Shown in pieces: positions 1 through 59,556 of a stretch of 59,556 nt of DNA. The position numbers and the translations under genes were made by a program. Below the pieces are notes generated by a model that ran no database searches, was not told the DNA's origin, and worked only from the letters and a program-made list of their open reading frames with translations. The stretch's first letter is position 1, and each line of letters begins with the position of its first letter. Source of the DNA: SAR202 cluster bacterium bin22 (lineage in GTDB: Bacteria; Chloroflexota; Dehalococcoidia; Lucifugimonadales; UBA3495); contig MPMM01000021.1 in the NCBI GenBank assembly GCA_002238505.1, positions 1-59,556 on the forward strand. The letters are read 5' to 3'.

Positions 1-584
1 AAGCTGAGGACGTCATTACCCGTTGGGACCAGGTCCGCCCCGGCTGGCCTTCCGACGAGATGGAAATGTACGCCCCCGGCGTGGACTCCGGCACCTTCGA
101 CTACTTCACCGAGACCATCGGTGGCGAATCGGGCGCTTCACGGGGAGACTTCACCGCCAGTGAGGACGATAACCTGATCATCCAGGGCGTCTCCGGCGGC
201 AAGAACGGTGTCGGCTACCTGGGCTATTCCTACTACGTGGAGAATGCCGGGAAGCTGAACGCCGTGGAGATTGACGGTGGCGCTGGCTGCATCGCCCCCA
301 CTGATGTAGCGATCAACAACGGCACCTACGCCCCCTTGTCCCGCCCCCTGTTCATCTACGTGCGGAAGGATGCGGCCGGCACCCCCCACATCGCCGAGTT
401 CGTGCGCTACTTCCTGGGCAAGGAAGGCCAGGCCCTGGCGGCGGAAGTCGGTTACATACCCTACCCCCAGCCGGTCTATGACCTGGCCCTGGCCAAGTTC
501 GAGAACGGCACTACCGGTACCGCCTTCGGCGGCGAGAATCCCATGCACGGGCCGGTGGAAGAGGTGCTGGCCAACTCCCAGTAA
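1..584 (+). CDS. pstS: Phosphate ABC transporter substrate-binding protein, 3' part
   Basis: Binds phosphate outside the membrane for the PstCAB transporter. The reading frame is open from base 3, so the 5' part and signal peptide lie outside the window. The visible 193 residues carry the family pattern: RWDQVRPGWPSDE, then GVDSGTFDYFTE (the SGT loop contacts phosphate in PstS), then VSGGKNGVGYLGY, and a C-terminal stretch with FVRYFLGKEGQ before the closing helices. The ATG at 60 is internal to the family alignment and is not a start. A strong hairpin terminator follows, so this is probably the last gene of its transcript, or pstS is expressed apart from pstCAB. The rest of the pst operon is not in the window. 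Confidence 0.9.
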   Translation, partial: AEDVITRWDQVRPGWPSDEMEMYAPGVDSGTFDYFTETIGGESGASRGDFTASEDDNLIIQGVSGGKNGVGYLGYSYYVENAGKLNAVEIDGGAGCIAPTDVAINNGTYAPLSRPLFIYVRKDAAGTPHIAEFVRYFLGKEGQALAAEVGYIPYPQPVYDLALAKFENGTTGTAFGGENPMHGPVEEVLANSQ

Positions 585-655
585 TCCGAAACCAGCAGCA
601 ACGACGGCCCGGCTCTCTCTATCCCCAAAAGCCGGCCGTCACCAAACCAGTGGGG

Positions 656-686
656 AACGGAGGCGGTTATTGGTACCGCCTCCGTT
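656..686 (+). terminator. Intrinsic terminator after pstS
   Basis: A perfect 12-bp stem, AACGGAGGCGGT paired with ACCGCCTCCGTT, has a 7-nt loop and is followed by CTTTCTCTT. Confidence 0.8.
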
Positions 687-734
687 CTTTCTCTTCGTCG
701 TGCTCCTTTTGTCTCTTCGCGGGCAAAATGATAA

Positions 735-756
735 GGCCCCGGAAATTTCCGGGGCC
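735..756 (-). terminator. Terminator at the end of cassette A
   Basis: Self-complementary GGCCCCGGAAATTTCCGGGGCC, 36 nt past the NHL gene stop. Read on the minus strand it is followed by TTATCATTTTG, on the plus strand by CCTTCTTTG, so it may work in both directions. Confidence 0.65.
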
Positions 757-792
757 CCTTCTTTGATCTGCCGTTGGGTCCGGGTATAAGTC

Positions 793-1830
793 TTAAAGCT
801 GGCCGCCGCCGAAGATGGCGTGCTGCTTGTGGTAAACCTGCAATCGCTGGCGTGGGCATTCCAGCACGTAAATGCGGCCCTCGTCGTCCACCTCTACGGA
901 AATGGGTCCGTGGAACAGCTTCTCCCGCTCGTGCAGGTTGTGGGCCATTTCCCGGCCCTTGACTATGGTGGCGTCCAGCATAACCCGCTGCCGTCCCCAG
1001 GTGGACAGGGTGGCCTCGCCCAGCAGCTTGGTCATGAAGTTGCCCTCGGCGTCGAATATCTGCAGCCGGTCGTTCTTGAAGTCGGCCACGTAAATGATGC
1101 CTTCCTTGTCCACCGCCACCTTGGTGGGGCGGTTTAGCTGGCCGTCGCCGTCGCCGGATGAGCCAAATTTCATCAGGAACTGGCCATCGGCGGTGAACTT
1201 CTGGATGCGGTTGTTCCGCCAGTCCGCGATCCAGACGTTGCCCTCGTGGTCAATCTCGACGCCCCAGGGGAACTTGAACTGGCCGTCGCCGTTGCCCTCG
1301 CTGCCCCACTGGAACTTGAACTGGCCCTCGCCGGTATAGACCTGCACCCGGTGGTTGTAGCTGTCCACCAGGTAAACATCGTCGTTGGCATGGCAGGCCA
1401 GGCCGGAGGGTTTGTTGAACTCGCCTTCGCCGCTGCCCTGCTTGCCCCATGTGCCGGTGCATTCCCCTTCCTTGTTGAAGACGGTGATGCGCTGCAGCCA
1501 TTCGTCGGCCACGTAGGTGTTGCCCTGGCTGTCCACGGTCAGGGCCGTGGGCCACATGAAGGTGCCGGCCGGGGCGTTCTCGTCGGCTTCTTCCGGGGGA
1601 ATCTTCTGCCCGAACTCCTGAATCAGCTCTTCGTCCACGGAGAACACCGTCACCCGCTTGCAGGGGAAGAAGGCGGGAGTTTCCGAGCCGCGGCTGATGA
1701 CGGACAACTGGTTCTTGCCGCTGACCACGATGTCCACAGGATAGAAGAAACCGGAACCGCTGCGGTTTTCCTGTCGCCCGATGGTATGGCTGTACTCGAA
1801 GGTTATGGGCGCAATCTGGGTAGTAACCAT
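793..1830 (-). CDS. NHL-repeat beta-propeller protein, cassette A
   Basis: A 345-residue protein made almost entirely of NHL repeats, with units of the form G.GDGQF..P.G..VD..G..YVAD..N.RIQ.F....F...G. At least five are clear between residues about 80 and 260. This predicts a six-bladed propeller used as a binding scaffold. There is no signal peptide or membrane segment, so it is probably cytoplasmic. It is the third gene of a DUF1800-DUF1501-NHL cassette and aligns end to end with the NHL proteins at 9454-10500 and 57102-58130. The start is ATG at 1830 with GAGGAAAG upstream; the N-terminal SHTIGR motif is shared with copy C. A hairpin separates it from the DUF1501 gene. Ligand and partner are unknown. 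Confidence 0.88.
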   Translation of the reverse strand: MVTTQIAPITFEYSHTIGRQENRSGSGFFYPVDIVVSGKNQLSVISRGSETPAFFPCKRVTVFSVDEELIQEFGQKIPPEEADENAPAGTFMWPTALTVDSQGNTYVADEWLQRITVFNKEGECTGTWGKQGSGEGEFNKPSGLACHANDDVYLVDSYNHRVQVYTGEGQFKFQWGSEGNGDGQFKFPWGVEIDHEGNVWIADWRNNRIQKFTADGQFLMKFGSSGDGDGQLNRPTKVAVDKEGIIYVADFKNDRLQIFDAEGNFMTKLLGEATLSTWGRQRVMLDATIVKGREMAHNLHEREKLFHGPISVEVDDEGRIYVLECPRQRLQVYHKQHAIFGGGQL

Positions 1831-1905
1831 CTTTCCTCGCTGTTTGCTTCTTTGAGTCTCTTATCCGTTGACGCCAACCCGGTTTCCAACGCATCCCCCC
1901 GTTCT

Positions 1906-1930
1906 GTAGGGGCGGGTTTGAAACCCGTAC
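1906..1930. repeat. R3 palindromic repeat (GGTTTGAAACC core)
   Basis: GTAGGGGCGGGTTTG followed by AAACCCGTAC: the constant R3 left arm, a TTTGAAA core and a degraded right arm. It lies between the DUF1501 and NHL genes of cassette A. Related copies are at 9326, 22810, 22946, 25481 and 58253. Confidence 0.65.
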
Positions 1931-1988
1931 CTTTGCTGATGAGACACCAGCAGGAAGCGGGAGCGTTTGAATTGCCGCCGAATAAGGT

Positions 1989-2019
1989 AAAGGCTGGCAA
2001 CTCTGAGCTGCCAGCCTTT
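1989..2019 (-). terminator. Hairpin between DUF1501 and NHL genes, cassette A
   Basis: An 11-bp stem, AAAGGCTGGCA with TGCCAGCCTTT, and a 9-nt loop, 19 nt past the DUF1501 stop. On the minus strand it is followed by ACCTTATTC. It could end most transcripts before the NHL gene or stabilise the upstream mRNA. Confidence 0.6.
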
Positions 2020-2037
2020 GTCGCTGATTCCCGGTTG

Positions 2038-3174
2038 TTACTTGATGAAGTCGAACTTTTCGAAGTTGCCGTTGAGGATCGGCTGGGCGTCCAGGCCCAT
2101 CCAGTCTTCCAGCAACGTGGCGTAGGTGCTGCGGAAGTCGTTGTTCCACCGCAGGTCGCCCTCGTCCAGCTTGTCCGGCTCCAGGGACGGGTACTCGCCG
2201 TACAGGCCGCCCTTAACCGCGTCGCCGATTACGAAGGCCACGCCGCCCGAACCGTGGTCGGTGCCGGAGCCGTTTTCCTTGACCCGGCGGCCGAACTCGG
2301 TGAAGACGACCATAACCACTTCCTCGTTGGCGTTGTGCTCAACCAGGTCCTGGTAGAAATCGCCGATGGCGGAGGTGACATCGCCCCACAGCCTGGGCAG
2401 GGTGATGTGCTGGTTGGCGTGGGTGTCGAAGGTGCCGGGGTTCACTCCGGTGTACAGCACCCTGGTGCCGAAGCCGGCCGTGTGGACCTGGGCGATGTTC
2501 TTCAGCCACTGGGCGAAGGGGCTTCCGCCGTACTCAATGCTGGAGGAATACATGTCCGGAGCGGTCTTGAGGATGTCGGCGCCCTTCAGCGCGTCCAGAC
2601 CGGTCTGGGACAGGTAGTCGTTGACCGCGCCGGAGCCGATCATGGGGGAGTACATGCGTCCGAAGATGTCCAGGGCGTCCATGCGCTCTTCTTCGCCGTC
2701 AATGCCCGTCAGCACGCCGTAGCTGGCCAGGTCGCCCACGGAGGCCACGGACACGCCAGGGGCGGCCAGGGCCCGGGGAAGACCGCGGCCGAAGTTAACG
2801 GCGGTCAGGATGTTTTCCTTGTTGGGGTCAATGTCCCGGATGGCCTTGCCCAGCCAGCCGTCGGTTACCATCTTGTCGGGCTCGGCGGTGTGCCAGATGT
2901 CCAGGGAGCGGAAGTGGGACCGGATGGGGTTGGGGTAGCCGATGCCCTGCATTACGGCAACCTTGCCCTGGTCATAGAGTTCCTTGATGGGACCCATGCC
3001 GGGGTTGAATCCCACGTAGTCGTCAACGGCGTGGACATCGTCTGCCGAAAGGCGCAGCACGTCGCGATAGTCCTGGTAGTGGGGATCGCCATAGGGTACA
3101 AAGGTATTCAGCGCGTCATAGGCGCCGGTCATCTGAAGTATTACCAGTACCGGATCTTTCTTGGTGGAGGTCAT
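2038..3174 (-). CDS. DUF1501 family protein, cassette A
   Basis: 378 residues of the DUF1501 family, which is related to the alkaline phosphatase/sulfatase fold; its reaction is unknown. Conserved blocks are visible: FVPYGDPHY near the start, GYPNPIRSHFRSLDIWHT, and EFGRRVKENGSGTDHGSGG, whose Asp-His pair resembles a metal site. Many DUF1501 proteins begin with a Tat signal, but this one starts directly at MTSTKKDPVLVILQ. The motif GGND found at residues about 17-20 in copies B and C reads GAYD here. It lies downstream of the DUF1800 gene, 67 nt away, and starts at ATG 3174 behind GGAGAAGAAG. It is closer to copy C than to copy B. Confidence 0.88.
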   Translation of the reverse strand: MTSTKKDPVLVILQMTGAYDALNTFVPYGDPHYQDYRDVLRLSADDVHAVDDYVGFNPGMGPIKELYDQGKVAVMQGIGYPNPIRSHFRSLDIWHTAEPDKMVTDGWLGKAIRDIDPNKENILTAVNFGRGLPRALAAPGVSVASVGDLASYGVLTGIDGEEERMDALDIFGRMYSPMIGSGAVNDYLSQTGLDALKGADILKTAPDMYSSSIEYGGSPFAQWLKNIAQVHTAGFGTRVLYTGVNPGTFDTHANQHITLPRLWGDVTSAIGDFYQDLVEHNANEEVVMVVFTEFGRRVKENGSGTDHGSGGVAFVIGDAVKGGLYGEYPSLEPDKLDEGDLRWNNDFRSTYATLLEDWMGLDAQPILNGNFEKFDFIK

Positions 3175-3241
3175 CTTCTTCTCCTTGATGGATTACGATT
3201 CGGGTTCCTTTACCGAAGGGTCGGGCCAACCGAAAGTCCGG

Positions 3242-4735
3242 TTAGGCGTAGAGATATTCCTTGGTTGCCACAATCATCTGCAGCATCTGGGTCACCTGGC
3301 CCGGAAATTCCTTGTTGCCGGTGGGCAGGTCGCCGCTCTTTTCGGCATGCTTGATCAGCATGTCTCGGGTCTCCGGTTCCAGTTCGTAGCAGCCCAGCAA
3401 CCTCAGGCACCCATCCACCAGGTTCTCCGGTGAAATGACTGGGCCTTCAGCCTGGAGCTTCCCGACCAGTTCCTGGACACCGGGCTGGTTCAGGTCGCTA
3501 AGATAGTCGGCGATGAAGTTGATCCGCCGCACCAGGGTGCCGCCGTCAATCCACTCCTTGCCGGTGTGCCACCCCTCCACGCTGGGGGGATTCAGAATTT
3601 CCTGGCCCATGTGCTTCATTTCGTCGAATATCATCTCGAAGCCGGGCTTGGGGGTGGTCCAGTCACCCACCAGGCGAATGGTGCCGACTATCGATTCTAT
3701 GGGGCCCTTAATCCGCTGGAAGCGGGCGTTCTTGAAAGCGTCGGAGTTGAACAGGGCCCGAAGCATGGCCTTGATGTCGTATCCGGAGCTGTAGTAAACG
3801 TCCTCCAGCATCTGTATGGTTTCCATGTCCCGCGGCGGCGTCTCCATCCAGGAGGGAACCCCGGCTTCGTCGGCCACAAAGTAACTGTACATATGGCGGG
3901 GGGGGGAGGGGGAGCGCGGCGGGCGGTTCTCCTCCTCCAGGGGGGAACCCCGGGTTGCTCCGCCCAAAAAGTAACTGTACATATGGCGGGAGATGAAGCG
4001 AGCCGTAGCCGGCTGCTTCACGATAATGTCAATGACATCCTCGCCATCGAAGTTGCCCGTCTCGCCCAGGAAGGTCTTCACTCCCTCGTCATGGTCCGCC
4101 GGGTTATACACGAACTGGGAAGGATAGCGGCCGTAGGGCTGACCGGGGATATTGTTGCCAATGGTCCAGCCGGTAAAGGCCCGGGCGCATTCCTTGACGT
4201 CGTCTTCGGTGTAATTGAACTGGCCGTCCATGCCCACGCCCATGGAGAAGAGCTCCAGCAGTTCACGGCCGTAGTTCTCGTTGATGTTGTCCTTGTGGCT
4301 GAGACAGTTGTCCAGAAAGTAGATCATGGCCGGGTCTCTGGAGATTTCGACCAGCAGTTCCCGGAAATTGCCCATGCCATTGGCCCGCAGCATATCCAGC
4401 TCGGCCTGGGAGGTGATGTAGCTCTGGGTCTTGCTGTCGGCCGTACAGAGAATGCCGTGCCAGAACAGCACCATCTTTTCTTCCAACTGGTTCCTGGAGT
4501 TGATCATCCGCCACATGACGTATTCGGGTACGCAGCGAACGAAGTGGTTCCATTCAAGGAAACTGCGCTCGGCCAGGTCCAGTTCCATACCATGAGACTC
4601 GTCGGTAGGATTCAGCAATTCCTCTACCGTAGCCTCGTACCCTTTGGCAGCGCGCTCGACTATTTCGTCATACTGAGCGCCGAACCCGGCTCGCCGCATC
4701 AGGTGAGCCATCAAGGCAATATCGTTATCGGCCAT
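3242..4735 (-). CDS. DUF1800 family protein, cassette A, with internal 30-residue duplication
   Basis: A 497-residue DUF1800 protein of unknown biochemical role; DUF1800 genes commonly sit beside DUF1501 genes. Motifs in order: ALMAHLMRRAGFGA at the N-terminus, LFWHGI, YFLDNCLSHKDNINENYGRELLELFSMG, ECARAFTGWTI, DHDEGVKTFLGETGNF and NPPSVEGWHTG near the end. No signal peptide. Residues about 249-278 are extra: RHMYSYF occurs twice, exactly 90 bp apart, and the second block is a G-rich blurred copy. Without it the protein is 467 residues, the same length as copy C. ATG 4735 has GAGGAGG upstream and a TTGATT-17-TATTAT promoter about 50 nt upstream of it. Confidence 0.88.
   Translation of the reverse strand: MADNDIALMAHLMRRAGFGAQYDEIVERAAKGYEATVEELLNPTDESHGMELDLAERSFLEWNHFVRCVPEYVMWRMINSRNQLEEKMVLFWHGILCTADSKTQSYITSQAELDMLRANGMGNFRELLVEISRDPAMIYFLDNCLSHKDNINENYGRELLELFSMGVGMDGQFNYTEDDVKECARAFTGWTIGNNIPGQPYGRYPSQFVYNPADHDEGVKTFLGETGNFDGEDVIDIIVKQPATARFISRHMYSYFLGGATRGSPLEEENRPPRSPSPPRHMYSYFVADEAGVPSWMETPPRDMETIQMLEDVYYSSGYDIKAMLRALFNSDAFKNARFQRIKGPIESIVGTIRLVGDWTTPKPGFEMIFDEMKHMGQEILNPPSVEGWHTGKEWIDGGTLVRRINFIADYLSDLNQPGVQELVGKLQAEGPVISPENLVDGCLRLLGCYELEPETRDMLIKHAEKSGDLPTGNKEFPGQVTQMLQMIVATKEYLYA
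3878..3990. repeat. 90-bp imperfect tandem duplication inside the DUF1800 gene
   Basis: The 23-bp end AAAGTAACTG...GGCGGG is identical at 3878-3900 and 3968-3990. The intervening 3901-3967 resembles 3833-3877 but with many changes to G or C. It is in frame and absent from both paralogues. It may be a misassembled low-quality read rather than biology. Confidence 0.7.
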
Positions 4736-4780
4736 CCGTACTCCTCCTCAACCAAGTTTGAGGCAAACATAGCTGGGCAA

Positions 4781-4809
4781 ATAATAGCATTATCGTTGCA
4801 TGCAATCAA
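4781..4809 (-). promoter_or_regulatory. Sigma70-type promoter of cassette A
   Basis: On the minus strand TTGATT (4804-4809), 17 nt, TATTAT (4781-4786). It lies 46 nt from the DUF1800 start. Confidence 0.6.
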
Positions 4810-4911
4810 GTTTGGTGCATAGAATCCGGAAAGCTTTTCGGGAAACTGAGTCTTTGGTCCTGTGCGACCAATGTGAACCCAGAACAGTCTTGATTCAAAT
4901 AATGGGTTCCA

Positions 4912-5298
4912 TCACCCACCCATTGCGGCGATTCTGCGAACAACCCAGGTAATGTATGCCTTACGCGTCATGCCTCTGCGTCTAGCCTCGGTAGATATAA
5001 ACTCTGCTACTTCTTCATCCAGGGTCAGACCAGCCCGTACACTCTTTCCGGAAGTGCGAATCAATGGTATCGACACCAATTGATTCCCCGGTGGTGTCTT
5101 TACAAACTGGAGAGGACTGGCGTCCACCAATTCATCCCCGTCTCTTTCGGTTTCGACAGCATAATCCCTAAGAGCTGCTTCGGCGTTAATCAGTGCTTCA
5201 TCTATGGTGGATCCCATAGCTACTACACCTGGAATGTCGGGAAAGACCACGCCAAAGGCCCCATCTTCACCGTCAATTAAAGCTGGATAACGTACCAA
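4912..5298 (-). CDS. hicB: HicB-family antitoxin
   Basis: The antitoxin of a type II HicAB module, which neutralises HicA and represses the operon. The N-terminal half (RYPALIDGEDGAFGVVFPDIPGV) is the partly degenerate RNase H-like HicB fold. The C-terminal GLTLDEEVAEFISTEARRRGMTRKAYI is a ribbon-helix-helix DNA-binding segment. 128 residues, normal for the long HicB form. The start is TTG at 5298 with a strong AGGAGGGAG that overlaps the stop of hicA; the genes are 9 nt apart, so translation is probably coupled. Confidence 0.88.
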   Translation of the reverse strand: MVRYPALIDGEDGAFGVVFPDIPGVVAMGSTIDEALINAEAALRDYAVETERDGDELVDASPLQFVKTPPGNQLVSIPLIRTSGKSVRAGLTLDEEVAEFISTEARRRGMTRKAYITWVVRRIAAMGG

Positions 5299-5307
5299 GA
5301 CTCCCTC

Positions 5308-5496
5308 CTAATCCGTCCAGCCCGCCTTCTTGGCTATAGAGGCTGCTACGCCAGTTGAAAGTGTTCGGTGTCGAGGCAAGGTAACAATGCCACGGACGCA
5401 CGGATGTCGATAAATATCGTGATCGGAGCCATATCGGTCTAAGTACCATCCATCGCGTTCTAACCGTCTCCTTACCCTTCGCCTGTTGGTTTCCAT
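5308..5496 (-). CDS. hicA: HicA-family mRNA interferase toxin
   Basis: A 62-residue dsRBD-like toxin that cleaves mRNA during translation arrest. The family pattern is complete: LERDGWYLDRYGSDHDIYRHP, where the His after GSD is the likely catalytic histidine (GSHH in many homologues), then VTLPRHRTLSTGVAASIAKKAGW. It is first in the pair, before hicB. The upstream -10 box ends only 6 nt before the ATG and no ribosome binding site is visible, so the message may be leaderless. Confidence 0.87.
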   Translation of the reverse strand: METNRRRVRRRLERDGWYLDRYGSDHDIYRHPCVRGIVTLPRHRTLSTGVAASIAKKAGWTD

Positions 5497-5502
5497 CAGG
5501 TG

Positions 5503-5531
5503 TATATATTAGCACGTAAAGCGCTTGTTAA
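5503..5531 (-). promoter_or_regulatory. hicAB promoter, possibly leaderless
   Basis: On the minus strand TTAACA (5526-5531), 17 nt, TATATA (5503-5508). The spacer contains AGCGCT, a possible part of a HicB operator. Confidence 0.5.
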
Positions 5532-5562
5532 GTCAGGCAAGACCACCAGGAACGATTTCGAA

Positions 5563-5591
5563 TTGGAATGCCCCCCGTTTGGTGCTAGAAT
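5563..5591 (+). promoter_or_regulatory. Promoter of the monooxygenase-cupin-hydrolase set
   Basis: TTGGAA (5563-5568), 17 nt, TAGAAT (5586-5591), 30 nt before the ATG at 5622. Confidence 0.55.
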
Positions 5592-5621
5592 CTCATCAAA
5601 ATCGCTCGGAAGGAGATAGCT

Positions 5622-6788
5622 ATGACGGCCCTTACCGACAACATGACCTTCGGAATCTTTCTGGCCCCCTTCCACCGGGTGGGAGAAAACCCCACCCTGG
5701 CCCTCGAACGGGACCTGGAACTGCTGGAATGGCTTGATGCCCTGGGCTACGACGAGGCCTGGATCGGCGAGCACCACAGCGGCGGCTGGGAGACCATCGC
5801 TTCTCCGGAAGTGTTTATCGCCACTGCCGCCGGCCGCACCAGCCGCCTCCGCCTGGGCACCGGCGTGGTCAGTCTCCCCTACCACAACCCCTACATGGTG
5901 GCCAACCGCATGGTGCTCCTGGACCACCTGACCCGCGGGCGCGTCATGCTGGGCGTGGGTCCCGGCTCCCTGGCCTCCGACGCCTACATGTTCTGCATCG
6001 ACCCGGAACGCCAGCGGGAAATGATGGACGAATCCCTGGGCGTCATCATGAAGCTGTTTGAGGGCCAGGAACCGGTAACCTGCGAGACCGACTGGTTCCA
6101 GCTGAGGGAGGCCTCCCTGCAGTTGCGTCCCTTCCAGAAGCCCAGCCTGCCCGTGGCCGTAGCTTCCGTGCAGTCACCAGCCGGAGTATTTGTGGCCGGC
6201 AAGCACGGCGCCGACGTCCTCTCCCTCAGCGTCCCCCGCTCCATGATTCGGCAGACCTCCCTCAAGGACCAGTGGGACATCGCCGAGGAATCGGCCCGCG
6301 AACACGGCAAGGAAGTTCGCCGCAGCGGATGGCGTCTGTCGGTGCCCGTTCACCTGGCAGCAACCCGCGAGGAAGCCTTTGAGCAGGTCCGCGTGGGCGC
6401 CGGACGGGTAGTAACCGAGTACACCGGCGGCACCAACGGCCACCCTACTCCCGACGTCCCCCAGGACGAAATCGTGGACTACATGGTGGACGCGGGTCAG
6501 TGGATCGTCGGCACTCCCGACGACGCCATCGCCAGCATCGAACGCTTCCAGGAATCCAGCGGCGGCTTCGGCGGCCTGCTGGTACGCGCCGAGGACTGGA
6601 CCACCCGCGAAAACCTGTTCCACAGCTACGAGCTTTTCGCCCGCTACGTCATGCCCCGCTTCCAGGGCAGCCTGGCTGGCATCGAGGAATCCAACACCCG
6701 CTTCTCCGCCATGCGCGAGTCCCTGCAGGGCAACCGCCGCGCCGGACTGCAAAGGGCCACCGATACCTACCTGGCCAGGACGCGGTAG
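5622..6788 (+). CDS. LLM-class flavin-dependent oxidoreductase
   Basis: 388 residues with the bacterial-luciferase TIM-barrel fold, expected to use reduced FMN and oxygen to oxidise a small organic substrate. Family blocks: FGIFLAPFH at the first strand, YDEAWIGEHHSGGW (active-site His pair), RLRLGTGVVSLPYHNPYMVANRMVLLDHLTRGRVMLGVGPGSL, and GTPDDAIASIERF near the end. ATG 5622 follows GGAAGGAGA. It is first of three co-directional genes with a cupin and an alpha/beta hydrolase, which suggests a small oxidative catabolic unit. The substrate cannot be told from sequence. Related to but clearly different from the protein at 31135-32205. Confidence 0.88.
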   Translation: MTALTDNMTFGIFLAPFHRVGENPTLALERDLELLEWLDALGYDEAWIGEHHSGGWETIASPEVFIATAAGRTSRLRLGTGVVSLPYHNPYMVANRMVLLDHLTRGRVMLGVGPGSLASDAYMFCIDPERQREMMDESLGVIMKLFEGQEPVTCETDWFQLREASLQLRPFQKPSLPVAVASVQSPAGVFVAGKHGADVLSLSVPRSMIRQTSLKDQWDIAEESAREHGKEVRRSGWRLSVPVHLAATREEAFEQVRVGAGRVVTEYTGGTNGHPTPDVPQDEIVDYMVDAGQWIVGTPDDAIASIERFQESSGGFGGLLVRAEDWTTRENLFHSYELFARYVMPRFQGSLAGIEESNTRFSAMRESLQGNRRAGLQRATDTYLARTR

Positions 6789-6828
6789 CTTTCCACATCA
6801 ACAGCAACAAATTAACGGAGGTTTACCC

Positions 6829-7167
6829 ATGAAATTCATCCGACTGTACACCGGCGACGACGGCCACACCCACATCGAGGAACTGGACTGGGAGTCCCGC
6901 CCCGACTATACCGACCTGCATAGCGCCAAGGGCGTCGTCTTCCGCGCCGCCGAAGTGGGCCGGTTCAGCGACTGGCACGTCGCTCCCCGCCGCCAGTATG
7001 TGATTACCCTGGCCGGCGAGGGCGAAATCGGCCTGCGCGACGGCACCAAGTACCGCCTCGGCCCCGGCGACGTCAACCTGGCCGAGGACACCACCGGCGA
7101 CGGCCACACCACCGCCGTGGTCAGCGACACCCCCCGCGTAACGGTAACCATCCACCTGGAGGACTAA
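6829..7167 (+). CDS. Small cupin-fold protein
   Basis: 112 residues, matching a single cupin barrel. SDWHVAPRRQYVITLAGEGEIGLRDG gives the first cupin box with one His and a PRRQ stretch, and RLGPGDVNLAEDTTGDGHTT gives the second, with PGD and a final His. These would place a metal ion, but not all classical ligands are present. ATG 6829 follows ACGGAGG. It lies 40 nt after the flavin monooxygenase and before the hydrolase, so it may act on the same compound or be a binding protein. Confidence 0.75.
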   Translation: MKFIRLYTGDDGHTHIEELDWESRPDYTDLHSAKGVVFRAAEVGRFSDWHVAPRRQYVITLAGEGEIGLRDGTKYRLGPGDVNLAEDTTGDGHTTAVVSDTPRVTVTIHLED

Positions 7168-7171
7168 CCGT

Positions 7172-7254
7172 AGTTTATCCACAAAGGACACGAAGCGGCA
7201 CGAGGGGATTGGAAGTCGGTTCGCGCTTCATTCGTGTCCCTTCGTGGATAAACT
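7172..7254. repeat. Inverted repeat with arms of about 23 bp
   Basis: AGTTTATCCAC-AAAGGACACGAA at 7172-7194 is nearly the reverse complement of 7231-7254. The right arm continues into two more TTCGTG..TTCGTGG units (7268-7281). The same TTCGTGGATAAAC word occurs at 23164. It lies between the cupin and hydrolase genes and would form a long hairpin in the mRNA. Confidence 0.65.
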
Positions 7255-7313
7255 CCTCCCCGACCCTTCGTGCCCTTCGTGGAATGAAAAGCTATACAAC
7301 GGAGGTCTGAAGC

Positions 7314-9299
7314 ATGGCAGTTACCCGACTGGAAGTCCACTCCATCCGACCCTTCGCCGGCGGCGCCGTCTTCGGCAACACCGGTCCCTACCGCCAGATT
7401 GTCGGCAGCGTCCACGTAGCCGTTGACCCCGACCACCCGGCCAACGACGTCATCACCGACATAAAGTTGGCTCCCCGGGATTCCTCGGGCCGGGCCCATT
7501 GCTCCGCTGATTTCACCATCCTGCAGCCTGAAGACCCTGCAAGGGGCAGCCACCGCATCGTCTTCGACGTGGTTAACCGGGGCAACCCCACCATCCTGAC
7601 CAACCTGAACAGCGCCGGCCAGAGGCTGGGGGCAGGCAACGGCTTCCTCATGCGCCACGGCTACACGGTGGTCTGGTGCGGATGGCAGTACGATGTCCCG
7701 CCCGACGCGGCAGGTCTGGTCAAGGCCTGGGTGCCGGAAGCCTTGAATCCCGACGGTTCACCCATTTCCGGCCGGATTTCCGTCGCCTTCCAGCCCTACC
7801 GTACAATTCAGACCCATTCCCTGGCCGACCGGCAGCACAGGACTCATCCCGCGTCGGACATCAACGACCCCGATGCGACCCTGGTGGTTCGCGAGTTCCA
7901 GGACGGACCCGCCGAGGTCATTCCCCGCGACCAGTGGTCCTTCGCCCGCCTGGATGGCGAAGAGGTGGTGCCCGACACCCGATATGTGTACTGCTCGTCC
8001 GGCTTCCAGCCAGGCAAGGTTTACGAGATAACCTATACGACCACCGGCGCCGCCGTGGTGGGCATGGGAATGCTGGCGCCCCGCGACCTGGTCTCCTTCC
8101 TGCGCTACGGTTCGGCCGAGGACGGCAACCCCTGCGCCGGAGACATTGAGCATGCCTTTACTTTTGGGCGCTCCCAGTCCGGCGGTTTCCTGCGTCGCTT
8201 CCTCTACTGCGGCCTGACCCAGGACGAGCAGGACCGGCCTGTCTTCGAAGGGCTGATTCCCCTGGTGGCCGGCAGCGGCCGCGGCGAAATGAACCAGCGC
8301 TTCGGGCAGCCCTCCACCCCGGCCCGCCCCAGCGCCGGGCGCAGCTTCCCCTTCCACGACACCCTGCAGACCGACCCCGACACGGGCCGCACCGATGGCC
8401 TGCTGGCCCGCCTCGACGCATCCGGCAAGACTCCCCGGATTCTGTTGACCAATACCTCAGCGGAGTACTGGAGCGGCCACGCCTCCCTGATTCATACCAC
8501 CATGGACGGCGCCGCCGACCTGGAGCCTTCGGACAACGTGCGTATCTACCTGTACTCTGGCACCCAGCACGGCCCCGGCCAGCTTAACCTGTTCGACGTG
8601 GACGTGCGGGAAGGCCCGAAGGGACAGCAACTGGACAACTCGGTTGACTACCGCCCGCTGTTGCGTGCGGCCCTGAAGAACGTGGACCGGTGGGTAACCG
8701 AGGGTGTGGAACCGCCGCCCAGCAGCCATCCACGCCTTGACGACGGCACTGCTGTACCCGGGCCGGAACAGGAATCCACCTTCCGGGCCATCCCTGGGGT
8801 CAATTTCCCCGAGGTGCACAAGTCCCTGTTCCGCACCAACTTTGGCCCCGAGGCGCACAGTGGCCTGGTGGAACCGGCGCCCACCAGCGGGGAACCCTAC
8901 CCCAACTATGTACCCAAGGTGGACTCCGACGGCAACGAGATACCCGGAATCCGCCTGCCCGATCTGGCCGTGTCCCTGGCTACCTACGCCGGGTGGAACC
9001 TGCGCCACCCCGACAACGGCGCCCCCGGGCAGATAATGCCCCAGATTGGCTCGACGATCCCCTTCCCGGCTACCCGTGCCGACCAGGAGGCCACCGGCGA
9101 CCCGCGCCCGTCCATCGAGGAACGCTACGCTTCCCGCGAGGATTTCCTCGACCAGGTACGCCAGGCTGCCCAGTCCCTCATCGACGCCAGGTACATGCTG
9201 CCCGAAGACATGGACACCGTCACGGAGCAGGCCGCCCAGCGCTACGACTCACTGACAGCTATCCGCGCCGAAGTGCCAGCAGCCACGGATGACGATTAG
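7314..9299 (+). CDS. Large alpha/beta hydrolase domain protein
   Basis: 661 residues of the alpha/beta-hydrolase-domain family typical of Chloroflexota, Proteobacteria and Actinobacteria (roughly 600-700 residues). The nucleophile elbow GRSQSGG sits at residues about 285-291, with Ser near 287. HGPGQLN near residue 418 may supply the catalytic His. The N-terminal RPFAGGAVFGNTGPY and DVVNRGN blocks are also conserved in this family. No signal peptide. ATG 7314 follows ACGGAGG. As third gene after a flavin monooxygenase and a cupin it may hydrolyse an ester formed by Baeyer-Villiger-like oxidation; this is inference from neighbours only. Confidence 0.85.
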   Translation: MAVTRLEVHSIRPFAGGAVFGNTGPYRQIVGSVHVAVDPDHPANDVITDIKLAPRDSSGRAHCSADFTILQPEDPARGSHRIVFDVVNRGNPTILTNLNSAGQRLGAGNGFLMRHGYTVVWCGWQYDVPPDAAGLVKAWVPEALNPDGSPISGRISVAFQPYRTIQTHSLADRQHRTHPASDINDPDATLVVREFQDGPAEVIPRDQWSFARLDGEEVVPDTRYVYCSSGFQPGKVYEITYTTTGAAVVGMGMLAPRDLVSFLRYGSAEDGNPCAGDIEHAFTFGRSQSGGFLRRFLYCGLTQDEQDRPVFEGLIPLVAGSGRGEMNQRFGQPSTPARPSAGRSFPFHDTLQTDPDTGRTDGLLARLDASGKTPRILLTNTSAEYWSGHASLIHTTMDGAADLEPSDNVRIYLYSGTQHGPGQLNLFDVDVREGPKGQQLDNSVDYRPLLRAALKNVDRWVTEGVEPPPSSHPRLDDGTAVPGPEQESTFRAIPGVNFPEVHKSLFRTNFGPEAHSGLVEPAPTSGEPYPNYVPKVDSDGNEIPGIRLPDLAVSLATYAGWNLRHPDNGAPGQIMPQIGSTIPFPATRADQEATGDPRPSIEERYASREDFLDQVRQAAQSLIDARYMLPEDMDTVTEQAAQRYDSLTAIRAEVPAATDDD

Positions 9300-9325
9300 C
9301 CACCCCAACCCTGTCACCTGAAATT

Positions 9326-9355
9326 GTAGGGTCGGGTTATAAACCCGCCCCTTAC
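9326..9355. repeat. R3 palindromic repeat (GGTTATAAACC core)
   Basis: GTAGGGTCGGGTTAT followed by AAACCCGCCCCTTAC, between the convergent hydrolase and NHL genes. Near-perfect palindrome with R3 arms. Confidence 0.7.
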
Positions 9356-9382
9356 TTGCGATACCTGGTTCCCCACAACAAA

Positions 9383-9408
9383 CAGGGCTGGCCTCGAGGC
9401 CAGCCCTG
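9383..9408 (-). terminator. Terminator at the end of cassette B
   Basis: Perfect palindrome CAGGGCTGGCCTC/GAGGCCAGCCCTG. On the minus strand it is followed by TTTGTTGTGG. Confidence 0.65.
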
Positions 9409-9453
9409 CGTCATTAACCCATTGTTGAGTGTTTGTGCCGGTCCGCGGCTGAA

Positions 9454-10500
9454 CTACAGGTTCTTTGCCGGCGTTACGTAGTTGTTCAGCTTCTTGTAAA
9501 TCTGGATGCGGCTGCGCTGGGTGTCCAGGATCAGCAGGCGACTGTTCTGAATGTCGTAGGCCACGGCCCGGGGCATTCGCAATCTCCATTCAGCGCGGAA
9601 GTCTTTAACCTCACGGCGGCGTTTCATCGCCTCCGGATTGGTCTGCACGATCATCTCCGACCACTTGGTTAGCTGCTGCGCGTCGCCGGTGAAGCTGGTG
9701 AAGAACTTGCCCGAAGCGTCGTAGGCCTGAACCCGGTCGTTGCCCCAGTCGCAGACGTAAACATCGCCGTCGGGGTCCACGGTAACGTCCGAGGGGTGGT
9801 CAAGCTCGCCCCGGCCCTCGCCATGGCTGCCAAACTGGGCAACAAACTCACCATCAGCGGTCAATTTCTGCACCCGGTGGTTGTTCGTGTCCACCACGTA
9901 CAGGTAGCCCTCCTCGTCCAGGGTAATGCCCCAGGGCAGGTTGAACTGGCCTTCGCCGTCGCCAGGACTGCCGAATTTTCCGAGGAATTGTCCTTCTGCA
10001 GTGAATTTCTGTATCCGGTGGTTGCGGCTGTCCACCACGTACAGATTGTCCTCACTGTCCATAGCCAGGCCCGAGGGGCCGTCAAACTCGCCGTCGCCAG
10101 TGCCAATGGCGCCCCAGTCTCGCAGCAGGTTGCCCTCGGTGTCAAAGACGTTTATGCGGTTCATCCACTCGTCGCTGACGTAGATATTGTCCCTGGAATC
10201 CAGGGCCAGGCCGGCCGGCCAGATCAACTGGCCCCGTCCGCTGCCGTTTTCACCAAACTCCTTGATGAACTCCTCGTCTCCAGACTGTAGGCCGACGTCG
10301 AACTTGGTGACCCGCGCTCCACGGGCCGTGCGGTCCCAGGGCACAGCAGTAACGGCCTCGCCGCCCCGGCTGAGGACATAGACCAGGTTATCGGAACTGA
10401 ATGCCAGGGCATTCCCTGAATTGAACCCGGCGCCCACGCCTCCCCGGCCCATGGCATGGCTGAAATCGTAGGTCCGACCGGCAACCACTCGCGTTACCAT
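9454..10500 (-). CDS. NHL-repeat beta-propeller protein, cassette B
   Basis: 348 residues with NHL units such as GSGRGQLIWPAGLALDSR and GSPGDGEGQFNLPWGITLDEEG, each closed by YVVD..NHR.QK.T; at least five are clear, predicting a six-bladed propeller. No signal peptide or membrane segment. The frame is open to a TTG at 10518, but ATG 10500 aligns with the starts of the paralogues (MVTRVV... against MVTTQI... and MTTTRF...), each ending in an SH..GR motif. GGAGG lies 11 nt before it. Third gene of cassette B, separated from the DUF1501 gene by a hairpin. It is the most divergent of the three NHL copies. Confidence 0.87.
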   Translation of the reverse strand: MVTRVVAGRTYDFSHAMGRGGVGAGFNSGNALAFSSDNLVYVLSRGGEAVTAVPWDRTARGARVTKFDVGLQSGDEEFIKEFGENGSGRGQLIWPAGLALDSRDNIYVSDEWMNRINVFDTEGNLLRDWGAIGTGDGEFDGPSGLAMDSEDNLYVVDSRNHRIQKFTAEGQFLGKFGSPGDGEGQFNLPWGITLDEEGYLYVVDTNNHRVQKLTADGEFVAQFGSHGEGRGELDHPSDVTVDPDGDVYVCDWGNDRVQAYDASGKFFTSFTGDAQQLTKWSEMIVQTNPEAMKRRREVKDFRAEWRLRMPRAVAYDIQNSRLLILDTQRSRIQIYKKLNNYVTPAKNL

Positions 10501-10529
10501 CGCTAATTTCGCCTCCAAGTTAAGTCAAA

Positions 10530-10560
10530 GGGCCAGCCGTCCAATTAAAGACGCTGGCCC
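10530..10560 (-). terminator. Hairpin between DUF1501 and NHL genes, cassette B
   Basis: GGGCCAGC(C)GTC pairs with GACGCTGGCCC with one bulged base. On the minus strand it is followed by TTTGACTTAACTT, a good terminator profile. Confidence 0.65.
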
Positions 10561-10584
10561 CTGAATTGCAACCTTGTGTGGTTC

Positions 10585-11712
10585 CTAGAGGAACTTGGGC
10601 TTCTCGAACTCGCCCTTGACGATAGGCTTGGAATCCAGGCCCAGCCAGTCTTCCAGGACGGTGGAGTAGAACCCACGGAAATCCAGGTTGGGGACCAGGT
10701 CGCCCTGCTGCAGGTCCTCGGCCTTGCGGGACGGGTACTCGCCATAGAAACCGCCCTTTACGGGGGTGCCCAGGGCAAAGGCCGCGCCGGCCGCGCCATG
10801 GTCAGTGCCGGACCCGTTGTCGTGCACCCGGCGTCCGAACTCAGAGAACATGATCATTATCACGTTGTCGTCGGCGTCGTGTTCCTTCAGGTCGGCAAAG
10901 AAGTCGCTGACCCCTGCGCATACGTCGTTCCAAAGACCGGCGTGCATTCCGGGCTGGTTGGCGTGGGAGTCGAAGCTGCCGTAGTCGCAGTAGAAAATTC
11001 GGGTGCCCAAGTCGGCCAGGTGGATTCGGGCGATGTCCTTCAGCTTCCGGGCAATGGGGTTGTCGGCGTATTCCACTGTGGAGGAATACATGCCTGGGGC
11101 AACCTTCAGGATGTCGGCGCCCTTCATGGCCTCCAGACCGGTCTCGCCCAGGTACTCCATCACCGCGCCGGTGCCGATGGTGGGGGTGTACATCTGGGAG
11201 AAGCGATCAAGAATCTTCAGGCGCTGTTCCTGGCTGGAAATGCCGGTGAGCAGCCCGTAGCTGTCCAGGCTGTCCACCGCGGCCACGGGAACGCCAGCCA
11301 CCGATACGGCCCGGAACATGCTGGGGCCCATGCTTACGGTGGTAACCACGTTTTCCTTTTGGGGGTCAATCTCGCGGGTGGCCAGGCCCAGCCAGCCCTC
11401 GGTTCCCATCGTATCCGGCTCGCAGGTGTGCCAGATATCCATCGACCGGAAGTGGGAGCGCGGCGAGTCCGGGTATCCCACGCCGTGGATGACGGCCAGG
11501 TCGCCCTGGTTAAACATTTCTTCCATCACCCGCAGGCTGGGGTGGAAACCCAGCTCGTCGTTAATGCGAATGATATCTTCGTCGGCGATACCGACGGCGG
11601 GACGGTTGTCCCGGTATAGAGGGTCGGCGTACGGGATGACTGTGTTCATGTAGTCGTTCCCGCCGGAAAGCTGCAATACAACCAAAACCGGGTCTTTCTT
11701 GTTGCTGGTCAT
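10585..11712 (-). CDS. DUF1501 family protein, cassette B
   Basis: 375 residues. Blocks: LQLSGGNDYMNTVIPYADPLY at the N-terminus, GYPDSPRSHFRSMDIWHTCEPD, and SEFGRRVHDNGSGTDHGAAGAAFALG with the conserved Asp-His pair. No Tat or Sec signal. It keeps the GGND motif that copy A has lost. ATG 11712 follows AAGGAGACAGGAG. 73 nt separate it from the upstream DUF1800 gene, so the two are probably one transcript. Its biochemical role is unknown; the fold family suggests a metal-dependent hydrolase or transferase, but no substrate evidence exists here. Confidence 0.88.
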   Translation of the reverse strand: MTSNKKDPVLVVLQLSGGNDYMNTVIPYADPLYRDNRPAVGIADEDIIRINDELGFHPSLRVMEEMFNQGDLAVIHGVGYPDSPRSHFRSMDIWHTCEPDTMGTEGWLGLATREIDPQKENVVTTVSMGPSMFRAVSVAGVPVAAVDSLDSYGLLTGISSQEQRLKILDRFSQMYTPTIGTGAVMEYLGETGLEAMKGADILKVAPGMYSSTVEYADNPIARKLKDIARIHLADLGTRIFYCDYGSFDSHANQPGMHAGLWNDVCAGVSDFFADLKEHDADDNVIMIMFSEFGRRVHDNGSGTDHGAAGAAFALGTPVKGGFYGEYPSRKAEDLQQGDLVPNLDFRGFYSTVLEDWLGLDSKPIVKGEFEKPKFL

Positions 11713-11785
11713 CTCCTGTCTCCTTGCTGGGCCAACTGCCTGAATTTTGGCTGGTTGGCGACAAGTGCCTTAAGAATTTAGCGCG

Positions 11786-13177
11786 TTAAGCATACTGGTA
11801 TTCGCGCAAAGATACAACTAACTGTAGCATTTCGCCTACCCTGTCCCTGGCCTGTACGTCGTCGGCCCAGGTAAGGGTTCCCAGCTCACGGGCGTGGTTT
11901 ACCAGTTGCTGGCGGTTGTCTCCCTCCACCACCATGGGGCCCATCAGGTCGAAGCAGGCGTCCACCAACTGTTCCGGCTCCAGGTCTCCCCGGGCTCGCA
12001 GGCGGTTGATAATGGCCTGGATTCCGGGCCTGGTGGTATCGCCCACCATGTCGGCGGAGAAGTTAATGCGCTTCATCAGGGTGCCGCTGTTGATCCATTC
12101 GGCCCCCGTGTGCCAGCCCTCAACGCTGGGGGGATTGAGCAGTTCCTGCCCCATGTACCCGGCTTCCTTGGACAGGTTGCCGATGCCCGGCGCGGGGAAC
12201 TTGTACCCGCCCACGAACCGCAGTGTACCTACCAGCACTTCGGCGGGACTCTTGATCTTGGCATAGCGGGCGTTCTTGAAAAAGTCGGAGGTAAACAGGA
12301 CCCGCAGCACTTCCCGCATTTCGTAGCCCGACTCCACAAAGGTCCGGGCCAGCAGGTCTATGGCCTCCGGGTCGTTGGGCGGCGTCACCGACCAGGCAGG
12401 CACCTGCGGCTCCTCCGCCACGAAGAAGTTATAAAGGTGGCGGGCGATGAACCGGGCGGTGGCCGGCTGGGCGCATACAATATCTATGATATCTTCGCCG
12501 TTGAAGTTGCCCGTGTGTCCCAGGAAGGTTTTTTCTCCCTCATCATGGTCTTCGGGCAGGTACTCGAACTCCCAGTCGTAACGGCCGTGGGCGTTGCGAG
12601 GTATGGATGCGGCGATGGTCCAGCCGGTAAAGGCGCGGGAACATTCGCGCACGTCGTCCTCGGTGTAGTTGCCCACACCCATGCTGAACAGCTCCAGCAG
12701 TTCGCGGCCCCAGTTTTCGTTCACTGCATACTCGTGGTTATCGCAGTTGTCCAGCCAGAAAATCATCGCGGGATTCCTGGCCAGTTGCACCACCAGATCC
12801 CGGTAGTTGCCCATTCCGTACTTTCGGAACATGTCAACCTGGCTGACCATCTCGTGCCAGTGGTCCAGCTTGGAACCGCCGGTGGCGAAAACCTGGTGCC
12901 AGAACAGCACCATCTTCTCTTCCAGCACCCGCTCCGTGTTGAGCATACTGTGCAGCCATGCGGATGCGCCCATGCCAGGCGAGGTAATGGGCTTCCAGAA
13001 TGAGGGGTGGTAGCGCAGAAACTCGTAGCGGTCGGCCCCGTCCACCGTCTCGGGATTAAGCAATTCGTCCACGGTGGCGTCGTAGCCTCGGGCGGCCCGA
13101 TCCTCCAGTTCCTCTCGGGTGGCGCCAAAGCCGGCGCGGCGCATCAGGTGAGCCATCAATGCAATGTCTTCAGCCAT
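11786..13177 (-). CDS. DUF1800 family protein, cassette B
   Basis: 463 residues with the same motif order as copies A and C: DIALMAHLMRRAGFGA, EEKMVLFWHQVF, FWLDNCDNHEYAVNENWGRELLELFSMG, ECSRAFTGWTI, DHDEGEKTFLGHTGNF, QPATARFIARHLYNFFV, NPPSVEGWHTGAEWI. The segment after SMGVG is four residues shorter than in the other two copies. No signal peptide. First gene of cassette B, with a consensus-like promoter 99 nt upstream of ATG 13177 and AAGGAGG as ribosome binding site. Confidence 0.88.
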   Translation of the reverse strand: MAEDIALMAHLMRRAGFGATREELEDRAARGYDATVDELLNPETVDGADRYEFLRYHPSFWKPITSPGMGASAWLHSMLNTERVLEEKMVLFWHQVFATGGSKLDHWHEMVSQVDMFRKYGMGNYRDLVVQLARNPAMIFWLDNCDNHEYAVNENWGRELLELFSMGVGNYTEDDVRECSRAFTGWTIAASIPRNAHGRYDWEFEYLPEDHDEGEKTFLGHTGNFNGEDIIDIVCAQPATARFIARHLYNFFVAEEPQVPAWSVTPPNDPEAIDLLARTFVESGYEMREVLRVLFTSDFFKNARYAKIKSPAEVLVGTLRFVGGYKFPAPGIGNLSKEAGYMGQELLNPPSVEGWHTGAEWINSGTLMKRINFSADMVGDTTRPGIQAIINRLRARGDLEPEQLVDACFDLMGPMVVEGDNRQQLVNHARELGTLTWADDVQARDRVGEMLQLVVSLREYQYA

Positions 13178-13275
13178 ATTCCTCCTTGCCCCAGGCAGGA
13201 TTACGGGTACCAGTTCGCTGAATTGGAATAGGGCACGCCAAAGGGAACACTCCCTTGGGAGCTTCCGTTGCCGGT

Positions 13276-13304
13276 ATTATCTAAAGTCAAGCCGGGGTTG
13301 TCAA
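13276..13304 (-). promoter_or_regulatory. Sigma70-type promoter of cassette B
   Basis: On the minus strand TTGACA (13299-13304), 17 nt, GATAAT (13276-13281): a near-consensus promoter. Confidence 0.65.
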
Positions 13305-13351
13305 ACACCACTCGCAGCCGGCAGTCTTCCGATTCAGATGGTAGCGCAGCC

Positions 13352-13382
13352 GCAGGGGCAGACCCGTGTTTCTGCCCTCTTG
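13352..13382. repeat. R5 repeat
   Basis: GCAGGGGCAGACC..GTGTTTCTGCCC, a short hairpin-forming unit. Similar units are at 20911-20943 and 57048-57075. Confidence 0.5.
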
Positions 13383-13442
13383 CTCTCCACCGACTCCCCT
13401 GCGCCGTCAGTCGCGCCGCCGGTTGCTGTGTCGGTTGCTCAG

Positions 13443-13724
13443 TCAGTTTCGGTGGATCGTATCCATGCCGGGCATTGGCGCGCCCCGGTAATTGTCCAGG
13501 TCGCTGGCGTCATCCTGGTGCTTGCCCCGTAGGACGCAGTGGTGGCAAACCTTGCAGACAGGGTGCCTGCCGCCAAACTCCTGGTGGTAGGTGGGACAGA
13601 AACCCGCCTGGGAATCCTGGCACCTGGGGCAACCGTCACACTTGGGCGTTCCGATACCGCCCCCGGCCTGCGTCTGCACCTCCGGTTTCTGAACGGGTGT
13701 CGTCATTTGGGTATCCATTGTCAA
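13443..13724 (-). CDS. Cys-rich small protein, probable zinc-binding
   Basis: 93 residues from TTG 13724, or 91 from ATG 13718. The core has two Cys clusters, CDGCPRCQ and later CKVCHHCVLRGKH, with a further Cys in GFCPTYHQ and several His, enough for one or two zinc (or iron-sulfur) sites. I do not recognise the family. The Lys/Arg-rich end of the second cluster resembles small zinc ribbons. The ribosome binding site is weak (GATAGAG). It is alone between cassette B and the Rieske gene. Confidence 0.55.
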   Translation of the reverse strand: MTMDTQMTTPVQKPEVQTQAGGGIGTPKCDGCPRCQDSQAGFCPTYHQEFGGRHPVCKVCHHCVLRGKHQDDASDLDNYRGAPMPGMDTIHRN

Positions 13725-13820
13725 TACTCTATCACCACACTGTTTGATTCACTTCCGGAAGGCAGAGGTTGTCTGTCAGTCCGCCCCACGGGCAATAGCA
13801 TTTTAGCTTTGGTGCAACCC

Positions 13821-13843
13821 CGTCGTTCCCGCCTGCGCGGGAA
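13821..13843. repeat. R2 repeat
   Basis: CGTCGTTCCCGC-CTGC-GCGGGAA hairpin, a member of the widespread GCGGGAAT-type intergenic repeat class. Confidence 0.7.
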
Positions 13844-13980
13844 CCTCGAACCTGCAGGGCGCTACCGTTAAGGTGAAATTCTCCAAATGCGATTGACATG
13901 GTCCGCCGCCCTTCCCGTTTGCCCAGCCCTTGCCTTTCCCGCTATACTCCCCTCAAATTTCACCAGCAAAGGGGACTGCT

Positions 13981-14316
13981 ATGGTTTACCCGGACTTCTC
14001 CAACGGCGTCAAGGAAGTGGACCTGGGACCGAAGGACTCGTTCACCAAGTTTCCCGTCGAGGTGGAAGTGGAAGGCTTCGACTTTTTTCTCGCCCAGGGC
14101 AAGGACGGGGTGCTGCGCCTGATGTCGTCTCTCTGCCCCCATAGTTGGGGCACCGTTTACCTGGAAGACACCTGCTTCATGTGTCCCTCTCACGGGTGGC
14201 GCTTTGAGTACTACACCGGCAACTGCATCAACGGCCCCATTGCCCAGATGTTCACCTTCGAGGTTACCGACCGCGACGGCCACCTCTACGCTTCCCTTCC
14301 CGAGGGCAAGAAGTAA
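13981..14316 (+). CDS. Rieske [2Fe-2S] protein
   Basis: A 111-residue single-domain Rieske ferredoxin-like protein. C52-P-H54 and C68-P-S-H71 give the CxH...CxxH cluster-ligand pattern, followed by GWRFEYYTGNC, as in ferredoxin components of ring-hydroxylating oxygenases. No signal peptide or membrane anchor. The open frame extends to 13930, but ATG 13981 has AAAGGGG 6 nt upstream and starts with a family-like MVYPDFSNG, so it is preferred. No oxygenase or reductase subunit is next to it, so its redox partner is unknown. Confidence 0.87.
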   Translation: MVYPDFSNGVKEVDLGPKDSFTKFPVEVEVEGFDFFLAQGKDGVLRLMSSLCPHSWGTVYLEDTCFMCPSHGWRFEYYTGNCINGPIAQMFTFEVTDRDGHLYASLPEGKK

Positions 14317-14443
14317 GGGAAGGCCGGAAGTAAGGACAGTCACCCACTTCCAGTTGCGCCTCGACTCCCGCCAATGATCCGCAAGGGCGGCGAAGATTCT
14401 TCGTCGCCTTTCTCTATGCCGGGAACCTCCCTTCAGTCCAGCG

Positions 14444-14755
14444 TCAGTCCTGGGGCTGGTTGGCCAGGGCCGTTACGGCATCGTCAAAGTCCACCACCGG
14501 GTGAATGGTCGTGGAATTCCAGACGGCCAGGCCCAGGTCACGCACGGCCGAGTCCACGGCGTGCGCTCCCGGGGCGTCCAGGGTGATGAAGGTCAGGTGG
14601 GGTGTGGGACTTACCCACCCGCCGACCCACTTGCATCCGTGGGATTCCAGTACCCGCTCCCGCGTCTGCGACATCCGCAGCATCCGGTCCCTGATTTCCG
14701 GCGCAACCCCCGGGCAGCGTTCCGGAGCGTGGCGCAACTCAATGAAAAACAGCAT
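14444..14755 (-). CDS. Small protein, possible dimeric alpha/beta-barrel
   Basis: 103 residues starting MLFFIELRHAPERC. The order strand, helix (PEIRDRMLRMSQTRERVLESHG), strand (GGWVSPTPHLTFITLDA), helix (AVDSAVRDLG), strand (TTIHPVVDFDDAV) fits a ferredoxin-like dimeric alpha/beta-barrel, as in DUF3303 or muconolactone-isomerase-like proteins. ATG 14755 follows GAGAAGGAA. It lies 100 nt upstream of the cobalamin-binding protein gene's stop, in the same direction. Function unknown. Confidence 0.6.
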   Translation of the reverse strand: MLFFIELRHAPERCPGVAPEIRDRMLRMSQTRERVLESHGCKWVGGWVSPTPHLTFITLDAPGAHAVDSAVRDLGLAVWNSTTIHPVVDFDDAVTALANQPQD

Positions 14756-14854
14756 TTCCTTCTCCTCGTATCAACCCGCGAATGTCCACCAACAGTCACC
14801 AGTTCATGCTTCTCAATGGGTGACTATTGGCGCCCGTTCGTGGACTGGAAAACC

Positions 14855-15775
14855 CTACAATTCTGCCCTTTGGAAAACTCCGGGACTGGCCAGCCCGGCA
14901 AACTTCTCGGGGTGCATGGCCTCTGCCAGGCCTTCCAGCACGTCCAAAACCCTGGGCCCGTGGCGGCTGGGAATCAGCCCGTCAAACAGGAACACGTTAC
15001 CCTTTCGGACGGCCTCCAGCGACCCCCACGCGGGGTGGGAGTACAGATGCTCCCGCGTCTCCACTTCAGTGCGGGCCATGTCGAAGGCGCAGGGCATCAC
15101 CATCAGGTAATCGGGCTGGTAAGCTACAACTTCGTCCCACCCAATTTCCCGGGACTTGCCCCACTTTTCCGCCAGGCCCTCCTCCCCTCCGGCCAGTTCC
15201 ACCAGTTCCGGCGTCCACTGCCCCGTGTTCCGCAGGGGTTCCAGCCAGTCAATGCAGAATACCTTCGGACGTTCGGTTACGCCGTCAAGTTCGTCAGTAA
15301 TCCGCCGTGCCCGCTGTTGCAAATCCCCTGTCAGCTTGTCGGCCCGTTCCGGCACTCCGGCTGCATCGGCGATAATGTGAATGTTGTGGTAGATTTCCTC
15401 CAGCCCCACCGGACGCGTAACCACGATTTCCGGCTCATAGTCCAGGAAACGGGCGGCCGTGGCATATACCGAACTCTGGTCTATGGCGCAGACCTCGCAG
15501 ATTTCCTGCGTGATGATCAGGTCGGGCCGCAGGTCTCTTAGCAGGTCTCCGTCAATCCAGTGGACCGGATTATTGTTCTCCCGCGCCTGCCGGATGATGG
15601 CGTCGATTTCCTGGCTTCCCAGGTGGGAAACGCTGCGCACGCTGCTGCTGACCACCGGCTTGCTGCGGGCGTCCGCCGGATAATCGCAGGTGTGGGACAC
15701 GCCCACCAGCTCGTCGCCCAGCCCCAGGGCATAGACAATCTCCGTCGCGCTTGGCAGCAGGGAACATATGCGCAT
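14855..15775 (-). CDS. Cobalamin-binding protein, BtuF-like, without signal peptide
   Basis: 306 residues of the BtuF/periplasmic-binding class III fold. MRICSLLPSATEIVYALGLGDELVGVSHTCDYP is the classic first half; the C-terminal half has IDWLEPLRNTGQWTPELVELAGG and RHGPRVLDVLEGLAE. There is no signal peptide or lipobox: the protein starts at the first beta-strand. Such soluble forms are common and may bind corrinoids in the cytoplasm. No BtuC or BtuD gene is nearby and no cobalamin riboswitch is visible upstream, where only 70 nt separate it from the divergent gene at 15846. Confidence 0.85.
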   Translation of the reverse strand: MRICSLLPSATEIVYALGLGDELVGVSHTCDYPADARSKPVVSSSVRSVSHLGSQEIDAIIRQARENNNPVHWIDGDLLRDLRPDLIITQEICEVCAIDQSSVYATAARFLDYEPEIVVTRPVGLEEIYHNIHIIADAAGVPERADKLTGDLQQRARRITDELDGVTERPKVFCIDWLEPLRNTGQWTPELVELAGGEEGLAEKWGKSREIGWDEVVAYQPDYLMVMPCAFDMARTEVETREHLYSHPAWGSLEAVRKGNVFLFDGLIPSRHGPRVLDVLEGLAEAMHPEKFAGLASPGVFQRAEL

Positions 15776-15845
15776 GGGCTGTCGCTCCTGGATGGGCTAG
15801 ACTGTAGTGAGTATAACGTGATTCAGCCCCAGGGGAAGGCGTTCC

Positions 15846-16298
15846 ATGAAATTCGACCGTGTCGCTGTATTGGTCTCGGCTGCCCATGCGCTGGCCTGGG
15901 CCGCCTTCCTCTGGATAGCTCTCTGGCCCTGGTCTTACCAGGGAGTTTCGGCAACCCCGGTCCAGGTTGATGAACTGGGCAATCGGGTCGGCGCTGAAGC
16001 CAGCGAAGTGGTCCGGTATTCATCCTCTTTCGTAGAAGTAAATGGAATCTGGGCATTACTTCCCTTGCTCATTCCCGTGGCTCTGACCGGAGTGGCCCTG
16101 ATGGCGTTGTTAGCCTGGAATGCAAGAGGCGCTGGGCTTCCGGTCATTCTATGGGCATTGACCATTGCGCTGCTGGCATTTTGTCTAATGGGTTACCTTT
16201 CCTTCGGGGCATTTTACGTTCCGTCAGCTTTGGCTTTAATCGTTGCTGCCTCTATCTTCAGCCTTCGTCGCCGGTTGCCCCGAGTTCCCCAGGAATAG
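15846..16298 (+). CDS. Hypothetical membrane protein
   Basis: 150 residues with four predicted membrane spans: about 8-28, 66-90, 98-114 and 117-137. The segment between the first two spans (QVDELGNRVGAEASEV) is polar and probably external. It ends in an Arg-rich tail. No family recognised. It starts 70 nt from the divergent BtuF-like gene. Confidence 0.65.
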   Translation: MKFDRVAVLVSAAHALAWAAFLWIALWPWSYQGVSATPVQVDELGNRVGAEASEVVRYSSSFVEVNGIWALLPLLIPVALTGVALMALLAWNARGAGLPVILWALTIALLAFCLMGYLSFGAFYVPSALALIVAASIFSLRRRLPRVPQE

Positions 16299-16374
16299 GT
16301 CAGCCGGAAAGCTCAGGTCCGCAATTGCAGTGCAATCGGGGCTTCAAGGATTGTCAACCTGACCTGCCAGGACT

Positions 16375-16403
16375 GTCATTCTGAACGAAGTGAAGAATCT
16401 AAA
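16375..16403. repeat. R1 repeat, diverged
   Basis: GTCATTCTGAACGAAGTGAA followed by GAATCTAAA: the CTGA...CGAAG...GAATCT variant of R1. Confidence 0.5.
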
Positions 16404-16551
16404 CTCCTTCACACAAGCCAACTCTGGGACCCGCAACCAGGTCTTGGGGAAGGATTTCAGTCTCCTCAGCAGGCTCAATGCAGCATGCCGCCCGCCTGAG
16501 GGCAAAGCCAGAATTAAGACGCGATTGCCCCGTCAGTTATTGCAGGTTTCG

Positions 16552-16580
16552 TTGAGGCCTGCCTTACCCCGTGATAGAAT
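16552..16580 (+). promoter_or_regulatory. folD promoter
   Basis: TTGAGG (16552-16557), 17 nt, TAGAAT (16575-16580), 31 nt before the folD ATG. Confidence 0.5.
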
Positions 16581-16611
16581 TTTGACGATTTTCGTATGAG
16601 GTCGTAATTGG

Positions 16612-17499
16612 ATGGCAACAATTCTTGATGGCGTGGCGCTGGGCCAGGAAGTGCGGACCGAGGTGGCCGCTGGCGTCGCCGAAATGCAGGAGAAGCACGG
16701 CGTAACCCCGGGCCTCGCTGCGGTCCTGGTCGGCGGCGACCCCGCCTCCGCCATTTACGTCCGGAACAAGGGGCGCGCCTGCGACGAGGCCGGCATATTC
16801 AGCGAGATCTTCCACCTCGCCGAGGAAACCACCCAGGCGGAACTCCTCGACCTGGTGGCCACCCTCAACACCGACGACCGCTTTCACGGCATCCTCGTCC
16901 AGCTTCCCCTGCCGTCCCAGATCGAGGAAACCGTCATCATCGAGGCCCTGAATCCGGCCAGGGACGTGGACGGCCTGCACCCCTTCAATCTCGGCAAGCT
17001 GCTCCAGGGCGTCCCCGACTTCATTCCCGCCACCCCGGCCGGCATTCAGCAGATGCTCCTCCGCCACGGCTACGACCCCTCAGGCAAGCATGTGGTGGTC
17101 TGCGGCCGCAGCAACATCGTAGGCAAGCCCTTGGCCACTCTGCTGCTGCAGCGGCGGGAAGGCTCCAATGCCACCGTTACCGTCACCCACACCCGCACCG
17201 CCAACCTGCCTGAGATTACCCGCCAGGCCGACATTCTGGTGGCCGCCATCGGCCAGCCCAAAACCATCACCGCTGACATGGTCAAGGACGGGGTGGTGGT
17301 GATAGACGTAGGCGTAAACCGGGTGGACGACCCCAGCCGCCGTCGGGGCTACCGTCTGGAGGGCGATGTGGACTTCGAGCCCGTTTCGGCCAAAGCCGAA
17401 GCCATAACCCCCGTGCCTGGCGGCGTTGGCCCCATGACCATTGCCATGCTGCTGGTCAACACCCTCACCGCCGCCCGCATCAGCATCCACGGCAGCTAG
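16612..17499 (+). CDS. folD: Bifunctional methylenetetrahydrofolate dehydrogenase / cyclohydrolase
   Basis: Interconverts 5,10-methylene-THF, 5,10-methenyl-THF and 10-formyl-THF in one-carbon metabolism. 295 residues, normal length. The catalytic domain has SAIYVRNKGRACDEAGI (Lys53), ILVQLPLPSQI and NPARDVDGLHP. The NADP-binding domain has GKHVVVCGRSNIVGKP and VIDVGVNR. It ends with TPVPGGVGPMTIAMLLVNT. ATG 16612 has GAGG 10 nt upstream. It is followed at 109 nt by a VOC protein and then queA, so the three may form a loose operon. Confidence 0.96.
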   Translation: MATILDGVALGQEVRTEVAAGVAEMQEKHGVTPGLAAVLVGGDPASAIYVRNKGRACDEAGIFSEIFHLAEETTQAELLDLVATLNTDDRFHGILVQLPLPSQIEETVIIEALNPARDVDGLHPFNLGKLLQGVPDFIPATPAGIQQMLLRHGYDPSGKHVVVCGRSNIVGKPLATLLLQRREGSNATVTVTHTRTANLPEITRQADILVAAIGQPKTITADMVKDGVVVIDVGVNRVDDPSRRRGYRLEGDVDFEPVSAKAEAITPVPGGVGPMTIAMLLVNTLTAARISIHGS

Positions 17500-17608
17500 G
17501 CCGTTGGAAGCCTCGGCCATACAGCCGCAGGGCCCGGCCCTTGTGGTCACCCTGCCGTAATGTAAGACCTCCCCGAAGAACATCCCTCAACAAGGAGCGC
17601 TACTGCCC

Positions 17609-18022
17609 ATGACCGAACCGCAGCAACCCGGCGAGGAGAACCAGGACTTCCAGCTTCCGCCCCCAGGCAGCATCGCCTGGCAGGACCTGACCGTTCCCAA
17701 CGCCCCTGAAATTCGCGACTTCTACTGCCAGGTGGTGGGCTGGACCTACACCGACCACGACATGGGCGACTACGCCGACTACAACATCAATCTGTCCGGC
17801 AGCGGCCAGACCGTGGCCGGCATCTGCCATGCCCGAGACTCCAACGCCAATATTCCGCCCCAGTGGCTGGTTTATATCGTGGTCGAAGACGTGGCCCAGA
17901 GCGCGCAGAAGTGCGTCGAACTGGGCGGCAAGCTGATTGACGGTCCCCGGGACATGGGCGGCCAGACCTTCTGTGTGATACAGGACCCGGCTGGCGCAGT
18001 TGCCGCCCTGATCGGTGGCTGA
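17609..18022 (+). CDS. VOC-superfamily protein
   Basis: 137 residues with one glyoxalase/bleomycin-resistance-like beta-alpha-beta-beta-beta pair: IAWQDLTVPNAPEIRDFYCQVVGW opens the first module and VYIVVEDVAQSAQKCVELGGKLIDGP the second, ending GQTFCVIQDPAGAVAAL. The first about 20 residues are a Pro/Gln-rich tail. The usual first metal His is replaced by Gln (WQDL), so metal binding is doubtful. ATG 17609 follows AAGGAGC. It ends 5 nt before queA, so it is probably co-transcribed with it. Confidence 0.85.
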   Translation: MTEPQQPGEENQDFQLPPPGSIAWQDLTVPNAPEIRDFYCQVVGWTYTDHDMGDYADYNINLSGSGQTVAGICHARDSNANIPPQWLVYIVVEDVAQSAQKCVELGGKLIDGPRDMGGQTFCVIQDPAGAVAALIGG

Positions 18023-18027
18023 ACGGC

Positions 18028-19149
18028 ATGTCCCCACCACCCGGCCCCATGCGCACCGACGACTTTGACTACTGCCTGCCGCCGGAGCTAATTGCCCAGA
18101 CGCCCGTGGAACCCCGTGATTCCTCCCGTCTATTGGTCCTGGACCGCGCAACCGGCAGCGTTCAGCACCGCCAGTTCACCGACATTCTCCAACTCATCCC
18201 CCCGGGCGCCGTTCTCGTGCTGAACCATAGCCGCGTGATACCCGCCCGCCTTTACGGGAGACGCAAAGCTACCGGCGGCAGGGTGGAACTCCTCCTTTTG
18301 CGCCGCGAAGAAGCCGGGGTCTGGCAAGCCCTTGGCAGACCGGGCCGCGGCCTGCGCCCGGGTTCCGTCATCCGGCTGGAACCGCCCCATTCTTCGGGCG
18401 GCGAACCAGGCCAGCCTGTCCCTGCCTTCTCCGGACTCCCCGAAGGGCAACCGGTTGAGGCTGAGGTTATCTCGGTGGGAGATGATGGTGTCAGGCGGGT
18501 TCGTCTTTCGATGGAGTCTGGCATAGACCGACTGGGCGAAATGCCCCTGCCGCCCTACATCCACCAGCCACTCACCGACCCCGAACGTTACCAGACCGTG
18601 TACTCCCGCGAGCCGGGCAGCGCGGCCGCCCCCACGGCTGGCCTGCACTTCACCCCCGAACTGCTGGACACCCTCCGCGCCAAAGGCGTAGAGACCGCCT
18701 TCGTAACCCTGCACGTGGGGCTGGACACCTTTCGGCCTGTCTCCGAGGATGACCCGCAGGAGCACGCCATCCACACCGAATACTACGAGCTTCCCGCTGA
18801 GACGGCGCAAATTCTCGCCAGGGCCCGGGCCCAGGGCAGGCCCATAATCGCCGTGGGAACCACGTCGGTGCGAACCCTGGAACAGGTGGGAAAGGATCTG
18901 GAAGACTCAGGCAAGTCAGTTGGGGATTCCATAGAACCGGCCAGCGGCCAGGCCGATTTGTACATTCTGCCGGGGCATCAATTCCGGCTGGTGGACGGAA
19001 TGATCACCAACTTCCATCTGCCCCGTTCCACCCTGGTGATGCTGGTGTCGGCCTTTGCGGGTCGGGAAAACATCCTGGCGGCCTACCAGGAAGCTATCGC
19101 CCAAAGGTACCGCTTCTACAGCTTCGGTGACGCCATGCTGATCTGGTGA
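18028..19149 (+). CDS. queA: S-adenosylmethionine:tRNA ribosyltransferase-isomerase
   Basis: Transfers and isomerises the ribosyl part of SAM to make epoxyqueuosine in the wobble position of tRNA. Up to 373 residues; MRTDDFDYCLPPELIAQTP at ATG 18049 is the usual start, and 18028 adds seven Pro-rich residues. Motifs: PRDSSRLLVLDR, VLNHSRVIPARLYG, PPYIH, SAAAPTAGLHFTPELL, THVGL-like LHVGLDTFRP, and TNFHLPRSTLVMLVSAFAG at the end. The stop abuts the stop of the convergent gene at 19150 with no gap. Confidence 0.95.
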   Translation: MSPPPGPMRTDDFDYCLPPELIAQTPVEPRDSSRLLVLDRATGSVQHRQFTDILQLIPPGAVLVLNHSRVIPARLYGRRKATGGRVELLLLRREEAGVWQALGRPGRGLRPGSVIRLEPPHSSGGEPGQPVPAFSGLPEGQPVEAEVISVGDDGVRRVRLSMESGIDRLGEMPLPPYIHQPLTDPERYQTVYSREPGSAAAPTAGLHFTPELLDTLRAKGVETAFVTLHVGLDTFRPVSEDDPQEHAIHTEYYELPAETAQILARARAQGRPIIAVGTTSVRTLEQVGKDLEDSGKSVGDSIEPASGQADLYILPGHQFRLVDGMITNFHLPRSTLVMLVSAFAGRENILAAYQEAIAQRYRFYSFGDAMLIW

Positions 19150-19623
19150 TTATTCCTTCTTCCCGGGAGCCTCAGGTGGTGGCTCGTCAAATTCCTCACC
19201 CCGTTCCCGGGCTTCCACCATGCGGTCGTACCAGGCCAGCCATTCTTCGTTAGCCTGTTCCCTGCCCCGGACTTCACCCACTTCCTGTCCCTGCACGAAG
19301 CGGTTGTTCAGGTATTTCTCGAGTATCAGCTTGTGCAATACCATGACTGTCTCCACCGTAGCCACCAGCAGAATTGCGACGGCCACCGCCGCTGCAGCGT
19401 CCAGGAAAATCGCCTTGATTGTCGCCGTGGCGGAATCATCTGCCACGTAGTATATCTCATACCAAACTGCCGCTGCCGTCAGCAAATCCGCCGTCAGAAC
19501 AGCAACCAGCAAGTAGATAGAAACCTGGTCAATTCGCTGGTACAAGTCAGTGTTCCCTCGCGCCCTGTTCTTCCTCCTGGCGCCAGCAACAAGGTACACA
19601 GACACATACCCGGCCATCAACAA
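19150..19623 (-). CDS. Hypothetical membrane protein with charged C-terminal tail
   Basis: Up to 157 residues from TTG 19623, 155 from ATG 19617. Predicted spans at about 1-15 (weak), 33-53 and 69-95. The C-terminal 55 residues are highly charged (NEEWLAWYDRMVEARERGEEFDEPPPEAPGKK region) and probably cytoplasmic. No family recognised. Convergent with queA. Confidence 0.6.
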   Translation of the reverse strand: MLMAGYVSVYLVAGARRKNRARGNTDLYQRIDQVSIYLLVAVLTADLLTAAAVWYEIYYVADDSATATIKAIFLDAAAAVAVAILLVATVETVMVLHKLILEKYLNNRFVQGQEVGEVRGREQANEEWLAWYDRMVEARERGEEFDEPPPEAPGKKE

Positions 19624-19656
19624 CCGGCTGTCAGTAGCTATGCGAGGTAGTGAAAA

Positions 19657-20019
19657 TTAGGGGGGGAACTGGAGCATTTGCAGGACGTTGCCGTCGGGAT
19701 CCTTGAAGGTGGCAACCCAGCCGCCCCACTGCTCCTGCTCGGGAGGCCGCAGGAACTCGACACCCGCTTCAGCCAGGCGGCGGTGCTCCCCGTGAATGTC
19801 TTCCACGCCCAGGTGAGGCATCATCCGGTATGGGTCTCCGCTGGACCCGCTGACCCCGTCGTGGATGCCAATGTTGAAGCGCATGTTTTCGCCCAGCTGG
19901 AAGGAGATGAAATCGCCGTGGTTGGAGTGCAGGGGCAGACACAGCAGGTCGTGGTAAAACCGGTACAGCCGGTCCAGGTCATCTGTCCAGAGGGTAATGC
20001 CAACCACGCTGGTGATCAT
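19657..20019 (-). CDS. VOC-superfamily (glyoxalase-like) protein
   Basis: 120 residues. ITSVVGITLWTDDLDRLYRFYHDLL opens module one. PHLGVEDIHGEHRRLAEAGVEFLRPPEQEQWGGWVATFKDPDGNVLQMLQF is a typical second module, with the His and final DPDGN motif of this fold. Substrate unknown. ATG 20019 has GGAAG 9 nt upstream; a TTG two codons earlier is the alternative. 33 nt from the membrane-protein gene in the same direction. Confidence 0.85.
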   Translation of the reverse strand: MITSVVGITLWTDDLDRLYRFYHDLLCLPLHSNHGDFISFQLGENMRFNIGIHDGVSGSSGDPYRMMPHLGVEDIHGEHRRLAEAGVEFLRPPEQEQWGGWVATFKDPDGNVLQMLQFPP

Positions 20020-20096
20020 GGTCAATTACTTCCATTATGGAAAAGTGGAAATCGAAAGCGCCTGAAGCAGTCAGGCCACCCGCGGCGCCCTAAGCA

Positions 20097-20549
20097 CTAA
20101 ACCGGGGATGTCTCTTCCCGGTTCTGGCGTTCGGAAGCGCAGCGGCGGCACCACCCGTGAAAGTCCACCCGCTGCCAGGCAACATCGAAGTTCGACTCCT
20201 CGGAAATCAACGCCTTCAGCCGCAGCACGGCTTCCTGACCCAGGCTGGTATCAACCACGTTCCCGCACGAGATGCACACCAGGTTGACGTGGGGCTCCAG
20301 GTTGGACTCGTAGCGCGACAGCTTGGCAAAGGGCAGTTCCTGAATCAGGCCGCTCTTTTCCAGCACACCCAGGGTGGAATAGATGGTGGCCAGCGTCATT
20401 GAGGGGAAGTGGTCCCTCACCCGCTCGTAAATCTGTTGCACCGAAGGATGGTCAGTGGAGTTAAGCACCGCCTCGGCGATGGCCAGCCGCTGGGGCGTTA
20501 CCCGAACTCCCCACTCCCGAAGCCAGGCCACCAGTTCCTGCTGAGTCAT
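20097..20549 (-). CDS. Fur/PerR-family metal-dependent repressor
   Basis: 150 residues. N-terminal winged helix: GVRVTPQRLAIAEAVLNSTDHPSVQQIYERV then LATIYSTLGVLEKSGLI. C-terminal dimer and metal domain: HVNLVCISCGNVVD and a second CRRC near the end make the two-CxxC structural zinc site. The single-His PHVN segment suggests a PerR-like regulator, but the sensing ligands cannot be assigned by eye. The frame is open to 20642; ATG 20549 is chosen because TGGAG lies 6 nt upstream and the family starts there. Targets unknown; a second Fur-like gene lies at 22236. Confidence 0.88.
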   Translation of the reverse strand: MTQQELVAWLREWGVRVTPQRLAIAEAVLNSTDHPSVQQIYERVRDHFPSMTLATIYSTLGVLEKSGLIQELPFAKLSRYESNLEPHVNLVCISCGNVVDTSLGQEAVLRLKALISEESNFDVAWQRVDFHGWCRRCASERQNREETSPV

Positions 20550-20675
20550 ATGCGCTCCAGGGCGGAACTTGCTCCCCGCCCCAGGGACGTTGCGCTGCCT
20601 TGCCGACACCGTCCCTTCGAATGGACAAATACTGCCAATCAACTATAAACCCGAGTCACCAGGTACGCAAGTTTG

Positions 20676-20871
20676 CCCAACGACCAGGGTCTTTCGATGT
20701 TCCAAGATGTCCCTTCCCCCTTGACGGGGGAAGGTTAGAGCCTGTCCTGAGCCTGCCGAAGGAATGGGGGTGAAAGTGCAAGGGAACGAGTCATCTGGCC
20801 GAAGAACGCCCCCTCACCCTAACCCTCTCCCGCCTGGGGAGAGGGAAAATCGAAAGACCCTGGCCCAACGA
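20676..20871. mobile_element. 180-bp MITE with 15-bp terminal inverted repeats and 8-bp target duplication
   Basis: CCAGGGTCTTTCGAT at 20684-20698 is the exact reverse complement of 20849-20863. The element is flanked directly by CCCAACGA on both sides (20676-20683 and 20864-20871). There is no coding sequence inside; the interior is a pair of R4-type units, one split by an R1 unit. The transposase family that moves it cannot be named from this. Confidence 0.75.
20711..20776. repeat. R4 repeat interrupted by an R1 repeat
   Basis: CCCTTCCCCC..GGGGGAAGGTTAG is followed by about 24 bp of R1 (AGCCTGTCCTGAGCCTGCCG...) and then ATGGGGGTGAAAG. At 39176-39216 the same R4 unit is uninterrupted. Confidence 0.7.
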
Positions 20872-20910
20872 CAGGACAGCCTTCCAGATTCGGTGGCGCG
20901 GCTTTGGCCC

Positions 20911-20943
20911 TCCGCAGGGCCAGACCTGCGTGTCTGCCCTGTC
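20911..20943. repeat. R5 repeat
   Basis: CCGCAGGGCCAGACC..GTGTCTGCCCTGTCC, similar to 13352-13382. Confidence 0.5.
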
Positions 20944-21151
20944 CCCGACCCAAAACCACCGGAAACGGACCTCCGCCTCAGGCAACTGAACGACCGTAAC
21001 CAGTCAAAGTCCATTCCGGGTCCCCCAGCTTGGATACTGTCGCCACCGGCGTGTTAATATCTCCCGAAGAACTCCAAATTGGCTACCATATGGCGTTTCC
21101 CCTTTTCCCGCATTTCAGGTATGCCCCAGTTTCGTACCAGGAGGAGATAAT

Positions 21152-22147
21152 ATGAGCGCGGCGAAGACAATCTATATCGGCATGCACGATGGCGTCTGTT
21201 CCGTAACCAGCGAGGATGGCGGCTCCTCGTGGCAGCAGGGACCCGTTACCGCCTTGCCCCACGCTGCGGCCCGGCTGGCGGCCAGCAGGGTAAATCCCCA
21301 GCGGGCCTGGCTCGCGGCCTACGAAGCCGGTGTGTACCGCACCGATGATGGCGGCAAAAGCTGGACGCGCCTGGATTCATACCCCTCCCCGTATGCCCAC
21401 AGTGTTCTGGCCCACCCCACTGAGGAGGACACCCTGTTCGTGGGCAGCGAACCGGCTACCGTGTACCGCTCCGACGACAGCGGAGACACCTGGACCGAAC
21501 TGGAGGGGTTCACCCGTGTGCCCGAGTCAGTTGACTGGGGCTTCCATTCCCCCACCCGCGACTCTCACGTGCGGGACCTGCGCGTTGCCCCCAACGACGC
21601 CAACCGCCTTTACGCCGGCATCGAGGTGGGTGGCATGGTCTGTTCCGGCGATGGCGGCGCCAACTGGCAGCAGTTGCCCGGATTGAACGACGACATTCAC
21701 TGTGTGGCCCTCAGCGACGCCCGCCCCGAAAGCGTCTATGTGGCCACGGCCCGCGCTCCCTATCGCTCCAGCGATGGCGGCGCCAACTGGCAGCCCATCA
21801 ATGAGGGACTGGACCGGCGGTACACCCTGCACATATCCCCCGCTCCCGACGATGCCAGCCTGGTTCTGGTGACCGTGTCCGAAAATGCCCGCCGCCTCAA
21901 TCCCATGTTCTACCGCTCAACCGATGGCGGCGATAGCTGGCAACTGGTCGATGAAGTAGGACAGGGCACCGAGCCTGCCGAGATGGTGGTGGCCTTCGAA
22001 TGGGACCCGTCCGACCCCAGCCGCGTGTATGCCGGCGCCGACGGAGGCCAGCTTTACCAGAGCACAGACCGGGGTGTCTCCTGGGAGGAACTGCCGGTAC
22101 GGTTATCATCCGTCGCAGTAGGGGCACTGGCCGTAAGTGGCGGCTAG
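21152..22147 (+). CDS. Asp-box (BNR) beta-propeller protein
   Basis: 331 residues with seven Asp-box motifs (S/T-x-D-x-G-x-x-W): SEDGGSSW, TDDGGKSW, SDDSGDTW, SGDGGANW, SSDGGANW, STDGGDSW, STDRGVSW. They close successive blades of a sialidase/VPS10-like propeller. Sialidase catalytic Arg triads are not evident, so it is probably a binding or scaffold protein. No signal peptide. ATG 21152 follows AGGAGGAG. Paralogous in layout to the protein at 24337-25308; a Fur-like gene lies between them. Confidence 0.85.
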   Translation: MSAAKTIYIGMHDGVCSVTSEDGGSSWQQGPVTALPHAAARLAASRVNPQRAWLAAYEAGVYRTDDGGKSWTRLDSYPSPYAHSVLAHPTEEDTLFVGSEPATVYRSDDSGDTWTELEGFTRVPESVDWGFHSPTRDSHVRDLRVAPNDANRLYAGIEVGGMVCSGDGGANWQQLPGLNDDIHCVALSDARPESVYVATARAPYRSSDGGANWQPINEGLDRRYTLHISPAPDDASLVLVTVSENARRLNPMFYRSTDGGDSWQLVDEVGQGTEPAEMVVAFEWDPSDPSRVYAGADGGQLYQSTDRGVSWEELPVRLSSVAVGALAVSGG

Positions 22148-22184
22148 GGTTCCGCCGCGCATGAACCAATAGAGCCAAAAAATT

Positions 22185-22210
22185 AGCGGGCTGCCCACCG
22201 GCAGCCCGCT
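22185..22210 (-). terminator. Terminator of the second Fur-family gene
   Basis: Perfect 11-bp stem AGCGGGCTGCC with GGCAGCCCGCT, 4-nt loop. On the minus strand it is followed by AATTTTTTGG. Confidence 0.85.
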
Positions 22211-22235
22211 ATTGTTGCGCTGGATAAGAAAAAGA

Positions 22236-22664
22236 CTACTTGTCGGACATGCAGGTCTCGCAGTTGACGTAAAACTCGAAGCGGTGGCCTACGATCTCCC
22301 CGGGAATCTGCTCGCTGAGCGCCCGCATCAGGTTTTCGATGTTGGCGGCGCGAAATTCCCCCACATTCCCGCACTTCACGCAGATGGTGTGGTGGTGGTG
22401 CTCCACGCTGGAAAGGCTGTACCGTGGGGCGCCGTCCAGCATGTTGAGCCGGCACAGCACGCCCGCGTTCAACAGCAGCTTGACTGTCCGGAAGACCGTG
22501 GCCCGACCAACCTGGGGAAGCTCATTGCTGATCTCTTCAGCAGTGAATCCTTCCTTCTTGCCCTCAAGCAGTTCAATGATGGAACGCCTGGGAGCGGTGG
22601 CCCGATAACCCCGATTCTCCAGAATCGACATTATTTCGGTGCGGGTAGTAAGCGGAGCCGTCAT
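22236..22664 (-). CDS. Fur/Zur-family metal-dependent repressor
   Basis: 142 residues. GYRATAPRRSIIELLEGKKEGFTAEEISNELP and GRATVFRTVKLLLNAGVLCRL form the winged helix. HHHHTICVKCGNVGEF holds the regulatory His cluster and first CxxC; CETC near the C-terminus is the second. The four-His run in the hinge fits Fur/Zur proteins. Shares only family-level likeness with the protein at 20097-20549. The upstream 80 nt are AT-rich and may hold an operator. It has its own strong terminator. Confidence 0.88.
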   Translation of the reverse strand: MTAPLTTRTEIMSILENRGYRATAPRRSIIELLEGKKEGFTAEEISNELPQVGRATVFRTVKLLLNAGVLCRLNMLDGAPRYSLSSVEHHHHTICVKCGNVGEFRAANIENLMRALSEQIPGEIVGHRFEFYVNCETCMSDK

Positions 22665-22809
22665 AAGAAGTCTTTACGCTGCCCCAGTAAATTATTCGTA
22701 ACTTAAGGGAAGCTCCTAGGTTGATATTAGCAATACCTACTTCCACCGTCAACTGTATTGATACGCAAGGTAGTCCGATTGCTCCCATCCTGTGACTACC
22801 AACCCCCCC

Positions 22810-22901
22810 TTGTTGGGGCGGGGTTCAAACCCGCCCCCTGCCCCCCACCCGCGGCCCCCCCCCCCCCCCTTGTGGGGGCGGGTTCCACCCCCCCCCCCGC
22901 C
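22810..22901. repeat. R3 repeat and blurred second copy
   Basis: TTGTTGGGGCGGGGTTCAAA and CCCGCCCCC at 22810-22838. 22870-22901 repeats it with extra C runs, again ending CCCGCCCC. Confidence 0.6.
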
Positions 22902-22945
22902 CCGCACCCGTCCAGGCCTGCGCCTGACCCTGACCCCCATTACCC

Positions 22946-22972
22946 GTAGGGGCGATTCGCGAATCGCCCCAC
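22946..22972. repeat. R3 palindrome (ATTCGCGAAT core)
   Basis: GTAGGGGCG + ATTCGCGAAT + CGCCCCAC: the same arms as other R3 units but a different palindromic core. Confidence 0.7.
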
Positions 22973-23044
22973 CCCCGTCGAAGGGTCGTTCACCAAACCG
23001 TAGGCGCAGGTTTCCAACCCGCCCCCGCCGCCAACCCACAAGTC

Positions 23045-23084
23045 AATGTCGCCCTGAGCGCAGCCGAAGGGCCTCAAATCCTTC
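23045..23084. repeat. R1 repeat
   Basis: GTCGCCCTGAGCGCAGCCGA then AGGGCCTCAAATCCTTC, near-identical to 30960-31000. Confidence 0.65.
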
Positions 23085-23127
23085 TTGCCAACACCCCCAA
23101 AGGCACAAGCCACCCTAACCTCCCCCA

Positions 23128-23160
23128 CGTTCGTCCTGAGCTTGTCGAAGGACCTGTTCC
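23128..23160. repeat. R1 repeat
   Basis: CGTTCGTCCTGAGCTTGTCG followed by AAGGACCTG. Confidence 0.65.
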
Positions 23161-23285
23161 CCTTCTCCCCTTCGTGGATAAACCCCCACCCCACTGGCAC
23201 CACCCCCTTCCCACCCTGGATTACCACCCCCTACCATCAAAAGACAATACCAAACCAAACATCCTCCCCAAAGGAGAAACCAACC

Positions 23286-24167
23286 ATGTACACCCTGTCC
23301 CAGATCCGCACCCGCGTAAATGCCCTCAAACGCAAGTACGCCCTCGAACTCCAAATCATCCGCATCCACCGCATCGCCGAGGACTTCTCCCTCCGGTGGG
23401 TCCGCGCTGAAGGCGACCGTCAGCCCCTGCCCGAAACCCACGCCTTCATCCTGCACATCGCCGACAATGGATTTCGCTTTCACACCTTCATGAACCTGCA
23501 CACCTACCTGGAACGCTGCCGTACCAACGGCGACACCCCCGACTGCTGGGGCATCATCCGCTCCCTCTACGCAAACCATGACCTGGACCGCATCTCCCGC
23601 ATCGTGGATAACTGCCACACCCTGCCCGAACCGGACCCGGACGAGTGCGCTCAAAGGCTTGAAGACCGCCGTCCCCGTTCCATGATCAACGACCTCATCT
23701 ACTGGATGAACCGCTGGCTAGACCGCGTCCTCCGCACCAACGATGCATTTGCAGCATCCCTTGCATCTGTTGCGTCCCCTGCAACTGTTGCATCCGCTGC
23801 AACCGTCGCTGCCCCGCGCCAGGAAAACACCCACCAGACCACCCGCGCCTGGCGCCGCCGCCAACAGCGCAACACCCCTACCCAAACTCCCCCCTCGCCA
23901 TATGGAAGAGGGGCCAAGGGTGAGGGCCACCCCCCAAACCATGTCATCCTGAGCGCAGCCGAAGGATCTAAAATCCACACCACATACCATGCCCAGCCAA
24001 CCGCAACCAACCCTGAAAACCAAACATCTCCCCTCTGCAACTGGAGTGACGGCCACCCCTTTCACCCCCGCCACCAGGCAAGCTGGAAAACGGCGGACCA
24101 CCCTGTCATCAACCTGTCATCCACCCCCGCCTCCAGCTACAAAACAACTGGATATGAAAGGATATGA
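23286..24167 (+). CDS. Hypothetical protein with repeat-derived C-terminal half
   Basis: 293 residues; family not recognised. Residues 1-150 look like an ordinary folded protein, starting MYTLSQIRTRVNALKRKYALELQ and rich in Arg, His and aromatic residues, with no membrane segment. Residues about 153-178 are a low-complexity Ala/Ser/Val/Thr stretch from a degenerate DNA tandem repeat. Residues about 200-216 (PPSPYGRGAKGEG) are a translated R4 unit and about 219-230 (VILSAAEGSK) a translated R1 unit. ATG 23286 is chosen over the longer frame because AAAGGAGA lies 10 nt upstream. The original stop may have been upstream of the repeats. Confidence 0.6.
   Translation: MYTLSQIRTRVNALKRKYALELQIIRIHRIAEDFSLRWVRAEGDRQPLPETHAFILHIADNGFRFHTFMNLHTYLERCRTNGDTPDCWGIIRSLYANHDLDRISRIVDNCHTLPEPDPDECAQRLEDRRPRSMINDLIYWMNRWLDRVLRTNDAFAASLASVASPATVASAATVAAPRQENTHQTTRAWRRRQQRNTPTQTPPSPYGRGAKGEGHPPNHVILSAAEGSKIHTTYHAQPTATNPENQTSPLCNWSDGHPFHPRHQASWKTADHPVINLSSTPASSYKTTGYERI
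23884..23976. repeat. R4 and R1 repeats inside a coding frame
   Basis: CTCCCCCCTCGCC..GGAAGAGGGGCC and GTGAGGGCCACCCCC (R4 type), then GTCATCCTGAGCGCAGCCGA and AGGATCT (R1) at 23943-23969. Confidence 0.65.
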
Positions 24168-24336
24168 CTGGCAGAAAACATTTTCCCCCTTTTCCCTGAG
24201 GAAAAGCAGCCGGGGGCGCGGGCAAAAACCCTACCCCGCAATAGTCTTCCACCACCACAGCAGTTATAATTCGTGACAGTAAGACCCGGAGAAAACCCGA
24301 TACTTGACGAAAACTTGTAGAAAGGCGGTAAACGTT

Positions 24337-25308
24337 ATGGGAAAGGACTACAGTATCTGCGTGGGAGCTGTGGGTTTCGGCGGCGGAGTCTGGCACAGCC
24401 CTGATACCGGCGAGACCTGGAACCGCATTCGCGACCCCTTTGTCCTGGGCGCCCAGGTAAGGGCCCTGGCATCCTATCCCGACAACCCCGACCGCATCCT
24501 GTGTGGCTCCGACCAGGGCATCTTCCGCAGCGAGGACAAGGGCGCCACCTGGGTCAAGCTGTGGTCGCCTATGGAGGGTGTGCCCATCTGGAACATTGCC
24601 ATCGACCCGGTAGATACGGCCACCATCTATGTCGGCATCAAGCCGGCCGCCCTGTTCCGCTCCCGGGACGACGGCCAAAGCTGGACGAAACTCTCCGTGG
24701 AAATGGCCCAGTACTGCCACATCGGTCCGCCCATGGTTACAGCCCTGATGGTGGACCCCAGGGACCACAACACCGTCTGGGCCGGCGTGGAAGTGGATGG
24801 CGTGTACCGCAGCCTCGACGGCGGCGACTCCTGGACCCACATTACAACCGGCGTCCATCCCGACATCCACGGCATGGCCATCAGCCCCGGCGACGAGCAC
24901 AAGGTCCTGTTCAGCACCCCCCGTGAGATCTATTACACCACCGACGTGGGCGAAAGCTGGGAGTCGCTGAACACCACCGAAGGCCTTCCCTTGCCCTACA
25001 GCCGGGGTATCGCCTTCAAGGCCGACGACCCCAACGTGCTGTTCTCGGCGCTGGGCGAAACCGCCATCAGCAGCCAGGGGGCGCTCCGGCGTTCCACGGA
25101 TGGCGGCCAGACCTGGGAGGACCGACCGTTGCCCGTGGAGCCCAACTCCAACATCTGGGGCTTTGTCACCCACCCGGCCGACCCGGACTTTATCCTGGCG
25201 TCCAGTCTGTTTGGCGAACTCTACTCCACCGAAGACGCCGGGGATTCCTGGAACAAGCTGAGGCGCGAGTTCACCGAGATAGGCGCCATGGTCTGGGTGC
25301 CCAATTAG
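24337..25308 (+). CDS. Asp-box (BNR) beta-propeller protein
   Basis: 323 residues. Asp boxes SPDTGETW, SEDKGATW, SRDDGQSW, SLDGGDSW, TTDVGESW, STDGGQTW and TEDAGDSW mark about seven blades. Inter-blade strands have the form LFSTPREIYYTTD and ILCGSDQGIFRSED. No signal peptide and no sialidase catalytic triad seen. ATG 24337 is preferred over TTG 24304; AGAAAGGCGG lies just upstream. Same architecture as 21152-22147. Possibly a cytoplasmic scaffold. Confidence 0.84.
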   Translation: MGKDYSICVGAVGFGGGVWHSPDTGETWNRIRDPFVLGAQVRALASYPDNPDRILCGSDQGIFRSEDKGATWVKLWSPMEGVPIWNIAIDPVDTATIYVGIKPAALFRSRDDGQSWTKLSVEMAQYCHIGPPMVTALMVDPRDHNTVWAGVEVDGVYRSLDGGDSWTHITTGVHPDIHGMAISPGDEHKVLFSTPREIYYTTDVGESWESLNTTEGLPLPYSRGIAFKADDPNVLFSALGETAISSQGALRRSTDGGQTWEDRPLPVEPNSNIWGFVTHPADPDFILASSLFGELYSTEDAGDSWNKLRREFTEIGAMVWVPN

Positions 25309-25317
25309 CCCTGTGGA

Positions 25318-25508
25318 GCAGGGGCGCACGGCTTCGCAATTCGGCACAGGAGCGCGCGGCTTGCATATTGGCACAGGGGCGCAATGCATACACATCGGCG
25401 TAGGGGCGCACGGCTTACATATCGGCACAGGGGCGCACGGCTTGCATATTGGCGTAGGGGCGCAATGCATACACATCGGCGTAGGGGCGCACGGCCGTGC
25501 GCCCCTAC
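25318..25508. repeat. 27-bp tandem array ending in a perfect R3 palindrome
   Basis: Six 27-bp units beginning GC(A/G)(C/T)AGGGGCGCA (first unit slightly short) with two body types: ACGGCTTGCATATTG and ATGCATACACATCG. The last unit runs into a perfect 28-bp palindrome at 25481-25508 with GTAGGGGCG arms and a CACGGCCGTG core, identical to 58253-58280. Because 27 is a multiple of 3 it is open in several frames; I treat it as non-coding. Confidence 0.75.
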
Positions 25509-25649
25509 AGGAATCATAAGAACTCAACCCTTGTGGACAGTCAATGCACAGCCGCAACCTTCCCTTACCCGCCCTTTGGGTGTATCGTACACTCCAATTC
25601 ACTCCCATCACGTTGACGCAGGCGCCGGTTCACCGGCCCGGGAGTCATA

Positions 25650-26954
25650 TTGGCCGACCCTGAACACATAGCCATCGCCAAGGCCGGGTCCAACGCCATT
25701 TCCCGCTGGCGGGAGCAGACCTTTTGGGTTCCCAACGAGAATCCTGTCGTCTATTCCCTCAACTACAGCCTGGGGGACCGTTCCACCGGCGAGACTTTCG
25801 AACCCGAATTCATTCACGGCCGCGCCAAGCTCGACCTGTCCGGCGGCTACCTGAGCGGTATCCGCCTGCCCCAGGCCGACCTGGCCCACGACGACCTCAG
25901 CAGGGCCGACCTCACCGGCTGCAATTTCAGGCTGGCACGCCTGTCCGGCGCCAACCTCCAGGCCGCCTATATGTCCCGGGCTAACCTGTCCCACGCTGAC
26001 CTTACCTTCGCCAACCTGACGGGATCCTCGCTCATCCGGACCGACCTGAGCAACAGCACTTTGCACTACGTCCAGGCGTCCGGCGCCAACCTGTCTTACT
26101 CCGACCTTCGCATGGCCAACCTGGAGGAGGCCAATCTGGCTGGGGCCAACCTGTCATACACTGACCTCTCCTGGGCCAACCTGAACGGCGCCAACCTGAG
26201 GGGCGCCACATTGACCGCCACCACGCTCATGCTGGCCGACCTGACCGGGGCCGACCTGAGGGGCGCAACCATTACCGGGGCTGAGCTGGAGAGCGCGGTT
26301 CTAATGAACACCCTGCTGGGATTTACGAAGCTGATTAATTGCGACCTGAGCAAGACCATCGGCCTGGAAACGTCGCGCCACTCGGGTCCCAGCTCCATAT
26401 CCCTGGATACCGTGGCCAGCTCCAGGGGGATGATTCCCGCCGTTTTCCTGCAAAGTGCCGGCGTGGCCCAGCCGCTGCTGGCAGCCCAGGACGTTATGCG
26501 CGGCGAAAACCGCACCTACCCCGCAACGTTGATTGTTGGTTCCCTGGAGGATGCGGACCTGGCCGCAAGGCTGAGGTCGGGACTGGCCGGCTTCCAGATA
26601 CCCGCATGGTCCCTGGCTGCCGACGATGAAGCTGCCATCCAGTCCGGCGGCATCCTCATGGAGCACACGCCCTATTACGATGCCCTGGTACTGCTGGGTA
26701 CGGTCTCCGCCCTGGACAGCCCGCAGACCAGCACCTACCTGGCCCAGCTGTGCGGCGCCAGGAGCGGCGAGGGCGAATCAGGCCAGACCATCGTTATCCT
26801 GGGCGCCGATGATCCCTTCTACCAGCGGGACGACTACCTCTGCAATACCCTGCGCCAGGGCAGAGTGCTGGACATTAGGGGGTGGGAAGACTCGGCCGCA
26901 GGAGAAGCAGCCATCACTTCCCTGGCCAGCCTCCTTACCGAAAAACGCTTCTAA
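25650..26954 (+). CDS. Pentapeptide-repeat protein with degenerate TIR-like domain
   Basis: 434 residues. Residues about 60-238 are pentapeptide repeats, A(D/N)Lxx, for example ANLSYTDLSWANLNGANLRG, forming a right-handed quadrilateral beta-helix. Residues 245-272 (GPSSISLDT..RGMIPAVFLQSAGV) match the linker seen in pentapeptide-TIR fusions. Residues 291-432 look like a TIR-type fold: TLIVGSLEDADLAARLRSGL, ILMEHTPYYDALVLLG, TIVILGADD. The usual W..xxE catalytic segment reads STYLAQL (Tyr363, Gln366), so NADase activity is doubtful. Start TTG 25650 with GGGAG 6 nt upstream. Possibly a defence or signalling protein, or a relic. Confidence 0.75.
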   Translation: MADPEHIAIAKAGSNAISRWREQTFWVPNENPVVYSLNYSLGDRSTGETFEPEFIHGRAKLDLSGGYLSGIRLPQADLAHDDLSRADLTGCNFRLARLSGANLQAAYMSRANLSHADLTFANLTGSSLIRTDLSNSTLHYVQASGANLSYSDLRMANLEEANLAGANLSYTDLSWANLNGANLRGATLTATTLMLADLTGADLRGATITGAELESAVLMNTLLGFTKLINCDLSKTIGLETSRHSGPSSISLDTVASSRGMIPAVFLQSAGVAQPLLAAQDVMRGENRTYPATLIVGSLEDADLAARLRSGLAGFQIPAWSLAADDEAAIQSGGILMEHTPYYDALVLLGTVSALDSPQTSTYLAQLCGARSGEGESGQTIVILGADDPFYQRDDYLCNTLRQGRVLDIRGWEDSAAGEAAITSLASLLTEKRF

Positions 26955-26957
26955 GGA

Positions 26958-28079
26958 TCAGCCGGCAACGCAGGTAAAGTCCACCGCCAGCGGGTCGGTG
27001 TGGGAGGGGCCGTCATCCGGTTCGGTCATGTCCCGGTCGAAGACCCGCAAAGGCGAATTGCCCGCCAGGTCCTCCAGTTGGCGCGCCACCAGCAGCCGGT
27101 AAACGCCTTCCACCCAGGGCATCTCGGGCTCAAACTGCCAGCTTCTCTCGCCAGGTCCCGTCGCGCCTCTCCCGGCCATTGGTGTCCCCTCCGGGCCGCA
27201 GACCCTCAGGCACCGCTGCAGCAGGGCATGGTCCAGCGGACGTTCAAACTCCACCCTTAAGGGCTCACGCGAGTCCGCAGGGGGGACAGTCAGGCGCCAC
27301 TTTGCCGGATCAATCCTCTCCCTTACCTCCGGACCCACGGCGTAACGCCGTTCGGCCCAGGCTGCCAGCGGCCGCCCCTTCGAGTCACGAAACTCTGAAT
27401 CAAGCCGCAGCCGGAAGGGTACTCCCTCAATAAGCGGATACCCCGCCTCCATGTTGGGAACCAGCCCGTGCTTGATGCGGGCCGGGTCCAGCAGTAGTGT
27501 CAGGCGTTGCCTGGACCCGTCCCACAGTTCCGGGTCCATAGGCACGAAAACGCCGTCTATGGGCTCGCCGGTATCGTCCCGGCAGACGCTGATGGCCCGC
27601 TGCGCCCGGCCCTCGCTCATGGGTTCGGAGAAGTGGACGTAGAACTTCAGCAGGTTCACGGGCACTTCATCCACATCGGGGTAAATGGCCACTACCCGGG
27701 CGTCGGGAAGGGAATCCACGGAGGGCCGTTGAATGCGCCAGATACCAGGGCTGCCGCCGGATTCGCCGGCGCCGGAGGGGTAAACCAGGAGGCAGTAGGC
27801 CATCCCTGCCACAAAGGGGAAACGGGGAATGAACCAGACGGCTTCGGCATCCACTTCAAACCGCCCGGCGATGGAGGGAATCGGTCGCGGGTCGGTTACG
27901 CCCTCCAGCGCCTCAGCAGTCAGAAGGGCCAGACGGCGGCCTGGTCCACCGCCGTCCGGCCCTTGCAGTTCGTCCAGTTCAGCACTGGTCCAGCCGCTGG
28001 CTTGCAGCGCGTCCTTTCCGTTGTATTGACGCCAGGCCAGCGACAGGTCCGGGCGAGCCTCGAGCCCGCCCTGGGTCAC
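26958..28079 (-). CDS. Unknown protein with SbsA-like Ig domain
   Basis: 373 residues, no signal peptide. The middle, RVVAIYPDVDEVPVNLLKFY followed by VHFSEPMSEG, resembles the Ig-like domain of SbsA-type proteins (P.d...v.....i...FsepM). A second similar strand set, LRVEFERPLDHALLQRCLRV, lies near residue 290. An N-terminal cytosol-like region precedes. Probably beta-sandwich-rich. Its start overlaps the end of the upstream gene by ATGA, so the two are translationally coupled. Function unknown. Confidence 0.7.
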   Translation of the reverse strand: MTQGGLEARPDLSLAWRQYNGKDALQASGWTSAELDELQGPDGGGPGRRLALLTAEALEGVTDPRPIPSIAGRFEVDAEAVWFIPRFPFVAGMAYCLLVYPSGAGESGGSPGIWRIQRPSVDSLPDARVVAIYPDVDEVPVNLLKFYVHFSEPMSEGRAQRAISVCRDDTGEPIDGVFVPMDPELWDGSRQRLTLLLDPARIKHGLVPNMEAGYPLIEGVPFRLRLDSEFRDSKGRPLAAWAERRYAVGPEVRERIDPAKWRLTVPPADSREPLRVEFERPLDHALLQRCLRVCGPEGTPMAGRGATGPGERSWQFEPEMPWVEGVYRLLVARQLEDLAGNSPLRVFDRDMTEPDDGPSHTDPLAVDFTCVAG

Positions 28080-29161
28080 AACTCTCCCACGCCGTAGGAA
28101 TGCAGGTGGTAGTTACCCTCCGCGTCTTCCTGCAGCATCAGGATAGTCTCGTCGCTCAGGTTGGCCATGCGTCGTACACCCGGATGGGGCAATATCTGGC
28201 GGGGAACACCCACTCCAGGGGTCACCGGGTCGGCCGGGCTGTTGTCCAGGGATTCGTCGGGTACCGTCAGCGCACCCTGCTGGTCTATGTCCACGCAGGC
28301 AATCTTGATCAGGGGATGTCGGTCGTTGGCCACCAGCAGGTATTCCTCTTCGTCGTGCTGGTAGGAAACCAGGTCAAGAGGCCGGTTGTGGGCGCCCAGT
28401 TCCGCCACCGTCTTGCCGTGGGCCAGTTCCCCGGGCTTGAACTGGCTGACGGAGAACTGCACCACCGGCGTGCAGGTATAGCTGGCCAGGATGCTGTTGT
28501 TCCCCTGGTAGGGTACGAAGGCCCGGATGGGGGCGGCGGTTTCGTACCGGCCGTGGGAGACGTGGAAAATCTCAAGGGAATTGGCGTCGGTGTCTCCGCT
28601 GAAGGGGAAGGGAATGCGCCGCAGGGTGGAAGAAAACTCCTCGTTGGAGGTCCCGGCCACCACCAGCAGGCCGTCAACGTAGGACATGTCGGTCACGGTC
28701 ACCGTGCGCAGCTTCACGCGGGTAACCTCCCGGGGATCGTCCTCATCGGCGGCGTCCTCTAAGTCCGTTTTCGAGAATGGTATATCTTCCAGGGAAACGT
28801 CGGAAATGCTGCCCTCTCTGTCTATGCGCACAATGATTGGTACCGCGGCGTCGCCGCTGCCCCGCATTACCGAGAGAAAGATGTTACCGGAGAAGGGATG
28901 GACCGCCATATCACGAATCTGAACGTCATCTCGGGCACAGCCCAGGTAGGATGCCAGCGAGGTATCCAGGTTTTCCAGGTCAAAGGCGTCCTCGTTGCCG
29001 ACTTTTGTCTCGTCCCCCACGTCCAGGGCGAAAATAGAGGCTCCAGCGTTGTCCCCCACGAAGAGGACCCCTTCCGGCCCAAAGGCCAGGGGCCCGACTG
29101 ACTTGATGTCCGGCGAACCCATTGCCAGACCGAGTTCCTGTGCAGTGGCTTGATCTACCAT
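28076..29161 (-). CDS. Predicted beta-propeller protein of unknown function
   Basis: 361 residues. Blade-like segments alternate: VGPLAFGPEGVLFVGDNAGASIFALDVGD, IRDMAVHPFSGNIFLSVMRG, VTDMSYVDGLLVVAGTSNEEF, SILASYTCTPVVQFSV, PLDLVSYQHDEEEYLLVAND. Known propeller families with this layout bind ligands or substrates. No signal peptide. First gene of a coupled pair with 26958-28079. ATG 29161 follows AAGGAGGAG. Sixth soluble propeller in the window. Confidence 0.72.
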   Translation of the reverse strand: MVDQATAQELGLAMGSPDIKSVGPLAFGPEGVLFVGDNAGASIFALDVGDETKVGNEDAFDLENLDTSLASYLGCARDDVQIRDMAVHPFSGNIFLSVMRGSGDAAVPIIVRIDREGSISDVSLEDIPFSKTDLEDAADEDDPREVTRVKLRTVTVTDMSYVDGLLVVAGTSNEEFSSTLRRIPFPFSGDTDANSLEIFHVSHGRYETAAPIRAFVPYQGNNSILASYTCTPVVQFSVSQFKPGELAHGKTVAELGAHNRPLDLVSYQHDEEEYLLVANDRHPLIKIACVDIDQQGALTVPDESLDNSPADPVTPGVGVPRQILPHPGVRRMANLSDETILMLQEDAEGNYHLHSYGVGEL

Positions 29162-29394
29162 AATCTCCTCCTTCGCTATAACCGTTTGAGGCAGACTGTT
29201 TCCAATTTATCGCCGTAATACGGCAACCATATGCCTATGGAGAGCGCCTATTCGTTGCAATTCTAGCACCACCGGGCCGCATTCACCACCAACAGTTTTC
29301 GGGGATTGCACATCAATTACCGAATGGCCTGTGTCCAACAGCGGCTGAGTGGGCGAGACATTGTGCTCCCCTGTCCTCACTCACAGTTCAGGAG

Positions 29395-30537
29395 TCACTT
29401 CATTCGTCGCACGTCGGAGAATGACGCGAAAGCAAAGATGGCCAGCGCCAGGCTCACGATCCCCACCACCAGCACCACCAGGTTGACTGGCCAGAACTCG
29501 GCCATCAGCCCCAGGGTCATGCTGGCAAGGGGAGTGAGTCCGTTGTCCAGATTGTAGATGGACATCACCCTTCCCCGAAGTCCATCGGGTATGGTGGTCT
29601 GGACCAGGGTATTGTTGTTTATCTTGAATACCAGGCGGAAAAACCCGATGCCGAACATGGCTGCCAGGGAGACCCACATCCAGGTTGATATGCCCAGAAC
29701 AATGGCGGAACCTGCAAGGAACATCAGGGCCACCAGCCCCACACCCCCTCCCATAACAGACCTGCCCAGGGAAGCAAAGGAAATCGTCGCGATGATGCCG
29801 CCTACCCCGGTAGCCAGCACCAGGAATCCGTACGTCCTGGAGTCCCCGCCCAGCACCACTTCGGCCACCACCGGCATTAGATGCACAAGGGGAGCGATCA
29901 TTATGTCCGAAACGCAGGCCAGCAGCATCAGGCGAAGCACTACCTGCTCGTTGACCACGTATCCGAAGCCCTGTTTCAGGTTGGCCAGCACCGAGGTACG
30001 GGTTGCGGTAACCGCTTCCCTGAATGGCAGGGAGATGGGAATCATCACCAGCACCATCAGGATGTAAAAGACGCCTTCAATGTAGAAATTAAGCGCCGGC
30101 CCCAGCCAGGCGATTAACACGCCGCCCAGCCCCGGGCCCACCACCCTCGCCACGTTGCCGGCAATGGAATTCAACGCGATGGCGTTCCACAGGTCTTCCC
30201 GGGGCACCGTATTGGCGACCATGGCGTGCCGCACCGGTTGTATCGAGGCATGCAGTATCCCGGTGATGACCGAGAAAACCAGGGCATAAATTACCCCCAG
30301 GTTGCCTACCACGTAGCCCATGTGGATCGCCGCTGCAAAGGACAACACCACCACCGCCATGACCGACTGCACCACCAGGACCATCTTGCGGCGGTCAATC
30401 CGGTCGGCAAGCACACCGGCCATCGGGCCAATAACCAGGAAGGGTATCGACCGTGAGCCGGCTGCGATGCCCACCAGTAGCGGCGAACCGGAGATTTCCC
30501 ACACCAGCCAGGGAATCGTTATCTGCTGGAACCACAC
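29395..30537 (-). CDS. MFS transporter, 5' end uncertain
   Basis: 380 residues from GTG 30537, with 11-12 predicted spans, of the enterobactin-exporter-like MFS group: GVLADRIDRRKMVLVVQS (loop 2-3 motif), GPGLGGVLIAWLG and LRGRVMSIYNL. The frame continues upstream through FISLRHKNFLLLWLSNLCNASAV, which is the family's true TM1 start, up to TGA at 30766-30768 without any ATG, GTG or TTG. So the real start is either a rare codon or a frameshift lies between about 30600 and 30765; all three minus frames are open there and a TATAAT sits at 30812-30817. Substrate unknown. Confidence 0.8.
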   Translation of the reverse strand: MWFQQITIPWLVWEISGSPLLVGIAAGSRSIPFLVIGPMAGVLADRIDRRKMVLVVQSVMAVVVLSFAAAIHMGYVVGNLGVIYALVFSVITGILHASIQPVRHAMVANTVPREDLWNAIALNSIAGNVARVVGPGLGGVLIAWLGPALNFYIEGVFYILMVLVMIPISLPFREAVTATRTSVLANLKQGFGYVVNEQVVLRLMLLACVSDIMIAPLVHLMPVVAEVVLGGDSRTYGFLVLATGVGGIIATISFASLGRSVMGGGVGLVALMFLAGSAIVLGISTWMWVSLAAMFGIGFFRLVFKINNNTLVQTTIPDGLRGRVMSIYNLDNGLTPLASMTLGLMAEFWPVNLVVLVVGIVSLALAIFAFASFSDVRRMK

Positions 30538-30800
30538 CGCCGAGGCATTGCAGAGATTGCTAAGCCACAGCAGGAGAAAGTTCTTGTGCCGCAGGGAAAT
30601 GAAGGTGTTGACGCGGGCCGTACGACGGGGACGGGGCCGCCGTTCGGGTTCGGAGGACTGGTTTTCGGGGGGCGCTGTTCCTGCGCCCGATGATTCTGGA
30701 GTTGACGTTTGGAGTGCCTCCCGGGCTGAGTTGAGGCGGCGGTTCCGGAGCCAGGTACGTGCCGCTCACAATTGGCGATGTCGGTAATTACGGCGGGCAA

Positions 30801-31134
30801 GACTACCGGGCATTATACCCCCTGTACCTCCGGCTTGGTGGGTTGCGGTCGGCAGGACACAGGCAATCGCCTTCCAAATTCAGACTACAAACAGCGCATC
30901 CCCGCCACTCGTCAGTCATGCCGCCCTGAGCCACAGCCACGTCAACCCGAGCGCCAATCATGTCGCCCTGAGCTTGGCCGAAGGGCCTCAAATCCTTCCC
31001 ACCTGTCCGGTTACAGGCAGGCCAGTACCCAACGGGTTAGGCTTCCGCATACCGGCTTGCGCCAGTTTGACGGACTCCGTAGCCTGGCAATGTGGCTGGC
31101 AGAACGCTGGCAGGGCGTGTATGCCAACCCGGGC
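30801..31134. other. Intergenic region with R1 repeats
   Basis: No gene. R1 unit at 30960-31000 and a degenerate one at 30917-30930; otherwise nothing clear. Confidence 0.6.
30960..31000. repeat. R1 repeat
   Basis: GTCGCCCTGAGCTTGGCCGA then AGGGCCTCAAATCCTTCCC. Confidence 0.65.
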
Positions 31135-32205
31135 TTACTTGAAATAGGGCATAACGTGCCGGGAGAAGAGCTTTATCGAGTCCATTATGCGGGAGTGGGC
31201 CAGGTTGCCCATCTGCATGAAACACAGAATCTGGTCAACGCCGGCCTCTTCGTATTTCTTCAACACCTTGATAACCGTATCGGGATCGCCCATGGCAAAG
31301 GCCCCCGACGCGATGTGGTCTTCAGCGGTCTTGTTTACCCGTTCCTCCTGTATCGCACCCACGGCGAACTGGTAGGAGCTGGGCACATTCCGTCCCTGCC
31401 AGGGCTGGTACAGTTCCTCGGCCTTGTTTACGAACCACTCCCCCTCGGGCGAGGCCACGCGTCGGGCCTCTTCGTCGTCCTCGCCCACGTGGACCAGGCA
31501 CAGCGCCGCCACCTGGTTGTTAACGAACTGGCCAACCGGGTTTGCGTTTTTCACCGCCGCCCGGTAAGCAGCAACCCGTTCCTCCATTTGGGCATAGCCG
31601 CCCAGATTGAAGCAGAGGACGCCCAGACCCATTTCGCCGGCGGCGCGGAAGCTGTCCGGCTGGCTGCAGGCCACCCACATTGGCGGGTGGGGATTCTGCA
31701 CCGGCTTGGGAATTACAGAGCGGGGTGGGATGGTATAAAACTGTCCTTCATGGGAGAAGGTTTCCTCGGTCCACATCCGGGGAATCATCCGCACCGCCTC
31801 TTCCCACTGGGCCCGGGTGTCCTCCGGGTTGACCTCGAACCCGTCCATTTCAATGAGGGTGGTGGACCGGCCGGTGCCTAGATCCATCCGCCCGTTACTG
31901 AGGATATCCAGCACGGCGGCCCGCTCCGCAACCCGCACGGGGTGGTTATACTGACCCGGCAAGAGGGCCACGGCATGGCCAATGCGGATACGCTTGGTAC
32001 GTTGCGAGATGGCTCCATAGAGGACTTCCGGGGCAGAGCAGTGGGAGAACTCCCGCAGGAAGTGGTGCTCCACCGTCCAGAAGTAGTCAAACCCCACTTC
32101 GTCGGCCAGGTCCACCTGGGCCAGCACCTGGTTGTATCGTTCCTGCTCGGAGCCGGGGTGATGCGGCTCGGGTATCTGGATTTCGTACATCAGGCCGAAT
32201 TTCAT
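31135..32205 (-). CDS. LLM-class flavin-dependent oxidoreductase
   Basis: 356 residues, luciferase-like TIM barrel. MKFGLMYEIQIPEPHHP, DYFWTVEHHFLREFSHCSAPEVLYG (active-site His pair), RIRIGHAVALLPGQYNHPVRVAERAAVLD and GRMDLGTGRST are family blocks; GDPDTVIKVLKKYEEAGVDQILCF closes it. Close to the alkanal monooxygenase-like subgroup common in Chloroflexota. ATG 32205 follows GGGGAGGCAGCAG. An 11-bp inverted repeat lies directly upstream (32221-32286). Confidence 0.88.
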   Translation of the reverse strand: MKFGLMYEIQIPEPHHPGSEQERYNQVLAQVDLADEVGFDYFWTVEHHFLREFSHCSAPEVLYGAISQRTKRIRIGHAVALLPGQYNHPVRVAERAAVLDILSNGRMDLGTGRSTTLIEMDGFEVNPEDTRAQWEEAVRMIPRMWTEETFSHEGQFYTIPPRSVIPKPVQNPHPPMWVACSQPDSFRAAGEMGLGVLCFNLGGYAQMEERVAAYRAAVKNANPVGQFVNNQVAALCLVHVGEDDEEARRVASPEGEWFVNKAEELYQPWQGRNVPSSYQFAVGAIQEERVNKTAEDHIASGAFAMGDPDTVIKVLKKYEEAGVDQILCFMQMGNLAHSRIMDSIKLFSRHVMPYFK

Positions 32206-32220
32206 ACTGCTGCCTCCCCT

Positions 32221-32286
32221 TAAATTACCGACTGTCGAAGTTCCTCGAAACGAAAGTAAATTACAACGAAAACGTTCGGTAATTTA
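32221..32286. promoter_or_regulatory. 11-bp inverted repeat, candidate operator
   Basis: TAAATTACCGA (32221-32231) and its exact reverse complement TCGGTAATTTA (32276-32286), 44 nt apart, with a further GTAAATTAC between. It sits 16 nt upstream of the flavin monooxygenase start. Confidence 0.5.
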
Positions 32287-32475
32287 TTCCATACTTTCCG
32301 CAATCCTACGTTCAGTGCCCATCACTGTCAAATAACGCGCAAGTTTTGGCTGTTCCTTGTCAGAAACAATCCCCGAACAGCCACACAAGCCGAAGGTGGC
32401 TGCCTGGTTCTGCATCCAGACAGGTCCGGCATCGGGAATGGAAGGGGCAAACCCCTGCGGTGGAAGCGATCAGGT

Positions 32476-32504
32476 TTGATACCGGGGCGGTGCGCGGGTA
32501 CAAT
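32476..32504 (+). promoter_or_regulatory. Promoter of the MFS gene at 32609
   Basis: TTGATA (32476-32481), 17 nt, TACAAT (32499-32504). Confidence 0.5.
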
Positions 32505-32608
32505 GCCCGCATTGCGCCAGTTCGGAAAGGGTCGGGCTTGCTGCGGCGAATCACGTCAAGTAAGCCGCCGCATTAGCGTTAATCATTGACAGGCAAGGGG
32601 GATGGTCC

Positions 32609-33985
32609 TTGAGTTTCGACTGGTCTGGCCAGGTACATTCGCTGCGGGAACAATACCACTACGCCTGGGCCGTGGTGGGCATGGGCACCGTCCTGCGGGT
32701 CACCGCCAATTTCGTCAGCCAGGCCTTTGCCGTAATCCTGGTGGTGCTGCAGAACGACTTTGCCTGGGGCGTTACCGCCATCATCATCGCCCAGGTATTG
32801 CGCAGCGTGATCAACGCCATGCTCTCCCCAGTGGCCGGCTGGGTTGGCGACCGCTACGGCGCCCGCAAGACCCTGCTGGTGGCCGCCACCCTGTACGTGT
32901 GCGGCATGCTCCTGCTGAGTACCATGAGCCAGCTTTGGCAGCTTTACCTCTACTACAGCATCCTGCTGGGCCTGGCCCAGGCCCTGTTCGCGGTCAACAT
33001 TCCCACCACCGTAGCCGCCTGGTTCAAGAAAAAGCTGGGAGTCGCCGTGGGCATCCAGCAGTCGGTGGGCGGCATGGGCGCGTCAATCACCGCCCCGGCC
33101 CTGGCCCTGCTGGTATCCGAGACCGGGTGGCAGGTGGCCTTCTGGATTATCCCCGCCGTGGGAGGCGTGATCCTCTTCTCGCTGCTGGCCTTCTTCCACA
33201 GTGAACCGGCAGACCGGGGCATGCGGCCCTACGGCGCCGATGAAAACGACCCGGACCCGGTCCCCACCGACCGGGCCACCGCCAAGCTGCGGAGCAAGGT
33301 TTTCCTGCAGCACGCCCGCCGTACCAGGGCCTTCTGGAACCTGCCCTTAATTCACTTCCTGGGCTGCGTGGGCCACTCCCTGGTCATCTGGCACGTGGTA
33401 TTCTTCGCCACCACCCAGGGACTTTCCCTGGCGGCCGCAGCGTGGATTGTCTCCATCTACACCATGACCAGCGTCAGCAGCCGCCTGTTCATACCCATTT
33501 TGGCCGACCGCTGGGGCGCCAAGACAGCCATGGTGTTGCCCTATTTCCTGCAAGGCGTAACGGTGCTGCTGCTGTTCTGGGTCCAGAGTCCGTGGCAGTT
33601 CTACGTCTTTGCCGCCCTGTTTGGCATCGGGTTTGGCGGGGAGATGTCTGCCTTTCTTATCGCCAACCGGCAGTACTACGGAATGGGCCCGGTGCGGTCC
33701 ATCTTCGGCTTCCAGCACCTGGGGTCCGGCTTTGGCATGGCGGCAGGGGGCCTGATTGGTGGGCTTATTTACGACTTCCGCCTGAACGAAGGCGCGCCCC
33801 TGGAACTGTTTGGCTTCGTCACCCTGGGCGGAGGCTCCTACGATTTGGCGTGGGTCATTTCAATTGCGGCCAGCCTGGCGGGGGTGCTGTTCATCGCCCT
33901 GCTGGAACCCACCTCCAGGGTGCTTATTCCTGACTGGGAAGACTCGTTGCCCAGGGAGCGGGAGGCGTCGCCAGCGGCTACTTGA
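32609..33985 (+). CDS. MFS transporter, oxalate/monocarboxylate-like
   Basis: 458 residues, about 12 spans. GWVGDRYGARKTLLVAATLYVCG is the MFS loop 2-3 motif and ILADRWGAKTAMVLPYFLQG its repeat in the second half. NIPTTVAAWFKKKLGVAVGIQQSVGGMGA resembles the OFA/MCT subfamily, which exchanges carboxylates. The central loop (residues about 200-235) is charged and cytoplasmic. Start TTG 32609 with AAGGGGGA upstream. Divergent from the flavin monooxygenase gene, so it may import its substrate; that is inference. Confidence 0.85.
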   Translation: MSFDWSGQVHSLREQYHYAWAVVGMGTVLRVTANFVSQAFAVILVVLQNDFAWGVTAIIIAQVLRSVINAMLSPVAGWVGDRYGARKTLLVAATLYVCGMLLLSTMSQLWQLYLYYSILLGLAQALFAVNIPTTVAAWFKKKLGVAVGIQQSVGGMGASITAPALALLVSETGWQVAFWIIPAVGGVILFSLLAFFHSEPADRGMRPYGADENDPDPVPTDRATAKLRSKVFLQHARRTRAFWNLPLIHFLGCVGHSLVIWHVVFFATTQGLSLAAAAWIVSIYTMTSVSSRLFIPILADRWGAKTAMVLPYFLQGVTVLLLFWVQSPWQFYVFAALFGIGFGGEMSAFLIANRQYYGMGPVRSIFGFQHLGSGFGMAAGGLIGGLIYDFRLNEGAPLELFGFVTLGGGSYDLAWVISIAASLAGVLFIALLEPTSRVLIPDWEDSLPREREASPAAT

Positions 33986-33997
33986 CCCTCCGGACGC

Positions 33998-34085
33998 CCC
34001 TTCGACAGGCTCAGGGCCAGCGGGGGCAAGTGACGGACCCCGTCGTTCCATCCTCGCCTCCCCTTCAAGGGGATAGATCCCCCTG
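33998..34085. repeat. R1 and R4 repeats
   Basis: CCCTTCGACAGGCTCAGGGC (R1, reversed) at 33998-34017, then CGCCTCCCCTTCAAGGGGAT (R4 type) near 34053. Confidence 0.55.
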
Positions 34086-34092
34086 AACGGCC

Positions 34093-35130
34093 CTACAGCG
34101 GCAAATTAACCACCCGGCCCTCCTGGGCGCTGCGGTGGACCGCCTCGGTCCATTCCATGTAGTGGACGCCCGTCTCGAAAGCCACCATGTCCACCTTCTC
34201 CCTCCCCCGGATGGCGTTGGTGAACTGTTCCTCGACCCGATACCTGGCCTGGGTTTCCGGCGGGTTGGACACCTCGGTCAGTTCCGTGTCGCCGCGCTTG
34301 CCGGCCCACACCCTGCGCTGGGGGTCAACGTGGATGGTGCCTTCCGTGCCGAACATCCAGACGTGGTTGCCCCCGTTCAATCCCGAGGTGGCGCTCATTT
34401 GCATGTGAACCTGGGCCCCGTTGGCCAGTTCGTAAAGAATGTCCACGTGGTCGGGTATGGAAACCGAGGTGAGGTTGCCGCTGTCGTCGCGCCGGTAGGG
34501 GACGTTGACCTTGGACATGGCAAACACCCGGTTGCCCCGTCCCAGCCACCGCATCATGGACTCGTAGGAGGCCCCGATGTTCAGGGTGTTGTGGCCGCTC
34601 AGGGCGCGGTCGTGGCGCCAGTGCAGTGGCCCGCCCGGGTCGGCGAAGTTGTTCTGGAGGGAAGTGAAGTCAACCGACAGCAGTTCCCCCAGGTGGCCCT
34701 CGTCTATCAAGCGCTTAAGCACATTGTCTATGGTGTAACTGGTGGACGTGGGCGTGAGCTGGCAGACCAGTTCCGGGTGGTCCAGCGAGGCCTTGAGCAT
34801 GTCCCGGGCCTCCTCGGCGGTGGATGCCATGCGGGCCTCGGTAAGCACGTGCTTGCCAGCCTCCAGGGCCGCCAGGGTCATGGTTCGGTGGGTGTAGGGC
34901 CAGGTGCCGATGCATACGGCGTTGATGTCCTGGTCCTCCAGCAGTTCCCGCCAGTTTCCATAAACCCGTGGAATGTTGTACTGGTCGGCAATGGCCCGGC
35001 CCGACTCGATGCTGCGGTTGGCCACGGCCACCAGTTCGCAGTCTTCCACTCCCTGGAATCCGGGTATGTGCCGGTTTCGCACGTTGCCACCGGCGCCGAT
35101 AAGTCCCACGCGTATGGGTTCTTCAGCCAT
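34093..35130 (-). CDS. Gfo/Idh/MocA-family oxidoreductase
   Basis: 345 residues. Rossmann domain with IRVGLIGAGGNVRNRHIPGF, DCELVAVANRS, DINAVCIGTWPYTHRTMTLAALEAGKHVLTEARMA, where the usual EKP motif reads TEA, so the catalytic Lys is absent at that position. The C-terminal alpha/beta domain ends FTNAIRGREKVDMVAFETGVHYMEWTEAV. Probably NAD(P)-dependent on a sugar or polyol, but the missing Lys makes this unsure. The frame is open to 35214; ATG 35130 is chosen for the AGGAGG 7 nt upstream. Confidence 0.85.
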   Translation of the reverse strand: MAEEPIRVGLIGAGGNVRNRHIPGFQGVEDCELVAVANRSIESGRAIADQYNIPRVYGNWRELLEDQDINAVCIGTWPYTHRTMTLAALEAGKHVLTEARMASTAEEARDMLKASLDHPELVCQLTPTSTSYTIDNVLKRLIDEGHLGELLSVDFTSLQNNFADPGGPLHWRHDRALSGHNTLNIGASYESMMRWLGRGNRVFAMSKVNVPYRRDDSGNLTSVSIPDHVDILYELANGAQVHMQMSATSGLNGGNHVWMFGTEGTIHVDPQRRVWAGKRGDTELTEVSNPPETQARYRVEEQFTNAIRGREKVDMVAFETGVHYMEWTEAVHRSAQEGRVVNLPL

Positions 35131-35412
35131 TTGTTTCCTCCTGCTTAGGTGACTCAAGCGGGCAGATTTATTCCGGGCCGAGGTTTTCAGCTTTGACGGG
35201 CAGAATAGCACCAAGATGCCCCGGTTGCCAGACTGTAAGTCTGTTTTCCTGGTTGCCGGGCATATGGTGGGCCTTTCAACATTTCACCAGGGAAAGAATT
35301 AAGGTGGTAACCGAGTTCTCTCCTTGCGCTATAATCACAATCCTGCAGGATAGGAGAAAGATTGCCCAGTGCTGAATCAAACACGGAACCGGCAAGGCCA
35401 TATGGAGTCTGA

Positions 35413-36660
35413 ATGGCCCAAGCGATGGCGCTGGAACGGGCCGTGACCCCCCGTCTTCCCAGCATGCGGGCCCTTCGCTACCCCAACTTTCGCTGGTTCT
35501 GGATTAGCACCTCAGGTCAGGCCGTGGCCCAGGGGATGCAGTTCCTGATCCTGGGGTGGCTGGTACTGGAACTGACTGGATCAACCTCGCAGTTGGGCCT
35601 TACCATCTTCTTTTACGGCATACCCAACCTCACCCTCGTCCTGTTTGGCGGCATTTTCGCCGACCGAATCGACCGGCGCAAGCTGCTCCTCTTCTCCCAA
35701 TTCGGCGTCACCGTGATCATGTTCGTGGTGGCGACGCTGACCGTAACTGACCTGGTGGCCGTCTGGCAGATATACGTCGCCTCCTTCCTGTTGGGTACGC
35801 TCCACGCCATCAATATGCCCACCCGCCTGGCCATGGTGGTTAACCTGGTGGAGCGGGAAGACATTATGAACGCCGTTGTGCTGAACGCGGGGGTTATGAA
35901 TGCCGGCCGCATCATCGGGCCGGCGGTGGCCGGGTTCATAATTGACCTGCTGGACATCGGGCCGGCCCTCTTCGTCAACGCCGGGTGCTACCTGGGGGCC
36001 GCCAGCTGCGTCCTGATGATCCGCAACTTTGTCCAGGATAAGCAGGACCGCCGCACCAATATCCTGGGGGCCCTGCGGGAGGGCCTGGTCTATTTCGGCA
36101 AGACCCCCCTGGTCTTTACCATCGTCGGGATAGGGTTCGCCTTCGGATTTTTTGGAATGCCCCACGTCCAGGTAATGCCCGCCTTTGCCAGGGAGGTGCT
36201 GGAGGCAACCGCAGGGGAAGCTGGCTTGCTGATCACTGCCGCCGGCATCGGCTCATTACTGGCCAACGTGGCCCTGGCCATGCTGGGCAATTTCAGGAAG
36301 AAGAACCTGTTGCTTATCGGGGCTCTGCTAGTGTTTGAGGTTGCCCTCTTTGCCTTCGCCTGGTCCCACTGGTTCTGGGTTTCCTGGGCCATTCTGCTGT
36401 TCGTGGGCATGGGCAGCATTGGTTACATTTCCCTGGGAACTACGGTGCTGCAGCTTTCCGTGCCCCAGGAACTTCAGGGCAGGGTGATGAGCCTGTGGTA
36501 CGTGTCCGCCGGTTTCATGTTTATCGGTTCCCTGCCCATGGCCCTGGTGGCCGACCTGGCAAGCTGGCCGGTGGCCCTGGGCGGCGGCGCGATTATCTGC
36601 TTGGCGTTCACCCTGTGGCTGGCCATCCTGCGTCCCACCCTGCGGCGGCTGGAGGTCTGA
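35413..36660 (+). CDS. MFS transporter, enterobactin-exporter-like
   Basis: 415 residues, about 12 spans. LRYPNFRWFWISTSGQAVAQGMQFLILGWLVLELTGS is a complete TM1 region, GGIFADRIDRRKLLLFSQ the loop 2-3 motif, and PQELQGRVMSLWYVSAG the late motif. Same subgroup as 29395-30537, and a useful guide to that gene's missing N-terminus. Start ATG 35413 after GGAGT. Divergent from the Gfo/Idh gene across 282 nt that hold a TATAAT-like box near 35333. Confidence 0.87.
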   Translation: MAQAMALERAVTPRLPSMRALRYPNFRWFWISTSGQAVAQGMQFLILGWLVLELTGSTSQLGLTIFFYGIPNLTLVLFGGIFADRIDRRKLLLFSQFGVTVIMFVVATLTVTDLVAVWQIYVASFLLGTLHAINMPTRLAMVVNLVEREDIMNAVVLNAGVMNAGRIIGPAVAGFIIDLLDIGPALFVNAGCYLGAASCVLMIRNFVQDKQDRRTNILGALREGLVYFGKTPLVFTIVGIGFAFGFFGMPHVQVMPAFAREVLEATAGEAGLLITAAGIGSLLANVALAMLGNFRKKNLLLIGALLVFEVALFAFAWSHWFWVSWAILLFVGMGSIGYISLGTTVLQLSVPQELQGRVMSLWYVSAGFMFIGSLPMALVADLASWPVALGGGAIICLAFTLWLAILRPTLRRLEV

Positions 36661-36677
36661 CGTATTCCCTCGTAACG

Positions 36678-37691
36678 TCAGGAGGCCAATAGCTCCTTCA
36701 ACTGCTGGTCAATGAAGGCGGTGTCCACCGGATTGCGGCCGGGGCCGCCGCCGGTGTGGCCCCAGATGGTCTCAATAACCCGCAGTTCGGCATTGGGCAT
36801 CATCCCCACTTCGATTTCGTTGTCCTCGGGCGGGAAGTACTGGTCGGTACGGGAGGGCATTACGAAAGCGCGGGCCTTGATTGAACCAAGTGCTTTTTCA
36901 AAGTCTCCCTGGTAGAGGGGATTGTTGCTGATGTCGCCGCCCTGCCAGGTGGCCACCATGGCCAGGATGTCGTTGGCGTCTAGTTGCAGATACCTGCCCT
37001 CCCAAGCGGTGATCAGGTAGTCTTCCAGGGAAGAGAAGCCCAGGTCGAGGTACACCCTTTCCCGGTAGAAGGCCTGGGAAGGGGCCCAGCCGGCGTAAAC
37101 CCGCGACATTGCCCTCAGCCCCTTGGTGGGCGGAGAATCGTACCAGCCGTTGTTCCAGGCCGCGTCGGCGCATAGGGCCGCCTTTACCCCCTCGAGGAAA
37201 ACGTGGTTGTGGCGGGAGGTACGCGCCGAACCACACCAGGGGGCGATGCGTTCCACCATATCCGGATAGAGGGCTCCCCAGTGAAAGGTCTGCTGGGCGC
37301 CCATGGAGAAGCCACAGACCAGGGGGAGGCGCGCAATGCCGAACTGTTCAGTTACCAGGCGATGCTGAAAGCTGATGTTGTCGTAGTAGCTGACGACGGG
37401 AAACCGGGCCCGGTCGTAGGGCTCGGCCGTGTTGCTGGGGGACGAGGAGAGGCCGTTGCCGAACAGGCAGGGCACGATGATGAAGTAGCGCGACGGGTCC
37501 AGGGCCATGCCCGGCCCAATCATGGGTTCGTTGGCCTCGTGGCGGGAGGAAAAGAAGGTGGGGAAGACGATGGCGTTATCCCTGCTGGCGTTCAATTCCC
37601 CGTAGGTCTGGTAGGCCAGGCGGGCGGCCCGCAGTCGCAACCCGCACTGCAGATCCACGTCGCCCAGTTCAAAGAGCTTGTAATCAGTCAT
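36678..37691 (-). CDS. MetX-like alpha/beta hydrolase
   Basis: 337 residues of the homoserine O-acetyltransferase-like hydrolase family. LAYQTYGELNASRDNAIVFPT, YFIIVPCLFGNGLSSSPSN, VCGFSMGAQQTFHWG (nucleophile Ser in GFSMGAQ), PSRTDQYFPPEDNEIE (acid Asp) and WGHTGGGPG (catalytic His). True MetX has GGSMGGMQ and a different NGLG context, so this is a divergent member, not a confident MetX. ATG 37691 follows GGGAGG; the frame is open to 37727. Confidence 0.83.
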   Translation of the reverse strand: MTDYKLFELGDVDLQCGLRLRAARLAYQTYGELNASRDNAIVFPTFFSSRHEANEPMIGPGMALDPSRYFIIVPCLFGNGLSSSPSNTAEPYDRARFPVVSYYDNISFQHRLVTEQFGIARLPLVCGFSMGAQQTFHWGALYPDMVERIAPWCGSARTSRHNHVFLEGVKAALCADAAWNNGWYDSPPTKGLRAMSRVYAGWAPSQAFYRERVYLDLGFSSLEDYLITAWEGRYLQLDANDILAMVATWQGGDISNNPLYQGDFEKALGSIKARAFVMPSRTDQYFPPEDNEIEVGMMPNAELRVIETIWGHTGGGPGRNPVDTAFIDQQLKELLAS

Positions 37692-37893
37692 GCTGCCTCC
37701 CCGGGTCAGTTCAATGTTCGCCCCCATCCTAGCCCTCCGCGATGGCTAATGGAAGGCATTGTTGCCCCATTGGACATACAACAGAGAGTCCCCGCGCCTC
37801 TGGTCGGGCCCGGGCTGATGCAGGGTTGCAGGGTAGCAGCGTTGTGTAGCAGGAAAGGACAGGGGAGATTGAAAGGCGCAGCTAAAGCCGGTA

Positions 37894-38931
37894 CTACTGA
37901 GCCGGGCCCGGGCGGCCCCCGTACAACTCCAGCACCAGGCGGCTCATCAGGGAGGAGAGGAAACCCACGCCGCTGATGGCGCCAGCGTAGCTCATGCGGG
38001 TGGGACCAATTACGCAGATGGTCCCGCTGGCCTGCTGGGGTATGCCGTACTGGCACAGGATGACTCCGAAGGGCCGGAGCGGCTCTTCCATGTTCTCGCC
38101 GCCAATGAATACGGCAATGTCGCCGGTCTCCGGCTGCTCGGACAGGAGGCTGTCCAGCAGCACCTGTTCCTCCAGCAGTTCCACCAGTTCCCGGGCGTGG
38201 CTGCCCTGGGCCATCTCCGGCTGGTTCAGGAGCCAGCGCAGACCATCCACATAGTGCTCGGGAATGGAATAGGCGTCGGCCTCCCGCAGCAGCGACAGGG
38301 TGCTTTGCTTAACCCGTTCAGATATGGGTCCGAAGTCTCCGGGTATTCCTTCGACTTCGGGCAGGCTCTGGCCGCCCAGGCGATCGTTCAGGTAGTTGGC
38401 GGACTGGTTCAGGGCCTCCTGGTCAACGGGTTCATCCAGGGTAAGCAAACGGCGGAGCAGGCGGGCGTCCTGCAGCACCAGAATAAGCAGGGCCGAATAC
38501 TCGTCCAGGTAAACCAGCTGAATATGCTTCACCCGCGGCAGCCTGGCCTGGGGCACGGTGACTATGGCCATATTGGTGGTGATGCGCGAAAGGATAAGGG
38601 CGCAGCGGCGGCTCAGCTCAGCCAGGTCGGCGTCGGAGCGGTCAAAGTCTTGGTGAATCTGTTGCCGCACACTCTCGGGCAGCGGAGGAACCTCTTCCAG
38701 GGTTTCCACGTGGTACCGGTACCCCCGGTCCAGGGGCACGGCGCCGGCGGATACGTGGGCCCTGGAGATGTAACCCTCTTCGGCAAGCAGGGACATGGCG
38801 TTGCGAACGGTAGCCGGGCTCACCCTGGTAGGTGACAGCCTGGCAATTTCGTCCGACGCCACGGGGTTGGCCGTGGAGATGTACTCGTTTACCAGTATAT
38901 TTAATACGCTGCCAGCGCGTTGGGTAAGCAT
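37894..38931 (-). CDS. hrcA: Heat-inducible transcription repressor
   Basis: 345 residues. The N-terminal winged helix LTQRAGSVLNILVNEYISTANPVASDEIA..SPATVRNAMSLLAEEGYI is typical; AHVSAGAVPLDRGYRYHVE matches the family signature (HTSAGRIPTDKGYR). The C-terminal part has GGENMEEPL and a GPTRMSYAGAISGVGFLSSLM block. It normally represses groE/dnaK through CIRCE operators; no CIRCE is seen in this window and no dnaK or grpE is adjacent. ATG 38931 (or TTG 38943). Confidence 0.93.
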   Translation of the reverse strand: MLTQRAGSVLNILVNEYISTANPVASDEIARLSPTRVSPATVRNAMSLLAEEGYISRAHVSAGAVPLDRGYRYHVETLEEVPPLPESVRQQIHQDFDRSDADLAELSRRCALILSRITTNMAIVTVPQARLPRVKHIQLVYLDEYSALLILVLQDARLLRRLLTLDEPVDQEALNQSANYLNDRLGGQSLPEVEGIPGDFGPISERVKQSTLSLLREADAYSIPEHYVDGLRWLLNQPEMAQGSHARELVELLEEQVLLDSLLSEQPETGDIAVFIGGENMEEPLRPFGVILCQYGIPQQASGTICVIGPTRMSYAGAISGVGFLSSLMSRLVLELYGGRPGPAQ

Positions 38932-39156
38932 CGCAAACCCCAAAAAGCCAACTGGGTATTACAGCAATTATATACGATTCTACTGGAACTGCGGATTCGC
39001 CAATCATCAAGGCAACGACCATGCAAGCCGCAACCTGTATTCGGAAAGTAGCACGGGGCCAAAATTGCTGTCAAGCGATGGGTGCCGTCGAGAGCGCCGT
39101 ACCCAGGGCATTCGCGTTCTGGATTCAGGCAATGGGCGGCAGACATCAGCAAGCCA

Positions 39157-39284
39157 TAAGAGACTATTTCAAAATCCCTTCCCCCTTGACGGGGGAAGGT
39201 TAGGATGGGGGTGAAAAGCAATCTCTTTTGCTGTCGCATTTTCCCCAATGCTTTGCCTTGAATAATTTTGAGATAGTTTCTAAG
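39157..39284. mobile_element. MITE candidate with TAAG target duplication, carrying an R4 unit
   Basis: AGACTATTTCAAAAT (39161-39175) and ATTTTGAGATAGTTT (39265-39279) are inverted repeats with two mismatches. TAAG lies outside each (39157-39160, 39281-39284). The interior includes the intact R4 unit 39176-39216. No ORF. Confidence 0.5.
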
Positions 39285-39285
39285 T

Positions 39286-39395
39286 CAATGTCGCCCAGCG
39301 CCCAGCCGAGGGCCCGAAAACTTTCCTGCAGACATCCGCAATGCATAAGTCAATGTAGCCCTGAGCTTGCCGAAGGGCCTGAAAACCTTCCTGAC
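39286..39395. repeat. Two R1 repeats in tandem
   Basis: GTCAATGTCGCCCAGCGCCC... at 39286 and GTCAATGTAGCCCTGAGCTT... at 39349, each ending in GAAAA.CTTCCTG. Confidence 0.6.
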
Positions 39396-39846
39396 TATCC
39401 GGTCTCGGGCCCTAAAGCCGGTCTGCAGGATGGTGTTTGCATTCTCTAATGCTTCCGGCACCACAATCTCCTGAAACGGGCTTGCCCTGGCAGCACATCG
39501 AATCGAGCGGTCTATATCTGCAGGGCGGTTTCGAAACCTGCCCTGGTCGCCTTTCGACTTTTCCACCCAGGGAAAGTTGCCGCTTTTGAGGGCCACACTT
39601 ATACTGCGCCTTTGGCCCCCTGTTTCCCGAAAGCCACGATGCCCGCTTGTTCCCTGGAATTTTGGAGGCGTGACAAGCTGACATGGTATCTGGGCCACTG
39701 TGGAGGCTCCGCAGAGTTCTACGGTTGCCGCTCGCCTCCGCCACCGTTACTTCCGTCGGGAGGAGAGGCAAACATACTGTGGATATTACGGCGGCCGCTG
39801 GTACCCAATTGTCTGGTAATGCCCCTGAAACACTTTGGGGAGGGCT

Positions 39847-40479
39847 ATGGCCCTGAGTATAAGTACCTATGTCTTTTTGGCCCTGGCGGGGGTCCTGCTG
39901 GTGACCGGATCCGTGGTTACGGTTCGGTACCTGGTGGATCCTGTCCCGCAGGATGAGACCGTCTCGGCTCCGGTATCCGCCGCCGTTCCTGCGCCGGCGC
40001 CTGCAGTGCAATCCCGTCCCGAAACCGGCCCGACCCGGATAACGGTCCGTCCATCCCCCTTGCCAACGCCGGTACAGGTTGCGGCGACACCCCTGCCTCC
40101 TGCCACGCCCAACGTTGTAACCGCCAGCCTGTCGAACGAGCCGCCGGGTTCCAACACCGGTGCAGGTGCAGGGGAGACAGGTTCTCCGGAGACTTCCGCT
40201 ACCACCGGCGCCGTAGAACCAGGGATACCCGTACCCGTGGCCGGCGCGGTGGCCCCGCTGGGCGAAAACTTTGTGGTGGCCTGGCATTACATCGAGACTA
40301 CCGACGACTTCGTGTTCTACGACCCCAAGCTGCCGGAGGAAAGCACCCTCAAGGCCATGGCATCAGGCCAAACCTATTTGATTATGGTGGACGAATCCGT
40401 TACCGTAGTAATTAACGGGAAGGAACTGCACTTCGTTTGTGACGAAAACACCTGCTGGAACACGGTGGTGTGGCCGTGA
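39847..40479 (+). CDS. Membrane-anchored protein with Pro/Thr linker and shared C-terminal domain
   Basis: 210 residues. One N-terminal span (STYVFLALAGVLLVTGSVVTV) acts as anchor or signal. Residues about 30-135 are a Pro/Ala/Thr-rich linker. The C-terminal about 70 residues (NFVVAWHYIETTDDFVFYDPK...SGQTYLIMV...CDENTCWNTVVW) match the C-terminus of the 822-residue protein at 41935-44403, including a Cys pair. ATG 39847 is preferred to TTG 39835; GGGGAGGG precedes it. Likely an extracellular protein of unknown role. Confidence 0.72.
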   Translation: MALSISTYVFLALAGVLLVTGSVVTVRYLVDPVPQDETVSAPVSAAVPAPAPAVQSRPETGPTRITVRPSPLPTPVQVAATPLPPATPNVVTASLSNEPPGSNTGAGAGETGSPETSATTGAVEPGIPVPVAGAVAPLGENFVVAWHYIETTDDFVFYDPKLPEESTLKAMASGQTYLIMVDESVTVVINGKELHFVCDENTCWNTVVWP

Positions 40480-40544
40480 TGAGCCACTGACCCCGGCCCC
40501 GCAACAACTCCGATTCCCGATTCTCGAAGTCAGGTACAAGCCTC

Positions 40545-41159
40545 TTGAACATTAGAGCACAACAGCCCTCGCCCGTGCTGGCCGACGCCGTGCTGCCCGC
40601 CAGCGAGGGGTACCGGAGATTACTTCAAGACGTAGCGCTCGTGATAGGCGCCTGCCTCTTAACCGCCCTGCTGGCCCAGGTCAAGATACCGCTGGGATTT
40701 ACGCCGGTCCCCATTACCGGCCAGACCTTTGCCGTACTGGTAGTTGGCGCGACCCTGGGCAGCCGACGGGGCGCCGCAGCCATGCTGTTGTACCTGGTAG
40801 CCGGTACGTGGCTGCCCTTCTACGCCGGCGGGGCTTCGGGCTTTGTGTTCAGTATCGCTTCGGGCGGATACATCATCGGCTTTATTCCGGCGGCCTTCGT
40901 CGTGGGCTGGCTTTCGGAACAGGGCTGGGACCGCCGGCCGCGGGTATTGCTTTCCATGCTGGCCGGCAACGTTGTTCTCTACGTTCCCGGGCTGCTGTGG
41001 CTGGCAACCTTCGCGCCAGCAGAAACCCGCTGGACAACTACAATGGAATGGGGTCTCTACCCGTTTATAATTGGTGACGCTATAAAACTGGTGGCGGCAT
41101 CACTTTTGCTGCCAGTCGCATGGGAAGCTGTGAATTTGGTGAGGGGGCGAAAACAGTAG
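40545..41159 (+). CDS. bioY: BioY-family biotin transporter S-component
   Basis: 204 residues, about six spans. VKIPLGFTPVPITGQTFAVLVVGATLG is the BioY signature, followed by AGTWLPFYAGGASG. In ECF transporters BioY binds biotin and works with EcfT and EcfA; neither is in the window, so it acts alone or with shared modules. Start is TTG at 40545. It is 2 nt from the next start, so translation is probably linked. Confidence 0.92.
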   Translation: MNIRAQQPSPVLADAVLPASEGYRRLLQDVALVIGACLLTALLAQVKIPLGFTPVPITGQTFAVLVVGATLGSRRGAAAMLLYLVAGTWLPFYAGGASGFVFSIASGGYIIGFIPAAFVVGWLSEQGWDRRPRVLLSMLAGNVVLYVPGLLWLATFAPAETRWTTTMEWGLYPFIIGDAIKLVAASLLLPVAWEAVNLVRGRKQ

Positions 41160-41161
41160 CT

Positions 41162-41806
41162 ATGGAAATCATCTGGCTGGGCCACGCGTGCTTTAGACTC
41201 CGTTCCGACGACCTGGTAGTCGTAACCGATCCCTACCCCGGTTCCATCGGTCTCCGGCCAGAGACCCGACCCGCTACCGTGGTAACGGTCAGCAACTCCC
41301 ACCCCAATCACAGCAACCGCCTGGAGGTGGGCGGGTCTCCCAAGGTGTTCGACTCCCCCGGGGAGTACGAGTATTCGGGAATAGCGGCACGGGGCGTCAT
41401 GACCACCCTGAAGGAAGACCAGCCCCAGCGGGAACGCAATGTGGCCTACTCCATAGTTATGGACAACGTCAACGTGTGCCACTTGGGGGATATCGCCACG
41501 CCCCTGACCACCCGCCAGGCCGAGGAACTGCAGCCCGTTGATGTGCTGCTGGCTCCCGCCGGCGGTGGCTGCACCCTGGATCTGGAACGAATTCTGCAGA
41601 TGATGCAGGACCTGGACCCGAAAATTGTGATACCCATGCACTACCAGATTCCGGGCGTGACGGAACCCCTGGGCAATCTGGACACCTTTCTGCAGTTGAT
41701 GGGCGTAAGCGACGTGCAGCCCCGGCGCAGTCTGACGGTTACCACCGGCAACCTGCCGGCCAACATGCAGGTGACCATCCTGGAGTCTCGGGCCCGCACG
41801 GGCTAG
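41162..41806 (+). CDS. MBL-fold metallohydrolase-like protein
   Basis: 214 residues of the COG2220/UPF0173-like metallo-beta-lactamase fold. MEIIWLGHACFRLRS, VVTDPYP, SPGEYEYSGI, VCHLGDIATPL and IPMHYQIPG are all in place. The central metal motif reads SNSHPNH instead of the usual (T/S)HxHxDH, losing the first His and the Asp, so a full binuclear site is doubtful. ATG 41162 begins 2 nt after the bioY stop. Confidence 0.82.
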   Translation: MEIIWLGHACFRLRSDDLVVVTDPYPGSIGLRPETRPATVVTVSNSHPNHSNRLEVGGSPKVFDSPGEYEYSGIAARGVMTTLKEDQPQRERNVAYSIVMDNVNVCHLGDIATPLTTRQAEELQPVDVLLAPAGGGCTLDLERILQMMQDLDPKIVIPMHYQIPGVTEPLGNLDTFLQLMGVSDVQPRRSLTVTTGNLPANMQVTILESRARTG

Positions 41807-41843
41807 CAACGCAACTTACAGACCCCACGCACGAGCACGTTCA

Positions 41844-41879
41844 AAGCCGCCGTTCCTTGCCTCGAAGGAACGGCGGCTT
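41844..41879 (+). terminator. Terminator after the bioY-MBL pair
   Basis: A 15-bp perfect stem, AAGCCGCCGTTCCTT with AAGGAACGGCGGCTT, 6-nt loop, then ATTCTTCGG. May also serve the convergent gene. Confidence 0.75.
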
Positions 41880-41934
41880 ATTCTTCGGCTCGAATCCAGT
41901 CCTGGCGCGTTGCCTGTCCGGCAGCGTTACCGCA

Positions 41935-44403
41935 TTACCACACGATGTGGTTCCAGCAGCGACCGTCGAGACAGGTAAGATTGCGGCTCCGGCCATTGAG
42001 GATCGCTTCCGTCGTTTCCCTAACCAGCACCAGGTAGGTCTCTCCCGTTACCAGGAAGTTAAGGGTGTTCTCTTCGCTGACCAGTGGATCGTAATAGGTC
42101 CAGGCCTTGGTGTCGTTGTTGAAGTGGAATGCCACCTCCAGACCATCTCCCAGTTCTTCCAGCCCTTCGGCTGCGGGCACAATGACTCCGGGGACGACAC
42201 CGGGAGCCGTTACCTCAAAGGGAGTGCTGGCCGTCACTCCCGCCACCGTAACCTCAACAGTCTGCAGCCCGGTGTCGAGGCCCGGTGCTGTTACTTCTAC
42301 CCTGAACTCGCCGCGACTATCGGTGATTGCGGAACCGCCGGGCGTAACGTCAATACTTCCGAACATTACCGATAACGCTGGCACGTGCTTCCGGAAGCCA
42401 AACCCGGACAGGGTGAATGTTGAACCGGGTGGGCCGGAGGCGGGACTGACCTGCACCACCGCCCCCGGAACCTCGTGTGGTGCCGAGGTAATGACGGTGA
42501 TGCCGTTGTCGTCATCAAATTCAGCCCGAACCCGGTTGGACGAAGGGGTGGGCGTATTGAGGGGAAGGCGCAACTCCTGGGTGAAAGCCCCGTTGGCATC
42601 GGGTTCGGCCGAGGTAAAGGCAGTGCCGCTGCCGAAGTCGTAGATGATGCGCACCGAAACGCTGGACCCGTAATCGTTGCGGCTGGGGAAGCCCGTGCCG
42701 GTTACCGTGACGATAGACCCTGGGCGACCCCAAATTGGAGTCACCTTCAACTCGCGGGGGGGAATGGTGACCTCTGCCGAACCGGTGCGGCCCCGACTGT
42801 CCCTCACTTCCAGGGTGCGCGTCCCCGGCGTCGTGGTAGCCTCGACTAATGGCAGGTTTACGTGCCCCGACCAGTTGCCGTTGCGGTCCACTTCAGCGCT
42901 GCCTTCGCCATTGTTTATGCGGGCGGGTTTGAGGACATGTCCTCCGATCTTTACCTGGTCTATAACCGTGTCGCGGGAACCGGTGAAGCCCAGCCCCGAA
43001 ATGGATATCCGCTGGTTGGGAAGTACCGTTTCAGGAAAGACCCGCAACAGGGCTTTGGGCTGGCTGATATCCACGATGACTTCACTGAAATAGATACAGT
43101 CCGCTTCGGCGCACTCTGTGTCATCCCTTTCCAGCTCCACCCGCAGGTACTGGCGACCGAGGCGGACGTCGTCTGGCACGGCAATGCTGAAGAAGAGCCT
43201 TCCCGAAGGACCAACCCTCAGACTGTCAATTTCCGCCGGTACGCCGCCAATGGTGACGGACGTAATATCCCCCTCAGGAAAGTCGATTATCTCCACCTGG
43301 ATGTTGCCGCCGGGGCCCTGCACGGTATCAGCCAGCACCCTGCCCACCAGTTCCAGGGCCTGGTCGGCCTTCAGTAGGTCACTCGTGCCCTTGCCAAGAA
43401 TGATGGTTGACCCGCCAAGGCCGTCCACCGCGTTGATGAAGTTGCAGTCCAGGTCGTCCATGGCCCCTTCCTTGGGGCATTTTCCAAAGGCTGCCGCGAA
43501 AGGTGGGGAGTGAACGGTGAAGCTGCAGTACCCGATGTCGTTGCCGGCTACCTCAATCCTGCACAGTTCGCTCTCGCTGCTGTCGCGCTGGCCGTCCACA
43601 TTGGCGTCACGCCAGACCGCCAGGGTATGGCCGTTCTTGAACCCCCGGCCAATGACGGTAATTTCCTGGCCCCGTCCAATTTCCTCGTGGCTTAACTGGA
43701 TTTCCCGGTCCACCAGCAGGCCAACGTCGGCATCTTCGTCGCCGCCGGAGGCCGCAACGAAGGCCTTCATTACGTCCTCTTCGGGGTGGCAAGCATCCAC
43801 CAGGTTGTCCTCCCCGTTTACACCTACCTTCCAGGAAAATGCGCCACCCTCGGTGGGGTTGGTTATGCCTGCTCCCTTCTGGAAGGTAACGGTAACCTTT
43901 GCCTGGGCGGGGATGTCCACCGCATCTTCTCCCCTTCTTATGGCTGGGCTGATGGCAAGAATGGTGGGGTGACGGGGGTCGTCCTGCTCGCTGAGGGAAA
44001 CATCGGCGGCTATGCCGTTGGCTCGACTCTCTTCATTACCGTTCTGGTCCTCTTCCATACAGTCTTGGTCTACCTCACAACTGTACTGGACCCTTACCAT
44101 CGGAGGAGCTATGGCCCGGGGCACCCGGATATCCTCGTGTAACTCCATTGTGATGACGTCGGAAAGGAAGGCGATTTCGGTGGTGGTAACAAAGGTTACG
44201 TCGTAACTGGTGCCGGTTGCGGGGCTGCGGGAGGTTGCTTTAACGGTTGCATTGCAGACTGGAAGCACTTCACTTTCCACGGCCCCATCCAGGGCCGCTA
44301 CCGGCTCAGGCCAGGCGGCAAGGGCAAAGATCGCAACGAGCAGAATAAGGAGCAGGCCGGCAAGGGACAGGGGCGTGCATGCGCCACGGAGGAACTTAAG
44401 CAT
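41935..44403 (-). CDS. Large exported protein with IPT/TIG-like domains
   Basis: 822 residues. Signal peptide at residues 1-37 (SLAGLLLILLVAIFALAAW, cleavage near PVAA). Several IPT/TIG-like Ig domains follow, each opening with a P..G..G..ITI.G.GF pattern: GRGQEITVIGRGF, LPNQRISISGLGF, GRPGSIVTVTGTGF, GPPGSTFTLSGFGF. The last about 70 residues repeat the domain of 39847-40479 (AFHFNNDTKAWTYYDPL..GETYLVLV..CLDGRCWNHIVW). Probably a cell-surface or S-layer-associated protein. No transmembrane anchor after the signal. Confidence 0.8.
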   Translation of the reverse strand: MLKFLRGACTPLSLAGLLLILLVAIFALAAWPEPVAALDGAVESEVLPVCNATVKATSRSPATGTSYDVTFVTTTEIAFLSDVITMELHEDIRVPRAIAPPMVRVQYSCEVDQDCMEEDQNGNEESRANGIAADVSLSEQDDPRHPTILAISPAIRRGEDAVDIPAQAKVTVTFQKGAGITNPTEGGAFSWKVGVNGEDNLVDACHPEEDVMKAFVAASGGDEDADVGLLVDREIQLSHEEIGRGQEITVIGRGFKNGHTLAVWRDANVDGQRDSSESELCRIEVAGNDIGYCSFTVHSPPFAAAFGKCPKEGAMDDLDCNFINAVDGLGGSTIILGKGTSDLLKADQALELVGRVLADTVQGPGGNIQVEIIDFPEGDITSVTIGGVPAEIDSLRVGPSGRLFFSIAVPDDVRLGRQYLRVELERDDTECAEADCIYFSEVIVDISQPKALLRVFPETVLPNQRISISGLGFTGSRDTVIDQVKIGGHVLKPARINNGEGSAEVDRNGNWSGHVNLPLVEATTTPGTRTLEVRDSRGRTGSAEVTIPPRELKVTPIWGRPGSIVTVTGTGFPSRNDYGSSVSVRIIYDFGSGTAFTSAEPDANGAFTQELRLPLNTPTPSSNRVRAEFDDDNGITVITSAPHEVPGAVVQVSPASGPPGSTFTLSGFGFRKHVPALSVMFGSIDVTPGGSAITDSRGEFRVEVTAPGLDTGLQTVEVTVAGVTASTPFEVTAPGVVPGVIVPAAEGLEELGDGLEVAFHFNNDTKAWTYYDPLVSEENTLNFLVTGETYLVLVRETTEAILNGRSRNLTCLDGRCWNHIVW

Positions 44404-44934
44404 TACTACACTGGCAGAAGAATTGGGGAATCGGGCCTTCAGGCTGAGAATAGTGGCCTTTGCGCAGCAATCAGTGTGCCTCGGTGCGGGAATTGGCGAG
44501 CAGGAATCGGCTTTCGACCTGCCGGCCGCATGTTACATCCCAAATGTGAACAAAATATGGAGATGAATGTGGCCTGAATAAATTATACACCGAAGACTAT
44601 CCGGGGAGACTGTTGCGTCAAGAGGGCCCGAACCAAAGAGAATCAGGAAGCTGCCTGAAGGGAGTTCCGCCAGTTGGAGGACAAGTCAGGTGGAGGCCTT
44701 CCACGCAGCATCTTTGCGTCCAACCCCGGCGCTTGCCGCTGGTCTCCTACCGGGCCCTGGTGGTTCAACAGCATTGCATTGATGGGTTGGGCTCAACCGT
44801 CTTTCCGGCGAAAGCCGGAATCCAGAGCCCCTCTTGAACCACGCTGTCGACCCTTCGCAACCTGCCTGGATTCCGGCTCAAGCCCGGAATGACGATACAG
44901 ATGTAGCAGTTATCATTTCAAATCTGTCGGCCTG
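44404..44934. other. Intergenic region with R2 repeats
   Basis: No gene. R2 units at 44798-44825 and 44866-44894 in opposite orientation. GTGGTTCAA (44760-44768) and TTGAACCAC (44834-44842) form a 9-bp inverted repeat around the first. Confidence 0.6.
44760..44894. repeat. Pair of R2 repeats, one with inverted flanks
   Basis: CGTCTTTCCGGCGAAAGCCG..AATCCAG and CTGGATTCCGGCTCAAGCCC..AATGACG, plus the GTGGTTCAA/TTGAACCAC flanks of the first. Confidence 0.6.
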
Positions 44935-45690
44935 CTAGTCCGCCGGGGCCGCTGCCGGAGTCGCCCCCGCGCCGCCGGCCCGCTCCCGGGGTTCCGCTTC
45001 ATAGACTTCCGGTTCTTCGGCCTCTTCAGGAGCGGGTTCGGACACTTCCGCCGACTCCCGTCGTTCCAGGATGCGGCGGCGCCCCGTAATCAGGAGCATC
45101 AGATACCCCATCACAATGCGGAGCACAAATTCCAGGCCCACCAGTAATGCGAAGGAATAGAAGATCGTCTCCCTGTGGGAGTTGGCATCCCGAATCACCT
45201 CCAGCGAATCCAGCGTGGTGAAAAAAGACGCGTCTATGATGAAAATGCCCAGGACTGCAAAGGGCAGTATCTTGGAAAGGTCCCTGGACAAATCCTCGTG
45301 GTAGTAGGCGGTCACCCGTATGGCGCAGACGGTGGCCAGGGCAATCAACATCACGTCGGCAAAGGACCTGTCCTTGGACAAGAAGGCCAGAATCAGGGTA
45401 AGGACCGTCAGCCAGAAGAAGGCGAAGAAGGGGAATATAACGATGTACTTCAGGACATAGCTGAAAAAGTGAAGCAGGCCGCGCACTGCCCGGAACCTGG
45501 ACTCCTCACTCCGGGACAGGTTGAAGGCGAACATGTCCCGCGCTGCCAGAAACCGGTAGAAATGGAAGATGAAGATGCCATAGAGGCAGATGCCTATTAT
45601 GTACACGCCCACGTTCAAGACGTGGCTCAGGGCATCATCCAGGCTGAGACCGTTGGGGAAGATGAGATTTAAATAGGAATCGAAGTTCAT
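44935..45690 (-). CDS. Hypothetical multi-spanning membrane protein
   Basis: 251 residues with about six predicted spans (VYIIGICLYGIFIFHFY, YIVIFPFFAFFWLTVLTLILAF, FADVMLIALATVCAI, ILPFAVLGIFIIDASFF, IFYSFALLVGLEFVLRIVMGYLMLLI). The C-terminal about 45 residues are Glu/Ala/Pro-rich and cytoplasmic. No family recognised. The frame is open to 45741; ATG 45690 starts MNFDSYLNLIF behind GGTGG. Confidence 0.68.
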   Translation of the reverse strand: MNFDSYLNLIFPNGLSLDDALSHVLNVGVYIIGICLYGIFIFHFYRFLAARDMFAFNLSRSEESRFRAVRGLLHFFSYVLKYIVIFPFFAFFWLTVLTLILAFLSKDRSFADVMLIALATVCAIRVTAYYHEDLSRDLSKILPFAVLGIFIIDASFFTTLDSLEVIRDANSHRETIFYSFALLVGLEFVLRIVMGYLMLLITGRRRILERRESAEVSEPAPEEAEEPEVYEAEPRERAGGAGATPAAAPAD

Positions 45691-45976
45691 GACGCCACCA
45701 CACACCCGAAAGGCTTCTACATTCCGATAACAGGATCGCAACTACCTGGCTTGCATTACAATGTTATGTTTACCAGGCTTCCCAGTCAATACGGATTTGG
45801 CCCGCCGGTGGGCCGGTGGCGGTCAGCCCTGGCAGGCGTGCGGGCAACGGACGGCGTTCAGAGACGACTCCTGAGAGGGCATCGCCCCATCCCGACCTTG
45901 CTCCTTGTCAGAAATAGGGACCTCGAAATGGCTTCCAGTGAAGCAACCGGTTGGAAATGATGGATTGGGGATTTAC

Positions 45977-46072
45977 CGTCGTTCCGGCGCAGGCCGGAAT
46001 CCAGGCAGGGTCATTCGATTATTTTGGTAGAGTCTCTTCCACCGTTCGCCCTGAGCCCGTCGAAGGGCCGCC
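45977..46072. repeat. R2 then R1 repeat
   Basis: CGTCGTTCCGGCGCAGGCCG..AATCCAGG, then ACCGTTCGCCCTGAGCCCGT..CGAAGGGCC. Confidence 0.65.
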
Positions 46073-46129
46073 CGGAATAGTTCTCCAAGTTCACCACGAA
46101 CGGACTTGAGGACTTGCCACCGACAATCG

Positions 46130-46155
46130 AAAGACCCTGGATTCCCAGGGTCTTT
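46130..46155. terminator. Hairpin using the MITE terminal sequence
   Basis: AAAGACCCTGG pairs with CCAGGGTCTTT around ATTC, followed by TTCTGT on the plus strand. With the preceding ATCG the left arm is the same 15-mer (ATCGAAAGACCCTGG) as the right end of the MITE at 20684-20863. It could terminate the histidine-kinase operon on the minus strand. Confidence 0.5.
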
Positions 46156-46188
46156 TCTGTGTTATGGGGTTGAACTGTGGCAACCTCT

Positions 46189-46217
46189 CTGGATCCCGGC
46201 CCAAGTCCGAAATGACG
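46189..46217. repeat. R2 repeat, reverse orientation
   Basis: CTGGATCCCGGCCCAAGTCC..AAATGACG. Confidence 0.6.
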
Positions 46218-46257
46218 TTACATCGTTGCCACTCGTCAATACATTGCTGTTGAACTA

Positions 46258-48639
46258 CTAAGAGCCTACCGTGGTTTCCTGCTCCGTTTCCTCTTGTAAT
46301 TCTTGTACTTCGCCCCCTTCTTCCCCATCCTCGTCAACGCTTATTACCGGTCGCACCATAGGAAGTTCAACTACCATCTCGGTGAATTCGTCCGGCTCCG
46401 AATTAACAGTGATGAAGCCGCCATGCTCGCGCACTATGTCGCTGGAAATGGCCAGGCCAAGACCCGTACCCTGGTCCGTGGGCTTGGTGGTAAAGAAGGG
46501 GTTGAAAATCTTGTCGATGACGTCCTGGGGCATGCCGCTGCCGTTGTCCCTGATGGATATTTCCATCTTGTCGTCGTGGCGGCGGGTTGACAGGAGCAGC
46601 GCTGGGAAATAACTCTCGCCCTTTTCAGTCATGATCTTCCGCTTCTCGTTGGTGGCGTAGCAAGAGTTGCTCACCATGTTCAGGAACACCCGCCCCAGGT
46701 CCTGTGGTATTACTTCCAGTTCCCCCATTTCCGGGTCCAGGTCATACTGCAAGTCCAGCTGGAAGTCGGAGTCGGTGGCCCGGGCGCTGTGGAAAGCCAG
46801 CCTGGAATGCTCGTCCACCAGTCTGTTAATGTCCACCATCTGGAATTCGCCGGCTCCCCGGCTCATCATCAGCATGTCATGGACAATGCGATTGGCCCGG
46901 TCGCCGTGGTTCTGAATACGGTCCATATTGTCGTTCAGGTCGTCGGAAATCTCCTGGATTAACCCCTTTTGCTCCTCACTGAGGCTTTCTCCGGCATCCT
47001 CCAGGACCTCTTGAAGTTCTGTCAGAAGCTCCACCGAAGACTCGGAGAAATTCTTGACGAAGTTCAGGGGGTTCCTGATTTCGTGGGCCACACCGGCGGT
47101 CAGTTCACCCAGGCTGGCCAGCTTTTGCTGGGTAACTATCTGGTCCTGGGCCCGGCGCAGTTCCTCGAAGGCTGCCTGCAGTTCATCGTTCTTTTCCTGT
47201 AGGTCGCTGGCCAAAAGCTCTACCAGGTTAAGCCGCTGCACTTCCAGAGCGTGAAGGCGGAATACCTCCACGGCTGCGGCCATATCCGCCACCTCATCAT
47301 GTCCGCCCACATCCACCTGCGCCTGAAGGTCGCCGGCGGCCATCCTTCTCATCCACGCCGATAGCATTCCGATGCGCCGCAGCAGCACCTGGCCAACCAG
47401 CAGCCAGGCTACCAGGACGGCAACCACGACGCTGGTCAAGCTGATCACCAGCAGGAAGGTGCGACCGGTCAGTATGGCCTGGAGCGAAGCTTCCGTAGCG
47501 TCGCTGGCAGTGGCCCGAGCGGTGGTTACCAGTTCATCAACCTCATCTACCAGGTCCACCGCAGATTCCTGGTTGCTCTCGAGAAGCTCCGTCTGCCGCT
47601 TGGCCAGACGCAATTCTTCGGCCAGAAGGTGAAAACCAGTCCCCTCCGAAACGCCCAGGTTCTCCAGTTTTTCAAATATGGGCACCAGCTCATCGTAAGT
47701 TTCCGTTCCTTCAAGGGAAGCTAGGTTAAACCCAATCCGATTCATGGCCGCCTCAAATCGCTCCCTCAATGGTTCGAGAGATGCCGCTTCAGTTACGGCG
47801 AAGGCGCTGGCCATCAGTTCTGTAGCAATATTGCCGTCAACCTGCAATTCTGACAGAAGGCGGTACTTGTCAATTTCCCCGGGTGAGGAGTGAATGAACG
47901 CAGGATCCGGGGGTGCGTCAATCTCGCGATAGCCGGTTACAACATAAAAGAGCTGGTCGTCCAGGGCTTCCGTCATGTTGACTTCGAGGCTTCTCCTGAC
48001 ATCTGCCAGCTCCTCCCGGAGACTGGCCCGCTTCTCAGCCTGAACTATCAGCTCGGTGCGCTGGTTTCTGAGGGTTTTGATGTTGCTTGTCAGAACATTT
48101 GCGCCATCCCTGATTTCCTGGAAACTGAACTCTTCCAGGTGCGGGTCCAGCGCCGGGGCCGTTCTTTCCAGTTCGGCCAGTTCCACCTCCAGGGCGTTGC
48201 TGGCCCCAGCTATCACGTAGGCAAAAGTCTGGTCCAGTTCAGTTACGGTCTGTGCAGTAACGATCCTGGGCGCGGCGGTAACCAGGCTGCTGCTGTACTG
48301 GGCCACCTCGAAGGCGGCCACCATTTCCGGTATGCTCTCGTCATTCACATGCCGCTGGGCATTGGCTACGCGGTCAAAAGAGAACCAGCCCACAATAGTG
48401 GCCATCAGGGTAAGGGCCACAATAACTGCAAAGGCTGCGTAAAGCTGGGTGGAAATATTCCGGCGGCTCTGCAGCAGACGGGGACCCAGGCCGGCGACAA
48501 AATCCCTGGCCGAGTCCAGGTTCTCACCGTTCAGAGGATTCCAGGAGCGGCGCCTCACCGGGTCCGCGATACCTGTCTCCACTGGTTCGGGCTGGCTCGG
48601 GGGTGCGGTTTCCGGGGCTGAATTCGATTCATCCATCAT
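46258..48639 (-). CDS. Sensor histidine kinase with large external domain
   Basis: 793 residues. Charged cytoplasmic N-terminus 1-62; TM1 about 65-88; external helical region about 89-394, rich in Glu/Leu, as in helical-bundle sensors; TM2 about 395-418; HAMP about 418-470; coiled coil; HisKA with GELTAGVAHEIRNPLNFVKNF (His519); HATPase with NMVSNSCYATNEK, IRDNGSGMPQDV and TTKPTDQGTGLGLAIS. The layout resembles TorS-type kinases that sense through a periplasmic binding protein. Its start overlaps the stop of the binding-lipoprotein gene (ATGA), strongly suggesting joint function. Confidence 0.92.
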   Translation of the reverse strand: MMDESNSAPETAPPSQPEPVETGIADPVRRRSWNPLNGENLDSARDFVAGLGPRLLQSRRNISTQLYAAFAVIVALTLMATIVGWFSFDRVANAQRHVNDESIPEMVAAFEVAQYSSSLVTAAPRIVTAQTVTELDQTFAYVIAGASNALEVELAELERTAPALDPHLEEFSFQEIRDGANVLTSNIKTLRNQRTELIVQAEKRASLREELADVRRSLEVNMTEALDDQLFYVVTGYREIDAPPDPAFIHSSPGEIDKYRLLSELQVDGNIATELMASAFAVTEAASLEPLRERFEAAMNRIGFNLASLEGTETYDELVPIFEKLENLGVSEGTGFHLLAEELRLAKRQTELLESNQESAVDLVDEVDELVTTARATASDATEASLQAILTGRTFLLVISLTSVVVAVLVAWLLVGQVLLRRIGMLSAWMRRMAAGDLQAQVDVGGHDEVADMAAAVEVFRLHALEVQRLNLVELLASDLQEKNDELQAAFEELRRAQDQIVTQQKLASLGELTAGVAHEIRNPLNFVKNFSESSVELLTELQEVLEDAGESLSEEQKGLIQEISDDLNDNMDRIQNHGDRANRIVHDMLMMSRGAGEFQMVDINRLVDEHSRLAFHSARATDSDFQLDLQYDLDPEMGELEVIPQDLGRVFLNMVSNSCYATNEKRKIMTEKGESYFPALLLSTRRHDDKMEISIRDNGSGMPQDVIDKIFNPFFTTKPTDQGTGLGLAISSDIVREHGGFITVNSEPDEFTEMVVELPMVRPVISVDEDGEEGGEVQELQEETEQETTVGS

Positions 48640-49895
48640 GGGAAGACTTCTCGCATATTTTCAATTGCCCGGTAACTGCCATCGGGCCCGATAACTGTGA
48701 GAAAGACCTGGTCAGACCCTTGATTATCTGCAAATCCGAATTCCAGCCCAAACCCGTCCAGCTCCATCGACTCAAAGTCGGAGATGGAATCCAGGAAACA
48801 TTCTCGGGTAACGTCGCGACCACAAACCCGCAACCCCTCAATTGCCAGGCGGCCCGCCAGGTAACCTTCCAGGGAAACCCAGCCGGGACTGGCCCCGGAA
48901 TCGTAGGCCTCCAGGGCGTTGAGGTAAGAGTCCACAATAGGGATGGAGTCATCTGTGGGGAAGGGGACCACCTGGGTTACAAATACGTTCTCCCCGTCCC
49001 GGTCCAAAAACTTGGCCAGGGCGTTGCTTCCCACGAAGGAAATGGTAATGAAAACCACATCCTCCATTCCGGCTCGCTTGGCCCAGGAAATAAAGGTGGC
49101 AACGGGCTGGTAGGCCCCCACCATTATCACGGCTTCCGGTTCGTCGTCCCTGATTTTCAGTATGGCCGACTTCACCGCCAGGGTATTCCGGGGATAAAAG
49201 CCCACCGACACGGGCTCCATATCCCGGCGACTCAGGGCCCGCGTCGCCCCATTCAAGCCCGCCAGGCCAAAGGAGTCATCCTGGTAAAGGACAGCAATGC
49301 GCTCGATGCCCAGGTCCTCGGTAAGGCGAGCCACCATCTCCTCCGTTTCCTGGAAGTAGGAGGCCCGCAGGTTTACCACATTGCTATACCTGGTTTCCCG
49401 CAGGAAGGCGGCGCCGGTGAAAGGCGCCACATAGGGCACGTCGGCATCCAAAGCAACCGGTACGGCAGAACGCGAGGTGGGAGTGCCCACTGCCCCGATC
49501 AACGCGAAGACCTGGTTGTCTTCAATCAGCTCAAAGGTGTTGGCGATGGCGGCTTCCGGCTCGTAGGCATCGTCCAGGGCCACCAGGTCCAGGTCCCTGC
49601 CGTTAACCCCTCCGGCTTCGTTGGCCTCCTGAAAGGCCGCCAGAATACCCAGCTGCATGTTGGTGCCCAGTTCCCAGGCGGGGCCACTGAACGCGGCAGA
49701 CTGGCCAAAGGTTATTTTGCCGTCGGTGACGCCGGGGTTTCTGACTGCCGCGACAGTCTCTACAGGGTCCGGGGTAGAGGAGGCTTCTTCAGAAGGTAGT
49801 TCGTCGAGGTTGTTACCGCACGCCGTTAGGGCCGGTCCCAGCAGGAGGACGATGGCCAGGATAGCAAGCAAAAATGGAGCCGAGATAGCTTTCAT
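48636..49895 (-). CDS. Branched-chain-amino-acid-type binding lipoprotein
   Basis: 419 residues. Signal peptide with lipobox LTAC, Cys26, so a membrane-tethered lipoprotein. Receptor-family ligand-binding fold (LivJ/Peripla_BP_6): DGKITFGQSAAFSGPAWELG, AFQEANEAGGVNGRDLDLVALDD, FALIGAVGTPTSRSAVPVA, YVAPFTGAAFLR, IAVLYQDDSFGLAG. No permease or ATPase gene is nearby. Being coupled to a histidine kinase gene, it more likely senses than imports. Ligand unknown; amides, urea or amino acids are typical of the family. Confidence 0.9.
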   Translation of the reverse strand: MKAISAPFLLAILAIVLLLGPALTACGNNLDELPSEEASSTPDPVETVAAVRNPGVTDGKITFGQSAAFSGPAWELGTNMQLGILAAFQEANEAGGVNGRDLDLVALDDAYEPEAAIANTFELIEDNQVFALIGAVGTPTSRSAVPVALDADVPYVAPFTGAAFLRETRYSNVVNLRASYFQETEEMVARLTEDLGIERIAVLYQDDSFGLAGLNGATRALSRRDMEPVSVGFYPRNTLAVKSAILKIRDDEPEAVIMVGAYQPVATFISWAKRAGMEDVVFITISFVGSNALAKFLDRDGENVFVTQVVPFPTDDSIPIVDSYLNALEAYDSGASPGWVSLEGYLAGRLAIEGLRVCGRDVTRECFLDSISDFESMELDGFGLEFGFADNQGSDQVFLTVIGPDGSYRAIENMREVFP

Positions 49896-49920
49896 AGACC
49901 GCTCGACAAGCCCGGAGAAG

Positions 49921-50340
49921 TCATTCGGACTTGCGAATCACCATCGTGGAATAGTTTCTTGAATCTTCTCGCCGATACTGAAAATCCTCGGTCATCTCCA
50001 TAACGAAATGAATTCCCAGTCCGCCGACAGGTCGATCACTGATGGCGCCGTCAGTCACGGCGGGGCGGCTATCCTCCAGGGGGTTAAAGGGACGACCATC
50101 GTCCACAAATTCAATGGTAATGGCATCCGGGCCAGTAGTTACCGAAATATCAAAGGTATGGAGTCCTTCGTCGTAGCCGTAATTCATGATATTTAGCCCG
50201 AATTCTTCCAAAACCAGGTTGATCTTGAAGACCAGGGCAGGTGACCAGTCCTCTGCCTCTGCCAGTTGTTCCACCGAATCAAAAATACGCTGCAGTTCTT
50301 CCGGCCTGGTTTCCACCCTGAGATCTATCTTGCTGGCCAT
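49921..50340 (-). CDS. RsbW/SpoIIAB-like anti-sigma serine kinase
   Basis: 139 residues of the HATPase_c_2 type. N-box VLEEFGLNIMNYGYDEG; G1 region TIEFVDDGRPFNP; VGGLGIHFVMEMTEDFQYRR for the glycine loop. It would phosphorylate a STAS antagonist and bind a sigma factor or other target. ATG 50340 overlaps the stop of the phosphatase gene (TAATG). No sigma factor gene is in the operon. Confidence 0.9.
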   Translation of the reverse strand: MASKIDLRVETRPEELQRIFDSVEQLAEAEDWSPALVFKINLVLEEFGLNIMNYGYDEGLHTFDISVTTGPDAITIEFVDDGRPFNPLEDSRPAVTDGAISDRPVGGLGIHFVMEMTEDFQYRREDSRNYSTMVIRKSE

Positions 50341-51503
50341 TACGTCGCCCCCCCTCGGCAAAGGGTAAGGCAGGTTATATCGTCCGACTGAGGCGTATCG
50401 CCGGCAAAAGCGCGGACAGCGGCAAACATGGCCTCATTTATATCCATCGGATTCTGCGACGGAGTGTTAGCTAACACCTCGGCCATGCGCTCCAACCCAA
50501 ACTCTTCCCCTTCCCTGTTCATAGCCTCGGACACGCCATCGGAATAGAAGAATGCGGCGTCGCCTGGCAGCATTTCAAAGTCGTCCTGGGAGTACTCCAG
50601 GTCTTCCATTACGCCGATGGCAATGCCGCCGGTAAATGGAAGGGCTATTACGGTTCCATCTGCCCGCCTGACGTAAGGCGTGGTGTGGCCGCCGTTGGCG
50701 TAAGTAAGCTTCCCGGACTTGGTGTCATAAATGGCGTAAAGAAGGGTAACGAACATCATTGCCTCGTTCCCTTCACAAAGGATGTCGTTGACTTCCTTAA
50801 GAACGTCGCCCGGTTCGTAGGTGCCTATGGCAGACCCCTTCAGCAGGGTCCTGCTGGACATCATAAACAGGGCCGCCGGAACACCCTTGTCGGACACATC
50901 GGCAATGGCTACACCAATGCGCTCATTGTCCAGGTTGATTACATCGTAAAAGTCGCCGCCTACTTCCCTGGCCGGTTCCATGCTGGCGAATACCGCATAG
51001 TCGCCTCCGCGGGGGAACTCGGTGGGCAGGATGGACTGCTGGATTTTGGCGGCAACGTTGAGTTCGTTTTCCAGGCTTACCAGCCGGTCACGGGAAGAAA
51101 GGGCCTCCCGCCATTCCACCAGGTGCGCCAGGGTGCGGTCTATGGTCAACTGGAGGTCATCGAAGTCAAGAGGCTTGGTTACGAAGTCAAAGGCGCCGCG
51201 ATTCATCGCGGTGCGGATGTTCTTCATATCACCGTAAGCCGAAATAATGATGGACCTTACATTGGGGTCCACCTTGGGAATCTGTTCCAGGAGGGTGAGC
51301 CCGTCCATCTGCGGCATATTGATGTCCGAAATCACCATATCTATGTCTTCTTCCTGGCGCAGCACCTCCAGAGCTTCCACGCCGTTATGGGCAAAGACAA
51401 AGCTGTACTGACCGGCCCGGATGCGTCTCCGCATCCGCTGGAGCACCAGCGGCTCCAGGTCCGGTTCGTCATCCACCACTAGAATTTTGAATGCCTCTGG
51501 CAT
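50340..51503 (-). CDS. Response regulator with PP2C (RsbU/SpoIIE) phosphatase output
   Basis: 387 residues. Receiver domain: ILVVDDEPDL (acidic pair), MVISDINMPQMDG (phospho-Asp 60), IIISAYGD, FVTKPLD (Lys). A coiled linker, LENELNVAAKIQQSILP, is typical of RsbU-type enzymes. PP2C domain: GGDFYDVINL, VAIADVSDKGVPAALFM, FYSDGVSEAMN, DDITCLTL, with the metal-binding Asp residues present. It probably dephosphorylates the STAS protein when phosphorylated by the kinase. ATG 51503 follows GGGGAGAG; GTG 51521 is an alternative. Confidence 0.92.
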   Translation of the reverse strand: MPEAFKILVVDDEPDLEPLVLQRMRRRIRAGQYSFVFAHNGVEALEVLRQEEDIDMVISDINMPQMDGLTLLEQIPKVDPNVRSIIISAYGDMKNIRTAMNRGAFDFVTKPLDFDDLQLTIDRTLAHLVEWREALSSRDRLVSLENELNVAAKIQQSILPTEFPRGGDYAVFASMEPAREVGGDFYDVINLDNERIGVAIADVSDKGVPAALFMMSSRTLLKGSAIGTYEPGDVLKEVNDILCEGNEAMMFVTLLYAIYDTKSGKLTYANGGHTTPYVRRADGTVIALPFTGGIAIGVMEDLEYSQDDFEMLPGDAAFFYSDGVSEAMNREGEEFGLERMAEVLANTPSQNPMDINEAMFAAVRAFAGDTPQSDDITCLTLCRGGAT

Positions 51504-51614
51504 CTCTCCCCTTCGCTCCACCTTCTTGGTACCTGATATCGTTTATTCTTGTGGCGTTAACTACAATGAGTGGGGCCGGCGGCCGCCAGGCGCCGGAGGA
51601 ACGCCGAGGATTCT

Positions 51615-51950
51615 TTACCCAATGGCTCCCATAGCAGCATCCTGGGTCTCGTGGATGGGAATTATCTTGTCAAAGCCGCTGATTACGAAGACCTCTTTTA
51701 CCGGCTCGGAAAGGGAGCAGGCAGCCATCTTGGCGCCCTGTCGCTGGAGGTCCTTGGCGATGAGCAAGACCACGCGCAAACCCGCGCTGCTGATGTAGGT
51801 CAGGTCTTCCAGGTCGAGAATTACGGCCCGGTCGCTTTCCTCAATTTCGCCTTTCATTGCATCCTGGAATTCACTGGCATTGGTGCCATCTACACGTCCA
51901 TCGGCTTTCAATACCAGGTTGGTGCCATCGCGGCGAGACTCTACATTCAT
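51615..51950 (-). CDS. STAS-domain anti-anti-sigma factor
   Basis: 111 residues, RsbV/SpoIIAA type. LKADGRVDGTNASEFQDAM, VILDLEDLTYISSAGLRVVLLIAKDLQRQG: the SS in YISSAGL holds the phospho-acceptor Ser. First gene of the five-gene set, with ATG 51950 behind AGGAGG and a TTGTTG-17-TATTAT promoter upstream. 111 nt separate it from the response-regulator gene. Confidence 0.92.
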   Translation of the reverse strand: MNVESRRDGTNLVLKADGRVDGTNASEFQDAMKGEIEESDRAVILDLEDLTYISSAGLRVVLLIAKDLQRQGAKMAACSLSEPVKEVFVISGFDKIIPIHETQDAAMGAIG

Positions 51951-52365
51951 TTATCCAGCCTCCTAACGTATGCAAGCTTGCTCTTGTCTTGGTTTTGTGT
52001 CCTGTTCAAGCCCTTCCCGGCGCCAGAAACGCGGGAAAGGTATCGGAATCCTACGTACCAATAATAACCCATAGTCTGCTTTCCAACAAACCCCGTGCCA
52101 ATGCCCTCCTGAATTGTGGCAGGGAAGCCGCATTATACAAGACGAGTCTCACGGTGCAAAAGGGCGTAAGAAAGGCAACAAATTGGGAACCGCCACGGGC
52201 ATTTGCCCTTTCGGGGACAGTTTTTCTGCCCCTGCCGAAGAAGACAAATGCTGGACGAATTGCGGCGGGAAGGAACCGGGGAGGGGCCGGAGATTTTCTT
52301 CTCCGGCCACAGGGAGGTTTTGGTTCTGGGGAGGAATTCGCCTTCTTCCGCCAAATGCCGGCGGG
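51951..52365. other. Intergenic region between the signalling operon and a VOC gene
   Basis: No gene. Promoter at 52061-52089 and a GGCCGGAG/CTCCGGCC hairpin (52285-52308, 8-nt loop) downstream of the VOC gene. Confidence 0.55.
52061..52089 (-). promoter_or_regulatory. Promoter of the STAS-to-kinase operon
   Basis: On the minus strand TTGTTG (52084-52089), 17 nt, TATTAT (52061-52066), about 110 nt before the STAS start. Confidence 0.5.
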
Positions 52366-52767
52366 CTAGGTGCCGATCCAGCCGGAACCGGAAACGTCAA
52401 TTACCTGTTCGTCCGGCCCACGGAACTTTTCCTCGTAGTAGCCACGACCTTCGCCCTCATGGCCCCCTACGTTAATGCGCATGTTCATGGCCCGCGCGCC
52501 CTCGGCTTCCAGCTTTTCCTTGATTTCGTCCATGTCCTCAACCATGAAGCCCAGGTGGTCTATGCCGGCATAACCCGCCACGTCGCGGACGCTTTCCTCT
52601 TTACCCTCGTCAATGGACCTCAGGATTGCCAGGTTAATGTAACCATCGGACAGGTAGAGACCGGACCCGGCCTTACCCACCTCTTCCATGCCAAAAACGT
52701 TGATGTAGAACTGGGCGGTCTTTTCCGGGTCAGGAGTTCGAATGGCGATGTGCTTGATTCTGGGCAT
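52366..52767 (-). CDS. VOC-superfamily protein
   Basis: 133 residues. RIKHIAIRTPDPEKTAQFYINVFGMEEV opens module one with a metal-type His; GYAGIDHLGFMVEDMDEIKEKLEAEGA opens module two with another His; GYYEEKFRGPDEQVIDV closes it with a Glu-rich strand. A metal site is therefore plausible, unlike in the VOC protein at 17609. ATG 52767 follows GGAGGAGAG. Substrate unknown. Confidence 0.87.
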   Translation of the reverse strand: MPRIKHIAIRTPDPEKTAQFYINVFGMEEVGKAGSGLYLSDGYINLAILRSIDEGKEESVRDVAGYAGIDHLGFMVEDMDEIKEKLEAEGARAMNMRINVGGHEGEGRGYYEEKFRGPDEQVIDVSGSGWIGT

Positions 52768-52856
52768 ACTCTCCTCCTATCCAATCAGCTTTGTTCCCAG
52801 TCGGGCTTCCCGTTGGCTGGGATTATAGTTGGGCCCCAAACCTTTTTCAACTTTGT

Positions 52857-53384
52857 CTAACGGTGCCAGCCCATCCCCTGGAACAGGCCCCGTAGATATG
52901 CTATCTGGCCGCCGTGGGCCACATTGTCCCACACCAGTTGGCCCAGGGCCGTGTTGAGGGTGTGGTCTCGGGTCTCGGCCTCGGGCGGAAAGGTAACCTC
53001 GCGCTCCATATCCTCGTAGGTCAGGGAGTTGATGTATTCCCGGGCCGCCTGCCGGACTGCCTCCTGGTAACCCAGCAGCACATCCATATCCGGCGCGGAC
53101 CAGTTGGCCAGTTCCTCGGGTGACCAGCCCATGCCGCGAACGTTCTCGGCCATTCCGAACCTTTCGTTCCAGCCCTGGCTGGTCCAGAAGGGCGGCAGTC
53201 CCTGCAGACGCTGGTTGATGAAAGTGTCAACGACGCGATTCATGTGCCACAGAATCCAGGCGATGGAATTGCACTCCGGGGCCGGTTGACGGGCCAGGGT
53301 TGCCGCGTCCAGCCCCGCCACGGCGGCATCCACCATGTTCCAGTTGCGTCCCAGGGCCCACAGTACGGCGTCGCCAGCAGCCAT
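52857..53384 (-). CDS. DinB-like four-helix metalloprotein
   Basis: 175 residues of the DinB/YfiT-like superfamily. The first helix has LWALGRNWNMVDAAVAGL, then SIAWILWHMNRVVDTFINQRL with the first metal His, and LGQLVWDNVAHGGQIAYLRGLF with the third-helix His. Such proteins often act as thiol-dependent transferases with mycothiol or bacillithiol or are of unknown use. ATG 53384 follows GAGGTGCG. Confidence 0.82.
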   Translation of the reverse strand: MAAGDAVLWALGRNWNMVDAAVAGLDAATLARQPAPECNSIAWILWHMNRVVDTFINQRLQGLPPFWTSQGWNERFGMAENVRGMGWSPEELANWSAPDMDVLLGYQEAVRQAAREYINSLTYEDMEREVTFPPEAETRDHTLNTALGQLVWDNVAHGGQIAYLRGLFQGMGWHR

Positions 53385-53544
53385 GAGCGCACCTCCTCAG
53401 AAATTGGTTGCGGGGAGTATAAGGGATGGAACGGGTGGCCCAGAACCATCCCCTGTGCGAAAAACAGGCCCCTGTGCGAAAATGAGGCAAGGCGACCTCT
53501 GGGGAATCGGTCGCGGTCGCCAGTCTCAACAGGAGGTGGACAGA

Positions 53545-53907
53545 ATGGACCTGGTCGATGAACAACTGCAGAACAGCAAGACCATTGCCGTTGTTGGCAT
53601 TTCCGACAACCCGGAGCGCCCCAGTTACGGCGTTTCCCGCTATATGCAGGCCCAGGGCTATCGCATCATTCCGGTAAACCCCATGATCGAAGAGGTTCTG
53701 GGGGAGAAGAGCTACCCCGATTTGAAGTCTGTGCCCGAACCCATAGACATGGTGGACATCTTCCGCCGGTCCGAACTGGTGGGGCCGGTGGTGGACGAAG
53801 CCATCGAAGTAGGCGCCAGGTACATCTGGATGCAGGACGGCGTGATTAACGAGGAGGCCGCAGCCAAAGCGGAAGCCGCCGGCATTCCCGTAATCATGAA
53901 CGATTGA
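53545..53907 (+). CDS. CoA-binding-domain protein
   Basis: 120 residues, YccU-like. KTIAVVGISDNPERPSYGVSRYMQAQGYRIIPVNPM is the CoA-binding Rossmann start; YPDLKSVPEPIDMVDIFRRSELVGPVVDEAIEVGARYIWMQDGV and GIPVIMND complete it. The open frame reaches back to 53335, but ATG 53545 has AGGAGG 8 nt upstream and the family start. Confidence 0.9.
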   Translation: MDLVDEQLQNSKTIAVVGISDNPERPSYGVSRYMQAQGYRIIPVNPMIEEVLGEKSYPDLKSVPEPIDMVDIFRRSELVGPVVDEAIEVGARYIWMQDGVINEEAAAKAEAAGIPVIMND

Positions 53908-54013
53908 ACCCTCCGGCAACATCGCCGCCGGTACGGCGGCAGCTAGGGTTCCACCTGGGTTTAATACTGGTTCAAGCAAGCTCGAACATCGAAGCAAGGT
54001 AAGGTTTCTTCGC

Positions 54014-54050
54014 GGCCGGCGGATGTGCAAGTCCGGCGGCCTTTCTTTGC
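54014..54050 (+). terminator. Terminator-like hairpin upstream of cassette C
   Basis: GGCCGGCGGA pairs with TCCGGCGGCC with one mismatch, followed by TTTCTTTG. May end the CoA-binding gene's transcript or a short leader RNA. Confidence 0.5.
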
Positions 54051-54187
54051 GGTCGTTATGCCTGAGAGGCAGGCCTGACCTGTTGAATAAAACCGGTTAC
54101 CGGCATTACTGAACTCCCCGATGTACGAATTAGATTAGTCATAAAACGTAATCTTCTATGTTGGTAATAGGTAATAAACGTAGTTTC

Positions 54188-54216
54188 TTGACACCATAAG
54201 GGTACTTGCATAATAT
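54188..54216 (+). promoter_or_regulatory. Sigma70-type promoter of cassette C
   Basis: TTGACA (54188-54193), 17 nt, TAATAT (54211-54216), 103 nt before the DUF1800 start. Confidence 0.65.
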
Positions 54217-54319
54217 TTAGCTACACTTTTGAGGTCAGAATTCGTTATTCCCACCGGAATTTGGTCTGACCAAAGACGCTGCAACACAAAGAAACTAAAG
54301 CTGAGAAGGAGGTTCGAGC

Positions 54320-55723
54320 ATGGCAAACAATGACATCGCTCTTATGGCTCACCTGATGCGCCGGGCTGGCTTTGGCGCATCTTACGAGGAGCTGGAAAGG
54401 CGGGCCGCTGCAGGCTACGAAGCCACGGTGGAAGACCTGCTCAATCCCGGCAACCACCCCAGCCTGGAAATGGACGTCCTGGAACGCCGCTTCGTTGACT
54501 GGCGCGAAATGAACGCCTTGGAGGTCAACCAGGCCTACTGGACCTACGCCATGATCAACACCCAGCGGCCCCTGGAGGAGAAGATCGCCCTCTTCTGGCA
54601 CGGCATCTTCTGCACCGGCAACTCCAAGTGCGAACACGGCCGGCAAATCAAGCTCCAGATCGACATGTTCCGTGAACACGGCCTGAGCAGCTTCCGCGAC
54701 CTGCTGCTGGGCCTGTCCAGCGATCCGTCCATGATTTTCTACCTCGACAACTGCATGAGCCACAAGGACGCCATCAACGAGAACTGGGGCAGGGAACTGC
54801 TGGAACTGTTCTCCATGGGTGTGGGCATGGACGGCGAGTCCAACTACAGCGAGGACGACGTCAAGGAATGCGCCCGGGCCTTTACCGGCTGGACCATTAC
54901 CAACGCCATCCCCCGCTACCCCTATGGCCGCTACGAGGCCGGCTTCATCTACAACCCCTCCGACCACGACGAGGAAAACAAGACCTTCCTGGGTGAGACG
55001 GGGAATTTCAACGGCGACGACATCATCGACATCATCGCCAGGCAGCCTTCCACCGCCCGCTTCATCTCCCGCCACATTTACAACTTCTTCGTGGCCGACG
55101 ATGTTCAGGTGCCGGCCTGGCAGAGCACCCCGCCCCGGGATGAGGAAGCCATCAAGTTGCTGGAGGACGAATATTTCCGCTCTGGCTACAACATTGGCTC
55201 CATGCTGCGCGTCCTCTTTAACTCCGACTCCTTCAAGAATGCCCGCTTCGCCAAGGTGAAGAGCCCCGCCGAGGCCGTCATCGGCACCATGCGGGTGGTC
55301 AAGGACTACACTTCGCCCAAGCCGGGCCTGCATAACCTGGCCAGCAACATTCGCTACATGGGGCAGGACCTGATGAATCCCCCGACAGTAGAAGGCTGGC
55401 ACACCGGCGGCGAGTGGATTGACAGCGGCACCCTGGTGGAGCGAATCAATTTCGCCGCAGACCAGGTCGGCAACCTGGAACTCCCCGGCGTCCAGGACAT
55501 GGTGGCCCGGGTAGGCTCCGACGGCCCCGCTACGGCAGAACAGGTGGTTGACCGCTGCCTGGAACTGCTGGGCGCTTACGAACTGGCCGACGATACCCGC
55601 GCCCAGTTGATTGACCACGTGGGCCGGGGCGGCGACCTCGTCCCCGGCACCCCCGAGTTCTCCCTGCGGGTGGGACAGACCCTCCAGTTGATCGTCTCCA
55701 CCCAGGAGTACCAGTTCGCCTAA
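54320..55723 (+). CDS. DUF1800 family protein, cassette C
   Basis: 467 residues. Motifs in order: DIALMAHLMRRAGFGA, LFWHGIFCTGNSK, YLDNCMSHKDAINENWGRELLELFSMG, ECARAFTGWTI, DHDEENKTFLGETGNF, ARFISRHIYNFFVADD (single copy, unlike in A), NPPTVEGWHTGGEWI. No signal peptide. Closest to copy A in length and sequence. ATG 54320 follows GAAGGAGG. First gene of the plus-strand cassette. Confidence 0.89.
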   Translation: MANNDIALMAHLMRRAGFGASYEELERRAAAGYEATVEDLLNPGNHPSLEMDVLERRFVDWREMNALEVNQAYWTYAMINTQRPLEEKIALFWHGIFCTGNSKCEHGRQIKLQIDMFREHGLSSFRDLLLGLSSDPSMIFYLDNCMSHKDAINENWGRELLELFSMGVGMDGESNYSEDDVKECARAFTGWTITNAIPRYPYGRYEAGFIYNPSDHDEENKTFLGETGNFNGDDIIDIIARQPSTARFISRHIYNFFVADDVQVPAWQSTPPRDEEAIKLLEDEYFRSGYNIGSMLRVLFNSDSFKNARFAKVKSPAEAVIGTMRVVKDYTSPKPGLHNLASNIRYMGQDLMNPPTVEGWHTGGEWIDSGTLVERINFAADQVGNLELPGVQDMVARVGSDGPATAEQVVDRCLELLGAYELADDTRAQLIDHVGRGGDLVPGTPEFSLRVGQTLQLIVSTQEYQFA

Positions 55724-55858
55724 ACGGTATTCGAACATGGATTTACAGGATACGCAGGTTTCTTTCGTCTAATACGCCAAGATCATGTACATCCTGTTCA
55801 TCCATGTCTGAATCTCCTGAAGGCAGGGATTGTTTAGCCAGGCAGAGGAGGAAAGAAA

Positions 55859-56992
55859 ATGACTTCGATAAAGAAAGACCCGGTGCTGGTTGTCCTGCAG
55901 CTTTCCGGGGGCAACGACGCACTCAATACGGTGGTCCCCTATGGCGACCCCCTTTATGCCGACAACCGGCCCTCGGTTCGGGTACCCGAAGACCAGGTAC
56001 TGAAGATCAGCGACTACGTGGGCCTGAACCCCAACATGGGGCCCATGAAGCAGTTGTTTGACGAAGGCAAGATGGCCATCATCCAGGGTGTGGGCTATCC
56101 CAACCCCAACCGCTCCCACTTCCGGTCCATGGATATCTGGCACACCTGCGAGCCCGACAAGGTTGGCACCGAGGGCTGGCTGGGCCGGGCCATCAAGGAA
56201 ATGGACCCCAGCTCCGAAAACGTCCTGACCGGCGTCAACTTTGGTCGTGGCCTTCCCCGCGCCCTGGCCATGCCCAGTGTTCCCGTGGCCTCCGTCGGCA
56301 ACCTGGCATCCTACGGCGTGCTGACCGGCATCGAGGAGGAGGACCAGCGGGCCGATGCCCTGGACGTTTTTTCCCGCATCTACTCCCCGGCCATGGGTCG
56401 CGGCGGCGTGGTGGACTACCTGTCCCGCACGGGCATGGACGCCCTCAAAGGCGCCGACATCCTGAGCACCGCCCCGGATATGTACTCGTCATCCATCGAG
56501 TACGGCGGCGACGTGGTGGGCCAGTACATGCGCAACATCGCCCAGACCCACCTGGCCGGCTTCGGCACCCGGGTGCTGTACACCACGGCCCCCTATAACA
56601 GCTTCGACACCCACGCCGGCGAACTGCAGGCTCACGCCAAGCTGTGGAGCGAGACTTCCCAGGCCGTCGGCGACTTTATGGACGACCTGCGGGAGCATGA
56701 TGCCGCCGATAACGTCACCCTGCTGGTCTTCACCGAGTTCGGCCGCCGCGTCCACGACAACGGCTCTGGCACCGACCACGGTTCGGGCGGTATGGCCTTT
56801 GTTATAGGCGAGAACGTCAAGGGTGGCCTGTATGGTGAGTATCCTTCCCTGGAGGCCGACAAGCTGCTGGAAGGCGACCTGCACTTCAACAACGACTTCC
56901 GCAGCATTTACTCCACGTTGCTGGAAAACTGGATGGGACTGGATGCCCAGCCCCTGGTCAACGGCAGCTTCGAAAAGTTCGACTTCATCTAG
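55859..56992 (+). CDS. DUF1501 family protein, cassette C
   Basis: 377 residues. LQLSGGNDALNTVVPYGDPLY (GGND intact), GYPNPNRSHFRSMDIWHTCEPDK, and FTEFGRRVHDNGSGTDHGSGG with the Asp-His pair; it ends SFEKFDFI as copy A does (NFEKFDFIK). No Tat or Sec signal. ATG 55859 follows GAGGAGGAAAG. 135 nt after the DUF1800 gene. Reaction unknown. Confidence 0.89.
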   Translation: MTSIKKDPVLVVLQLSGGNDALNTVVPYGDPLYADNRPSVRVPEDQVLKISDYVGLNPNMGPMKQLFDEGKMAIIQGVGYPNPNRSHFRSMDIWHTCEPDKVGTEGWLGRAIKEMDPSSENVLTGVNFGRGLPRALAMPSVPVASVGNLASYGVLTGIEEEDQRADALDVFSRIYSPAMGRGGVVDYLSRTGMDALKGADILSTAPDMYSSSIEYGGDVVGQYMRNIAQTHLAGFGTRVLYTTAPYNSFDTHAGELQAHAKLWSETSQAVGDFMDDLREHDAADNVTLLVFTEFGRRVHDNGSGTDHGSGGMAFVIGENVKGGLYGEYPSLEADKLLEGDLHFNNDFRSIYSTLLENWMGLDAQPLVNGSFEKFDFI

Positions 56993-57009
56993 GACCAGTT
57001 GCAAGAGTT

Positions 57010-57075
57010 CCTTCCCCCTGGATGGGGGAAGGTTAGGATGGGGGTGATGGGTGGACACCAGTGTCTGCCCCACCC
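57010..57075. repeat. R4 then R5 repeat between DUF1501 and NHL genes
   Basis: CCTTCCCCCTGGATGGGGGAAGG with the GTTAGGATGGGGGTGA tail, then GGGTGGACACC..GTGTCTGCCCCACCC. Both can form hairpins; this is cassette C's equivalent of the hairpins in A and B. Confidence 0.65.
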
Positions 57076-57101
57076 GCACAACGCCTGACAGGGAGGGCAA
57101 T

Positions 57102-58130
57102 ATGACCACCACAAGATTTACCGGAATTACGCTGCAGCCCAGCCACACCATTGGCCGGGCAGAGTTCTCCGGCCCCGGCTTCCGCAATCCGGTAGCCATG
57201 GTCCGGGGCGAAGACGACACCATGTACGTCGTCAGCCGCTCCTACGACTACCGGCCCGACGGCAAGCGGATAACCATCTGCACCCTGGACGAAGAGTATA
57301 TCGGCGAGTTCGCCCGGGGAGTCACCACCGCTGGCGAGGGGGACCCCTCCGACGCCGATGGCTCCCTCATCTGGCCCACGGCCATCGCCCTCGACAGCGA
57401 GGGCAACGTGTTCGTGGCCGACGAGTGGCTCAATCGCATCTCCATTTACGAAGGCGACGGCGCCTATACCAGCAAATGGGGCACCCAGGGCTCCGGCGAC
57501 GGGGAAATCAGCAGCCCCTCGGGCCTGGCCTTCGACCAGGACGATAACCTGCTGCTGGTGGACTGCGACAACCACCGGATCCAGAAGTTCACCAGGGACG
57601 GCCAGTACATTTCCCAGTTCGGCAGCAAGGGCGACGGCGACGGGGAATTCAATATGCCCTGGGGCATTACCGTTGACCGCAACGGAGACATCTTCATCGC
57701 CGACTGGCGCAACGACCGCATCCAGAAGTTCGACCGCAACGGCAATTTCCTGATGAAGTTCGGAACCTCCGGTTCGGGCGACGGGGAACTGGACCGCCCT
57801 ACCGGCGTGGCGGTGGACAAGGACGGCAACGTCTATGTGACCGACTGGGGCAACGACCGCCTTCAGGTCTTTAGCGCCGAGGGCGAGTACATGACCCAGA
57901 CCAACGGCGACGGCTCCCTTTCCAAGTGGGGCAAGGAAAAGCTGGACGCCAACTCTGAGATGTGGCAGGAACGGGACATCGCCCAGGGCCTGGAACGGGA
58001 AAGGCTGTTCTGGGGTCCCATAGCGGTCACCGTTGACGATGACGACAACGTCTTCGTCGTTGAGTCGGCCCGCTCCCGCATTCAGATTTTCCGCCGCCAG
58101 GTGCCGGTCTTCTTCGGCGGACGCCTCTAG
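57102..58130 (+). CDS. NHL-repeat beta-propeller protein, cassette C
   Basis: 342 residues. NHL units such as GSGDGEISSPSGLAFDQDDNLLLVD..NHRIQKF and GDGDGEFNMPWGITVDRNGDIFIADWRNDRIQKF repeat through residues about 90-270, giving a six-bladed propeller. Starts MTTTRFTGITLQPSHTIGR; no signal peptide. ATG 57102 with GGGAGGG is preferred to the 57051 start because it matches the paralogues. Confidence 0.89.
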   Translation: MTTTRFTGITLQPSHTIGRAEFSGPGFRNPVAMVRGEDDTMYVVSRSYDYRPDGKRITICTLDEEYIGEFARGVTTAGEGDPSDADGSLIWPTAIALDSEGNVFVADEWLNRISIYEGDGAYTSKWGTQGSGDGEISSPSGLAFDQDDNLLLVDCDNHRIQKFTRDGQYISQFGSKGDGDGEFNMPWGITVDRNGDIFIADWRNDRIQKFDRNGNFLMKFGTSGSGDGELDRPTGVAVDKDGNVYVTDWGNDRLQVFSAEGEYMTQTNGDGSLSKWGKEKLDANSEMWQERDIAQGLERERLFWGPIAVTVDDDDNVFVVESARSRIQIFRRQVPVFFGGRL

Positions 58131-58166
58131 GCAAGTCGCTTCTTCCACAACAGGGTGGATACAGGA

Positions 58167-58200
58167 AAGGGCCAGGGCGCTTAACGCTGCCCCGGCCCTT
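58167..58200 (+). terminator. Terminator of cassette C
   Basis: AAGGGCC(A)GGGC and GCCC(C)GGCCCTT pair around a 10-nt loop, followed by CATTCTTTG. Confidence 0.7.
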
Positions 58201-58252
58201 CATTCTTTGTCAACGCAATACCCGCAACCGGCCCATAATACACCTTTCCCGG

Positions 58253-58280
58253 GTAGGGGCGCACGGCCGTGCGCCCCTAC
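58253..58280. repeat. R3 perfect palindrome (CACGGCCGTG core)
   Basis: A 28-bp perfect palindrome with GTAGGGGCG arms, identical to 25481-25508. Confidence 0.8.
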
Positions 58281-58393
58281 TGTATTGGGAAAATCTGAAC
58301 TCATACTCCAATGCCAGGTACCCTCGATGTAGTTTTCACCGTGGCTTTGGTTTAGTACTTCAACAGCATTGCAATAAAGGATTGGGGTTTTAC

Positions 58394-58422
58394 CGTCATT
58401 CCGGCCTTGAGCCGGAATCCAG
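58394..58422. repeat. R2 repeat
   Basis: CGTCATTCCGGCCTTGAGCC..GGAATCCAG. It is preceded by TTCAACAGCATTGCAAT (58357), a word also found near 44764 and, inverted, near 46237, so the full unit may be about 65 bp. Confidence 0.65.
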
Positions 58423-58434
58423 AAACCCTTGCCC

Positions 58435-58788
58435 CTACCGGTTGCGGTCTATGATGGCCCGGCGGTGGGTGCCCTCCCCAATCTTGCGGTCTCCGTCATA
58501 AGCCTCAACCTGGAAGTTCAGCCGGTTGCGGTTTACTTCCAGAAGTTCCGCGTGGGCGATGACCGTAGCCCCAATGTCGGAAGGGGCCAGGTGCCTCACG
58601 TTTACCTCGAACCCCACGGATGTCTGCCCCTCTTCCAGGTGCGGGTCAATGGCCGCAATGGCCGCCCGCTCCATCAGGCTGATCATGGAGGGGGTGCTGA
58701 ACTTGTCCACGTGCCCCGCCACGTTATGCTCGCATACTAGGGTCTGCCGCTCGCCCTTCAGTCCCGGGCCAATATTCTCGCTCGCCAT
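58435..58788 (-). CDS. Hotdog-fold thioesterase, FlK-like
   Basis: 117 residues of the single hotdog type related to fluoroacetyl-CoA thioesterase. STPSMISLMERAAIAAIDPHL holds Thr and Glu, and TSVGFEVNVRHLAPSDIGATV holds the His of the family's Thr-Glu-His set. Probably hydrolyses a small acyl-CoA. ATG 58788 has GGAGGG 9 nt upstream; the frame is open to 58821. Confidence 0.85.
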   Translation of the reverse strand: MASENIGPGLKGERQTLVCEHNVAGHVDKFSTPSMISLMERAAIAAIDPHLEEGQTSVGFEVNVRHLAPSDIGATVIAHAELLEVNRNRLNFQVEAYDGDRKIGEGTHRRAIIDRNR

Positions 58789-58842
58789 TCCTGATGTCCC
58801 TCCTCTGTCCCACAGATTCAATCAGGGGAAAAGGGTAAACAG

Positions 58843-58938
58843 GATGGCACAAAATTACAAACGCTCAACCGCCACCAAGGCACAAGAGGGGCGCAAGGCG
58901 ACCCAAAAAGCGCGGGGAACGGGTTCAAAACGGGTCTA
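58843..58938 (+). CDS. Candidate very small basic peptide
   Basis: 31 residues, MAQNYKRSTATKAQEGRKAT and a Lys/Arg-rich end (RGTGSKRV), ATG preceded by GGGTAAACAG. 11 of 31 residues are basic or Gln. No homologue known to me. May be chance. Confidence 0.2.
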
Positions 58939-59033
58939 AAGAGGCAGGTTTAACGAACCTGGCAATTCGGGCCGGAAAGGCTTACCGGCCCGATTCCATG
59001 CGGAAAGCTCGAGGGTATGCAAGAATCAAGACC

Positions 59034-59285
59034 TTACAGGGGTCGTTGCGGCTTGATGAAGTACGCGCTGTCGCCCCTTTGCGCCGCTTCAGCCTCCATC
59101 CTGTTCCTTCGTTCCTGCCGGGGGCTTCGGCTGCCGTAAAACATTCCATAGACCGCCACCCCAACGAAAGCCGTGGCGAACAACGCAAACAGGACATGAA
59201 GAAAAATGAACGCCAGTACAGACCCGGGAAGAACAACCCCCACCATCACCACCGCAAATATCAGGGGCCGTGTATTGCCTTTCAT
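59034..59285 (-). CDS. Small membrane protein
   Basis: 83 residues. Two adjacent spans (RPLIFAVVMVGVVLPGSVLAFIF and LHVLFALFATAFVGVAVYGMF) with an Arg/Glu-rich cytoplasmic tail. No family recognised. ATG 59285 has GGAGGAA directly upstream; the frame is open to 59300. Confidence 0.65.
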   Translation of the reverse strand: MKGNTRPLIFAVVMVGVVLPGSVLAFIFLHVLFALFATAFVGVAVYGMFYGSRSPRQERRNRMEAEAAQRGDSAYFIKPQRPL

Positions 59286-59366
59286 TTCCTCCACCTCCAC
59301 CCAAACGGGGCTGCAGGGGCCAGTCTACCACAGGGCAGGGCAAGCGCATTTCAGCTTTGTGGCAAG

Positions 59367-59456
59367 CCCGTCCCTCCCGCGCAGGCCGGAATCCAGGCGC
59401 CCACCCGGGTCGAGAAGACCGCCTCGGCCGTCTTTCCCGCGCAGGCGGGAAGGTGG
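59367..59456. repeat. Two R2 repeats in tandem
   Basis: CCCGTCCCTCCCGCGCAGGC..GGAATCCAGG (59367-59397) and CGTCTTTCCCGCGCAGGCGG..GAAGG (59429-59456), just beyond the 3' end of the transposase remnant. Confidence 0.7.
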
Positions 59457-59458
59457 AT

Positions 59459-59556
59459 TCACATTTCAAGTGCAACACTGGTTTGGATAAGATTTCTGCT
59501 GGGGTAAGGTAGCCCAGGCACTTGCGTGGGGTATGGTTGTAGGCTTGGGTGATGCG
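59459..59556 (-). pseudogene. IS30-family transposase, C-terminal end, apparently frameshifted
   Basis: Read from the window edge on the minus strand: RITQAYNHTPRKCLGYLTPAEI. PRKCLGY.TP.E is the C-terminal signature of IS30-family transposases. The frame then runs on without a stop, but a shift of one base gives IQTSVALEM and a stop at 59459-59461, the usual kind of IS30 ending. The gene therefore looks broken by a one-base deletion near 59493. The rest lies outside the window. Confidence 0.65.

Follow-up and report, generated by a model that had tools for sequence, protein, structure and literature searches.

The palindrome-rich element that we analysed at positions 20685-20862 of a 59,556-nucleotide stretch of DNA (hereafter the window) is almost certainly a non-autonomous ISAs1-type MITE, and one carrier of repeats among several. 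The MITE itself is an ordinary element and represents a new family, which we named F1, of a known kind. Our search of the literature on ISAs1, MITE, REP, Chloroflexi and the end sequences, to which most subscription journals and ISfinder were outside coverage, retrieved no description of F1 in the texts available to it; the single text hit to an end sequence, PMC13431470, concerns a fungal virus. One cassette that is common, letter for letter, to two MITE families with unrelated ends was likewise not met in the literature searched.

Boundaries of the element and its family in the genome

The window element is 178 bp long (20685-20862, plus strand) and has the layout GCCCAACGAC / CAGGGTCTTTCGAT ... 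ATCGAAAGACCCTG / GCCCAACGAC. Its terminal inverted repeats are perfect over 14 bp, the left one, CAGGGTCTTTCGAT, at 20685-20698 on the plus strand and the right one, CAGGGTCTTTCGAT on the minus strand, at 20849-20862. A 10-bp direct repeat, GCCCAACGAC, adjoins both ends (20675-20684 and 20863-20872). Nowhere else in the window do perfect 14-bp inverted ends, spaced 60-250 bp apart, have a 10-bp direct repeat on their outer sides. The initial annotation had described a MITE of 180 bp with perfect 15-bp ends and an 8-bp target duplication; the inverted ends and the direct repeats are indeed perfect, but their limits had to be redrawn. As the base before CAGGG varies among the genome copies (CCAGGG, GCAGGG, TCAGGG), the first base of the 15-bp end belongs to the flank and not to the element. 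The end was thus set at CAGGG, and therefore the element measures 178 bp and the duplication 10 bp.

The element has no transposase ORF and no coding capacity. It lies between a Fur-family gene (20097-20642, minus strand; PF01475 match, E 6.8e-24) and a Vps10/BNR-type gene (21152-22147, plus strand), and an influence on the neighbouring Fur-family gene is possible. Folding showed a strong structure (z -4.68) because of the inverted ends and the palindromes; a palindrome in the right half, CCCTCTCCCGCCTGGGGAGAGGG (20823-20845, plus strand), folds with a 9-bp stem. A search of positions 20400-21200 against Rfam gave zero matches.

The genome of origin (G000) comprises 4.39 Mb in 58 contigs and its assembly is 97% complete. 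Searching it with the 15-bp end, the check that the initial annotation had proposed, returned 35 forward and 35 reverse matches with up to 1 mismatch and 0/0 with the reversed-pattern control; further copies are thus present. Pairing of 14-bp ends (up to 4 mismatches in total, 60-260 bp) within the fetched stretches gave 40 rows, of which one overlapping duplicate was dropped. The resulting 39 paired F1 copies span 134-191 bp and fall into 32 of type A (134 bp or more, usually 134) and 7 of type B (154-191 bp, the window element included). A second F1 copy in the window, at 46006-46139 (plus strand), is of type A, 134 bp long, and its target-site duplication is not preserved (3-4 mismatches).

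We then looked at the duplications of all 39 copies by length of the repeat. Results showed that 10-bp repeats were perfect in 7/39 copies and had at most one mismatch in 15/39, the corresponding figures being 2/39 and 6/39 at 9 bp; at 11 and 12 bp there were none. An 8-bp duplication was rejected on account of the variable first base of the end and of the counts at this length, 0 perfect and 1 with up to one mismatch among the 39 copies. In total, 21/39 copies carried a 9- or 10-bp repeat with at most one mismatch, whereas 1000 flank shuffles gave 0.7 such copies on average and never more than 4. The remaining 18/39 had at least two mismatches, and some of them form one end of a larger composite. 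The duplicated sequences are copy-specific, except in neighbouring or nested sets of F1 copies.

These duplications bear on another reading of the element, namely a REP/BIME-type palindrome cluster whose outer arms merely resemble transposon ends and whose flanking repeat arose by chance or slippage. Such a cluster would account for the REP-like palindromes of the interior and for the strong fold of the whole. On the contrary, copy-specific duplications of 9-10 bp in 21/39 copies largely refute it, and the ends match those of ISAs1 elements, so that we give this reading almost no credence. F1 combines terminal inverted repeats and target-site duplications with a multicopy, non-coding body under about 300 bp that holds no transposase gene, and its 39 copies with ends matching ISAs1 elements of relatives bear out the annotation as a MITE. 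It resembles in this, and in its strong fold, the bacterial MITEs listed in PMC3733652 (RUP, NEMIS, ERIC, Nezha and others), and it shares the same general traits with MITEPye1, of IS1182 type (PMC11578231).

At some places of the genome F1 copies are neighbours. At C53:499258-499534 two type A copies stand in tandem with a single target repeat between them, common to both, and similar neighbouring copies were seen at C12:49222-49522 and C9:32099-32438; it looks as if insertion beside an existing F1 copy were favoured.

Insertion site and age

We located the homologous place in four congeners (G001-G004), and the window element was missing from 4/4. The left flank can be aligned with G002 (84%) and G003 (83%) over 132 bases and runs about 7 bases past the junction, with one target copy (GCCCGCCGCC compared with GCCCAACGAC), while the right flank picks up again about 240-290 bp further on, at 85%. 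Judged from these alignments, the two congeners have a fair, though not a perfect, empty site. Of the empty site in relatives that had been predicted, the single target copy and the missing element were recovered, but homology on the right extends only those 7 bases or so. A clean empty site was rejected, as the sequences differ beyond this point and the spacer is hardly alignable. At the start of the spacer stands an ISAs1-like end, though of a different type, and G002 has a repeat there as well.

The initial annotation had also read the perfect duplication as a sign of recent insertion. A perfect 10-bp repeat is a poor sign of recency, because perfection may persist for long by luck. Absence from all four congeners gives a recent insertion weak support, but the window element differs from the type B consensus at 5/177 aligned bases. 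Type A copies are 1.5-9.0% from their own consensus, and with such divergence the F1 copies do not represent a recent burst of identical elements.

The intergenic spot occupied by the window element may be an insertion hot spot. ISAs1-like ends of other types, together with litter repeats, were noticed at or near the homologous place in G002 (L142), G003 (L143) and G007 (L145).

ISAs1 elements of relatives and F1 composites

We asked whether an ISAs1 transposase gene accompanies the F1 ends. In the own assembly none was found, with 0 matches to NF033564, 0 to the ISAs1 protein of the relative G026 (E up to 10) and 0 at the DNA level; therefore, the partner is lost, missed or elsewhere. As neither the element nor the genome contains a transposase gene, F1 is classed only as a non-autonomous ISAs1 derivative. 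A candidate for a transposase between long-spaced ends, a 2980-bp pair on contig C13, was discarded since it consists of two separate copies, of 134 and 136 bp.

The exact 14-bp end occurs in 24/99 related genomes (own included) and the reversed control in 1/99. On contig VXOI01000230.1 of Chloroflexi bacterium isolate SB0662_bin_29, in the public set (G026:C226:14723-15947), we found a 1225-bp IS that CAGGGTCTTTCGATTATT bounds on both sides; it contains two ISAs1 reading frames, which match NF033564 (transpos_ISAs1) with E 5.7e-31 and 2.5e-22 and PF13808 with E 1.3e-21. This is the sole complete IS with these ends; a frameshift splits its ORFs, and its flanks show no duplication. In G092 (C26) the same end leads into an ISAs1 N-terminal region (61% identical), which the contig end cuts off, and in G048 (C379) an ISAs1 C-terminus (59% identical) extends up to the same end. 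The transposase gene between the same ends that the initial annotation suggested looking for was hence not found in the own assembly, but ISAs1-family sequence with identical ends exists in these three relatives.

ISAs1 matches were present in 34/197 genomes searched, all four congeners among them. In this small sample the end sequence tracks the transposase group, because identity to the G026 protein is 54-60% for the ISAs1 proteins that two congeners have with ends such as CAGGGTCTTTTCATT, and 32-45% for proteins with CAGGGCAATCGC and other ends. Nine ISAs1 elements of relatives (L091, L092, L093, L100, L125, L126, L129, L132, L140) are flanked by duplications of 9-10 bp that contain one mismatch at the most. 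F1 therefore carries the hallmarks of the ISAs1 family (NF033564, PF13808 + PF01609), namely CAGGG ends matching a member and the 9-10 bp target duplication measured on the relatives' copies, and is unlike it in having no transposase gene and an interior made of palindromic repeats. We propose that an ISAs1 DDE transposase which the lineage possesses, although no gene for it turned up in this assembly, would have bound the CAGGGTCTTTCGAT ends in trans and moved the stretch between them, leaving the 9-10 bp duplication; the enzyme would later have been lost, or was not assembled.

How the short element came to have these ends could be explained in the classical way, as an internal deletion derivative of an ISAs1 element whose middle decayed later. 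The first 18 bp (CAGGGTCTTTCGATTATT) are indeed common to the IS and to type A. Past about 14-18 bp, however, the IS ends resemble, by eye, neither type A nor type B, and the interiors are repeats that are also present outside the MITE. We therefore regard a deletion origin as quite unlikely; the F1 interior consists of palindromic repeat cassettes also found elsewhere, rather than being a shrunken IS.

Short pairs of these ends exist in relatives too. After exclusion of long chance pairs, of one IS end and of two loci that are repeats, 15 pairs were considered; 7/15 are flanked by a duplication with no more than one mismatch (L054, L059, L063, L069, L071, L078, L085), and their interiors comprise at least five palindrome classes, as sorted by eye.

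F1 ends also bound composites of 550-1040 bp. A shared sequence of 400-600 bp, beginning with the variant end CACGGTCTTTCGAT, adjoins several type A copies. Among the outer flanks of 7 composites, a perfect 10-bp repeat was found in 3/7 (C16:1067033-1067742, C39:20512-21211 and C16:217150-217909), a repeat with two mismatches in 3/7 (C13:287-984, C13:104454-105009 and C16:400445-401307, of which the last was judged by eye), while 1/7 (C47:52867-53903) had no repeat. As the 10-bp repeats surround the wholes, the pairs of ends have moved the DNA lying between them; two nearby F1 copies would thus be able to mobilise what separates them. This recalls the Tn3-derived TIMEs and TIME-COMP, in which, according to the part of PMC4133298 available, two miniature elements mobilise intervening DNA into composites. 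As presented in that part, the TIMEs have Tn3-type ends and carry plasmid genes, whereas F1 has ISAs1-type ends, 10-bp duplications and a cargo of repeats.

The interior cassette and a second MITE family

The window element carries at 20710-20775 (plus strand) a palindromic cassette of 66 nt, which includes a 24-nt sub-module, AGCCTGTCCTGAGCCTGCCGAAGG (20739-20762, plus strand), present in 4/7 type B copies and missing from 3/7. The cassette accordingly exists in a short form of 42 nt and in a 66-nt form with the 24-nt insert, and this with/without variation falls at the same point in F1 and in a second MITE family, F2. F1 contains both forms (3 short, 4 long), as does F2, and both are also seen among cassettes that stand alone or in arrays.

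F2 has ends of the type GAGACTATCTCAAAAT, with 59 matches at up to 2 mismatches (control 2). In 17 copies examined it measures 120-185 bp, and identical TTA or TAA stands on both sides in 9/17, which is the 3-bp TNA duplication used as a criterion for IS5/IS1031-type MITEs; by this duplication F2 may be of the IS1031 type. A member lies in the window at 39160-39280 (plus strand), with ends GAGACTATTTCAAAAT and GAAACTATCTCAAAAT, TAA on both sides and the 42-nt cassette. It is enclosed by a probable older element, F3 (39104-39489, plus strand), whose ends are like those of the CAGGGCAATCGC ISAs1 elements with 4 and 2 mismatches, and for which no clear target-site duplication was found. Further litter repeats lie within 39104-39489 beside the nested F2 MITE.

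F1 and F2 have the cassette alone in common. Local alignments between them end at the cassette edges, with raw scores of 6-10 outside. The 66-nt cassette of the window element is identical in 66/66 positions to that of an otherwise unrelated F2 element (G000:C4:127842-127986, copy L159), and the three short F1 cassettes are identical to the cassette of F2 copy L155, so that, within the set of copies compared, F2 offers an exact match to 4/7 F1 cassettes. Differences are few throughout (0-2 to the nearest F1, 0-3 to the nearest F2), and because of this the comparison gives sharing and not direction. In the bacterial MITEs described in the available parts of PMC3733652 and PMC11578231 we saw no equivalent of ends that enclose several unrelated interiors, as those of F1 do, or of one cassette common to a second family with unrelated ends.

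We also tested where the repeats of the interior occur in the genome. The 27-nt type B core, CCTTCCCCCTTGAYGGGGGAAGGTTAG, has 103 matches when up to 3 mismatches are allowed; for the type A core, with up to 2 allowed, the number is 171, and the control gave 0 in both searches. Of each core, 100 listed places were analysed. F1 ends are found within 170 bp of 8/100 listed type B places, one of which is close to F2 ends as well; F2 ends alone are close to 27/100. The other 65/100, made up of 39 array and 26 single places, are outside both MITEs. Among the 100 listed type A places, 38 are near F1 ends, 37 in arrays and 25 single, and several of 20 inspected singles proved to be worn F1 members (L248, L250, L251, L252, L255). 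By blastn the cassette was also found at several places in G009, G010, G017, G023 and G024. In seven other genomes, 20/20 cassette loci inspected are outside F1 and F2 ends, one of them with an F1 pair about 80 bp away.

These counts allow weighing the suggestion of the initial annotation that the MITE is a vehicle that spreads the repeats. It is partly borne out. Each jump does carry repeats along, and in a stronger reading F1 could be the main vehicle spreading the litter repeats through the genome, as the 38 type A places in F1 and the worn members among the apparent singles would suggest. However, F1 holds only 8 of the 100 listed places of the window element's cassette, compared with 27 for F2, 39 for arrays and 26 that are single, and the 20 loci of the other genomes all lie outside both families. 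A role of F1 as main vehicle is thus unlikely: because the cassette repeat is mostly outside F1, here and in other genomes, it is not confined to this family or explained by it alone.

A tentative explanation, to which we give less than even chances, is that the litter palindromes form a shared cassette pool, in which the ends of unrelated transposons repeatedly frame one set of repeats and cassettes pass from one MITE family to another by recombination. The carriers in such a pool, proposed with equal reserve, might be the ISAs1 type with 10-bp duplications, the TNA type and the older ISAs1 type. The pool would fit the data because a cassette is identical at 66/66 positions across families that do not align otherwise and because the same ends enclose several interiors across the order. 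Exchange between the unrelated families seems to have proceeded via recombination or gene conversion among the approximately 100 dispersed copies. If a shared pool is true, repeats without a transposase of their own are spread by many transposases.

REP palindromes of the GTAG and CGTC super-families, as the available text of PMC3733652 describes them, are likewise small, dispersed and of high copy number, and some window repeats have a CGTC-like tag; unlike the REPs described there, the palindromes here are inside elements bounded by inverted repeats and target duplications. The window cassette has neither tag at its edges, the CGTC-like repeats being elsewhere in the window. When the genome was searched for a REP-associated tyrosine transposase (RAYT), PF01797 matched once, weakly (E 3.5e-4) and over part of its length. 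In the part of PMC3733652 available, CGTC repeats are reported without a dedicated transposase, their mobilisation by many transposases is raised as a possibility, and the question of how REP-like palindromes spread without a transposase is left open. Here the repeats are caught in two kinds of transposon with unrelated ends, and the sharp edges reveal the cassette common to both carriers. Because of these two carriers and sharp edges, the question of palindrome spread becomes testable by sequence comparison in this genus.

Other repeats were noted along the way. The type B cassette forms tandem arrays outside MITE ends, for example at C40:133541-133774, C25:2685-3190 and C16:797202-797747 of G000, many with a spacing of about 68-70 bp. 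In contig coordinates both cores show an orientation bias, the type B core being found 88 times forward and 15 reverse and the type A core 119 and 52 times, numbers that arrays inflate and in which contig orientation is arbitrary. At 59336-59353 the window has an CAGGGCAAGCGCATTTCA end, which is of the ISAs1 group 1 type and precedes CGTC-like palindromes; when up to 3 mismatches are allowed, the own genome contains 53 such ends (control 0). Finally, a 27-bp tandem array (GGGGCGCACGGCTT...) at 25319-25508 closes with the perfect palindrome GTAGGGGCGCACGGCCGTGCGCCCCTAC, which recurs at 58253-58280.
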